Made by a program: the position numbers and the translations under genes. DNA of 37,226 nt, from positions 1 to 37,226 of the IMG/VR virus record IMGVR_UViG_3300022074_004935. The stretch is one strand, 5' to 3'. Source of the DNA: a virus. Positions 1 to 37,226 of this stretch are shown in pieces. Position 1 is the stretch's first letter, and each line of letters opens with the position of its first letter. The notes beneath the pieces were generated by a model. That model had not been told where the DNA came from. It did no database searches and saw only the letters and a list, made by a program, of their open reading frames with translations.

Positions 1-81
1 GTCATCATGATCCCAGCAAAGTTCTTCGTATAAAGCATTGAGTTTCTCCATGTCATCATAGAGAGCATTGGGATCAGGCAT
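1..81 (-). CDS. Small conserved protein, 3' end cut by window edge
   Basis: An ATG at 81 opens a frame that runs without a stop to the window edge (27 codons). The peptide begins MPDPNALYDDMEKLNALYEE and is acidic and probably helical. It follows the small membrane protein gene at 104-331 by 22 bases, in the same orientation and with the same tight spacing as the rest of the window. I recognise no domain. The function is unknown and the C terminus lies outside the window. Confidence 0.6.
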   Translation of the reverse strand, partial: MPDPNALYDDMEKLNALYEELCWDHDD

Positions 82-103
82 AATAATTAGAAATGTTTTC
101 TAT

Positions 104-331
104 CTATTCGCCTTCACTCAATACGAAGTAGAATTTGCTTTGGTCTACTGGTGCATTCTCATAAGATGAAATGTCACCATACTGTTTGTGGTCTTTGTAA
201 CCTACCATACGACCCTTCGTATTTTGAAGAGCTGACATGAAGACTACGAAAAAGAATACTGCTGGCGCACCAACAAGCAGTGCTCCTCCAATTACATAAT
301 AAGTCAGAATTTCAAGTAAAGAGTTTTCCAT
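104..331 (-). CDS. Small membrane protein downstream of hli
   Basis: A 75-residue protein with a hydrophobic N-terminal half (about residues 8-34, rich in Val, Phe and Ala) that reads as one long or two short membrane segments. A polar C-terminal tail follows. The start overlaps the stop of the 28-residue microprotein at 331-417 (TGATG), so the two are probably translationally coupled. It belongs to the hli operon: hli, microprotein, this gene, then the gene at 1-81. I cannot assign a photosystem subunit family. A thylakoid or inner-membrane role is an inference from the company it keeps. Confidence 0.7.
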   Translation of the reverse strand: MENSLLEILTYYVIGGALLVGAPAVFFFVVFMSALQNTKGRMVGYKDHKQYGDISSYENAPVDQSKFYFVLSEGE

Positions 332-417
332 CAGTAGGTTTCTGAAAGTTGTTCCATAGTATAACCGAGCAGACAGAAAAAAGCAACTGTCGTGACGGTA
401 AAAATAATCTCAGTCAT
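331..417 (-). CDS. 28-residue single-helix microprotein
   Basis: A short frame of 28 codons between hli and the 75-residue membrane protein. It starts MTEIIFTVTTVAFF and ends in a polar tail. Residues 3-20 form one likely membrane helix. Its ATG overlaps the hli stop codon and its TGA overlaps the next ATG, so it fits exactly into the operon with no spare bases. That fit is the main support for it being real. It is in the size range of small photosystem or cytochrome b6f peptides, but I see no family match. Confidence 0.6.
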   Translation of the reverse strand: MTEIIFTVTTVAFFCLLGYTMEQLSETY

Positions 418-635
418 CAGAATCCGAAGACACCAAAGAAGAATACGCTACCAGTTGTAGCATACGAAACGACTGCAGCGACAAATCCAAGCATAGCAGT
501 GCGTCCATTCAATTTCTCTGCCTTTTCTGCATAAGTCTCATATCCATAACGTTGTGCGTCAGTCTCTGAGATATACATTTGAGGTTCTTTAGCAAACAGG
601 TTTTGCTGACCACGGTCATTTGTTGTTACAGTCAC
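417..635 (-). CDS. hli: High-light-inducible protein (HLIP)
   Basis: A 72-residue single-helix protein of the chlorophyll a/b-binding superfamily. The diagnostic motif AEKLNGRTAMLGF lies around residues 39-51, with the Glu-Arg pair and the Asn and Met expected of the chlorophyll-binding helix, and a hydrophobic stretch follows. HLIPs bind chlorophyll and carotenoid and protect photosystems from excess light. Cyanophage copies are thought to keep host photosynthesis running during infection. The start is GTG at 635, preceded by GGAG at a good distance, and there is no better ATG. A consensus sigma70 promoter lies directly upstream (663-691), so it can be read separately from pstS. The length is normal for cyanophage HLIPs. 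Confidence 0.95.
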   Translation of the reverse strand: MTVTTNDRGQQNLFAKEPQMYISETDAQRYGYETYAEKAEKLNGRTAMLGFVAAVVSYATTGSVFFFGVFGF

Positions 636-662
636 GATACACTCCGTAATGTTTCTTTACAT

Positions 663-691
663 ATTATATAGGAAACATAAAGTTTTGTCAA
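663..691 (-). promoter_or_regulatory. Consensus sigma70-type promoter for hli
   Basis: Reading the minus strand, TTGACA (691-686) is followed after exactly 17 bases by TATAAT (668-663). Both hexamers match the bacterial consensus perfectly. The -10 lies 28 bases before the GTG start of hli, and the -35 begins four bases after the pstS stop codon. The host housekeeping RNA polymerase should recognise it, which suggests early or constitutive expression of hli. Confidence 0.85.
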
Positions 692-694
692 CAC

Positions 695-1663
695 CTATTG
701 AATGGTTTCAACAGCAGCAAGTGCTTTCTGACGAAGGTCTGCAGGAAGAGGAACATAACCAAGACCATCAGACATTGCTTGTGCTTTCTCGCTCAACATA
801 TAACGAAGAGTCTCCTTCACACCAGTCTTAGACTCAGGATACGCTAAGACCCAAGTAAGGGAGACAATAGGATATGCGTTGGCACCAGCAGGATTAGCAT
901 CAGCACCACGAAGCTGATCGTCAAGGATGATCCTCGATAGACCTGCTGCAGATGTTTCCGCATTTGCTTTGACATAGTTACCTGCCTTGTTTTGTAGGGA
1001 TACTTGTTGGAAACTATTACTGTTGACAACAAAACCATAATTGAGATAACCAATGGCACCTTCAAGTTGTTTGATACCAGCAGCAACACCACTGTTACCT
1101 TTACCACCAATACCAGCAGGCCATGCTACTGCTTTACCAGTGCCGACATTCTTCTTCCACTCAGGAGAGAATGCAGACAGGGAGTTAGTGAAACCTTTTG
1201 TGGTGCCACTACCATCAGAACGCCATACAGGAACAATAGTTTTACTATCACACCCGAAGGTAGACCAGTTAGTAATCTTACCAAGATATACATCAGCAAG
1301 TTGTGTCTGTGTCATCTTGACTTCACAACCAGGATAGTTATATGCAGGAACAATAGCACCACCAGTCATAGGAATGTGGACCATTGGAATTTTCTGCTTC
1401 TCATCACTTACAGCACCATCACTGGCACCAAAGTCAACTGTGTTAGCAATATACTGACGGACACCAGCACCACTACCAACTGCTTGATAGTTTACTTGAT
1501 TACCAGTCTCTTGATTATATCTTTGAAACCATGAAGTATAAAGAGGAGCAGGGAATGTAGCACCTGCTGCATCAAGTCTGAATGTAGTATTATCCGATCC
1601 ACTACCACAGGCAACCATCAGAGGAGTGACGGCAGCGATTGTTGCGATTGCTTTGAGTTTCAT
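695..1663 (-). CDS. pstS: Phosphate ABC transporter substrate-binding protein PstS
   Basis: A 322-residue periplasmic phosphate-binding protein. The N terminus is a signal peptide with a lipobox-like end (MVACGS, Cys at about 19), so it may be a lipoprotein. The mature part carries the family signatures: GATFPAPLYTSWF near residue 34, GSGAGVRQ near 62, GASDGAVS near 79 and SDGSGTTKGF near 149, the last containing phosphate-contacting Ser/Gly/Thr. PstS delivers phosphate to the host PstCAB importer. Phage copies are known from marine cyanophages and help under phosphate starvation. It lies between an outer-membrane-type gene and hli. The upstream sequence has TTAA repeats in place of a -35. 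The ribosome-binding site is weak. Confidence 0.96.
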   Translation of the reverse strand: MKLKAIATIAAVTPLMVACGSGSDNTTFRLDAAGATFPAPLYTSWFQRYNQETGNQVNYQAVGSGAGVRQYIANTVDFGASDGAVSDEKQKIPMVHIPMTGGAIVPAYNYPGCEVKMTQTQLADVYLGKITNWSTFGCDSKTIVPVWRSDGSGTTKGFTNSLSAFSPEWKKNVGTGKAVAWPAGIGGKGNSGVAAGIKQLEGAIGYLNYGFVVNSNSFQQVSLQNKAGNYVKANAETSAAGLSRIILDDQLRGADANPAGANAYPIVSLTWVLAYPESKTGVKETLRYMLSEKAQAMSDGLGYVPLPADLRQKALAAVETIQ

Positions 1664-1681
1664 TTTAGTAAAAAAACTTTT

Positions 1682-1711
1682 TTATATAGAGACAATTAAT
1701 ACAATTTTAAC
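1682..1711 (-). promoter_or_regulatory. Candidate PHO box and -10 element upstream of pstS
   Basis: On the minus strand the sequence reads GTTAAAAT (1711-1704), three bases, ATTAATTG (1700-1693), three bases, then CTATATAA (1689-1682). The two TTAA cores are 11 bp apart, one helical turn. That matches the cyanobacterial PHO-box pattern of 8-bp units separated by 3 bp. No TTGACA is present, as expected for an activator-dependent promoter. TATATA at 1688-1683 is a possible -10. Cyanophage pstS induction by the host PhoR/PhoB system is established for other phages; its application here is inference. Confidence 0.5.
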
Positions 1712-1715
1712 CATT

Positions 1716-1740
1716 AAAAAGGGGATGCCATCGCACCCCC
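1716..1740 (-). terminator. Rho-independent terminator after the OMP gene
   Basis: On the minus strand GGGGGTGC, loop GATG, GCATCCCC forms an 8-bp stem with a single G-U pair, followed by TTTTT. It lies 39 bases after the stop of the beta-barrel gene and just before the pstS promoter region, so it insulates the two units. Confidence 0.85.
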
Positions 1741-1778
1741 AGTATAACATCTAGATATTTACTTGTCTATATTGAATA

Positions 1779-2147
1779 TCAGAAGTTCCACTTAACTCCC
1801 AACTTACCACCAACACCAAAATCATCATTATTATCAGCAGTCAGGAAGGAGAGCTCACCATAGACTCCAACATCGTCAGAGACGGGGATGCCAATTCCTG
1901 CTTTACCAGATAACTGGGTGTCAGTTTCTTCACCGTCAACGGCAACGAGTGCAGGACCAGCCTGGAGATAGAAAGAAGTAGAACCTGACTCTCCTTCATA
2001 ACCTATATGGATGTCAGTTGTTGCAGCAGTGTAATCATCGCCAACCCAACCTGCATTTGTCTCTACGTTAACGTAGGGACCGGCTAGGGCAGCAGCTGGA
2101 GCAAGGGCAATTGCAGCGGCAGCTGCAGCGATAGTCGTTTTAAACAT
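1779..2147 (-). CDS. Small outer-membrane beta-barrel-like protein
   Basis: A 122-residue protein with a clear Sec signal peptide: Lys at 3, an Ala-rich core, and likely cleavage after ALA near residue 22. The mature part is Gly/Thr/Val-rich with alternating polar and apolar residues (for example GKAGIGIPVSDDVGVYGELSF), as in small beta-barrels, and ends in Phe, the usual C-terminal outer-membrane signal. At roughly 100 mature residues it could form an eight-strand barrel or an incomplete one. It has its own promoter region, a long structured leader and its own terminator. It sits between the glycan island and pstS, so a role at the host outer membrane, such as phosphate entry or receptor change, is plausible but unproven. 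Confidence 0.7.
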   Translation of the reverse strand: MFKTTIAAAAAAIALAPAAALAGPYVNVETNAGWVGDDYTAATTDIHIGYEGESGSTSFYLQAGPALVAVDGEETDTQLSGKAGIGIPVSDDVGVYGELSFLTADNNDDFGVGGKLGVKWNF

Positions 2148-2159
2148 TTGTTTTACCTT

Positions 2160-2225
2160 TAGTTACTTGCGGAATGGATACCCGCAGATGAATAGGGACT
2201 CGACTGTCCCGTTTGCTTCCCTTTG
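2160..2225 (-). promoter_or_regulatory. Structured 5' leader of the OMP gene (two hairpins)
   Basis: The leader RNA contains GGGAC-AGTCGA-GTCCC (2209-2194) and TGCGG-GTATCCATT-CCGCA (2186-2168), both perfect 5-bp stems, shortly before the AAAGGT-type ribosome-binding site and the ATG at 2147. Neither hairpin is followed by a T tract, so they look like 5' stabilising or regulatory structures rather than terminators. I do not recognise a known riboswitch consensus. Confidence 0.45.
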
Positions 2226-2257
2226 TTACTTTAATTACTGAAAGACGAAAGGTTAAG

Positions 2258-2291
2258 TATTTATGTTACTTGAAGTCTCGTAGTATGTCAA
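2258..2291 (-). promoter_or_regulatory. Promoter region of the OMP gene
   Basis: TTGACA (2291-2286) is followed after 17 bases by TAACAT (2268-2263), a 4/6 match to the -10 consensus. CATAAATA (2265-2258), one mismatch from the T4 late promoter TATAAATA, overlaps the -10. The TGA inside TTGACA is the stop codon of the GT25 gene, so the promoter is nested in the end of the island. Confidence 0.5.
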
Positions 2292-3103
2292 GTGGGTGGG
2301 TTTGCCGACTCTTGCTGTTGTGCAGCAGAACTTCCAGCAATCCGACCCAAGTAAGGATCATAGTTCATCCACTCTCGTATGTCAACCTCAGTGCCTTGAT
2401 GCTGCCAATAGTTTGTAAGAGCAGCATGTGGACCCTTATGAAAGACTCCTATGTGCTCTGCATGAATGGTTGATCCTAGTGACAAATTATATAAGAACAA
2501 AGGAATGGTGTAAGTCTTACCAGTTTCTAAGATTGTGTCTTCGGAGACTGCTCTGGGTTTTACACCATTGTCTAATTTAAACTTATCACCACGAATGTGA
2601 TGCTTCATCAGTTTAGCAGCATGATGACGAGAAATCAAGTAAACAGCAGCAGAGAAGTCATTGATAAACTTCAAATGCAACTTAACATGAATGTCACCCG
2701 TTGTTATTGCAGTCAGTTGAACACAATCCCAGTCATATGGAAGCAAACCGACAAACTCATGCCAAGCAAAGTTCCAATACCTAACAGGGGAAAAGTCTAC
2801 ATCATCCTCAAGGATCATGCAATACTCATCATCAGTTTCTTCATAGAAATGTTTAATTGCCTTGAGGTGTGACATACAGCACCCCAGTTCATTCTGACTC
2901 ACATTATCAGGGATTCTGCCCTTTAAATATGAAGACACATCATCTTCTCTACCATCATATCCTGAAATACGAGTATGGTTATTAACATCCCAATACTTAA
3001 ACTGTTCTTCCATGTAGAACCGTCGATCTTCATCGGCGTCTAGATTCAGCCAATAGATCTTAGGAAGTCCCTTCAGTTTAAAAGTGGACTTATTTTTGTC
3101 CAT
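2288..3103 (-). CDS. Glycosyltransferase family 25 (LPS sugar transferase)
   Basis: About 271 residues from the ATG at 3103, which follows the upstream stop by four bases; an in-frame ATG at 3127 gives eight more. The GT25 pattern is clear: a start strand KIYWLNLDADEDRRFYMEEQF, then GCCMSHLKAIKHF and the acidic motif MILEDDVDF in the position of the catalytic/metal region. GT25 enzymes add galactose or glucose to LPS or LOS from nucleotide-sugar donors in the cytoplasm. It is the last gene of the island. The C-terminal tail (Ala/Gln/Ser-rich) is not part of the domain. Confidence 0.85.
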   Translation of the reverse strand: MDKNKSTFKLKGLPKIYWLNLDADEDRRFYMEEQFKYWDVNNHTRISGYDGREDDVSSYLKGRIPDNVSQNELGCCMSHLKAIKHFYEETDDEYCMILEDDVDFSPVRYWNFAWHEFVGLLPYDWDCVQLTAITTGDIHVKLHLKFINDFSAAVYLISRHHAAKLMKHHIRGDKFKLDNGVKPRAVSEDTILETGKTYTIPLFLYNLSLGSTIHAEHIGVFHKGPHAALTNYWQHQGTEVDIREWMNYDPYLGRIAGSSAAQQQESANPPT

Positions 3104-3107
3104 CTTA

Positions 3108-3911
3108 CTAAATGCGTGTCCATCCATCGGGTACTACATCCTTTGTATCGTGATCTTTCGTATAACCATCAGTGCCAAACCACTGTTGAGGAGCAACTAC
3201 TGTACCCCTATTAGCAAGCCATGCACCCCACCAAGAGAATGAGGAGTTGGCAATAATAAAATCAGAGCAGAGTGTTATAAGACAAAGGTCTACCCTATTG
3301 TCTTCATTCTCAGAGATTAGGAAACGATCTCCAGAGAACAACTCTTGCTCATTACACCATGCAGGATCATCTGAAAACACAATCACATTACGATCATCAT
3401 CAAAGTGCTTCAGTGCCTCTGCATAATACTCAAGAGTACATGGAGGATGATTAGCACTATTAATTACATAGTCGGTACGACGAACATGAAGGGCAATAGG
3501 ATTATCTACAGTCTTGATCATCTCTTTACAAGGATTCAAAATCTCATCCTTGAAAGTAAAATCATCATAAATCTCTGCTTTAATATGTCTGAAGTATTTT
3601 TCTGTTTGAAAATATCCTTGTAGACTTACATTATCAGGACATTGGTAAAACATTTCCTCATCATAGTGAAAATGTCTTTCATGAATAGTAGGTGATTTTC
3701 CACCATTCAAAAGTCCAATGTTTGTATTCAGATCAAAGGAATCAAATAACTCCGTGCGAAGCATGTTTCCAATACCGTCATCCACCGCATCTTGGTGGTT
3801 GGGGATGGTGATGTCTGTTCCAATATTTCTTGCTATCCCTTTGAGGGCAGCATACTGGAACATCTGATTACCAAGACGACCCATTCGTCCCAGCGCATTA
3901 AATCCAATCAT
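3108..3911 (-). CDS. Glycosyltransferase family 11 (fucosyltransferase-like), copy A
   Basis: 267 residues with the alpha-1,2-fucosyltransferase signatures: GRMGRLGNQMFQYAALKG at the N terminus, the donor-binding motif HVRRTDY in the middle, VIVFSDD, and SFSWWGAWL near the C terminus. GT11 enzymes transfer L-fucose (in some cases L-galactose) from a GDP-sugar. Its ATG overlaps the stop of the next upstream gene (ATGA). A paralogue lies at 4729-5586, with a third transferase between them. The acceptor cannot be told from the sequence. Confidence 0.9.
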   Translation of the reverse strand: MIGFNALGRMGRLGNQMFQYAALKGIARNIGTDITIPNHQDAVDDGIGNMLRTELFDSFDLNTNIGLLNGGKSPTIHERHFHYDEEMFYQCPDNVSLQGYFQTEKYFRHIKAEIYDDFTFKDEILNPCKEMIKTVDNPIALHVRRTDYVINSANHPPCTLEYYAEALKHFDDDRNVIVFSDDPAWCNEQELFSGDRFLISENEDNRVDLCLITLCSDFIIANSSFSWWGAWLANRGTVVAPQQWFGTDGYTKDHDTKDVVPDGWTRI

Positions 3912-4732
3912 TTCAGTTGTGCTTTGCGTGTTTTCAGATAATCCTGATTCTCATAATACTCTTGAAGTTGTGCTTTGTCAAACTCCATTAGAGTATCATG
4001 CAGGTTTTTGTTGTTCTGGATAAATGGATTTGTGAACCAAGAGTTATTAGTTCTCGCATGTTCTATATGATATACATGTGCATCCATCCTACACACATTA
4101 TATCCTAGTTTGTGGAACCTAAAGTATCTTTCATCATCCTCATATCCATATGCGATGAAGTTTTCATTCTCTAGTCCACCTTCAATATATTTTTTAGTGG
4201 AGAAGAACTGACAGAATCCATACTTAGCATCATAGACCCTAGAACTCTTTCTAAGAATAGAGAGATCATAGTCGCCATTGATAAACTCAGATACTAGTTC
4301 ATCAGTAGCAAAGATTTGGAACTGCCAATTACCATCACCGTAAGGATAAACAACATCACACTCACCAGAAGTAATTTTTTCTTCAGACATTACATATGAT
4401 TCTAGTGGCAGAATAATATCACAATCATAATTTACCACTACATCTGTGGTAGTCATCATGACCATATCATTTAGCAATCTAGTGCGATGAAAATATTCTT
4501 CCGGGTTCTCTTCAAAAACATGTGTCAATCTATCTACTTTATCACCAACACATTCTCTAATCTGTGGTAAGGCACTCTCAGCAAATACAGAAGTTTTATC
4601 AGACTCTTTTACAATAATCTGACAATCTGTATTATCAAGAAGATAAATTGAACTGACAATAACATTTCTAAGTCTATCATCCGTTTCAATCCTGAGAGGG
4701 ACAATAAAAGTAGTGTTAGATAGTTTCGTCAT
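3908..4732 (-). CDS. GT2/GT7-type glycosyltransferase (galactosyltransferase-like)
   Basis: About 274 residues from the ATG at 4732, whose ATGA overlap with the upstream stop decides the start over an in-frame codon at 4744. The N-terminal half is a nucleotide-sugar-binding fold with NYDCDIILPLESY (a DxD-like metal site). The second half has the GT7 C-terminal pattern: a Phe-rich strand FCQFFSTKKY followed by YGYEDDERYFRFHKLGY, where the Glu-Asp-Asp is the acceptor/catalytic site of galactosyltransferase-like enzymes. It is coupled at both ends to GT11 genes, suggesting consecutive steps on one glycan. Donor unknown. Confidence 0.75.
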   Translation of the reverse strand: MTKLSNTTFIVPLRIETDDRLRNVIVSSIYLLDNTDCQIIVKESDKTSVFAESALPQIRECVGDKVDRLTHVFEENPEEYFHRTRLLNDMVMMTTTDVVVNYDCDIILPLESYVMSEEKITSGECDVVYPYGDGNWQFQIFATDELVSEFINGDYDLSILRKSSRVYDAKYGFCQFFSTKKYIEGGLENENFIAYGYEDDERYFRFHKLGYNVCRMDAHVYHIEHARTNNSWFTNPFIQNNKNLHDTLMEFDKAQLQEYYENQDYLKTRKAQLK

Positions 4733-5586
4733 ACCACCTTCCAACCTTCAGGAATCAAATCATCCATATGATAGTGATCATACTGCGAACCAAACCACTT
4801 CTTAGGTGCGATCACAGTCTTATCAGGATTATCAATCAACCATGCACCCCACCAAGAGAATGAACTGTTGGCGATGATAGCATCAGTACAGAGAGACATT
4901 AAGCATAGATCAGTCCAGGGCACTCTCTGACCATCATCAAGTTCATCAGTGCTCTCAGAGAGAATAAAACGATCTGATTTAAAGAAGTCCTGTTCCTGAC
5001 ACCATTCAATATGGTCTGAAAAGACGACTACAGGAATATCCTCAGGAAACTCTGCAAGTGCTTTCTCATAATAATCAAATGTGCAAACAGGGTGCGTTGC
5101 TTCTAGATTCACATATGCCCAAGGAAGTTTGGGATCACCACGACGGATATGTAAGAAGATCTTACGATCACCCTCAATACTATCCATCATTTCCTTACAG
5201 GGTTGATAGATAGAATCTTGAAACTGAAAGTCCTCACGAAGTTCTTTCTCTACATTCTCAAAATATCTTTCTGTTTGAAAATATCCATCAAGGTTTACAT
5301 TATCAGGACACTCATTAAAGAGTTGTTTGTTAAAATGAAACTCCTTCCAGATAGCCCAGGGAAGATTATCAGGAATACCATGATGCTCCTCTGTGGCACC
5401 AGTCATCTTGAATGTTTCAAACATACAATAGTTGTTCTCACACCCATACTCATCCACACCAGACGTGCCTGGAGGAGGGATGACCCAATCAAACCCACGA
5501 TTAGCAGCAATACCTCTTAGAGAAGCATATTGGAACATCTGGTTGCCAAGACGACCAGACTTACCAAGTTTATTAAACGATAGCAT
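4729..5586 (-). CDS. Glycosyltransferase family 11 (fucosyltransferase-like), copy B
   Basis: 285 residues, paralogous to the protein at 3108-3911. It shares GKSGRLGNQMFQYASLRG, the phrase LDGYFQTERYFENVEKE, HIRRGDP in the donor site, PVVVFSDH and SFSWWGAWLI. It is 18 residues longer, with an insert near residues 45-55 and a longer loop after HIRRGDP. Divergence between the copies is substantial, so they probably act on different acceptors. The start overlaps the stop of the epimerase gene by one base (TGATG type). Confidence 0.9.
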   Translation of the reverse strand: MLSFNKLGKSGRLGNQMFQYASLRGIAANRGFDWVIPPPGTSGVDEYGCENNYCMFETFKMTGATEEHHGIPDNLPWAIWKEFHFNKQLFNECPDNVNLDGYFQTERYFENVEKELREDFQFQDSIYQPCKEMMDSIEGDRKIFLHIRRGDPKLPWAYVNLEATHPVCTFDYYEKALAEFPEDIPVVVFSDHIEWCQEQDFFKSDRFILSESTDELDDGQRVPWTDLCLMSLCTDAIIANSSFSWWGAWLIDNPDKTVIAPKKWFGSQYDHYHMDDLIPEGWKVV

Positions 5587-6437
5587 CAGACATACTCCTT
5601 CTTCATTTTATTATATACCTTTCTAATACCAACATCAATAGTAGTCTTAGGAACCCACCAATTTAAAATGTAATTATCTGCCTCATTTCTTTTATCCATC
5701 TGAACACTATCCTTTGCTAGACCAGGTTTGATATCAATATCATAATTACCATCAACAGCAAAACATCCTTTAATAATAGAGGCAACTTCTTTGATTGTTT
5801 CTGATCTAAATGATGTGATATGAAGTGGATCTTCTGGTTTGAAGTCAGTATAGTTTTCCATAACTGTCTCCAATGCTTCACAGCAATCTTCAGCATAGAG
5901 AAACTGTCTTTCTTCTGTACCATCAGTCAACATTTCAAATTGGCCTTCTTCAAAACCCCTACGGATGAAGTCAGTGATAACATGTGCTTTTTCATGATCC
6001 TTTTCGATTCCATAGACATTCCAGAACTTAACAGTCAGTCCTTTGAGTGCAGTGGTATGAAGTTCACCAACACGTTTCATCACACCATAGGGGGAATATG
6101 ACATGTTACTCATCTGAGAAGAAGCAAAGATAAATCTCTTCTTATGCTTTTCAAGTAGACGGAAAGTATTCGCCATCATACGAGTATTGTTATTTACAAA
6201 CTCAAAAGTATGTTGGTACTTCTTTAGATATCGTGAACCACCTACATCAAAGGCAAGAAAGAATACAAAGTCAGCATACTGAATTGCATTCTCTACTACC
6301 GTATTAGGTGTCACTCTCAAATCATATTGAACACCATTTACAATATCAACATTGCTTACATGATGTCCCTTATCTTTTAAGTAATCAGATAGGTATGCAC
6401 CGATCTGTCCAGCAGATCCTAGGATTGTAATATTCAT
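5586..6437 (-). CDS. NAD-dependent epimerase/dehydratase (extended SDR)
   Basis: 283 residues. The nucleotide-binding motif GSAGQIG is at residues 7-13, an acidic residue ends strand 2 (VDIVNG), FASSQMS occupies the catalytic Ser region, and YGVMK gives the Tyr-x3-Lys pair. This is a Rossmann-fold nucleotide-sugar enzyme. It could be an epimerase, dehydratase or 4-ketoreductase; the sequence alone does not decide. In the context of the E1-type dehydrase and YerE-like enzyme further upstream, a 4-ketoreductase (YerF-type) role is one option. It is tightly coupled to the GT11 gene downstream. Confidence 0.85.
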   Translation of the reverse strand: MNITILGSAGQIGAYLSDYLKDKGHHVSNVDIVNGVQYDLRVTPNTVVENAIQYADFVFFLAFDVGGSRYLKKYQHTFEFVNNNTRMMANTFRLLEKHKKRFIFASSQMSNMSYSPYGVMKRVGELHTTALKGLTVKFWNVYGIEKDHEKAHVITDFIRRGFEEGQFEMLTDGTEERQFLYAEDCCEALETVMENYTDFKPEDPLHITSFRSETIKEVASIIKGCFAVDGNYDIDIKPGLAKDSVQMDKRNEADNYILNWWVPKTTIDVGIRKVYNKMKKEYV

Positions 6438-6446
6438 ATACTCAAA

Positions 6447-7193
6447 TCAATTGCCGTAAGTGTGGTTTGCTACAAAAACTTTAAAGTTCCAATTGTGTTT
6501 TTCATACTCTAGATTATTAATGACCTTAGCATTATAACCTAAGGAAGAATCAGGAGTAAACATTGGACACCCTTCTTCGGTGATCCTTTGTAAGTTAGAA
6601 TAGATTGTACCATATTTATCCATCACTTCGGACCCACCCCATGCAATAATGTCAAGAATACCGAAATCTTTTACTCCAGTTTGTATCCAATCTGGTCCTA
6701 CTTGCATATCAAATACATGAAGTTTATTTGGATCATAATCTTCAAACTGACCTGGAGACTTTAAGAATACAAGATCAGATCTCATACGAATCACATAGTC
6801 ATACTTAAAGTTATTCTCTTCCTCATATTCTTTCTTGAGTTTGATTGCTTGCTCAATCCCATAGAACATAGAAATCTGATTGTCCTTTGGATGAGTTGCT
6901 ACCCATTTCGTTTGCCATGTGTCATTGAACATGTCGGCAAAGTATCTGGGTTTCTCATACTTAATCTTTTTTGGTTTCCAGTTCTCGTCAATCCATTCCT
7001 TGACACCAGCATCTGGCCAAGTGCCCTGACCAACGTCAGTTCTAAACTGAGTACCTACAAGATCTTCGTCAAACCACATATGTGCAAAAACGTCTACGTC
7101 GTTCTGACCTAGACGAAAGTGTTGCTTATGATTTTCATGACACTCTCGATAACTCCTAGGTCTTCCAGAGTAACATAATGCAATTCTTGTCAT
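6447..7193 (-). CDS. Putative glycosyltransferase-like protein
   Basis: 248 residues opening with RIALCYSGRPRSYRECHENH, then VDVFAHMWF, a central DYVIRMRSDLVFLK and a late MFTPDSSLGYN. The Arg-x-Arg-x-Asp segment resembles a metal-binding motif of GT-A transferases, and similar openings occur in polysaccharide-locus proteins from phages and bacteria. I cannot place it in a numbered GT family. It overlaps the GDPD-like gene downstream by four bases. The island context supports a role in glycan assembly. Confidence 0.6.
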   Translation of the reverse strand: MTRIALCYSGRPRSYRECHENHKQHFRLGQNDVDVFAHMWFDEDLVGTQFRTDVGQGTWPDAGVKEWIDENWKPKKIKYEKPRYFADMFNDTWQTKWVATHPKDNQISMFYGIEQAIKLKKEYEEENNFKYDYVIRMRSDLVFLKSPGQFEDYDPNKLHVFDMQVGPDWIQTGVKDFGILDIIAWGGSEVMDKYGTIYSNLQRITEEGCPMFTPDSSLGYNAKVINNLEYEKHNWNFKVFVANHTYGN

Positions 7194-7636
7194 GGTAACA
7201 TATGGGGGTAATCTGTACAGATGCCATAAGGCACTTCATCAATATTATGTTTGAAGCTATCAATAAGATCCCACTTAAGTAGTGGGATAATGGTCTTATC
7301 ATCAAAGGTCTGCTCTACATCGTGCAACCAAATTTTTCCATTTGATGTGTATGAATATGGATCACCAGTATGACAGAAGGATTGAAATATTTCACAGGTC
7401 TTTGCTGCTTCTACATTTTTACAGTGCAACCAAAGATTATCTTCTCTTTTAAATAACCAATTCCAAGTTACTTTATACTGTGGTTCATCATGACCCAACC
7501 AATACTCACCATCGATAACCCATACATCAATCTCTACATCATACCCATTACCAAGAGCACAATCAATATAACTAGGAGCATTCTCTCTACCAGGAACTCT
7601 TCCTCGGATATTACCTCTGTGAGATATAATTCTCAT
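7190..7636 (-). CDS. Short glycerophosphodiester phosphodiesterase-like protein
   Basis: 148 residues with the core of a GDPD/PLC-like TIM barrel: ISHRGN at residues 4-9 (catalytic His-Arg), GRENAPSYI with the metal Glu, YDVEIDVW with Glu and Asp metal ligands, and LGHDE with the second His. GDPDs cleave glycerophosphodiesters; relatives in polysaccharide loci may act on lipid- or glycan-linked phosphodiesters. The family is usually 230-300 residues. This copy has all the active-site motifs but little of the second half of the barrel, as in some polysaccharide-locus versions. Coupled by ATGA-type overlaps on both sides. Confidence 0.75.
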   Translation of the reverse strand: MRIISHRGNIRGRVPGRENAPSYIDCALGNGYDVEIDVWVIDGEYWLGHDEPQYKVTWNWLFKREDNLWLHCKNVEAAKTCEIFQSFCHTGDPYSYTSNGKIWLHDVEQTFDDKTIIPLLKWDLIDSFKHNIDEVPYGICTDYPHMLP

Positions 7637-7944
7637 ACTTCCTCAATGCGTAATGATTTGTCCTCAATGAAGAGATCATAAAATGGTTTGTCAATACGAA
7701 GTTCATGATACTTACACCCCCAATCTGATAGTTGTTGCTGTGTCAGATTAGTCCAATCAATCTGTTTTCTACTTCCTCTTGCTGTCCAATACACAATTGT
7801 ATTTCCTTGGTCATACAATTCATTAATCTTATCAATGTTATTTTGAATTGGTTTTGCTTTGGTGTAATCGTGAGTTGTTCCAAAGTCTGTAGATGATTCT
7901 CGATTACAAATCGTCTCATCAATATCAACATAAATCACTTTCAT
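7633..7944 (-). CDS. Small HAD-family phosphatase, copy 1
   Basis: 103 residues. Motif I is VDIDETIC (DxDxT, nucleophile Asp), motif II is the Thr of VYWTARGS, the Lys of DKPFYDL supplies motif III, and FIEDKS holds the acidic motif IV. Small HAD phosphatases of this capsule-biosynthesis type remove phosphate from sugar phosphates; the fold lacks a cap domain. It is clearly related to the protein at 11588-11917, with the same WTARG/LTARG block and W-GCKYH block. Likely substrate class: sugar 1- or 7-phosphate. Coupled to aldolase and GDPD genes. Confidence 0.85.
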   Translation of the reverse strand: MKVIYVDIDETICNRESSTDFGTTHDYTKAKPIQNNIDKINELYDQGNTIVYWTARGSRKQIDWTNLTQQQLSDWGCKYHELRIDKPFYDLFIEDKSLRIEEV

Positions 7945-8606
7945 TGATACATTTTTCTCCTATGTTTTTCACTGGGACATTTGTCTATCTCATTAACCTG
8001 CTCCCTCGTAAGGAAATTGGTTTGCCCAAGAACCTTAGATCCAATAAAAATCTCTGCAGATTTTTCACACATCATTGTAGAAGCAATACATCCTTTATAA
8101 GAAGAGGATGCTGTTATTATACCATGATTTTCAAGTAATATCAATTTAGGAAAGTATTGATACTCTTCAACAAATACAGTTACATACTTTTTAATTTGTT
8201 CACGTAATGGTTTACCTGGCATTGCATAAGGAACTACACAAGATTTAGCACCATTCCTCACTACTTGATCAGGAAACAGTCTATGATCTGCAAAGGAGTA
8301 GATCTGCTCAGAGCACAGCACCTGCATCACCTTTGTTGGATGAGTATGAGCAATGAAGTTAATATCTTCAAACTCTCTCAAAATCCATGCATGAAAACCA
8401 GTTTCAATACTTGGTTTTGGTCCCAATGAATCAAAGGGCACACCAGTCATCTTACATGCAATCATGTCAGTTTTTCCAAGATTAGTTAATGAAGCACCAC
8501 TTGCCTTCATCCAAAAACTGTCGCCGTCTCTTACAGAGACATTCCCTTCACCACAAATGACGTAAGGATCCAATGCCCATGCAAGTTCTAAAATTGAGGT
8601 ATCCAT
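7941..8606 (-). CDS. Class II aldolase/adducin family protein
   Basis: About 221 residues from the ATG at 8606; an in-frame ATG at 8612 adds two. The zinc-site pattern of fuculose- and rhamnulose-phosphate aldolases and sugar-phosphate epimerases is visible: GNVSVRDGDSFWMKASGASL, an upstream Glu in SIETGFHA, AHTHP (two zinc His) near residue 97, and LLENHGI with the third His. These enzymes cleave or join ketose phosphates. The specificity is unknown. In the island it could recycle or build an unusual sugar phosphate. Confidence 0.8.
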   Translation of the reverse strand: MDTSILELAWALDPYVICGEGNVSVRDGDSFWMKASGASLTNLGKTDMIACKMTGVPFDSLGPKPSIETGFHAWILREFEDINFIAHTHPTKVMQVLCSEQIYSFADHRLFPDQVVRNGAKSCVVPYAMPGKPLREQIKKYVTVFVEEYQYFPKLILLENHGIITASSSYKGCIASTMMCEKSAEIFIGSKVLGQTNFLTREQVNEIDKCPSEKHRRKMYQ

Positions 8607-9694
8607 CTGCATAAAAATTTGGATAGTTTATTTAGATCTACTTTCCAAGGAGAATTGAGTCCTCCAGAGATTGACAGTGACCCATCATTCTCAATAGATT
8701 CTTCTTTCTTGTCAGTAAATTCAGTATACTCAAAATGAGTAAGGTCTGTATGTTCCATAGAATATCCAAATCTAAAATTCACATCAAAGAAAGTTGGACT
8801 ATCAATGGAGAAAACTTTAGTTTCTGGTGGAGAGAATATGACATTGCACATTCCACCACCAATTGGACCTGCAACATACTTTGCATTCCTAAATATACCA
8901 ACCTTTTCTTCCATTGTCAAGTTCTCACAGAACACTTCTTTGAAACCCCGACTAATAAACATTTCTGCAACTTCATCTTCATTGATACACTTACGACGTT
9001 CCGTATAGTTCGTTCCAATGTTTGATGTGTCACCATTTAACCAAGTGCGACGAGAGACATAGATTTTCTCAGGTCCCACATAATCACTCTTCATCCGACT
9101 GAGAATATTAAACACTCCTTTATGTGGAGGACAATTAGATAATCCATTGTGCGTCAGTGATGATGAGACACATACACTATTATACATCACATCAGTATCA
9201 AGAAATACTACATCCTTTTTAGTAATCCCCAACATTGCAAGACTATCCCACACAAATGGATAGAGATCATCTTGTCCTTCTGGGGGACTGACAAGTAGTT
9301 TCATATCAGGATGCATATATTTTTCATTGAAGTAAGAATACAGATATGGCAGAGTATCATATATGAAATGATAATAATTTGACATATTATATACAAAGTA
9401 AAACATTGGAACATCACATGTTTTTCCTAAGGGAACATGTTCTATCTCATAATTCATGTCACCAGTTTCATATACGGTTCCTCTATCAAGAGACATAAAC
9501 TTTTCTCTAAGAGGAAGATATAATTTTTTATTTTGATAAGAATAAACAAGAGGTAATGGATAATGTTTTGACAGTCCAGTAATTTTTACACAACTAAGAT
9601 ATACAACTTCTATAATTCTGCCATTTTTATCCGTGGTAGATATTCTTCTTGTTGGACCTTGGTCCCAATATCTAATTGGTAAAGTAATCTTCAT
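8588..9694 (-). CDS. Glycosyltransferase family 61-like (DUF563)
   Basis: 368 residues. The DUF563/GT61 region spans about residues 100-310: NYYHFIYDTLPYLY with its conserved His, IYVSRRTWLN (the S-R-R motif), an INEDEVAEMFISRGFKEV segment, then GPIGGGMCNVIFSPPETKVF, where the Gly-rich block is the family hallmark. GT61 members transfer xylose, arabinose or GlcNAc, and bacterial forms sit in capsule and LPS loci. The first ~90 residues are not conserved. The gene overlaps the nucleotidyltransferase gene upstream by 23 bases and the aldolase gene downstream by about 20. Confidence 0.8.
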   Translation of the reverse strand: MKITLPIRYWDQGPTRRISTTDKNGRIIEVVYLSCVKITGLSKHYPLPLVYSYQNKKLYLPLREKFMSLDRGTVYETGDMNYEIEHVPLGKTCDVPMFYFVYNMSNYYHFIYDTLPYLYSYFNEKYMHPDMKLLVSPPEGQDDLYPFVWDSLAMLGITKKDVVFLDTDVMYNSVCVSSSLTHNGLSNCPPHKGVFNILSRMKSDYVGPEKIYVSRRTWLNGDTSNIGTNYTERRKCINEDEVAEMFISRGFKEVFCENLTMEEKVGIFRNAKYVAGPIGGGMCNVIFSPPETKVFSIDSPTFFDVNFRFGYSMEHTDLTHFEYTEFTDKKEESIENDGSLSISGGLNSPWKVDLNKLSKFLCRWIPQF

Positions 9695-11249
9695 CGTATG
9701 TGTAAGGATGCCAATTCACTTTATGAAAAAACTCTTGCCAGTATCTATATGTCTTGAGATCATTTGGTGTTCCCCAACAGATGTAATGATCAATCTCAAA
9801 ATTCTTTACAGTGTATCCTAACTCAATGGCAGCATTTAACAAACTATCAACATAGAATTCACCGTTTACTTTCTCATTCTTTTCAAATAATTTTGTGAGA
9901 GATGTATTATAGACATTCTTATCTCTAAAGAACATAGTTCCCACTATAGCATATTCATCTATGGGGTTCTCTCCAGTAAACTTTTTGACGTTTACTTTTT
10001 TAATAGTATCATTATCATCAACTTCCAACCATGAATACATGTTGGGATTGTGATGTGCTGTATAGTTATTTCTATAGCTCCATACAACAATATCATTATC
10101 CTGATCTTCAATCAAGTCAGCAAATTTGTCAGAGTCATACAGTGCTCCGTTGTCACATGCAGAAAGTAGAATTGAAGTGTCATCTTCAATCTTTTCTACA
10201 ATCATTGCTGTTGTGATAGATTGACCTTCCTTAGGAGTTTCCTTCAACCATACAACTTCTGGATACTCTTCTAGTGGCATCATACTTATATGAGATTCAA
10301 GAGCTCCGAAAATAGTTTTATCCGTCTCTGGAAGACATCTTAGTGCCTGATCAACCATGTACCCACCATTAACCATAAGAAATGGTTTTGGCACACTATA
10401 TCCTTCTTTAAAAAATCTACTACCAGCACCTGCCATAGGTAATGCAGTGACACATCCCTTTAATTTCAACTTACTCTTGACATCAATCACTGCACGATAG
10501 TAATCAGACCATTGCTGATACATCTTCACATCTAGTGGTGTTCCCCACTGAAGCATATTTGGGACCTCATATACAGTGTTATATAATCCATCCCTGATCA
10601 TCAGATTGTGAACCAAACTGACGTAATATTCACCATTAATATTAACATCTTCATCAATTAATTGTTGAAAGTAGTGCTTAACATACTTACCTTTCTTAAA
10701 GTAATAAGTTCCAGTCGAAGCATACTCTGACATCTTGTCGTCAGTAAATGGTCTTTTCTCACGTATCTCTTCAATTTGAAATGAACCCTCTCTCAATCTG
10801 CAGAAAGCATAATTATCACTGCCCAACATATGAGGATGGAATCCAGTGTAGGAAATCACGCAACCATCACAATCAGTATCATCTATGTAAGATACAAAAT
10901 CATTATAGTCCCACTTCATTGAGAAATCACAATAGTTGACAATGACTCGTTCCTCATCATCAATATCATTCAATGCCTGAAGAACACTGTGAACTGGACC
11001 TAACTTGTGAGGATCAATAACTCTAATCGAAGATCCTTCAGGGAGTTTGTAAAGTAAAAGACCTGCAACATCTGTTTCATCATGATGTTTCCTATTCAGA
11101 ATGCAGACAAACTCAGTGTCTTTAGGATACAGGTCAATGATATGTTCAATGACAGTTTTACCATCAATCTCTAAAAGATATTTCGGCACTGTGTATCCAG
11201 CATCCACAAACCTGCGGCTCATACCAGACATAGGGATAACAACTTTCAT
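9672..11249 (-). CDS. Double-domain sugar nucleotidyltransferase
   Basis: 525 residues made of two homologous nucleotidyltransferase domains in tandem. Domain 1 (about 1-250) opens with PMSGMSRRFVDAGYTVPKYL; domain 2 (about 265-515) opens with PMAGAGSRFFKEGYSVPKPF. Both carry the G-x-SRF...PK signature and end with a matching block (NGEYYV...WGTPLDVKMY and NGEFYV...WGTPNDLKTY). Nucleotidyltransferases of this class join a sugar 1-phosphate to an NTP. The first domain has lost part of the Gly-rich loop (SGMSRR) and the second keeps GAGSR. They may use different substrates, or one may be regulatory. It follows the cupin gene by one base. Confidence 0.85.
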   Translation of the reverse strand: MKVVIPMSGMSRRFVDAGYTVPKYLLEIDGKTVIEHIIDLYPKDTEFVCILNRKHHDETDVAGLLLYKLPEGSSIRVIDPHKLGPVHSVLQALNDIDDEERVIVNYCDFSMKWDYNDFVSYIDDTDCDGCVISYTGFHPHMLGSDNYAFCRLREGSFQIEEIREKRPFTDDKMSEYASTGTYYFKKGKYVKHYFQQLIDEDVNINGEYYVSLVHNLMIRDGLYNTVYEVPNMLQWGTPLDVKMYQQWSDYYRAVIDVKSKLKLKGCVTALPMAGAGSRFFKEGYSVPKPFLMVNGGYMVDQALRCLPETDKTIFGALESHISMMPLEEYPEVVWLKETPKEGQSITTAMIVEKIEDDTSILLSACDNGALYDSDKFADLIEDQDNDIVVWSYRNNYTAHHNPNMYSWLEVDDNDTIKKVNVKKFTGENPIDEYAIVGTMFFRDKNVYNTSLTKLFEKNEKVNGEFYVDSLLNAAIELGYTVKNFEIDHYICWGTPNDLKTYRYWQEFFHKVNWHPYTYDEDYFTN

Positions 11250-11250
11250 A

Positions 11251-11607
11251 TCAATCTCCTTTAATTACTCTATAACTGTCTTCATCAAAATGTTCTGTGG
11301 AAAATTCAAAAAGTTCAGATGGTTCGACTGCAATCATCTGATGTCTCAGTCCACGATAGATGTGAAATTTATCTCCTGGTTCTAGGATACAGTCATTTGC
11401 TTTTGCTAAGTCATCACTATCACCATAGTATAAAAGTATTCTACCAGACTGCAGATAAAATGTTTCATCCTTTAAGTTATGATAGTGCCAAGAGCATCTC
11501 TTCCCCTCATCAAAGAAAAGGAGTTTACCACAATACTCCTCAGTATTGACAATCCATTTTTCATATCCCCATCCTTTAGAGACATGTTTAATTTCCGAAG
11601 AAGTCAT
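11251..11607 (-). CDS. Single-domain cupin (sugar-phosphate isomerase-like)
   Basis: About 118 residues from the ATG at 11607, chosen because AAAGGA lies about ten bases before it; an upstream in-frame start at 11628 has no such site. Motif 1, CSWHYHNLKDETFYLQSG, has the His-x-His...Glu metal ligands, and motif 2, PGDKFHIYRGLRHQMIA, has the final His. It resembles the C-terminal domain of type II phosphomannose isomerase/GDP-mannose pyrophosphorylase. A role as an isomerase or epimerase feeding the neighbouring nucleotidyltransferase is plausible. GWGYEKW near the start is typical of such proteins. Confidence 0.8.
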   Translation of the reverse strand: MTSSEIKHVSKGWGYEKWIVNTEEYCGKLLFFDEGKRCSWHYHNLKDETFYLQSGRILLYYGDSDDLAKANDCILEPGDKFHIYRGLRHQMIAVEPSELFEFSTEHFDEDSYRVIKGD

Positions 11608-11917
11608 CAGAGTGGATTCCTTTATCATCTATGTAGTAGTCTGCTGCAGGTTTTCCAAGAAATAATTGATGATACTTACATCCCCACAAACTTAATTGTA
11701 TCTCAGTAAACTCATAAAATTCTTTCGTTGCCAAATCCACAATATTATTGTACCGACCCATTCCTCTGGCAGTCAGATATACAATAGTGTGACCTTCATC
11801 ATATAGTTTATTTATTTTATCAATACGATCCTGAATTGGTAATGCCTGCTCATACCTCATCTTATCTGTAGGACCAGGAGTGCATATAGTACCGTCGATA
11901 TCAATCACATATCTCAT
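11588..11917 (-). CDS. Small HAD-family phosphatase, copy 2
   Basis: 109 residues, paralogous to 7633-7944. Motif I is VIDIDGTIC, motif II the Thr of VYLTARGMG, and the C-terminal LGKPAADYYIDDKG carries the motif III Lys and motif IV acids. Its position directly after the heptose kinase and nucleotidyltransferase genes fits a GmhB-like step, removing the 7-phosphate between kinase and nucleotidyl transfer. That role is inference; classical GmhB is longer and has a zinc loop that I do not see here. Confidence 0.85.
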   Translation of the reverse strand: MRYVIDIDGTICTPGPTDKMRYEQALPIQDRIDKINKLYDEGHTIVYLTARGMGRYNNIVDLATKEFYEFTEIQLSLWGCKYHQLFLGKPAADYYIDDKGIHSDDFFGN

Positions 11918-12653
11918 TTACATCCCTCTCAGATAATACATAGGTTCCAAAATGTGTTACAGCAATCGCAGCTGCTTTATTTGCATACGGTATTGCTTTC
12001 TCTATTTTAGCATACAAGAGATAAAAGTAAACAAGTGCAGATAAGAAAGTGTCGCCAGCACCACAAACATCAAATACTCCTACTCCAACTCCTGGATAGT
12101 TTTTTCCTTGATAGTCTGCTCCATTAGAACCCTTAGTCATAATAAGATTGTCACAATTTTTTTCAATCAGTTTATCATATTCATCTTCATTAATTTTAAT
12201 GTATGCTCCATCAGACGGTAGTTTCGTTTTTTTACTATCAATAAAGACAGGTCCATCAAACCACTCAACTAGTTCAAACATTCTCTCAGTTGTAATAAAT
12301 CCCTTATCATAATCCGATATGACAAGGGCATCAAAGTTATCTTCTGGTAGATCATAATCAAGAGGTTTATTAGAATCCTCCACGTCAACTCTAAGAAGTT
12401 GTTGGTTATATCTTTCATCAATAAATCTACGTTTAACAATCTTTTCTTCCTGAGTAAGAATGTAAACCTCAACTCCAAATGACATAAGATTTTCTCTTAC
12501 ATTCCATGCCATTCCTTTCTGAGTTTCTACTCTAGTTTTCTTAAGAATAGGTACTGGTGCTTCTGGATTGAGTCTTTCACATACTCCATAAACATATTCA
12601 TCGGTACAACTATCTCCGATCAATAATACTTTGAATTGTTTTTGTTGTGGCAT
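11901..12653 (-). CDS. hldA: PfkB-family heptose kinase (HldE N-domain type)
   Basis: About 250 residues. The start is ATG at 12653; a GTG at 12659 is less likely. The HldE kinase pattern is present: LLIGDSCTDEYVYG, RLNPEAPVPI (a near-exact HldE phrase), ALVISDYDKGF, and the PfkB signature DVCGAGDTF near the C terminus with catalytic Asp. It phosphorylates heptose 7-phosphate at C1 in ADP- or GDP-heptose synthesis. It is some 60 residues shorter than HldE kinase domains, and the usual GGAANV is replaced by KGMAWNV. It overlaps the nucleotidyltransferase gene by 44 bases. Confidence 0.85.
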   Translation of the reverse strand: MPQQKQFKVLLIGDSCTDEYVYGVCERLNPEAPVPILKKTRVETQKGMAWNVRENLMSFGVEVYILTQEEKIVKRRFIDERYNQQLLRVDVEDSNKPLDYDLPEDNFDALVISDYDKGFITTERMFELVEWFDGPVFIDSKKTKLPSDGAYIKINEDEYDKLIEKNCDNLIMTKGSNGADYQGKNYPGVGVGVFDVCGAGDTFLSALVYFYLLYAKIEKAIPYANKAAAIAVTHFGTYVLSERDVNEICD

Positions 12654-13011
12654 AATCACCTATTCGATCAAAGAATCTAAGTTCAGCAGCATAGTAAGAT
12701 CCAATTACAGACTTTCCTTTCCAGTCTGATCCTACAATCATTATATCAGGTTTATATGATTTGATCATACATTCTAACTCTTCGTCACACGAAAAAGTAT
12801 CGACACCATCTACTGCTTTTAAATTTTCAAGAAAAAACTTTCTTTCTTCTTGACTATGTATAGGTCTGGTAGGACCTTTCTTTTCCTTTACTCTATCATC
12901 CGTATCAATCCCAACTAATAAAAAGTCTCCCAAACTTTTTGCATAGTTTAGGAGTTCAATGTGTCCTCGATGTAGAATATCAAACGTTCCGTTGACAAAG
13001 ATATGTTTCAT
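12610..13011 (-). CDS. hldC: Heptose-phosphate nucleotidyltransferase (HldE C-domain type)
   Basis: About 133 residues from the ATG at 13011. The cytidylyltransferase-fold signatures are GTFDILHRGHIELL (HxGH) at residues 8-21, GIDTDDRVKEKKG, RPIHSQEER and the later IVGSDWKGK, all as in the HldE/RfaE adenylyltransferase domain. The C-terminal TTKTIQSII replaces the usual STT-x-I block closely. It activates heptose 1-phosphate with a nucleotide. In most proteobacteria it is fused to the kinase; here it is a separate gene just upstream of it, and the overlap suggests coupled translation. Confidence 0.88.
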   Translation of the reverse strand: MKHIFVNGTFDILHRGHIELLNYAKSLGDFLLVGIDTDDRVKEKKGPTRPIHSQEERKFFLENLKAVDGVDTFSCDEELECMIKSYKPDIMIVGSDWKGKSVIGSYYAAELRFFDRIGDYATTKTIQSIIDRR

Positions 13012-13825
13012 AGACTTTACGAATTCCATTTACTAAACCAGTATATTCAATAGGCAAATTACTTGATTTTCCAACATATGGGAATATGGGATGCTGTCCT
13101 TCAGATTGAATGTCAACCTTATAAGGTCCTAGATGATTAATAATCTCAGCAATATCACTGAGCATGTACTTACGATCGTAAACACAGTTCACATCTTTTG
13201 GTCCATAATTACCGTCAAGATAATACTCAATAATCTTGTAGAGATCGTCAGCAAAGATAAAATCCATCTTCCGATCTTTGATAAGTCGAATAGGTTTCTT
13301 GTCAATGTATTGATTGATGTTAGTGTTAAAGAATCGTGTGCTCTCCTCATGCTCACCAAAACATCCAAAGATGCGGAGGTTCACACCCTTTGGATTATCT
13401 AATACACGTTTGGCAATAACATATTTTGAAAATCCATATGGATCACTTGGAATAACTTTACCAAAGTCCTCTGGTGAGGGTTCATCAACGGGAGCAGGAC
13501 GACCATATGATGCACCACTATCCAAATTGATGAACATGTCAGTCTGATCAACATACTTATACAGGGTCTCAAACATATTGAGATTAGTATACAGAACTCT
13601 ATAATCATCATCAAGGTCTCTTCTACCACCGACAATGGCAGCATGAATGATTGCATCATAGTGTTGACCATCATCAAATAGAGTAGCAACTTCTTCATCA
13701 ACTTGAAGACGAATCTGAGTTGATCTGGGTCTAACTACCTCATATCCTGCCTTCTGAATGAAGGGAATAATCTGACGGCCAATAAAACCATTACCACCAG
13801 TGAAAAGAATCTTTTTACTTGTCAT
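12980..13825 (-). CDS. NAD-dependent epimerase/reductase (extended SDR)
   Basis: 281 residues with GGNGFIGRQ at residues 9-17 (NAD-binding), IIHAAIVGG, LDSGASYG as the catalytic Ser segment and YGFSK as Tyr-x3-Lys. It belongs to the nucleotide-sugar epimerase/GDP-fucose synthase/HldD-like group. Its place directly upstream of the heptose nucleotidyltransferase suggests it modifies the activated heptose (an HldD- or ketoreductase-like step), but a 4-keto-sugar reductase for the PanB/ThDP/E1 branch is equally possible. It overlaps both neighbours (11 and 32 bases). Confidence 0.85.
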   Translation of the reverse strand: MTSKKILFTGGNGFIGRQIIPFIQKAGYEVVRPRSTQIRLQVDEEVATLFDDGQHYDAIIHAAIVGGRRDLDDDYRVLYTNLNMFETLYKYVDQTDMFINLDSGASYGRPAPVDEPSPEDFGKVIPSDPYGFSKYVIAKRVLDNPKGVNLRIFGCFGEHEESTRFFNTNINQYIDKKPIRLIKDRKMDFIFADDLYKIIEYYLDGNYGPKDVNCVYDRKYMLSDIAEIINHLGPYKVDIQSEGQHPIFPYVGKSSNLPIEYTGLVNGIRKVYETYLCQRNV

Positions 13826-14681
13826 GTTTCCAACCTGCTCCTTGTCCTAAAAGTTTTTCAAGTTCTTCGTCTTTGATCTCATAGAAGTTCTCTTGTGCAG
13901 GGAACTGAAGATCACGGACCTCATTAACATAATCAGTGAGAGCAGACTGAATCATTTGACCTGCTTCACAATATCGTTTCACAAACTTAGATTTAAACTC
14001 CCAGAAAAGTCCAACCAAGTCATGCATAATAACCAACTGACCATCAACTCTGTCGCCAGCACCAATACCATATACTGGAATTTGAAGATTGGTTGCAATC
14101 ATCTCAGCAGACTCTCTAGGCATACCTTCAAGAAGAAGGAAAGTACATCCAGCATCTTGTAGACGCAGAGCTTGATCAAGAATAACTTTTGCTTGGTCAG
14201 CAGTCTTTCCCTGAACACGATACCCGCCCAGTTTTGCACGGGTATGTGGAGTCAATCCTAGGTGACTCATCACCATAATACCAGAATCACAGATTGCCTT
14301 GATACGTTCTACCATACAACCTTCAACCTTCACAGCATCCATACCTGCTTTGATAAAGTCTCCCGCATTTCTTACTGCTTCTTCATTAGAGATTTGATAT
14401 GACATGTAAGGCATATCACCTACAGTGAATGCACGGCTAGAACCACGGGACACTGCTCCAGCAGAACGAAGCATATCATCCATAGTCACTGGGATGGTGC
14501 TCTTGTACCCTAGAGTAGTCATACCAAGAGAATCACCAACAAGAATCCAATCAACACCAGCATTATCCGCCATTAATGCTTGTGGATAATCATATGCAGT
14601 AACACCAACAGTCTTTACATTGTTCTTTTTTTGTTTGCGTAACTTTAGAATAGTTACCTTATCTTTATTATCAGCAGGCAT
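13815..14681 (-). CDS. panB: PanB-like ketopantoate hydroxymethyltransferase
   Basis: 288 residues, about the normal PanB length. Signature blocks in order: VTAYDYPQALMADNAGVD, VGDSLGMTTLGY (metal Asp at 50), PVTMDDML, VGDMPYMSY (Asp 89), DAVKVEG (Lys 118), MSHLGLTPH, LLLEGMP (catalytic-type Glu 185), YGIGAGDRVDGQ and HDLVGL. All the residues I expect in the active site are present, so it is probably an active enzyme moving a hydroxymethyl group from methylene-tetrahydrofolate to a 2-keto acid. The first step of pantothenate/CoA synthesis is the classical role. Its place between a sugar SDR and a ThDP enzyme suggests it may serve glycan synthesis instead. Confidence 0.92.
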   Translation of the reverse strand: MPADNKDKVTILKLRKQKKNNVKTVGVTAYDYPQALMADNAGVDWILVGDSLGMTTLGYKSTIPVTMDDMLRSAGAVSRGSSRAFTVGDMPYMSYQISNEEAVRNAGDFIKAGMDAVKVEGCMVERIKAICDSGIMVMSHLGLTPHTRAKLGGYRVQGKTADQAKVILDQALRLQDAGCTFLLLEGMPRESAEMIATNLQIPVYGIGAGDRVDGQLVIMHDLVGLFWEFKSKFVKRYCEAGQMIQSALTDYVNEVRDLQFPAQENFYEIKDEELEKLLGQGAGWKHDK

Positions 14682-14682
14682 A

Positions 14683-16368
14683 TTAGTCTAAGGGCTTAAT
14701 AATCATGTTATCATAAAATTCCTTTCTTGACAAGAAAGGATACATATCTTCTAAAGGTGGTGCGCTAATCGTACCATCTGCATTTTTTCTACCTTGCATC
14801 GTAGGAACAACTTCTTGACATCTCTCACAAAGAACCTCACATATAATAGGACCACCATAGTCAAGAGTAGTTTGGACTGCATGGTCTAAACCTTTTGCAT
14901 CAGCATAAATGTGCTGAATACCAAAACTCCTTACCACATCACGGATGCTTGGGATGGAGACACCACTTTCAGCATCTGTTCCAATTTCCCTACCCTCAAA
15001 GAATTTCTTTTGAGTTGTACGAATAGAGAGGTATCCATCATTATTCCATACAAACAACTTGATAGGAAGATTGTAGTGTTTAATAGTTTGCAGTTCCTGA
15101 AGGTTCATCATAAACGAACCATCACCCGTCACACCGATCACTTCACCGTCTTTTGCAAATGATGCTCCAATACATGCAGGGATAGTAAATCCCATCTCTG
15201 CCTGAGAACTAGAGGTGATATACCTCTGCTGTTCCTTAATATGAGTTGCTTGAGAGCAAACATAAAACGCAGAACCAGCATCTGAAATTACCACATCGTT
15301 AGAACGTTTACGGTCATTCAAAACCTTCATGAAGTAGTAAAGATCTACTTTCTCAGATGGATTTATATCAGGACAGACTGGCCATTGATCCCTCCAACAC
15401 AAACATGTTTCATTCCATTCACTTCTAGGTCTAGAGAATCTAGATGTGTTAAAGAAATCTTTAGCATCACGATGAACAAATCGATCAATCTTTACAGTTT
15501 CTTTCTCATGTTCATCCTTATCAATATCAACCACAACTACCTTTGCTTCTCTTGCAAACGTCGTGTAGTTATATCCAGTCACGGGTACAGGAAGACGACA
15601 TCCAATGACCAATAGCAGATCACAATTCTGCATCGCAAAGTTTCCAGCACGCGTGCCTTTGACACCTACCCTACCAATATAATTAGCATCATCTGATGAG
15701 ATTAAATCTACTGCATTGTATGATGTAACAACTGGAATGTTGGTTCTCAAGACAAAGTTTTTAAATTCATCTCTAGCATCAGCACAGTTGATACCATTTC
15801 CAGCAAGAATCAAAGGTCTTTCTGCTTTCTTTACAAGATCCTCAACAGTAATATACTCAGCACCTTGTACGTCCATAGGAATGTCAACCCAAACAGGACC
15901 AGGACGACCATGAGTTGCAATGCGTATCGCATCTTTCATTACATCATCAATATCTTGAGGGTCATTAACTACCACTGCATACTTAGTGATAGGTTTTACA
16001 ATATCAATAATATTTGCTTCCTGTACACCAAGATTTCTGACACCCTCTGGTGCCATGTGAGGTCGGTTTACATTACCAGACACAAAGATAACAGGAACAC
16101 TATCCTGCCATGCATCTAGAAGTCCTGTGATGGCATTTGTACCACCACATCCTGTAGTTACATTAACTGCTGCCAGACTATTATTATACTTAGCATATGC
16201 AACAGCACCCATTGCTGATGCTTGTTCATGATGATTACAAATTGGTTTGATCTTAGAATGTGCTGCTACAGCATCATTCAAAAACATTGCTCCACCACCA
16301 GTTATAAGAAAGATGTGTTTACATCCTGCCTTATAGATTTGGTCAATCACATAATCTGCAACTCTCAT
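14683..16368 (-). CDS. ThDP-dependent enzyme, acetolactate synthase/YerE-like
   Basis: 561 residues with the three-domain layout of acetohydroxyacid synthase relatives. In the N domain, HHEQASAMGAVAYAK carries the ThDP-activating Glu at 48. The middle domain (about 185-300) has VGVKGTRAGNFAMQNCDLLLVIG. The C domain has the ThDP/Mg motif GDGSFMMNLQELQ (415-427) ending with the NN at 442-443. Such enzymes decarboxylate pyruvate and add the two-carbon unit to another keto compound. YerE, which builds the branched sugar yersiniose, is a member. Next to an E1-type 3-dehydrase (four-base overlap) a YerE-like role fits best; a 2-keto-acid role with PanB is the alternative. Confidence 0.85.
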   Translation of the reverse strand: MRVADYVIDQIYKAGCKHIFLITGGGAMFLNDAVAAHSKIKPICNHHEQASAMGAVAYAKYNNSLAAVNVTTGCGGTNAITGLLDAWQDSVPVIFVSGNVNRPHMAPEGVRNLGVQEANIIDIVKPITKYAVVVNDPQDIDDVMKDAIRIATHGRPGPVWVDIPMDVQGAEYITVEDLVKKAERPLILAGNGINCADARDEFKNFVLRTNIPVVTSYNAVDLISSDDANYIGRVGVKGTRAGNFAMQNCDLLLVIGCRLPVPVTGYNYTTFAREAKVVVVDIDKDEHEKETVKIDRFVHRDAKDFFNTSRFSRPRSEWNETCLCWRDQWPVCPDINPSEKVDLYYFMKVLNDRKRSNDVVISDAGSAFYVCSQATHIKEQQRYITSSSQAEMGFTIPACIGASFAKDGEVIGVTGDGSFMMNLQELQTIKHYNLPIKLFVWNNDGYLSIRTTQKKFFEGREIGTDAESGVSIPSIRDVVRSFGIQHIYADAKGLDHAVQTTLDYGGPIICEVLCERCQEVVPTMQGRKNADGTISAPPLEDMYPFLSRKEFYDNMIIKPLD

Positions 16369-17636
16369 TTCTCAAAAGAATCAACAACAGTTCCAACATA
16401 ATCAATCATATCCTCAGTGATCGTAGGAGAACAACCAACAAAGAATACTAAGTCAAGCACCTTACAAGCATTCGGATAATTCCGATAGTAATCAAGGTGA
16501 CGATATCCAGGATGCATCAGAATATTACCAGCAAAATAGTTACGAGTCTGAACTTTATTATCTTCCAGGTGTTTTGTTAGTCTAACCTTAGTATCTGCAC
16601 TATCACAGATAATAGGAACACCAAACCAACTAGTCTCTGCTTTGGGCAATTCGTTTACACTGCGGACTCCAGGGATGCGTTCAAAGATTTCCTGCATCAG
16701 AACCTTATTCTTACGACGCAGACGATGAATCTCATCTTGCTTAGTCAGTTGCACAGTACCAATAGCACCTTGGAAATCCATAGGTTTCAGATTGTACCCC
16801 ATCTGAGAGTAAACATACTTGTGATCGATAATACCATCATAGTTTTCGATCCACTTATCAAATCGCTTACCACATGTTCCACATGCAAGGAGATTTTGTG
16901 TACCAACACAGTAACAATCACGCCCCCACCATGCCAAACTGCGGGCAATATTGATCAGTTCCTCATCATCGGAGGAGATCATACCACCCTCACCTGTGCA
17001 GATATGATGAGCAGGATAAAAAGAACAAGAAGCAGAAATAGAGTGATCAGTAAGAAAAGAACCATTCCACTTACTACCTAAACTATCACAGTTGTCAGAG
17101 ATCAACATGATCTTATTACGATCACAAATACCCACAATCTCATCAACATCATATGGGTTGCCAAGAACAGGAGAAGAAAAGATACCGCGAGTCTTAGTAG
17201 AAATCTTTTCCTCAATTTCTTCCAGGTTCCAGTTTAGATCAGAGAAGTCAATATCAACAAAGATTGGTTTTAGACCATTCTGAACAATAGGGGCAATGGT
17301 AGTAGGAAAACCAACGCATGATACAATGATCTCATCACCATCCTGCCAACCAAACCGTTTCTTCAAAGCAGCAATCATAATCAAGTTGGCAGAACTACCA
17401 GAGTTTACCATTAAGGAATATCCTTTATTAAATTGCTTAGAAAATTTTCTCTCAAACTCATACACCTTTTCACCAGATGCCAACCACTTACCATTCAAAA
17501 GTCCGTTGACAGCTGCTCCCAACTCTTGATTATCCCAGTAAGGACCAGAATAGTAAACTGGGTTGCCTGGTTCCCATTTACTATTAGCAAAATAAGGAGG
17601 GTTCACACCCTCAAGTAGTGCTTCAATATCAACCAT
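16365..17636 (-). CDS. rfbH: CDP-4-keto-6-deoxyglucose 3-dehydrase (RfbH/E1 type)
   Basis: About 423 residues from the ATG at 17636; GAGG sits six to seven bases before it, and the in-frame ATG at 17648 overlaps this site. It is a DegT/DnrJ/EryC1-fold protein, but the usual PLP Lys is replaced: the segment reads SFYPAHHICTGEGG, with His as in the dehydrases RfbH/E1 and ColD. Cysteines follow in RDCYCVGT and ACGTCGKRF, then IDHKYVYSQMGYNLK, as in E1 with its [2Fe-2S] cluster. E1 removes the C3 hydroxyl of a CDP-4-keto-6-deoxy sugar using PMP. It needs a reductase (E3), which I do not see in the window. Confidence 0.9.
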   Translation of the reverse strand: MVDIEALLEGVNPPYFANSKWEPGNPVYYSGPYWDNQELGAAVNGLLNGKWLASGEKVYEFERKFSKQFNKGYSLMVNSGSSANLIMIAALKKRFGWQDGDEIIVSCVGFPTTIAPIVQNGLKPIFVDIDFSDLNWNLEEIEEKISTKTRGIFSSPVLGNPYDVDEIVGICDRNKIMLISDNCDSLGSKWNGSFLTDHSISASCSFYPAHHICTGEGGMISSDDEELINIARSLAWWGRDCYCVGTQNLLACGTCGKRFDKWIENYDGIIDHKYVYSQMGYNLKPMDFQGAIGTVQLTKQDEIHRLRRKNKVLMQEIFERIPGVRSVNELPKAETSWFGVPIICDSADTKVRLTKHLEDNKVQTRNYFAGNILMHPGYRHLDYYRNYPNACKVLDLVFFVGCSPTITEDMIDYVGTVVDSFEK

Positions 17637-18486
17637 TTTGAACCTCATTCAAGTAGTCATTAACTTCATCAGATACGACAGAGGACAACCAATTTCTAAA
17701 TCCACCTGCTCCTCTATTTAATTGTGCTGCAGCATGTCCACCAGCTTGGTGCATGACTTTGATACACATCGGTTCCCCTGTTTTAGGATCGTCAAGGTAT
17801 AGTCTATCACATTTTACGTAAATTTGCGACCAACTTTCCCAATGATTATCGTTCTTACCCCAATGATTAGAGATACCATAGGAAACATTTGATCCCATGG
17901 CATCTACAATCTTAGTAGTATATTCTCCTGAGTGAAATATTTGATTCAGGGTATCTTGTTCATCACCAATACCATGAGCATAAGGATTAACTTCTGTTTT
18001 AATCTTGGCAGACTGCTTGTTTACATCGTGCCAGTCTACCCAGAACTCTTTGTTGTTAGCACCAATCATGCCAGCATTAATGAAGTTTTGAATTGGAATC
18101 TGCTGACCATTTCCAAAGGGTGGAAGATGAGTAATCGTTATACCAAAGTCATGTCCAGATGCTTTATCTAAAGAGTTATTATTTCGGACTCCAATAATAT
18201 CTTCTTCACTCTCAAAGAACTCAGTCATTGGTCCAGTGACAACAGCATCAGCATCCAAATGAACAACCATATCGTATTCCTCAACAAAAGGAAGACAAGT
18301 AGCTGCCATCATCCAGATAGGTTTCATCCATGGCATTTCGGAATGTATTTGCTCAGTCATCTTTGTGTCAAAGATAACGTGATCCACCTCTGGATGAAAA
18401 TGTTTAATTGAGTTAGCTAGTTTTTCTACACCCAAAAGTTCTGCGTAATCATCAGTACACCAAGTAGAAACTAAAATCTTTTTCAT
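17629..18486 (-). CDS. GT8-like glycosyltransferase
   Basis: 285 residues. The first half has a GT-A layout: start strand KKILVSTWCTDDYAELL, MVVHLDADAVVTGPM with the metal-binding DxD, and FINAGMIGANNKEFW, the usual substrate-side strand of GT8/nucleotide-diphospho-sugar transferases. The later GIGDEQDTLNQIFH segment is also typical. Donor and acceptor unknown. It overlaps the methyltransferase gene upstream by four bases and the E1 gene downstream by eight. Confidence 0.75.
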   Translation of the reverse strand: MKKILVSTWCTDDYAELLGVEKLANSIKHFHPEVDHVIFDTKMTEQIHSEMPWMKPIWMMAATCLPFVEEYDMVVHLDADAVVTGPMTEFFESEEDIIGVRNNNSLDKASGHDFGITITHLPPFGNGQQIPIQNFINAGMIGANNKEFWVDWHDVNKQSAKIKTEVNPYAHGIGDEQDTLNQIFHSGEYTTKIVDAMGSNVSYGISNHWGKNDNHWESWSQIYVKCDRLYLDDPKTGEPMCIKVMHQAGGHAAAQLNRGAGGFRNWLSSVVSDEVNDYLNEVQNG

Positions 18487-18971
18487 TTTTCCCCCATAAT
18501 CATAAATGCGTTATTTAAATCAATACCAGACACAAAAATATTCTTATATCCCTTATCAATCATGTAATCATAAATGAACTCAGGTTTAAAGCAATGCTTA
18601 TGTCTTCTGTTGTTCCAAGGTCTCCAATACTTCTGACTGTAATCAGGAAGATAGAGGAACAATGTACCACCAGGTTTGATACATTCATACCAATAGTTCA
18701 TAGTTTCAACCCAATCTGGCACATGTTCTAGACAATGACTAGAAAAAATGTAATCTACTAGAGATGGTGGTAGATTATCAGCGTGCCATGGATCATCAAA
18801 ATCAAGATCAATAGGAGTTGCACCAGGAAATGCCCACTCCTGCTTCATACATCCAATATCATATCCACTTCCACTACAAACATACTTAGCAAATGGAATA
18901 GCAAACTGCGATGCATTACCAATCGTTTGAAAGTATGGATATGTATCTCCTTTATACTCTACTACTTGCAT
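18483..18971 (-). CDS. SAM-dependent methyltransferase (type 11-like, short)
   Basis: 162 residues. Motif I is degenerate but visible as GSGYDIGCMKQ, followed by IDLDF (acidic end of strand 2), DYIFSSHCLEHV, which is the classic motif of type 11 methyltransferases, and IKPGGTLFLYLPD. The NNRRHKHCFKPEF block is common in polysaccharide-locus methyltransferases. It probably methylates a sugar or glycan end. Coupled to the GT9-like gene by an overlap of about ten bases. Confidence 0.8.
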   Translation of the reverse strand: MQVVEYKGDTYPYFQTIGNASQFAIPFAKYVCSGSGYDIGCMKQEWAFPGATPIDLDFDDPWHADNLPPSLVDYIFSSHCLEHVPDWVETMNYWYECIKPGGTLFLYLPDYSQKYWRPWNNRRHKHCFKPEFIYDYMIDKGYKNIFVSGIDLNNAFMIMGEK

Positions 18972-19669
18972 ATCATTTCATATGGTGTGCTGAAAAGGTA
19001 ATCAATCTCTTTCTCATTCTGCTCATTATGTGCGACAACTACGTATCTCTCATAAGAGGTGTCCAGAGTATCAATAATATAATTCAAAGAAGTGTTGATT
19101 GTAAACACACTCTTTGCTTTCTCAAAGACTTTACACCAATCAAGCAGTGTAAATCCATCAATGTATTGAAGTTCTACGACAGGTAAGTCATAGTTTTCTG
19201 GACGCATCAGTTCACAATTTCTATTCTCATTATAGAGATTATTGATGAACACGAACTCAGAATCATCTTTGAGACCAAGGACATTATAATACAGATCGTT
19301 CTCTTTATCAAACTTTCTATCAAAAGTAAACCCACTCTTCCAGTCAGTGTGATCCATATTCAAGATACTATACTTAGAAGACATAATCTTATCATCACCA
19401 ATACCCCATAAATGAGGTCTCATGATACCAAGGTATACAAAGTTAGGAGTAATGACGACTGCATCCTGACCATAGTATTCCTTACCAGGAAAGTTGTCCT
19501 CTCTAGAGCAGAAAGTAATACCTTTGATATAATCACCTAACCATAAAATATCATCCCTAAGAGGCCAAATGATTTGATACCCCATAGAGATGTATTTCTT
19601 TGCAACTGATTGGAGATAAAAGATATCTCCAATACCAGCCCAATGATGTATTAGACAGATTTTATTCAA
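18962..19669 (-). CDS. GT9-like (heptosyltransferase-type) protein
   Basis: 235 residues opening with ICLIHHWAGIGDIFYLQSVAKKY, which resembles the Gly-x-GD N-terminal motif of GT-B glycosyltransferases of family 9. A later FTLLDWCKVFEKAKSVFTINTSLNYI resembles the donor-side helix with a Thr/Ser pair. It is shorter than GT9 enzymes (about 320-350) and the middle is unrecognisable, so the call is tentative. A heptosyltransferase role would go well with the split HldE system in the same island. Confidence 0.55.
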   Translation of the reverse strand: MNKICLIHHWAGIGDIFYLQSVAKKYISMGYQIIWPLRDDILWLGDYIKGITFCSREDNFPGKEYYGQDAVVITPNFVYLGIMRPHLWGIGDDKIMSSKYSILNMDHTDWKSGFTFDRKFDKENDLYYNVLGLKDDSEFVFINNLYNENRNCELMRPENYDLPVVELQYIDGFTLLDWCKVFEKAKSVFTINTSLNYIIDTLDTSYERYVVVAHNEQNEKEIDYLFSTPYEMICK

Positions 19670-20501
19670 AGTAGGTCTCCCAAATAAAATCTTCTAGCAT
19701 TTCCATCTTCATTGCACGTTCAAAGTTGTCTTTGATTGCAGGTTCCATAGATTTATAAAGATCTTCATCTAGTTCTTCAATATCAAACCCATCCTCAAGG
19801 AAGATAATACCATCTGGATTAAACCACTTGGTAATACTAGGAGTGCCATGGTAGATAGGAACAGTTCCAGTCAAGAAACAATCAAGAATCTTTTCTGTAA
19901 ACCAGTCATCAGCATTCTCAATAGCAACTGAGAACATATAGTCTGCTAGCGCCTCCTCTTTATATTCTACCTCATTGAATCCACGTCCAAACAAAGGAGC
20001 ATAGTCCTTCAGTTGTTCCAGCATATGCATCCTCTGCTGGTGACCAGGAAGGTGAGACTTATTAGATGCAATAATAGAAACTAGTTTGTTCTTAGGATAG
20101 ATCTGTGGTTCACGGATCCAAGATCCATTACCAGGAATCCAGCAGAACTTCTCATGCAATTCACACAGTTCTTCATTCCAAGTAAAGATCTTCTCATATG
20201 CATTTACATATACATCAAGATTATTCTTAATCTCTTCAAAGAGTGGATTAAGAATCCAACAGCATTCAAGAAGAATAGCATACTTTTTCTTACTCACATT
20301 ATCCTGTAGTCCTGCAGGAATGAATCTATCGACATAGAATGTTTCATCGTCAGGAGTCAGGTTATTAAAGGTAAGTTGCTGATTACCCTCTCCTTCATGA
20401 ATCCACTTGATATACTTAGATTCTTTTCCATGTGTCGAATATCCTTTATTCCCATTAGAAAGGTGAACGAAGGTATCGTTTAGCAGTTTAAAATTTTTCA
20501 T
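19662..20501 (-). CDS. GT10-like alpha-1,3-fucosyltransferase family protein
   Basis: 279 residues. The C-terminal part carries the GT10 donor-binding motif: VAIENADDWFTEKILDCFLTG, then PIYHGTPSITKWFNPDGIIF, corresponding to the FENS...TEKL...A-G-VPV-G blocks of alpha-1,3/4-fucosyltransferases. The upstream PQIYPKNKLVSIIASNKSHLPGHQQR is the usual start of that domain. Donors are GDP-L-fucose or a close analogue. With two GT11 genes this makes three fucosyltransferase-type enzymes in one island. It overlaps neighbours at both ends. Confidence 0.8.
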   Translation of the reverse strand: MKNFKLLNDTFVHLSNGNKGYSTHGKESKYIKWIHEGEGNQQLTFNNLTPDDETFYVDRFIPAGLQDNVSKKKYAILLECCWILNPLFEEIKNNLDVYVNAYEKIFTWNEELCELHEKFCWIPGNGSWIREPQIYPKNKLVSIIASNKSHLPGHQQRMHMLEQLKDYAPLFGRGFNEVEYKEEALADYMFSVAIENADDWFTEKILDCFLTGTVPIYHGTPSITKWFNPDGIIFLEDGFDIEELDEDLYKSMEPAIKDNFERAMKMEMLEDFIWETYFE

Positions 20502-21232
20502 TTCAGTAAATACTTTTCCCTATTGAATGAATCTAGTTCTCTATCGTTTCTCACAAAAACAGAGTCTCCCCACTGCTCATAGCTATAAGAATCTGACATC
20601 TCCTTAAGACTAAAGTTTCTTTTATCTAACCACTCTACAATAACATCATGAGATGCACCAGTATTATTTCTATCATCAAGTGAAGTTTCTAGAAAAATAG
20701 TATTGATATATTTAAGATTATTTTCAAAACCTTTCAAGATTTCAAGTTCAGCACCCTCAACATCAATATTTAAAAAGTCATATTGATTCATATCAATATT
20801 ATTTTCTTCAATCAATGTAGATAATTTCTTTGTCGTAACATCAACGTAACCACCTCTAGACAGTTTTGCTGACAGGTGAGCAGAATATGCAACTGGGTTC
20901 AATGTTGAACAATCATTCGCAAGATAAAATTGTTTCTTTAGTCCATCCTCACTAAAAAGACACTCATTAAAACAAAGATATCCACACTCATCAGCAACTG
21001 GTTTTGCCATAGTGTCATAGACAAACTTATTGGCTTCTACACCAACAACTCTAGTTCCAACAAGTTTAGTATAACAATCATGCTCAGGAAAGTCATATAA
21101 TCCAACATGAATGATTCCTTTCACATCAAGGTTTAATCTTTCAAAGATACCAGTATATTCTGCAGTTGGATGATCCCATGTGGCATATCCAGTCTCCTTA
21201 TCATAAGAAGCGTATGGTCCTAATTTACTCAT
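20498..21232 (-). CDS. FkbM-family methyltransferase
   Basis: About 244 residues from the ATG at 21232, immediately after the epimerase stop at 21234; a longer frame reaching 21319 has no support and would overlap by 85 bases. FkbM features: KGIIHVGLYDFPEHDCY (a modified motif I with Gly and an acidic partner), VVGVEANKFVYD, and the strong block YDFLNIDVEGAELEILKGFE followed by INTIFLETSL. The family does SAM-dependent O-methylation of sugars and other small molecules. The leading ~30 residues PYASYDKETGYATWD are a phage-specific addition. Confidence 0.85.
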   Translation of the reverse strand: MSKLGPYASYDKETGYATWDHPTAEYTGIFERLNLDVKGIIHVGLYDFPEHDCYTKLVGTRVVGVEANKFVYDTMAKPVADECGYLCFNECLFSEDGLKKQFYLANDCSTLNPVAYSAHLSAKLSRGGYVDVTTKKLSTLIEENNIDMNQYDFLNIDVEGAELEILKGFENNLKYINTIFLETSLDDRNNTGASHDVIVEWLDKRNFSLKEMSDSYSYEQWGDSVFVRNDRELDSFNREKYLLK

Positions 21233-21233
21233 G

Positions 21234-22349
21234 TTAAACGGGGTGATGAAAAGGGGTGTAGTTGTCAGATTGAATTTGAGAATTAATCCAATGATATGTG
21301 TAACGAATACCTTCTTCAAGAGTTTGTGAGTAATCCCAACTAAGTTCTTTACGAATTAAATCATTGTTAGAATTACGACCACGAACTCCAAGAGGTCCAT
21401 CAATATGAATCTTAGAAACTTCTTTTCCTGCAACTTTAGCAGCAGTATCTACAAGTTGATTGATGGTTACCATCTCTTCAGAACCAATATTAACCGGTCC
21501 CATAAAGTCGGATTGCATCAATCTGTAAGTTGCTTCAACGCATTCGTCAACGAACAAGAAGGAACGAGTTTGTAAGCCATCTCCCCACACCTCGATTGCT
21601 CCACCCTGCTCCGGGAGGTAAGCAACTTTACGGCAGATTGCAGCTGGTGCTTTCTCTCTGCCACCGTCCCAGGTCCCTTCAGGACCAAAGATGTTGTGAT
21701 ACCTAGCAATCCTAACAGGGATGCCATGGTTGCGATTGTAAGCAAGGTAGAGACGCTCACTAAAGAGTTTCTCCCATCCATATTCTGAGTCTGGGTTTGC
21801 GGGGTATGCTGATTCTTCACGACAATTAGGATTATCAGGATCTAGTTGATTGTGCTCTGGATACATACATGCTGAACCAGAGTAGAAAATCTTAGTGGGT
21901 TGCTCAAGTGTAGGACGATTACATTCCGTCCATTCTTTGTCTACACCATCAAAGGTTTCATTTAATTTACGTTGTTCTTCAAGAACGTTCAGATTAATAG
22001 TGACAGAATTCTGCATGATGTCAGCATCATTCTCACCACTAAAAACAAAACCTGCGCCACCCATATCAGCAGCAAACTGATAGATCTCATCAAAAGGACG
22101 AATCAAACGATAAGGAACAGAGTTAAAGAAGTTGCCCTGCTCACCCTTGTACTGAATGACCCGACGAACGAAATCTACGTCACGCAGATCACCCTGCACA
22201 AACTCATTTGCTTCCGTCTCAGAATATTCTGGATACTTCAAATCCACTCCACGAACCCAGTATCCTTCGGATCGTAGTTTTTTAACCATATGACTTCCAA
22301 TAAAGCCACCAGCACCAAGCACCAGTGCTGTCTTACTATATTCAGACAT
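21234..22349 (-). CDS. GDP-mannose 3,5-epimerase-like SDR
   Basis: 371 residues. NAD motif GAGGFIGSH at 12-20; AADMGGAGFVFS at 94-104; SGSACMYPE with catalytic-type Cys at 161; YGWEK with Tyr 190 and Lys 194; GGREKAPAAICRK with Lys at 233; then GDGLQTRSFLFVDECVEA and GPVNIGSEEMVTINQL. These blocks match plant-type GDP-mannose 3,5-epimerase almost phrase for phrase, including the acid/base Cys and Lys. The enzyme turns GDP-mannose into GDP-L-galactose or GDP-L-gulose. It is the first gene of the island behind a strong promoter. Confidence 0.92.
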   Translation of the reverse strand: MSEYSKTALVLGAGGFIGSHMVKKLRSEGYWVRGVDLKYPEYSETEANEFVQGDLRDVDFVRRVIQYKGEQGNFFNSVPYRLIRPFDEIYQFAADMGGAGFVFSGENDADIMQNSVTINLNVLEEQRKLNETFDGVDKEWTECNRPTLEQPTKIFYSGSACMYPEHNQLDPDNPNCREESAYPANPDSEYGWEKLFSERLYLAYNRNHGIPVRIARYHNIFGPEGTWDGGREKAPAAICRKVAYLPEQGGAIEVWGDGLQTRSFLFVDECVEATYRLMQSDFMGPVNIGSEEMVTINQLVDTAAKVAGKEVSKIHIDGPLGVRGRNSNNDLIRKELSWDYSQTLEEGIRYTYHWINSQIQSDNYTPFHHPV

Positions 22350-22373
22350 TAATAAAAAAGTTTCTTCTTATAT

Positions 22374-22402
22374 ATCATACAAAAAAAGACCCTTAATGTC
22401 AA
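22374..22402 (-). promoter_or_regulatory. Strong sigma70-type promoter of the glycan island
   Basis: TTGACA (22402-22397) is followed after exactly 17 bases by TATGAT (22379-22374), 6/6 and 5/6 matches. The -35 lies in the loop of the terminator hairpin at 22381-22410 and the spacer contains its T tract, so terminator and promoter overlap. The -10 is 24 bases before the ATG at 22349. No other clear promoter is seen for the next 20 kb, so this may drive all 25 genes. Confidence 0.75.
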
Positions 22403-22410
22403 GGGTCTTT
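22381..22410 (-). terminator. Rho-independent terminator upstream of the island
   Basis: On the minus strand AAAGACCCTT, loop GACATT, AAGGGTCTTT gives a perfect 10-bp stem, with a T tract running through positions 22387-22381. It ends the small-gene operon whose last gene is 22514-22726. Confidence 0.9.
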
Positions 22411-22421
22411 ATAAGGTCTTG

Positions 22422-22510
22422 CCATGCACGCCACTTACTCTTTTACCTGAAGCAAGAAACAGGGCGGGAGTAACCCATCCGCACCACTTGCTCTTAGGTG
22501 AAGCAAGAAA
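22422..22510. repeat. Pair of imperfect direct repeats, about 37 bp each
   Basis: Copies at 22422-22459 and 22475-22510, separated by 15 bases. On the plus strand they share GAAGCAAGAAA at one end and CCAT-C-CG-CCACTT at the other, with a one-to-two base length difference between. On the minus strand each can form a short TTGCT/AG(C/T)AA hairpin, with the pairing kept despite the base change. They fill the stretch between the last small gene and the terminator. Function unknown. Confidence 0.6.
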
Positions 22511-22513
22511 CCA

Positions 22514-22726
22514 TCAGAGGTCTTTGAACACTGCAGGGAATTTAGATTTGAGTAGACCAATAACTTTATCAAGTTTTGCTTCCAACTCAGACGTATCTCC
22601 ACCTACTGTTGGAGCAGGTGCTGCTGACTTTGCTTCTAATGCTTTTAGTCTTGATTCGACTTCAACATCATACTTGGACATTGCTGCCCCACTTGCAGAC
22701 TTTGCTGCTCTTCCTTGGGTTGACAT
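22514..22726 (-). CDS. Small coiled-coil-like protein, unknown function
   Basis: 70 residues. The N terminus is rich in Ala, Ser, Gly and Lys; a probable helix covers residues 18-33 (KYDVEVESRLKALEAK), a Pro/Ala linker follows, and a second helix covers 46-70 (LEAKLDKVIGLLKSKF). Heptad-like Leu/Val spacing suggests oligomerisation. It is the last gene before the island terminator. No family recognised. Confidence 0.7.
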   Translation of the reverse strand: MSTQGRAAKSASGAAMSKYDVEVESRLKALEAKSAAPAPTVGGDTSELEAKLDKVIGLLKSKFPAVFKDL

Positions 22727-22761
22727 AGTACTATAAAATTAACTCTTGGATTATTTAGTTT

Positions 22762-23019
22762 TTAGAAGGGTCTAATGACTCCACCAGGGCTGTTAAAGTC
22801 CATCCGTGACTTGATGAGATCAATCCTTGCTCTTAAATTTACTTCAGAATCTCTTTGAAGATGTCCATAAAACATATTCATATGAGTTTCAACCGTCTTC
22901 CATCCATGATATTTTTTATGAGATCTTACCTTCATATAGTAATCGTGGAGTAGAAGTTTAGCATCATGTACCGTCATCCACTCATGTATTAGAGTTAGGT
23001 TGATGGCATCCTTTTCCAT
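22762..23019 (-). CDS. Small protein of unknown function
   Basis: 85 residues, mixed charge, mostly helical in appearance: INLTLIHEWMTVHDAKLLLH at the start, then several His, Lys and Arg, and VNLRARIDLIKSRMDF before a Gly-rich end. No signal peptide or membrane segment. Its ATG immediately follows the stop of the gene at 23020-23298, so the small genes here form one operon starting at 23507. Function unknown. Confidence 0.75.
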   Translation of the reverse strand: MEKDAINLTLIHEWMTVHDAKLLLHDYYMKVRSHKKYHGWKTVETHMNMFYGHLQRDSEVNLRARIDLIKSRMDFNSPGGVIRPF

Positions 23020-23298
23020 TTAAGTGGCAGACACATTGTCTTTTATATAGCAAGGTACACCATCTGGATCTAACCATTTAGGATATTCGGAGTCTTCAAT
23101 AGCAAGAAGCATTTGATCTCCATTATCAAACAAATAAACATCAGAGTATTTTTTAGTATACTCATTTGCTTTTTGCATACGAAAATCTGGTTTACCATTC
23201 AATTGAATGTAACCCCTCTGAACGAACCGATAAGGAAATCGTTCATGAATAACAATAGTTTTTGTTGAGGCAACAGACTTGGGATCTAGATCGTTCAT
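23020..23298 (-). CDS. Small protein of unknown function
   Basis: 92 residues with a compact, possibly beta-rich middle: TIVIHERFPYRFVQRGYIQL, then VYLFDNGDQMLLAIEDSEYPKWL and a short tail. No recognised motif. The start overlaps the stop of the gene at 23295-23507 by four bases. Confidence 0.75.
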   Translation of the reverse strand: MNDLDPKSVASTKTIVIHERFPYRFVQRGYIQLNGKPDFRMQKANEYTKKYSDVYLFDNGDQMLLAIEDSEYPKWLDPDGVPCYIKDNVSAT

Positions 23299-23507
23299 GC
23301 TTCTACCGCTTCAAGATCGACAGAGATTTGTTCCATCAAAATATCATAATCATCAAGAGCATCACCTGAGAAGACGACACCAGTGTTTTCATAATAACGA
23401 CGGACCTTTTTGAGAAGTTTCGGATTCTTCACATCCAGGAAGAACTCTCCATTTACCGCACCCTTTAGGGTTTGGATATCTTTCTTAAACTTGATAGTCA
23501 GTGTCAT
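23295..23507 (-). CDS. Small protein of unknown function, first gene of its operon
   Basis: 70 residues: TLTIKFKKDIQTLKGAVNGEF, VRRYYENTGVVFSGDAL and an acidic C terminus with DYDILMEQISVDLEAVEA. No family recognised. It is the first gene after the strong promoter and palindrome at 23530-23559, so it may be expressed early and be controlled together with the next three genes. Confidence 0.75.
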   Translation of the reverse strand: MTLTIKFKKDIQTLKGAVNGEFFLDVKNPKLLKKVRRYYENTGVVFSGDALDDYDILMEQISVDLEAVEA

Positions 23508-23529
23508 TGTTCCGTTTGTTGACCTTAGT

Positions 23530-23559
23530 ATTATAAAGGTTTGACAGGATTTCTGTCAA
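23530..23559 (-). promoter_or_regulatory. Consensus promoter with palindromic operator-like dyad
   Basis: TTGACA (23559-23554) and TATAAT (23535-23530) are both perfect matches, spaced 18 bases apart. The -35 is one arm of a perfect inverted repeat, TTGACAG, 5-base loop, CTGTCAA (23559-23541), which lies within the promoter as a repressor operator would. It sits directly after the CAT tRNA and before the gene starting at 23507. The dyad could also fold in RNA, but no T tract follows. Confidence 0.75.
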
Positions 23560-23560
23560 G

Positions 23561-23633
23561 TGCTTCCTGTGAGGATCGAACTCACCTTAGGCAAATTATG
23601 AGTTTGCTGCATTCACCAGATTGCTAAGGAAGC
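23561..23633 (-). tRNA. tRNA with CAT anticodon (Met or lysidine-type Ile)
   Basis: A full cloverleaf: acceptor GCTTCCT with AGGAAGC and discriminator A; D arm with GG in the loop; anticodon stem GCAAA/TTTGC around loop CTCATAA; T stem GTGAG/CTCAC with loop TTCGATC. The 3' CCA is not encoded. The anticodon CAT fits elongator Met. A C34-modified tRNA reading AUA is an alternative, but an Ile tRNA with TAT anticodon is already next door, so Met is more likely. Confidence 0.93.
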
Positions 23634-23636
23634 AAA

Positions 23637-23708
23637 TAGGACTGCTGGGAATTGAACCCAGTTTACCCCGTTATAAGCAGAGAGCATTAACCAATATGCG
23701 ACAGTCCC
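23637..23708 (-). tRNA. tRNA-Ile (anticodon TAT)
   Basis: Acceptor GGGACTG pairs with CAGTCCT (the first pair is G-U); D stem GCAT/ATGC; anticodon stem CTCTG/CGGGG with G-U pairs, loop CTTATAA, anticodon TAT, reading AUA; T stem CTGGG/CCCAG with TTCAATT loop. It is separated from the CAT tRNA by only three bases and starts one base after the stop codon of the antitoxin-like gene, so the transcript is probably processed from a shared RNA. No encoded CCA. Confidence 0.88.
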
Positions 23709-23882
23709 TTAGGATCCTTCGTTGTTTTGCTCTGTGTATATTCGTATGAGTTCATCATCCGCCGGAACCATCACTGCTCTCTCACCATTTTTATTTTCCA
23801 CTCCTATTGATTCACCATTCTCTACTTTATCCATCAACTCTTCCCAGTTCTCTTGCCAGTATTCCACTGAATAAAATTTCAT
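23709..23882 (-). CDS. Phd/YefM-type antitoxin-like protein
   Basis: 57 residues from the ATG at 23882; an in-frame start at 23903 lies inside the TATATATAA sequence and is less likely. The layout matches the Phd/YefM N-terminal domain: KFYSVEYWQENWEELMDKVENGE, then SIGVENKNGERAVMVPADDEL, with the short turn and hydrophobic strand of that fold. Such proteins bind DNA and neutralise a toxin. I find no partner toxin next to it; the downstream features are tRNAs. It may act as an orphan regulator or counter a host toxin. Confidence 0.65.
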   Translation of the reverse strand: MKFYSVEYWQENWEELMDKVENGESIGVENKNGERAVMVPADDELIRIYTEQNNEGS

Positions 23883-23926
23883 AGTTGCATTATATATAAG
23901 CAATCGGAGTGCTCCCCGTTTCTATT

Positions 23927-23955
23927 AGTTTACCTTTATTCTTAAAATTTGTCAA
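23927..23955 (-). promoter_or_regulatory. Candidate promoter for the antitoxin-like gene
   Basis: TTGACA (23955-23950), 17 bases, then TAAACT (23932-23927), 6/6 and 4/6 matches. It is followed by a small GGAG/CTCC hairpin and an A/T-rich stretch before the ATG at 23882. Confidence 0.45.
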
Positions 23956-23973
23956 ATTTGTGTGCGATGTGGG

Positions 23974-24198
23974 TCATACATGTCCTCCCCAGATTTCCCA
24001 AAGATCTTTAAAGTAAAAATCAACTGAAGTTAAAGTTCCTGTGGGAATAGGTTCTTCTTCAGTGTTAGCCCATTTCTTACAAAATTTATAAATCTCCTTA
24101 TTACTGCTAACGTGATTTACCCCATACATTCTAGAGAATGCACTCATAGCAAAATCATAACGCAGTTTAATGTGCTGTTCCATTTCCATCATAATCAT
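23974..24198 (-). CDS. Small protein of unknown function (start uncertain)
   Basis: Up to 74 residues from the ATG at 24198. Several nearby Met codons (24192, 24189, 24183) could serve as the start, all overlapping the microprotein gene at 24167-24295. The stable part reads EQHIKLRYDFAMSAFSRMYG followed by CKKWANTEEEPIPTG and an aromatic tail. No family recognised. An upstream extension to 24237 would overlap the microprotein further and is less likely. Confidence 0.65.
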   Translation of the reverse strand: MIMMEMEQHIKLRYDFAMSAFSRMYGVNHVSSNKEIYKFCKKWANTEEEPIPTGTLTSVDFYFKDLWEIWGGHV

Positions 24199-24295
24199 CA
24201 CTTTCGTAGTAGAAATTATCACCCCTATAAAGTCCAAAGGTTATAGTAAGAAGTACAAATGGAATTGATATCCACAGTAAGACAGTACCTAACAT
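24167..24295 (-). CDS. 42-residue single-helix membrane microprotein
   Basis: Starts MLGTVLLWISIPFVLLTITF, one clear membrane helix, followed by a polar, acidic tail rich in Asp, Tyr and Gly. Its ATG overlaps the stop of the gnd remnant by seven bases, and its end overlaps the start region of the next gene. It is in a different frame from its neighbours. Size and shape recall small photosystem or cytochrome-complex subunits, but I see no family match. Confidence 0.6.
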   Translation of the reverse strand: MLGTVLLWISIPFVLLTITFGLYRGDNFYYESDDYDGNGTAH

Positions 24296-24777
24296 TTAAC
24301 GTTACCTGGTGATAAGGATTGAAAAATTTTTGAGCATGTATTGATAGCATGAGGTGCTCCATACACACCAGAGAAGATGTATGAGATACCCAACTTAGAG
24401 CAATACAGTTCCAGTTCCTGACATTTTGTTATGTCACTATTACCATAATCTATGATAATATCTCCTTCACCAAGGAGTGGCAGTAACTCATCAATAGTAT
24501 CCTCTATTAATTCGGCAGGGATAACAAGTTGAAAGATACCAGGTGATTTGATATACACAGTCTCACCAGATTTCTCTCCGTAGATACTTTCTACTCTTTT
24601 AACTACTTGAACAAGGTTTTCCAAAGAATCTACAACCTCAGTAATATACCCGTTGTTTGCTAATTCTTGTGCCCTACTAAAGTTTTTTCCATATCCATAA
24701 ACTTCAATACCTTCCTTTAGCATACGACGAGATATACCCTCTCCCATCATTCCTATTCCGATTAATCCTACTTTCAT
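24289..24777 (-). CDS. gnd: Truncated 6-phosphogluconate dehydrogenase-like protein
   Basis: 162 residues. The N-terminal NADP-binding motif GLIGIGMMGEGISRRMLKEG and the later DYGNSDITKCQELELYC and FSGVYGAPHA correspond to the coenzyme domain of 6-phosphogluconate dehydrogenase. The family is about 300-480 residues, and its helical catalytic and dimerisation domain is absent. The ORF ends with an apparently unrelated tail. Intact cyanophage gnd is thought to feed NADPH and pentose for phage DNA. This copy probably has lost that activity and may be a remnant or have acquired another function. It overlaps the gene upstream by four bases. Confidence 0.75.
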   Translation of the reverse strand: MKVGLIGIGMMGEGISRRMLKEGIEVYGYGKNFSRAQELANNGYITEVVDSLENLVQVVKRVESIYGEKSGETVYIKSPGIFQLVIPAELIEDTIDELLPLLGEGDIIIDYGNSDITKCQELELYCSKLGISYIFSGVYGAPHAINTCSKIFQSLSPGNVKC

Positions 24778-25004
24778 GGGTTTCTTGGGTTAATGTTTAA
24801 TTCTTTAAGATATTCAATCCACCAATCGTGATCTTTAATATATCTCCAATCGGGGACTTTTTGTCCACGTTCTACCACATAATATTGGTAAAGTGATTCA
24901 TCTATAGTCTGTGCGATCTGTAAATTCTTCTTCCTCTTCATCAAGGTCTGCATACGGGTTTTCCACGTAGGGTCCTCTTTTTCTAGAGGGTTCTTTTCTG
25001 ACAT
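24774..25004 (-). CDS. Small charged protein of unknown function
   Basis: About 76 residues from MSEKNPLEKEDPTWKTR (ATG at 25004); an in-frame ATG at 25019 is possible. It continues MQTLMKRKKNLQIAQTIDES and ends RYIKDHDWWIEYLKELNI. It overlaps the membrane protein gene at 24898-25107 by more than 100 bases if this start is right; internal Met codons at 24953 or 24941 would cut the overlap. No family recognised. Confidence 0.6.
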   Translation of the reverse strand: MSEKNPLEKEDPTWKTRMQTLMKRKKNLQIAQTIDESLYQYYVVERGQKVPDWRYIKDHDWWIEYLKELNINPRNP

Positions 25005-25107
25005 AATTGGTTTCGGCATTTACGACAGAAACCCATACTGCGAGTTTCATTACTATGTAGATAATACCTATTGGTAAAAAACAGGCAATTAGAATAAGTG
25101 GTTTCAT
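24898..25107 (-). CDS. Small single-helix membrane protein
   Basis: 69 residues. Residues 3-29 (LILIACFLPIGIIYIVMKLAVWVSVV) are a membrane helix, followed by a Lys/Arg segment and a strongly acidic C terminus (DLDEEEEEF), presumably cytoplasmic. Its ATG overlaps the TGA of the 28-residue microprotein upstream (ATGA). Function unknown. Confidence 0.7.
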   Translation of the reverse strand: MKPLILIACFLPIGIIYIVMKLAVWVSVVNAETNYVRKEPSRKRGPYVENPYADLDEEEEEFTDRTDYR

Positions 25108-25190
25108 TTACCTCTATACCTCCCTGGCCATGTTAACTCCATACCAGTGATGAGCAACATTGTGAAAGCAAACACAAACAAAGCACTCAT
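25104..25190 (-). CDS. 28-residue single-helix microprotein
   Basis: MSALFVFAFTMLLITGMEL followed by a short polar Trp/Arg tail; residues 2-18 form one membrane helix. It fits between the stop at 25194 and the ATG at 25107, with an ATGA overlap at its end, which is the main reason to accept so short a gene. Same size and pattern as the microprotein at 331-417 but no sequence similarity I can see. Confidence 0.55.
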   Translation of the reverse strand: MSALFVFAFTMLLITGMELTWPGRYRGK

Positions 25191-25193
25191 ATC

Positions 25194-25364
25194 TCAAACT
25201 CTACCAACTAAAGAAAGAACTCCATGCGAATAAAATGCAAGAAGAATACCACCAAGAATGGCACTGATCACAGCAGCAGTTTTATTATGTTTGTCAATTG
25301 CTTTGTCAATCATTTCCTGACACTCCTTTTTAGATACAAGGTGGTCAGGTACGATTTCATTCAT
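25194..25364 (-). CDS. Small tail-anchored membrane protein
   Basis: 56 residues from the ATG at 25364. A polar helix comes first (KKECQEMIDKAIDKHNKTA), then a C-terminal membrane segment (AVISAILGGILLAFYSHGVL). The start overlaps the stop of the 51-residue gene upstream (ATGAATGA). Function unknown. Confidence 0.65.
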   Translation of the reverse strand: MNEIVPDHLVSKKECQEMIDKAIDKHNKTAAVISAILGGILLAFYSHGVLSLVGRV

Positions 25365-25512
25365 CCTGTGAGGCATTTAGAAGATTCTTCATTGGGTCTG
25401 GTTGTCCCCCTACTATAGCACAAGCTCGTTTATAATAATAGTTATCTATTGTACCATTTTCCTCAAACTTCTCTTTAATGATTGCCCAATTGGTGAATTC
25501 GTCTGGATGCAT
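25357..25512 (-). CDS. 51-residue protein of unknown function
   Basis: The frame opens at the ATG at 25512 with MHPDEFTNWAIIKEKFEENG, continues through YYYKRACAIVGGQPDPMKNL and stops at 25357. Acidic, soluble, probably helical. The tight ATGAATGA overlap with the next gene supports expression. No family recognised, although the sequence has the look of a conserved short phage protein. Confidence 0.65.
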   Translation of the reverse strand: MHPDEFTNWAIIKEKFEENGTIDNYYYKRACAIVGGQPDPMKNLLNASQDE

Positions 25513-25584
25513 GGTAGAAAGAAAATGTCTACATTACTATTTACTGTATCAGATTGCTACAAAGAGATTAAATATGAGGATATC

Positions 25585-25833
25585 TTAACGGACATCAAAA
25601 TCTAATCTACGAACTTTACGTCTGCGTCTTTCTTCCTGATAGATAAGTTCCTGATTAGAAAAGTGACTATCAATCTTTTTCTCTACGTTATTAGTTACCA
25701 TAACAACTTTATCCAAGTCTTTGGCACCAATCTTATTATCCACAATACTCATCTGATTGGAACAACCACAGAACTGAATTTTACTGGTGCTTGTTAGTTC
25801 TTTTCTACACTCTTTGCATCTGATAGTAATCAT
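25585..25833 (-). CDS. Small Cys-rich (zinc-binding) protein
   Basis: 82 residues. The N terminus has four to five Cys: IRCKECRKEL and FCGCSNQ, a CxxC plus CxC pattern suited to one zinc ion. It is followed by a charged linker and an Arg/Lys-rich C terminus (RRRRKVRRLDF) suited to nucleic-acid binding. A small zinc-ribbon regulator or structural protein is possible. First gene after the Val tRNA. Confidence 0.7.
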   Translation of the reverse strand: MITIRCKECRKELTSTSKIQFCGCSNQMSIVDNKIGAKDLDKVVMVTNNVEKKIDSHFSNQELIYQEERRRRKVRRLDFDVR

Positions 25834-25855
25834 TAGTAATACTTTGAATTCGACA

Positions 25856-25927
25856 TGCTCGAAGAGGGGATCGAACCCCCGACAATCTCCGTGTAAAGGA
25901 GGTGCTCTACCTCTGAGCTATTCGAGC
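25856..25927 (-). tRNA. tRNA-Val (anticodon TAC)
   Basis: Acceptor GCTCGAA with TTCGAGC and discriminator A; D stem GCTC/GAGC; anticodon arm around loop TTTACAC, anticodon TAC, reading GUA and other Val codons; T arm with TTCGATC loop and one G-U pair. No encoded CCA. Confidence 0.95.
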
Positions 25928-26085
25928 AAACACTACACTTATCCATATGCTATGTGGGCATCACACCCAGTATACTGACAGTTTGCAATGGAGTAGGACA
26001 GGGATCCTCCCTGAACATTCAAAGGGGGTTAATTCCATCCATCATTCTGGGTGGCACCTTTGGTTGGAACGTCTCAAGTTCCTGA
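25928..26085. other. Intergenic spacer between Val and Asn tRNAs
   Basis: 158 bases without a credible ORF or tRNA. It contains a few short inverted stretches (such as CAGGGATCCTCCCTG near 25998) but nothing I can name. It may hold processing sites for the tRNA transcript. Confidence 0.4.
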
Positions 26086-26157
26086 CTCCCCCGGCAGGAT
26101 TCGAACCTGCGACCAGACGATTAACAGTCGTCGGCTCTACCGCTGAGCTACAGAGGA
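26086..26157 (-). tRNA. tRNA-Asn (anticodon GTT)
   Basis: Acceptor TCCTCTG/CGGGGGA with two G-U pairs and discriminator G; D stem GCTC/GAGC; anticodon stem GACGA/TCGTC with loop CTGTTAA; T stem GCAGG/CCTGC with loop TTCGAAT. All features are regular. Its first ten bases double as the end of the coding gene at 26148. Confidence 0.96.
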
Positions 26158-26342
26158 TTGTTGTACTCTTTTTTTGTTTTGAAGTAGAGTTTATAATATC
26201 TCTTCTTCATTTCGTTGAGAGTATTCATATCATCTTGAAACCCCATATATTTACATAGTTGTGACGACCCTTCCAATTCACTAATCAATCTTAGTATATT
26301 TACAGGGTGTTTTTCAAGTCCTCCAAAATCATACTCTGACAT
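26148..26342 (-). CDS. Small protein of unknown function ending inside a tRNA gene
   Basis: 64 residues: SEYDFGGLEKHPVNILRLISEL, then QLCKYMGFQDDMNTLNEMKK and a Lys/Tyr-rich end. Soluble and helical in appearance. The last codons and the TAG stop are taken from the 5' end of the Asn tRNA, so the tRNA may have inserted here and supplied the stop. It lies between two tRNA genes. Function unknown. Confidence 0.6.
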   Translation of the reverse strand: MSEYDFGGLEKHPVNILRLISELEGSSQLCKYMGFQDDMNTLNEMKKRYYKLYFKTKKEYNNPL

Positions 26343-26358
26343 AAAAAAACTTGGAGAA

Positions 26359-26430
26359 AGCGGGTGATCGGGTTCGAACCGACGACATTCAGCTTGGAAG
26401 GCTGACGTTCTACCACTGAACTACACCCGC
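26359..26430 (-). tRNA. tRNA-Gly (anticodon TCC)
   Basis: Acceptor GCGGGTG/CACCCGC with discriminator T; D stem GTTC/GAAC; anticodon stem TCAGC/GCTGA, loop CTTCCAA, anticodon TCC; T arm GTCGG/CCGAT with TTCGAAC loop. No encoded CCA. Confidence 0.96.
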
Positions 26431-26483
26431 ATATAAGTGGGCCTTATATGAAAGAGGAGGTGGTGGTCTCTTCCAATGCCCAG

Positions 26484-26557
26484 CGACTCAAGTAGGATTC
26501 GAACCTACGACCGACTGCTTAGAAGGCAGTTGCTCTATCCTGCTGAGCTATTGAGTC
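26484..26557 (-). tRNA. tRNA-Arg (anticodon TCT)
   Basis: Acceptor GACTCAA/TTGAGTC with discriminator G; D stem GCTC/GAGC; anticodon stem ACTGC/GCAGT, loop CTTCTAA, anticodon TCT, reading AGA/AGG; T stem GTAGG/CCTAC. It is the first tRNA of the cluster on the transcribed strand. Confidence 0.96.
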
Positions 26558-26561
26558 AGGT

Positions 26562-26594
26562 GGTAGTTCCTGTCGCCGCTAACCCTGAACTACC
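26562..26594. repeat. 8-bp inverted repeat upstream of the tRNA cluster
   Basis: GGTAGTTC (26562-26569) and GAACTACC (26587-26594) are perfectly complementary arms around a 17-base loop. No T tract follows on either strand, so it is not a simple terminator. It could be an RNA processing hairpin or a protein site between the coding operon and the tRNAs. Confidence 0.5.
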
Positions 26595-26614
26595 AAGGGG
26601 ATCACCGCAGTTGA

Positions 26615-26842
26615 TTATGCTCTTTCGATACCGTCTGAGTGATCAACAAAGTCATCATACTGTTGTTCTGTAATTTCGTCAAGTGATATGACTTCTAAAT
26701 CTTCTTTAGGATCGAACCATTCATCAAATTCTGCCATGATTGCTAGTTGATCGTAGATTCTCTCTACACCCTTTCCGTTATACTCTTGGACTTTATCAAT
26801 TGCCCATTCACGAACTTCGGATACAATTTCTTCAGTTTCCAT
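26615..26842 (-). CDS. Acidic small protein of unknown function
   Basis: 75 residues from the ATG at 26842 (METEEIVSEVREWAIDKV); a second ATG lies at 26845. The body is acidic, with YNGKGVERIYDQLAIMAEFDEWFDP and a Glu/Asp-rich end. A longer frame exists upstream to 27061, but that part lies opposite the endonuclease gene in another frame and has a shadow-like composition. The start overlaps the endonuclease stop. No family recognised. Confidence 0.7.
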   Translation of the reverse strand: METEEIVSEVREWAIDKVQEYNGKGVERIYDQLAIMAEFDEWFDPKEDLEVISLDEITEQQYDDFVDHSDGIERA

Positions 26843-27272
26843 CATAGTAGTCTTTTCGGAAGTACCTGCTGAGGATGTTTCCATTGTAGTATGCAGGTCC
26901 TCCTGTGTCAAGGGATTCGGTAAGGACTCCTTTGAGGAAGAGTTGTTTTGTTTCTTCGAAGTTTGTTTTGCCAGGTGTTTTATGAAGGCTGAGGATAGTC
27001 CTACTAAAATTATGTTTGCCGATTCTTTCAATATCTTCCCTAAGTTCTGGACAAGACCCATAATACTTTTTCCAATCAGATTCTTTTTTTACTCTGCGTT
27101 TTTTTCCTGGAGGTTTTCGATGACTCCAAAAATACTTTCGCCCAATGTACTGTCGTTGGTTTGTGAGATTGGTAATGTTATAAACAAAACCATAGTAGTC
27201 GTGAACATCGTCACTAGTAAAAGGTCTCTCCAAATAGATCCATGGATTTTCATAATCAATATCGATACTCAT
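26832..27272 (-). CDS. GIY-YIG-like endonuclease
   Basis: About 146 residues from the ATG at 27272. The catalytic signature appears as YGFVYNIT... and ...QYIGRKYFW, the two short strands of the GIY-YIG fold, with Arg and Lys following, then many Lys/Arg in KKRRVKKESDWKKYYGS. Later FSRTILSLHKTPGKTNFEETKQLF fits a helix carrying the metal-binding Glu. Such enzymes are often free-standing homing endonucleases in T4-like phages. Here it sits beside nrdB. No intron is seen, so its target or its function may be in an intergenic site. Confidence 0.75.
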   Translation of the reverse strand: MSIDIDYENPWIYLERPFTSDDVHDYYGFVYNITNLTNQRQYIGRKYFWSHRKPPGKKRRVKKESDWKKYYGSCPELREDIERIGKHNFSRTILSLHKTPGKTNFEETKQLFLKGVLTESLDTGGPAYYNGNILSRYFRKDYYDGN

Positions 27273-27417
27273 CAATAATGTTTAATACCTTATCGAGATA
27301 TTTATGTGCCATATCTCGATCTCCCTTCCACATGGTATCAGGTTCATCGTATACATCATTTTTCAATTTGAGCACACGATTTTTCAACTCTTCTTTCTTC
27401 AATTCATTCTTAGGCAT
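27256..27417 (-). CDS. 53-residue helical protein next to nrdB
   Basis: Starts at the ATG at 27417, MPKNELKKEELKNRVLKLK, continues DVYDEPDTMWKGDRDMAHKY and ends EYRY. Highly charged and helical, no membrane segment. The end overlaps the endonuclease gene start by 17 bases, showing tight coupling. The conserved look (Trp-Lys-Gly-Asp-Arg, His-Lys-Tyr-Leu) suggests a real protein, but the function is unknown. Confidence 0.75.
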   Translation of the reverse strand: MPKNELKKEELKNRVLKLKNDVYDEPDTMWKGDRDMAHKYLDKVLNIIDEYRY

Positions 27418-27456
27418 AAGTATATAAAAAAGTTGTTTCCCCTATTTAAGCATAAT

Positions 27457-28605
27457 TCAAAGTTGGAATCCACTGAATGTGTCCTTTTTCACATCTTGCT
27501 TGATACCACCAACAACATAGGACTCCACCTCAGTTTCCTGTGGTGCCACTTGAAGTCCCTTAGAAGAGATCCAATGCTGTGTCCAAGGCAACGGGTTAGC
27601 ATTTGCTGCAATGTCGTATACAGGACGCAGACCGATTCCCTTAAGACGACGATTAGCAACCCACTCGACATATTGCTGAAGTAGTTTGTCATTTAGACCG
27701 ATCATAGATCCATCCTTGAACAAATAGTCTGCCCAACGTTTCTCCTCATTAACTGCATTATCAAATGCCTTGTAAGTCCACTCTTCCTCTTCTTTCATAA
27801 TCCGTGACATCTCAGGATCATCACCTTTCCTCCACTTGTTCAAAATATTCTGAGTGATTGCAAGGTGTTGATTTTCATCCCTAGCAATTAGTGAGATGAT
27901 TTTTGCACTTCCTTCCATGAGTTTAAGTTCACCAAACGCAAAGGAGCAAGCAAAGGAGACATAGAACCGTATACCTTCCAGAATGTTGACGTTAGCAACT
28001 GCCCTATAAAGTTTACGTTTCAATTCATAACGATCAATCTTACCTGCAATATGACCATCATTAGCAAGTTGCCACATAGTGCTGTTGTCATATTGATGAG
28101 CGCTAGAGATAAAGTCATCATATGCTTCTGTAACACTACTAGCACGTTCTAGAATGCGTTTATCTGTCACAATCTTATCAAAGACCTCTGATGGATCACT
28201 GTAGATGTTTTTGATGATGTATGTGTAGGAACGACTATGGATCATCTCCATAAACCCCCAGACCTCCATACATGCTTCTAGTTCAGGTAAAGAACAGTAG
28301 GGAATGAATGCCATACCAGGACCACGACCCTGAATAGAGTCAAGCATAATCTGATACTTCAGGTTAGAAGTATAGATGTGCTTTTGCTCTGGACGAAGAG
28401 TTTGATAGTCACCACGATCCTTCTGCAAAGAAACCTCTTCAGGTCTCCAGAAGTATCCTAATTGTTGTGTGGTGAGTTTATCAAAGATAGGATACTTATA
28501 AGAATCATATCTTTGAATTCCCAGAGGTTTACCAAAGAACATCGGTTGCTTTTTGGTATTAACTGGTTCAGTGTTAAAGACCGTCATGCCCTTAACTTGT
28601 GTCAT
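27457..28605 (-). CDS. nrdB: Ribonucleotide reductase class Ia beta subunit
   Basis: About 382 residues. The start chosen is ATG at 28605, since GAGG lies eight bases before it; the in-frame ATG at 28650 lies inside nrdA and the one at 28587 is an alternative. The diiron and radical-site pattern is present: EMIHSRSYTYI supplies Glu, His and the radical Tyr, with ARDENQHLAIT supplying a further Glu and His. It makes the tyrosyl radical that NrdA uses to reduce ribonucleotides, supplying dNTPs for phage DNA. It overlaps or abuts nrdA. Confidence 0.96.
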   Translation of the reverse strand: MTQVKGMTVFNTEPVNTKKQPMFFGKPLGIQRYDSYKYPIFDKLTTQQLGYFWRPEEVSLQKDRGDYQTLRPEQKHIYTSNLKYQIMLDSIQGRGPGMAFIPYCSLPELEACMEVWGFMEMIHSRSYTYIIKNIYSDPSEVFDKIVTDKRILERASSVTEAYDDFISSAHQYDNSTMWQLANDGHIAGKIDRYELKRKLYRAVANVNILEGIRFYVSFACSFAFGELKLMEGSAKIISLIARDENQHLAITQNILNKWRKGDDPEMSRIMKEEEEWTYKAFDNAVNEEKRWADYLFKDGSMIGLNDKLLQQYVEWVANRRLKGIGLRPVYDIAANANPLPWTQHWISSKGLQVAPQETEVESYVVGGIKQDVKKDTFSGFQL

Positions 28606-28630
28606 ACTATTATCCTCTACGGATGAAATC

Positions 28631-30931
28631 TTAAACTGCACAGGATTCACACTCTCCCTCCTCGGCTTGTTCTAATTCGGTTAACAAATTTTGTAAATCT
28701 GGTTTAGATTCTTCTACTACCTCATCATTTTTCATATCATGAGTATTTTGATAGTAAGAGGTTTTCCAACCGTACTTATATGTAGTTAAAAAGTCTTGTG
28801 CCATGGTGGACACCGGAACTTCATTGTCAGGATATTGCTCAGGATTGTAACTCCAGTTACCAGAAATTGCCTGGTCAAAGAATTTTTGCATCATAGCAAC
28901 AACATTAATGTAACCACGATTGGATTCCATGTCCCACAACAAAGTATAATTGTTTTTTAATGAATTATATTGGGGAACAATTTGTTTAAGAGGCCCCTTC
29001 TTTGATTTTTTAATGGACAGGTAGTCTCTAGGTGGTTCGATTCCATTGGTTGCATTTGACACAACGGAACTGCTCTCCGATGGCATCTGTGCGGACAGAG
29101 TGCTGTGTCGGAGTCCGAACTCATTGATAGATGCCCTAAGACCTTCCCAATCATGTACTAACTCCTGATTGCAAATTTCATCTACATCGTTCTTATATGT
29201 ATCAATTGGAAGAACTCCATCAGCATACTTAGTCCGACCAAAATCTGCACACCATCCTTTCTCCTTAGCAATTTGATTAGAAGACTTTAGGAGATAATAT
29301 TGAAATGCTTCAGAGAGTCCATGAACTGCGTCCCATGCCTCCTGTGAGTCATACTTAAACCCTAGTTTAGCAAGGTAATGCGCCAGACCAATGAAACCAA
29401 TTCCAAGGGATCTACGTGCCTTTGTAGCACGTTCTGCTGCCTTTACAGGATACTCTTGATAGTCAATCAGTTCCTCAAGACCACGAACTGAAAGGTCGCA
29501 AAGATCCTCTAATTCTTCATCAGATTTAACCTTACCAACATTAATCGCAGAAAGAATACACAATGCAATCTCACCAAACTCATCATCAATATGATTAATT
29601 GGATCTGTGGGAAGGGTAATCTCCTGACACAGATTACTCATATTCACCTTATCTTTAAAGGAAGAATGACTGTTACAGTGATCGATGTTCATAATATACA
29701 AACGACCAGTCTCTGCTCTCTCCTTTAAGATATCTAGAATTAATTTTTGTGCCCCAATAGTCTTTCTTGGAATAGACTCATCTCGTTCAAACCCCACATA
29801 TAGATCATCGAACCTGTCAGTACCAAAGGAATCATACAGACCCGGTACGTCATGCGGTGAGAACAAGCTAATCTCTCCATTCTTAATGAAACGTTCGTAG
29901 AAAAGTTTTGAAATTTGGATTGAGTAGTCAAGTTTGCGTACCCGATTGTCTTCTGTGCCTTTGTTGTTTTTGAGAACAATAATGTCCTCTATTTCTTGGT
30001 GCCAGATAGGAAAGTGAACTGTAGCAGAACCACCTCTGATACCGTTTTGTGTGCAGCATCGTACAGTTGATTCAAACTTTTTAAGGAAGGGGACCACGCC
30101 TGTGTGTTGTACCTCTCCACCTCTGATTTTAGAGTTGATGCCACGGATTCTACCTGCGTTGATGCCGATTCCTGCACGTTGTGCAACATATTTACCAATA
30201 GCCATGTCACTGCTAAAGATAGAATCGAGGGTGTCATCAACATCAACGAGAACACAACTCGCAAACTGACGCAATGGGGTTCTGACCCCTGCCATGATTG
30301 GCGTTGGGATGTTGAGTCTGTGTTTGGAGATTGCGTCATAATACCTTTTAACGTATGACATGCGAGTATCTTTAGGATACTGTGCGAAAATAGTCAAAGC
30401 AATCATGATATACATGAACTGTGGAGTTTCATACACTCCACTTGTGCTTCTATCCTGTACTAGGTATTTATCTACAACCTGCCTTAGACCAGCATAGGTA
30501 AACAAAAAATCACGATCATGATCAATAAATCCATTTGCCTTATTAATTTCTTCCTTTGAATACTTAAGGAAAATATCTTTATCATAAACCTCAATATTAG
30601 TACAATCCATAATATGTGCTTCAAGATGAGGAAGTTCTCTCATCTTTCCATAGAGACTCTTACGGAGAGCAAACAGAAGCAGTCTTGCTGCTACAAACTG
30701 ATAGTTGGGATGATCAAGATCAATAAGATCAGAAGCAGATCGAATTAGGATTTCCTGAATTTCTCCTGTAGTAATTCCATCATAAAATTGAATACCTGAC
30801 TTCATTTCAACTTGACTTGCAGACACTCCTGCAAGACCCTCACATGCCTCTTCGACCATTAAATGCATCTTATCTAGGGCAAGAGGTTCAATTCGACCAT
30901 CTCTTTTTTTAACCTTGGTGCCGTTACTCAT
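28631..30931 (-). CDS. nrdA: Ribonucleotide reductase class Ia alpha subunit
   Basis: 766 residues, full length. An ATP-cone-type N-terminal domain (VKKRDGRIEPLALDKM...) is followed by the 10-stranded barrel: LRQFASCVLVDVDD with the first redox Cys, NMSNLCQEITLPTDP with the thiyl-radical Cys, Asn and Glu, and IALCILSAINVGK with the second redox Cys. PSESSSVVSNATNGIEPPRD is a typical active-site loop, and the C terminus EGECESCAV holds the shuttling Cys pair. It reduces NDPs to dNDPs with NrdB. The start overlaps the primase stop by four bases. Confidence 0.97.
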   Translation of the reverse strand: MSNGTKVKKRDGRIEPLALDKMHLMVEEACEGLAGVSASQVEMKSGIQFYDGITTGEIQEILIRSASDLIDLDHPNYQFVAARLLLFALRKSLYGKMRELPHLEAHIMDCTNIEVYDKDIFLKYSKEEINKANGFIDHDRDFLFTYAGLRQVVDKYLVQDRSTSGVYETPQFMYIMIALTIFAQYPKDTRMSYVKRYYDAISKHRLNIPTPIMAGVRTPLRQFASCVLVDVDDTLDSIFSSDMAIGKYVAQRAGIGINAGRIRGINSKIRGGEVQHTGVVPFLKKFESTVRCCTQNGIRGGSATVHFPIWHQEIEDIIVLKNNKGTEDNRVRKLDYSIQISKLFYERFIKNGEISLFSPHDVPGLYDSFGTDRFDDLYVGFERDESIPRKTIGAQKLILDILKERAETGRLYIMNIDHCNSHSSFKDKVNMSNLCQEITLPTDPINHIDDEFGEIALCILSAINVGKVKSDEELEDLCDLSVRGLEELIDYQEYPVKAAERATKARRSLGIGFIGLAHYLAKLGFKYDSQEAWDAVHGLSEAFQYYLLKSSNQIAKEKGWCADFGRTKYADGVLPIDTYKNDVDEICNQELVHDWEGLRASINEFGLRHSTLSAQMPSESSSVVSNATNGIEPPRDYLSIKKSKKGPLKQIVPQYNSLKNNYTLLWDMESNRGYINVVAMMQKFFDQAISGNWSYNPEQYPDNEVPVSTMAQDFLTTYKYGWKTSYYQNTHDMKNDEVVEESKPDLQNLLTELEQAEEGECESCAV

Positions 30932-31896
30932 ATTTTCTTCCAGGTGGTAAATTTAAGTTTTGCTTCTAATCCAGAGTATGTATTTGATTCTATCACAGAC
31001 TGCACATCCAGTCCAGACATCACCATATCATTTATATCCTTATCATCTATGCTTTCAGGCCAAATGACTACGGAGTTGCCATTATCGATTGTGTGTCCAA
31101 TACGTCTGACGATTTCAATGTTCCTGGGTTCATTATCATAGATCCAAACAGGATTGCTGATCCCCCAATGATCAACATTAGCATCAGCTCCGCACATAGC
31201 AATCGAGTTGCGAATGAACGTGCTGTCGAAAGGTCCTTCTGTGATATAGACTGGAGCATCTTTTCTGATGTTATCAAGTCCGTAGATTTTTGGTGCATTG
31301 TCGTTAAGCATTACCGTGATATATTTAACCTTACTTGGACCTATAGATCTTCCCTGCAATCCAATTAAGTTCTTTTCATAATAAAGTGGAATAATTATCC
31401 TCTCTTCATCATGCTTTGTATCTTCAAAGGTTGGTTTGAGTGTGTTTACAAACTTCTTAAACTTTTCAGCATAATAAAAATTATCTGGATCAAGTTTTCT
31501 AGCAGTTAAGTAACCTGCAGAGTTGGGATTCTCTGATGCCTTTGGTAGATTTATCTTCTTTTTAAACTTTGGTGTTTCAAAATGAAAAGTTGGTTCTTCA
31601 ACTATTGTTCCCCTACCAGTAGTCCCTTGTTTAAATCTTTCAAACACGTACTGTTTGTGAAGAATAGGATCCTGCTGTTTTAAGAAACTACTAAAAGTCA
31701 TCGAAGCACCACAGTTGTGACACTTGTAGTTGACATCTGTTTTTACAGAGTAAAGATACCCTCTCGTCTTTGACTTATTCTTATGCGAGTCTCCACAAAT
31801 TGGACACCGAAAGTTATATAGGTTTGATTTTACTCTTTTGAACTTTTGTAGTTTTGCTGAAAGGAGATTAATAAACTTTGAATCAACGTGATTCAT
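30928..31896 (-). CDS. 61: DNA primase, T4 gp61 type
   Basis: 322 residues. An N-terminal zinc ribbon is visible: FRCPICGDSHKNKS and VNYKCHNCGAS, four Cys. It is followed by a Toprim-like region, with IYGLDNIRKDAPVYITEGPFDSTFIR (catalytic Glu in TEGPFD) and WIYDNEPRN, plus EDKD-like acids later (SIDDKDINDM). It synthesises RNA primers for lagging-strand DNA with the phage helicase gp41. Size and layout match T4 gp61. The stop overlaps the nrdA start (ATGA) and the start overlaps the membrane protein gene upstream by 14 bases. Confidence 0.92.
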   Translation of the reverse strand: MNHVDSKFINLLSAKLQKFKRVKSNLYNFRCPICGDSHKNKSKTRGYLYSVKTDVNYKCHNCGASMTFSSFLKQQDPILHKQYVFERFKQGTTGRGTIVEEPTFHFETPKFKKKINLPKASENPNSAGYLTARKLDPDNFYYAEKFKKFVNTLKPTFEDTKHDEERIIIPLYYEKNLIGLQGRSIGPSKVKYITVMLNDNAPKIYGLDNIRKDAPVYITEGPFDSTFIRNSIAMCGADANVDHWGISNPVWIYDNEPRNIEIVRRIGHTIDNGNSVVIWPESIDDKDINDMVMSGLDVQSVIESNTYSGLEAKLKFTTWKKI

Positions 31897-32284
31897 TCAC
31901 AGAAGCTACCACTGGTTGCACTATAGCACTTTCTGCAGATGAAAGCAATGGTCTTATCATCTTGATAGCTTGTGGATTAGTAATTATCAGTACTGCTCCC
32001 AATGCTCCGATGCCAATCCAAAGTTTTCGTTCCAGTAATGATAATCGTTGAGTAACGTTGTCATGATCGCTGTCCATTTTATCACGGAGTTTGTCGATCT
32101 TATCAAACAATACTTCGTCGATCTCTTCTTGCTTAGAAATTCTCTGTTCATGGACGGCTAACATCCTAGATACATTGTTATTTACCTCTGCAATTTTTTC
32201 TATAGCAGAGTCTAACCTTGTGACAAGTGTCTCAAAGTTTTGTAATCTTGTTTCTAGTACTGCAACCTTAACTTCTTCTTCCAT
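31883..32284 (-). CDS. Coiled-coil protein with C-terminal membrane anchor
   Basis: 133 residues. Residues 5-88 form a long amphipathic coiled coil (repeats of Leu/Val/Ile at heptad spacing: VLETRLQNFETLVTRLDSAI, then DKIDKLRDKMDSD). A membrane segment (LWIGIGALGAVLIIT) follows at about 88-102, then a short polar tail. The layout recalls holin-associated or XhlA-like proteins and spanin-like anchors, but there is no family match. A role at the inner membrane or in lysis is possible. Confidence 0.7.
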   Translation of the reverse strand: MEEEVKVAVLETRLQNFETLVTRLDSAIEKIAEVNNNVSRMLAVHEQRISKQEEIDEVLFDKIDKLRDKMDSDHDNVTQRLSLLERKLWIGIGALGAVLIITNPQAIKMIRPLLSSAESAIVQPVVASVNESR

Positions 32285-32285
32285 C

Positions 32286-32459
32286 TTAAGGTTTCCAAGT
32301 TTTTCTTAAACCTTTCTGATAAATATATCTCTTTTTCTTTCTTACAGGAGGATTGTCCCCTGCCTCAACAGTACCAGCAATCTTTCCACCACCAACATTA
32401 TTAGTTGGTTGTTCATATAAGTGAGAACGAATAATGTCTAATACTTTATTAATTGCCAT
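32286..32459 (-). CDS. Small basic protein of unknown function
   Basis: 57 residues from the ATG at 32459 (AINKVLDIIRSHLYEQP); an in-frame ATG at 32468 overlaps the upstream gene further. A Gly-rich middle (NNVGGGKIAGTVEAGDNPP) and a Lys/Arg-rich end (RKKKRYIYQKGLRKTWKP) follow. It may bind nucleic acid or be a small virion-associated protein. No family recognised. Confidence 0.7.
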   Translation of the reverse strand: MAINKVLDIIRSHLYEQPTNNVGGGKIAGTVEAGDNPPVRKKKRYIYQKGLRKTWKP

Positions 32460-32841
32460 TTTCTGCATTGTAGATTTTGTAAAGTTCAGTCAAACATAAC
32501 ATATCTACTTGGATATCATGAATATCTGAATGTGGATATTCAGGAAATCTACCAAGAAAAATAATAAAACTTTTCATGGCAGACCATAGTTCTCTTTCAA
32601 TTTTAAAAAACAACATTGGAGTAGTTGCTTCACCAAAAATGTTATAAAGAATAATAAAGTGATTCAAAAGAAGATGGGTCTTAAGTTGACCCGAATTCTT
32701 ATATCGTTTCAATAATCTTTTGATATATTTGAAGTGATTTAAATCCCTATCAAAATCTTCTTTTGTTACTGCTTGAGGGTTTTCATAATGTTTAATAGCA
32801 AACAAAAGGAAATTATCCTCATTCAATTCATTAAATATCAT
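32449..32841 (-). CDS. Helical protein of unknown function
   Basis: 130 residues, predicted mostly helical, with NFLLFAIKHYENPQAVTKEDF, FKYIKRLLKRYKNSGQLKTHL, ILYNIFGEATTPMLFFKIER and PHSDIHDIQVDMLCLTELY. A conserved-looking phage protein found between structural and replication genes; no function assigned. The end overlaps the start of the next gene. Confidence 0.75.
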   Translation of the reverse strand: MIFNELNEDNFLLFAIKHYENPQAVTKEDFDRDLNHFKYIKRLLKRYKNSGQLKTHLLLNHFIILYNIFGEATTPMLFFKIERELWSAMKSFIIFLGRFPEYPHSDIHDIQVDMLCLTELYKIYNAENGN

Positions 32842-32850
32842 ACTACATTA

Positions 32851-33939
32851 TCAATTAAATGGGTCACCATCGTAAATTGGCAGGTTACCAGTCTGAATAC
32901 CAGACATTGCAACAAGAACCTCTTTCTTAACTCTTAAATTACCATGCGTGTCGGTATATGTTGTAACTCCAACCCAACCAGCACCAGTTTCAAACTGAGT
33001 TGTTGCAGAAGCCTGAACTCCAGCAGTGGAGACACCAACAACATTGGTTTCTTTACCACCAAGAGTTTCAGCACCATTGACAGTCACTGGAGCACCAGAT
33101 CTAGCACCATACTCAATATCAATGTTAGCTCCAGGACCAACTTCTACACCAAGGGGAGTATCAAGGACAAGTCTTTTTTCAAATGCAACTAATCCTTTTC
33201 TAATAGTTCCGATGCCGATTCTATCTGAACTATGAACGAATGTATCACCTTCTTTAATCAGACTAACGTCGTGTCCGTGAGATTGTACTACAGTAACTGT
33301 GTCTGATCCTGCTGTTGATCCACCTGCGAAAACGTGACGATATGTGAGTGAAGTTACATCAAGTCCTGGCGAATTGATGAAGATCGTACTGATTCCACCA
33401 GATGCAGCAGTTGCAGAGTGAATTTTATGTCCTTGTATCAGATGACCAGCTTCGAAACCAACGAATACAGTGTCTACGTCTGCAACAGCACCAACATTGT
33501 TACCACCAGCATCACCAGTAATAGTAATAACTGTAGTTCCGATACCAATTCTAGCAGAGGTTGTGGTAGTTAATTTTAATCTATCAGGATCGTTAAATCT
33601 ACCACTACTTTGGTTATGTGCAGCATCCGTAGGAGAACTCTTAGGTGACTGACTGATTTGGAATTGGGATGCGGTAATTTCTTGACCACTCAATCCCGCA
33701 GTAGAATCAATAGTTAGATGAGTTGTGCTTGCAATACCGACAATAACAGCATCACCATGAAAACTTACTGCCCCACCAAATGCTTGTCCAAAACGAATAA
33801 CATCACCAACTTGCGCCTCAGTATGTCCAGCACCTGCGGCACCAAAAGTCGTCCCAGTTCCAGTTACGGTTCTATTGGCATAGTTAACTGATACAGTTCC
33901 CGAAGAATTCAGGTTATCATTATTTCCCCAGAGTGCCAT
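32851..33939 (-). CDS. Beta-rich virion structural protein
   Basis: 362 residues, rich in Gly, Thr, Val and Ser, with many short strands typical of phage structural or fibre-like proteins (SVNYANRTVTGTGTTFGAAG, GIGTTVITITGDAGGNNVG and the C-terminal GVTTYTDTHGNLRVKKEVLV). No transmembrane segment or enzyme motif. It has a dedicated T4-type late promoter and a purine-rich ribosome-binding site (AGAGAGA) directly upstream, supporting high late expression. The exact virion part is not clear. Confidence 0.8.
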   Translation of the reverse strand: MALWGNNDNLNSSGTVSVNYANRTVTGTGTTFGAAGAGHTEAQVGDVIRFGQAFGGAVSFHGDAVIVGIASTTHLTIDSTAGLSGQEITASQFQISQSPKSSPTDAAHNQSSGRFNDPDRLKLTTTTSARIGIGTTVITITGDAGGNNVGAVADVDTVFVGFEAGHLIQGHKIHSATAASGGISTIFINSPGLDVTSLTYRHVFAGGSTAGSDTVTVVQSHGHDVSLIKEGDTFVHSSDRIGIGTIRKGLVAFEKRLVLDTPLGVEVGPGANIDIEYGARSGAPVTVNGAETLGGKETNVVGVSTAGVQASATTQFETGAGWVGVTTYTDTHGNLRVKKEVLVAMSGIQTGNLPIYDGDPFN

Positions 33940-33974
33940 GTTTCTCTCTCTTGTTTAATTTATTTGCTATAAGA

Positions 33975-33982
33975 TATTTATA
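33975..33982 (-). promoter_or_regulatory. T4-type late promoter TATAAATA
   Basis: A perfect TATAAATA on the minus strand, 36 bases before the ATG at 33939, directly after the terminator T tract. It is the consensus -10 element used by the T4 gp55/gp33/gp45 late system. It should drive the structural gene at 32851-33939 and what follows. Confidence 0.85.
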
Positions 33983-34010
33983 AAAAAGGAGACCTTATCA
34001 TATGGTCCCC
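33982..34010 (-). terminator. Rho-independent terminator after the gene at 34017
   Basis: GGGGACC and GGTCTCC form a 7-bp stem (with one G-U pair) around a 9-base loop, followed by TTTTTT on the minus strand. It ends the unit that contains genes 34017-34226 and those upstream. Confidence 0.85.
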
Positions 34011-34016
34011 ATATAT

Positions 34017-34226
34017 TCATTCTGGTGATTCTTCTCTATTTTTAATTGCCTTTGTGACAACTTCTAAGAGTTGATCATCCATATCTGTCTTGGTCAACTT
34101 AACTGCCTTAGCAAGAATAACAAGACAGATCTCAACCATTTTCTCACCGAGTTCTTCATTCTCTGGAATATTTGCAACAGCATCTTTAATAATTTTTGCT
34201 GCTAATGGTAGTAGAAAGGATAGCAT
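34017..34226 (-). CDS. Small protein of unknown function
   Basis: 69 residues. The N terminus (LSFLLPLAAKIIKDAVANI) is hydrophobic and may be a membrane or amphipathic helix; a second helix (GEKMVEICLVILAKAVKLTK) is also hydrophobic, and the end is charged. GAGG precedes the ATG. It resembles small conserved virion-neighbourhood proteins. Function unknown. Confidence 0.7.
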   Translation of the reverse strand: MLSFLLPLAAKIIKDAVANIPENEELGEKMVEICLVILAKAVKLTKTDMDDQLLEVVTKAIKNREESPE

Positions 34227-34257
34227 AGTAAACCTCAGTTGTTAATACTATATATCG

Positions 34258-34740
34258 TTACTCTTTGTTAGAAACGTATCGTCCTAACTTTTTGTCATAA
34301 CGTTTTACTTCACCAGGACGAAGACGGTCTCTTGCCTCTTCGGCACGTTTGGAAAACTTACCAAACTTCATTCTCCTATCCTGTTCCTTATGCTTCTTTT
34401 TCTCATCAGCATATTTTTTCATTTGCTTAGAGTCAGCATAATCAATTCTTTCATTCACATCGCCAGAAGTGTCCTTCTTGTGAAGTCTATTATATAGATG
34501 TTTATGAAGAGGTTTTGCTTTCTTCATAACCTTATCTCTTTGTGAGAAATCTGTTGCTTCTTTTGCAACTTTCTTCTCAGGGAGTTTCTTGTGCTTAGTT
34601 GACGCAAAGTCTTTCGCATCACTCTTCTTTATTGATGCTGCTGCTTTAGCAACCTCAGGTGAAGGGTTGGTCATGTCACCTTTCTTGGTGGCATAAACCA
34701 TACCCATAAACCTTTGCTGTGCCTTAGATACAGCAGGCAT
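34258..34740 (-). CDS. DUF3008-type protein with basic extension
   Basis: 160 residues. The first ~55 residues (PAVSKAQQRFMGMVYATKKGD, then SPEVAKAAASIKKSDAKDFA and STKHKKLPEK) match the DUF3008 family, which is normally only about this long. The rest is a Lys/Arg-rich helical extension. DUF3008 proteins are small, basic and of unknown function and occur in phages and bacteria. The start abuts the stop of the 805-residue gene (one-base overlap), so it may join the same virion or assembly complex. Confidence 0.75.
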   Translation of the reverse strand: MPAVSKAQQRFMGMVYATKKGDMTNPSPEVAKAAASIKKSDAKDFASTKHKKLPEKKVAKEATDFSQRDKVMKKAKPLHKHLYNRLHKKDTSGDVNERIDYADSKQMKKYADEKKKHKEQDRRMKFGKFSKRAEEARDRLRPGEVKRYDKKLGRYVSNKE

Positions 34741-37157
34741 TACTTCTTCTTGGTATCCATGATAGCACCCTGACCATGCTTGGCACGGATACTTGCCTTT
34801 ACTTTCTCAAGTGCAGACATACCATCATAAGGTTTTTTCTTTCCACCACCCATAGCAACATTCTTCGGAGCACTCTTGTAACGGTTGTTGCCATCAACAC
34901 CACCACGTTCCATGCGACGATCCTTCAAAGAGTCTTCGGTTTCTTCACCCATTGCTTTCGCAGGTGCTTCAGATTTGTTTGCTTTGTTAAGACCCTGCTG
35001 TCTTTTCTGAGCAATCATTCTATCCAGCATTGCTTTCTTCTTTTGAAGTGCAATCTCTTGAGGAGTCATTGATGCATCTTCTTTCACATCATTTCTATTG
35101 TACTTCTCAGCATCCTTGTTCAATGCCTTGACAATCTTACCAGATTTTTTGCCTGCCTCAGTTCCTTTGTCGCCACCTTGTAGTGCTGTGCGTGACAGGT
35201 TACCTGCCTTACGGAACATGGTGTTTCTCTTACCTCTTGAGAGTTCTTGGTAACCCTCTTCAACTTCAGTCTCAACTTCTTCATTCCTAGCACCAGACTT
35301 ATGACGGACGGTTCCTTTCTCGTCAGTATATGTTTCTTTCTCCTTTCTAGCAGTTACATAACCTACACCGGGAACTACACCAGTTTTACCTGCTGCTCTT
35401 GCTGCGTTTCTGTCTGCTGCTCTTTGTGCTGCTCTCTTACGATTCTTATCGTAAGATGACATTGCTTCATCAACTTCAACCTCTTCGTTCTTGGGAACGC
35501 AGTTGGGAACCATCTTACCACCTTTCTTCTTCATTCCAACTTGCTTGTGGGAATCCCAGCAAGGATCACCATCACCCTCATTCATGTGATCAGCAGACTT
35601 ATAACGTTTATCACCTGCCTTCATCTTTTGATATGCAAGAGTATTTGCTTTCTTATCAGCATTCGTAACAACCATACGGGTGTCTTTTTTCTCTGGTGGA
35701 GTACCTCCATAAACTGCTTCATCCATCTTACGTGCTAAGTTTCTAGAACCTCTAGATACTGCTCTTGCTGCTTTACCAATACCTCTCTTGAGTTTAGCAC
35801 CAATTCTACTGAGCAATCCTGGTCCCCTCTTCTTAGAATCAGAAGAGGATGAAGAATCAGAAGAGGATGAAGAATCAGAAGACCCAGACTGTGTTGACTG
35901 ATATCCCTTCTTAGCAGCACTACCCATATCTTTTGCAAGATTCTTAGCATCTCCTACTACTTTACCAGCAACTTCAGAACCTTTGACTACTGCTTTACGT
36001 GCTACCTTAGCACCCTTCTTAACAGCAGACTTTACTCTGTCCATGACAGATGCTCTGGCAGGACGATTCATCATACGTTTGCGTGCTTCTGCACCAGCAT
36101 CTTGTTCCAGAAGAAGACTAATTGACAGATCAATTGATTCGCAGAGATTTTGCTGAAGAACTTCAAGATCCTCATCTCTCTCTACTGCTTCAGCAAAGAA
36201 CTCCTCCACAATCTCATCAATCATTTTATCAGAGATAAATCTCAGTTCCTGATCTGTAATCTCTTCAAGAATATCAACAATCTCAACTGCTTCAATCAGT
36301 TCACCACCAATCTCCTCTACAGATTCACCTAGTTTAGGATTAATCTTAACAACATTCTTTACTTTCTTTTCCTTGATGGGTTTATCATCCATACTGTCTG
36401 TCATGACTTCAGGGATGTATTCCTCTTTCTTCATCTTACCTTTGATGGCCTTACCAATTGCCTTACGGCGATTCATCAGATACTTATCAGTCTTATCCTT
36501 ATCTCCATCATTGTCAATATCACCATCTTCCTGTCCTACAGGATCAAGTGCTTCATTCTTAGGAGAAGGTTTCCTACCCATTGCTGCTTCATAGTCATCA
36601 TCCTGTCTCTTCTTACGGACGGCAGCAGTAGCGCCATAGTCATGACCAAAGTCATGTCCACCAGCAGTCTTGCCCATCTTCTTTCTTTGTGCCACCAATC
36701 TCTTCTCACGACGTGCTGCCATTGCTGCTAAAGAATCTGCTTCAGATACATCCTCAACTTCTTCTTTTTTTACTCCTCTTCTTGCCTGATGCTCTTTATT
36801 AGCAGCCATCATAGCATCTAGACCAGGAGCACCCTTCTGACCCTTCTTATCCATCAATGCCTTTGCTCTAGCAACGGACTTCTCACCAGAACCAGGGTTA
36901 TGTCCTGGAGCACCATATCCCTCTTCATGCATTGCTTTATATGCATCAGTAAGAGATTTTACAATATCCGATCCACTTTGCTTCTCTTCAAAGTGAGGGT
37001 TCTTCATAGAAGTCCCCATCTTCTCCATATCTTTACGTGCCTTCTCATTATTCTTCTGACGTTTCTTCATGTCAGGTTCAAGATAAGTATCGTCCTTTTT
37101 CTCTACAATCTGTTCTTTATAGATTTTCGAGAGATCACTCAAATGAATTTCAGACAT
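34740..37157 (-). CDS. Large Lys/Ala/Ser-rich virion-associated protein
   Basis: 805 residues, highly charged and low in aromatic and hydrophobic residues. Notable parts: an Asp-rich loop EDGDIDNDGDKDKTDKYL at about 210-227, like a calcium-binding DxDxDG motif; an acidic helical region at 285-350; a Ser/Asp-rich stretch at 421-441; and basic Lys/Arg/Ala blocks elsewhere, with several near-repeats of YKSA/RYKS and EEVE segments. Such proteins are common in T4-like cyanophages next to capsid and tail genes. I could not match it to a known gene. Length and composition suggest a DNA-binding or internal head protein. Confidence 0.7.
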   Translation of the reverse strand: MSEIHLSDLSKIYKEQIVEKKDDTYLEPDMKKRQKNNEKARKDMEKMGTSMKNPHFEEKQSGSDIVKSLTDAYKAMHEEGYGAPGHNPGSGEKSVARAKALMDKKGQKGAPGLDAMMAANKEHQARRGVKKEEVEDVSEADSLAAMAARREKRLVAQRKKMGKTAGGHDFGHDYGATAAVRKKRQDDDYEAAMGRKPSPKNEALDPVGQEDGDIDNDGDKDKTDKYLMNRRKAIGKAIKGKMKKEEYIPEVMTDSMDDKPIKEKKVKNVVKINPKLGESVEEIGGELIEAVEIVDILEEITDQELRFISDKMIDEIVEEFFAEAVERDEDLEVLQQNLCESIDLSISLLLEQDAGAEARKRMMNRPARASVMDRVKSAVKKGAKVARKAVVKGSEVAGKVVGDAKNLAKDMGSAAKKGYQSTQSGSSDSSSSSDSSSSSDSKKRGPGLLSRIGAKLKRGIGKAARAVSRGSRNLARKMDEAVYGGTPPEKKDTRMVVTNADKKANTLAYQKMKAGDKRYKSADHMNEGDGDPCWDSHKQVGMKKKGGKMVPNCVPKNEEVEVDEAMSSYDKNRKRAAQRAADRNAARAAGKTGVVPGVGYVTARKEKETYTDEKGTVRHKSGARNEEVETEVEEGYQELSRGKRNTMFRKAGNLSRTALQGGDKGTEAGKKSGKIVKALNKDAEKYNRNDVKEDASMTPQEIALQKKKAMLDRMIAQKRQQGLNKANKSEAPAKAMGEETEDSLKDRRMERGGVDGNNRYKSAPKNVAMGGGKKKPYDGMSALEKVKASIRAKHGQGAIMDTKKK
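35835..35881. repeat. 18-bp tandem repeat coding for Ser-rich stretch
   Basis: The unit GAAGAATCAGAAGAGGAT on the plus strand occurs about 2.5 times in tandem and codes for the Ser/Asp run of the 805-residue protein. Repeat slippage would change the length of this linker in steps of six residues. Confidence 0.8.
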
Positions 37158-37164
37158 TGGAATA

Positions 37165-37224
37165 CTACGACTTCTTTTTCTTATACTTATTTATGAAATT
37201 CTTTATACCAGAAGTACCTGTAAG
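37165..37224 (-). CDS. C-terminal end of an upstream virion gene (partial)
   Basis: The frame entering from the right edge reads LTGTSGIKNFINKYKKKKS and stops with TAG at 37165-37167, seven bases before the next ATG. The start lies outside the window. The Lys-rich tail and tight spacing support a real gene end, but only 19 residues are visible. Confidence 0.5.
   Translation of the reverse strand, partial: LTGTSGIKNFINKYKKKKS
37188..37195 (-). promoter_or_regulatory. T4 late-like promoter element CATAAATA
   Basis: One mismatch from TATAAATA, 31 bases before the ATG at 37157 and inside the end of the preceding gene. The same octamer occurs upstream of the OMP gene. It could start late transcription of the 805-residue gene. 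Confidence 0.4.
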
Positions 37225-37226
37225 TC

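Follow-up and report, generated by a model that had tools for sequence, protein, structure and literature searches.

What could a phage make with a sugar dehydrase gene that overlaps the gene for an acetolactate-synthase relative? The window, meaning the whole stretch of DNA analysed here, is a 37,226-base IMG/VR virus record. Its source is a marine cyanophage, marked as T4-like by NrdA, NrdB, tRNAs, a DNA primase, PstS, and a fragment resembling 6-phosphogluconate dehydrogenase. The glycan genes form a single long block on the minus strand, from about 2.3 to 22.3 kb of the window. Judging from the encoded sequences, we propose, with a probability of roughly 0.7, that the phage uses the genes at 12980-17648 as a module to make a sugar nucleotide of the C-branched 3,6-dideoxy type, in which a paralogue of PanB would supply the donor acid. 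The features, in the order of transcription and followed by a cupin gene, are:

16365..17648, minus strand, RfbH/E1-type NDP-4-keto-6-deoxyhexose 3-dehydrase (PMP, [2Fe-2S]), 427 aa; His215 in place of Lys; Cys187, 245, 247, 259
14683..16368, minus strand, YerE/JanthE-like ThDP carboligase, 561 aa; proposed role, joining a decarboxylated 2-oxo acid to the keto-sugar C4
13815..14681, minus strand, PanB paralogue (ketopantoate hydroxymethyltransferase family), 288 aa; proposed donor-acid maker; PF02548, 322.9 bits
12980..13825, minus strand, extended SDR; proposed branched keto-sugar reductase; S103, Y130, K134 conserved
12610..13029, minus strand, HldE C-domain-like nucleotidyltransferase; TIGR02199, 107.4 bits, below the cutoff; linked but separable neighbour module
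11901..12659, minus strand, HldE N-domain-like (PfkB) sugar-phosphate kinase; same neighbour module, HldE being split here
11588..11917, minus strand, EcbF/BcbF-like HAD phosphatase; same neighbour module

The dehydrase and ThDP reading frames share four bases (16365-16368), as a preliminary description of this DNA had reported. PanB starts two bases past the end of the ThDP gene, and the SDR overlaps PanB. The HldE-like kinase, the nucleotidyltransferase, and the HAD phosphatase were rejected as obligatory genes of a branching pathway, since they are missing from several E1-ThDP-PanB-SDR loci (L025, L030, L031, and L040). The preliminary description had also found no CDP-glucose synthase, 4,6-dehydratase, or E3 in the window, and we likewise recognised none: RfbF and RfbG are not among the window ORFs, and the three window SDRs, on reading their sequences, lack the dehydratase TDE motif.

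The first gene had been described as an E1-type dehydrase, and our comparisons bear this out. The ORF matched Yersinia E1 (3bcx) with 259.6 bits and ColD (2gms) with 188.3 bits. In the alignment to 3bcx, the position of the PLP lysine is occupied by His215, within YPAHHICTGEGG; this motif, RDCYC, and ACGTCGKRF are all present in the ORF. The four cluster cysteines are arranged as C187-X57-C245-X1-C247-X11-C259, corresponding to the spacing of Yersinia E1 (C-X57-C-X1-C-X7-C, read from 3bcx) except that the last gap is longer by an insertion of four residues. His215 and these cysteines were invariant in seven diverse phage homologues; ColD 2gms does not have the [2Fe-2S] cysteine motif. In a quick tree, the phage E1 proteins clustered with E1 and bacterial RfbH, away from ColD. 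Such features make an E1-type role highly probable for this ORF. With the NCBIfam RfbH model PRK15407, the window protein scored 362.9 bits, under the cutoff of 423, and we therefore name it a divergent E1-type enzyme and not a certain CDP-specific RfbH. Phage relatives from L033 (471 bits) and G907 (669.4 bits) exceeded this cutoff. The predicted E1 structure was poor (mean pLDDT 68.6) and was left out of the argument.

The ThDP protein carries the three Pfam TPP-enzyme domains and keeps the motifs NHHEQAS, with the activating Glu (E48), and GDGSFMMN...NND. Its best solved match was JanthE (PDB 8rph, Janthinobacterium sp. HH01; 375 bits), followed by acetolactate synthase (up to 228 bits) and PpYerE (5ahk; 225 bits). 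JanthE and the phage protein have an NNDGYL...TQ region in common, whereas the ThDP motif reads CDG in JanthE and GDG in the phage protein. The characterised YerE-like references in this comparison, JanthE and PpYerE, were taken from printed alignments. In a quick tree, the phage ThDP proteins, JanthE, and bacterial homologues formed a group of 46 rows (SH-aLRT 100); PpYerE fell on the acetolactate-synthase side, with long branches and an unsure placement. The protein did not reach the acetolactate synthase cutoffs (best 351 bits against 738; TIGR00118, 313.7 against 538.35), and the RFDDR motif of the E. coli and yeast acetolactate synthases is missing, with GCRLPVP there instead. Many of the bacterial homologues lie in RfbF/RfbG/RfbH clusters. 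The only PHROG match was phrog_11199, annotated as 'unknown'. The protein is thus very probably a YerE-like carboligase of the ketone-accepting type. The earlier assignment to YerE stands as regards the ketone-accepting kind and the grouping with JanthE, but not as regards PpYerE. When both proteins were placed in trees, as had been suggested, the ThDP protein stood apart from acetolactate synthase and the dehydrase was without the PLP lysine; neither of the contrary outcomes was seen. JanthE, which is YerE-like, couples short-to-long 2-oxo acids, including 4-hydroxy-2-oxovalerate, to ketones and aldehydes, and its physiological substrates are not known (PMC12188165).

The gene that comes immediately after the ThDP gene had been left out of the preliminary description, and its claim that the order of chemistry is the same as in yersiniose synthesis therefore overlooks the most distinctive gene of the module. 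The product scored 277.7 bits with TIGR00222, above the cutoff of 207.55, and had no PHROG match. All seven catalytic residues are kept (D50, S51, D89, K118, E120, H140, and E185), and their E. coli counterparts (D45, S46, D84, K112, E114, H136, and E181) are kept in 21/21 ThDP-linked PanBs. Housekeeping PanB (1m3u, 1o66, 1oy0) belongs to the same family and has the same seven residues; the phage PanB adds a C-terminal extension. In a careful tree, the ThDP-linked PanBs formed a clade split from 19 housekeeping-type PanBs (UFBoot 100 / SH-aLRT 99), and the clade also lay outside the housekeeping PanBs of the cyanobacterial phylum. The 21 ThDP-linked proteins all have Leu/Ile at E. coli positions 212/214, where other PanBs have Val/Ile and Val, and all have Leu at position 179; position 199 is mostly Val. 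Positions 212, 214, and 179 would line the substrate pocket. PanB was also the most conserved of the E1, ThDP, PanB, and SDR proteins (86-99% among near relatives). The known substrate of PanB is 2-oxoisovalerate, and an analogue without both methyl groups is an inhibitor (PMC7770189), implying that smaller acids are able to bind. Literature searches that paired PanB with O-antigen, cyanophage, or 4-hydroxy-2-oxobutanoate gave no precedent.

The preliminary description had mentioned SDRs that could be the reductase, and the cassette does contain a reductase-like SDR, at 12980-13825. Its catalytic Ser103, Tyr130, and Lys134 are conserved. The nearest folds to its model (mean pLDDT 88.6) were C4-keto-sugar reductases, namely MlghC (7anc; TM 0.78) and GDP-L-fucose synthase (4bkp; TM 0.81). 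The fold supports a reductase role, at an identity of about 15% to these proteins that falls short of proof.

The association of these genes was followed in IMG/VR, where scans with the ThDP protein gave 36 loci and scans with a seven-member ThDP alignment gave 79. These loci are fragments, several of them from similar phages. They were clustered at 90% ThDP identity, and the neighbours in the 38 clusters with flanks were counted, with E1 taken as present within six genes. E1 was found at 36/38 loci, which indicates that the E1-ThDP pair does not arise by chance; an SDR was found at 33/38, PanB at 30/38, and an RmlB-like dehydratase at 25/38. The distant loci L033, L036, L041, and L042 kept ThDP, PanB, SDR, and E1 in a different order and without the HldE module. 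In the window-type phages L130, L131, L142, and L168, a dehydratase with the TDE motif lies just beyond the cassette. In L033-type phages, the dehydratase next to E1 came closest to the dTDP-glucose type, with 294.5 bits against a cutoff of 365.1, so that the sugar of the window need not be CDP-linked. An undoubted phage contig, G907 (locus L152), has genes for terminase, portal, and the major head protein, and lying among its phage genes are RfbF (377 bits, cutoff 300), RfbG (492, cutoff 278), RfbH, ThDP, PanB, and SDR. This set ties the G907 branch to CDP-sugars and shows that almost all steps from glucose 1-phosphate onwards can be encoded by a single phage. At some viral loci without PanB, the ThDP gene has a different small-acid enzyme as its neighbour, namely an HpcH-like aldolase (L170 and L173), an aminotransferase of class I (L178-L182), or Ldh2 (L157 and L172).

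DmpG-type aldolases form 4-hydroxy-2-oxopentanoate from pyruvate and acetaldehyde, and genes for this and other candidate donor enzymes were sought beside bacterial ThDP genes. Of the first 80 bacterial loci, 19 showed an HpcH-like aldolase, 8 an aminotransferase, 8 DmpG (either alone or together with DmpF), 3 Ldh2, and 40 none of these; PanB was near the ThDP gene at none of them. A dedicated donor enzyme is accordingly not universal, as half of these loci are without the tested donor families. Two phyla were then sampled, one with 386 genomes and the other with 398, and among the ThDP loci taken from them with short flanks, PanB adjoined a ThDP gene in a single genome, G203. Its cluster comprises RfbF, RfbG (two ORFs), RfbH, an SDR, a ThDP-PanB pair, a third ThDP gene, and a DmpF-DmpG-ThDP set. 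In the careful tree, the PanB of this cluster fell with those of phages, and a second PanB on another contig fell among the housekeeping proteins. That PanB sits beside a ThDP gene just as DmpF-DmpG does speaks most strongly for donor supply, and a role of the window PanB as donor-acid maker is likely. The combination of the module genes with PanB was seen in dozens of phages known only from uncultured material and in a single one of the sampled bacterial genomes.

The sequences show which families the proteins belong to, that their catalytic residues are intact, that the linkage is conserved, and that PanB forms a specialised clade; the substrates, the order of the reactions, and the product described below are inferred. 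E1, supplied with electrons by a host donor, would remove the C3 hydroxyl from an NDP-4-keto-6-deoxyhexose, itself provided by the host or by other phage genes. The PanB paralogue would hydroxymethylate a small 2-oxo acid with 5,10-methylene-THF, the simplest case being the conversion of pyruvate to 4-hydroxy-2-oxobutanoate; naming this acid as the donor is a guess, with odds somewhat short of even. The ThDP enzyme would decarboxylate the donor acid and join the resulting hydroxyacyl unit to the C4 ketone of the NDP-4-keto-3,6-dideoxyhexose, generating a tertiary alcohol that bears a C3 branch. The SDR would reduce the remaining ketone, and nearby glycosyltransferases may place the branched sugar into a surface glycan.

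A route to yersiniose, as in the preliminary description, would instead have the ThDP enzyme transfer acetyl from pyruvate onto the E1 product, with the SDR as YerF and PanB as a passenger or a protein of other role. The yersiniose order of E1, YerE-like enzyme, and SDR is that of the window, and YerE uses pyruvate (PMC12247030). The yersiniose A pathway of Yersinia (E1/E3, YerE, YerF) likewise has an E1 dehydrase with a ThDP carboligase and then a reductase-like SDR after it, whereas the window adds PanB, is phage-borne, and is without 4,6-dehydratase, RfbF, and E3. The yersiniose pathway proper does not fit a ThDP protein nearer to JanthE than to PpYerE, nor a PanB gene between the ThDP gene and the SDR. 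A gene that directly follows the ThDP gene at most viral loci, forms its own clade, and encodes the best conserved of the four proteins is not what is expected of a passenger, and we consider acetyl transfer from pyruvate unlikely. The family names, acetolactate-synthase-like for one protein and PanB above the curated TIGR00222 cutoff for the other, would also suit auxiliary metabolic genes that make acetolactate and ketopantoate, to supply branched-chain amino acids or pantothenate/CoA, and that lie beside sugar genes by chance. Neither protein falls among its housekeeping relatives in the trees, the ThDP protein is without RFDDR, no panC or ilvC was detected in 18 viral records, and the linkage to E1 and the SDR is conserved. 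A housekeeping acetolactate synthase with pantothenate supply was rejected on the trees and the absence of panC/ilvC, and this auxiliary role appears very improbable.

PanB might alternatively act after the ThDP step and hydroxymethylate the acetyl group by then attached to the nucleotide sugar, or it might modify the sugar directly, so that a hydroxymethyl group forms a branch of its own. The gene order E1-ThDP-PanB-SDR would accord with such a late step, an acyloin could presumably chelate metal in the manner of a 2-oxo acid, and hydroxymethylation of the acetyl branch after ligation would lead to the same final product. However, PanB is known to act on a 2-oxo acid (PMC7770189), and the enzymes encoded next to other ThDP genes (DmpG, HpcH, and the aminotransferase) also handle small acids, which fits donor supply; a late PanB step seems quite unlikely. 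The gene order also raised a phosphonate pathway (PEP mutase, phosphonopyruvate decarboxylase, cytidylyltransferase). This was rejected, since both Pfam and NCBIfam assign the 288-aa protein to PanB, and the ThDP protein is long and resembles JanthE.

A dedicated PanB paralogue between the ThDP gene and the SDR points to a longer, hydroxylated donor instead of pyruvate and an acetyl group, and we return to PanB as donor-acid maker. The YerE-like enzyme ErwE prefers 4-hydroxy-2-oxo acids, does not use pyruvate, and has CDP-4-keto-3,6-dideoxyglucose as its acceptor (PMC12247030). Erwiniose/caryophyllose-type branching (ErwE, MMAR_2332), in which a YerE-like enzyme ligates a hydroxy 2-oxo acid to a 4-keto-3,6-dideoxy sugar, is the reaction proposed here; ErwE is likened by description, not by sequence, and the window PanB would replace an aldolase as donor maker. 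The pairing of DmpF-DmpG with a ThDP gene in a bacterial relative resembles the same logic. The product is probably not yersiniose itself, with erwiniose-type logic served by a new donor enzyme.

A PanB subfamily, mostly of phages, may have been recruited from vitamin metabolism to make donors for C-branched sugars, with the donor enzyme of a YerE-like ligase exchanged in the manner of a cassette (PanB, HpcH-type aldolase, aminotransferase, or DmpG). The window phage would then make an undescribed branched deoxy-sugar, e.g., 4-C-(1,3-dihydroxypropyl)-3,6-dideoxyhexose, and alter the host surface; we give this wider proposal even odds. Deoxy-sugars with branches are rare, and the ThDP enzymes that introduce the branch attract interest because few known enzymes convert ketones to tertiary alcohols. 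A widespread viral ThDP family with a candidate donor enzyme attached allows a direct prediction of both donor and product. If the proposal is true, it would show that exotic surface sugars can be made by routes encoded almost entirely in phages, and it would correct virus surveys in which these genes have probably been misannotated as those of acetolactate synthase and pantothenate synthesis.

The preliminary description knew of no phage with the E1-ThDP pair. This holds for the 50,697 INPHARED records, where the ThDP search gave only acetolactate-synthase-like matches of about 31% or less, but not for IMG/VR, with 76 loci carrying the ThDP gene. A plasmid search with the ThDP protein likewise gave nothing beyond acetolactate-synthase-like matches, the best of them with about 32% identity. 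E1 relatives of up to 65% identity were found in INPHARED cyanophages, and sugar cassettes such as those of Synechococcus phages S-H68 and RN05-S combine a 65% identical E1 with related glycosyltransferases and SDRs. No ThDP or PanB gene was seen in cassettes of this type, whereas the window phage has both.

The ThDP enzyme of one viral contig (L186:10001-11762) is divided between two adjoining ORFs of ~340 and ~250 amino acids, and the same arrangement was observed in loci L188, L190, L192, and L193-L198. The recurrence of this split in several distinct viral contigs suggests a genuine two-subunit form. In the bacterial rfbF-rfbG-rfbH cluster of genome G203 (locus L235), RfbG is interrupted and lies in two ORFs (G203:C1:190661-191744), reflecting a frameshift or an assembly error.

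The genes adjoining the ThDP gene in loci L173 (11757-13665) and L174 are an HpcH-like aldolase and, after it, a 385-aa LdpA-like protein with 4Fe-4S domains. In one phage contig, a 526-aa ORF (L177:5115-6695) separates the ThDP gene from panB. The Microcystis phage MaAM05 record (L004; MW495066.1), labelled as phage, contains panB together with panC and sufB. Since its PanB groups with the housekeeping PanBs in the tree, this stretch may be bacterial DNA.

Within the window, the HldE-like kinase and nucleotidyltransferase are encoded by two distinct, overlapping genes (11901-13029). Accompanied by a HAD phosphatase and a cupin, they constitute a second, separable sugar module, the product of which is perhaps an NDP-heptose. 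We also detected a 6-phosphogluconate-dehydrogenase-like protein (24289-24777; phrog_3646), which, at 162 aa, is far below the length of the full enzyme.
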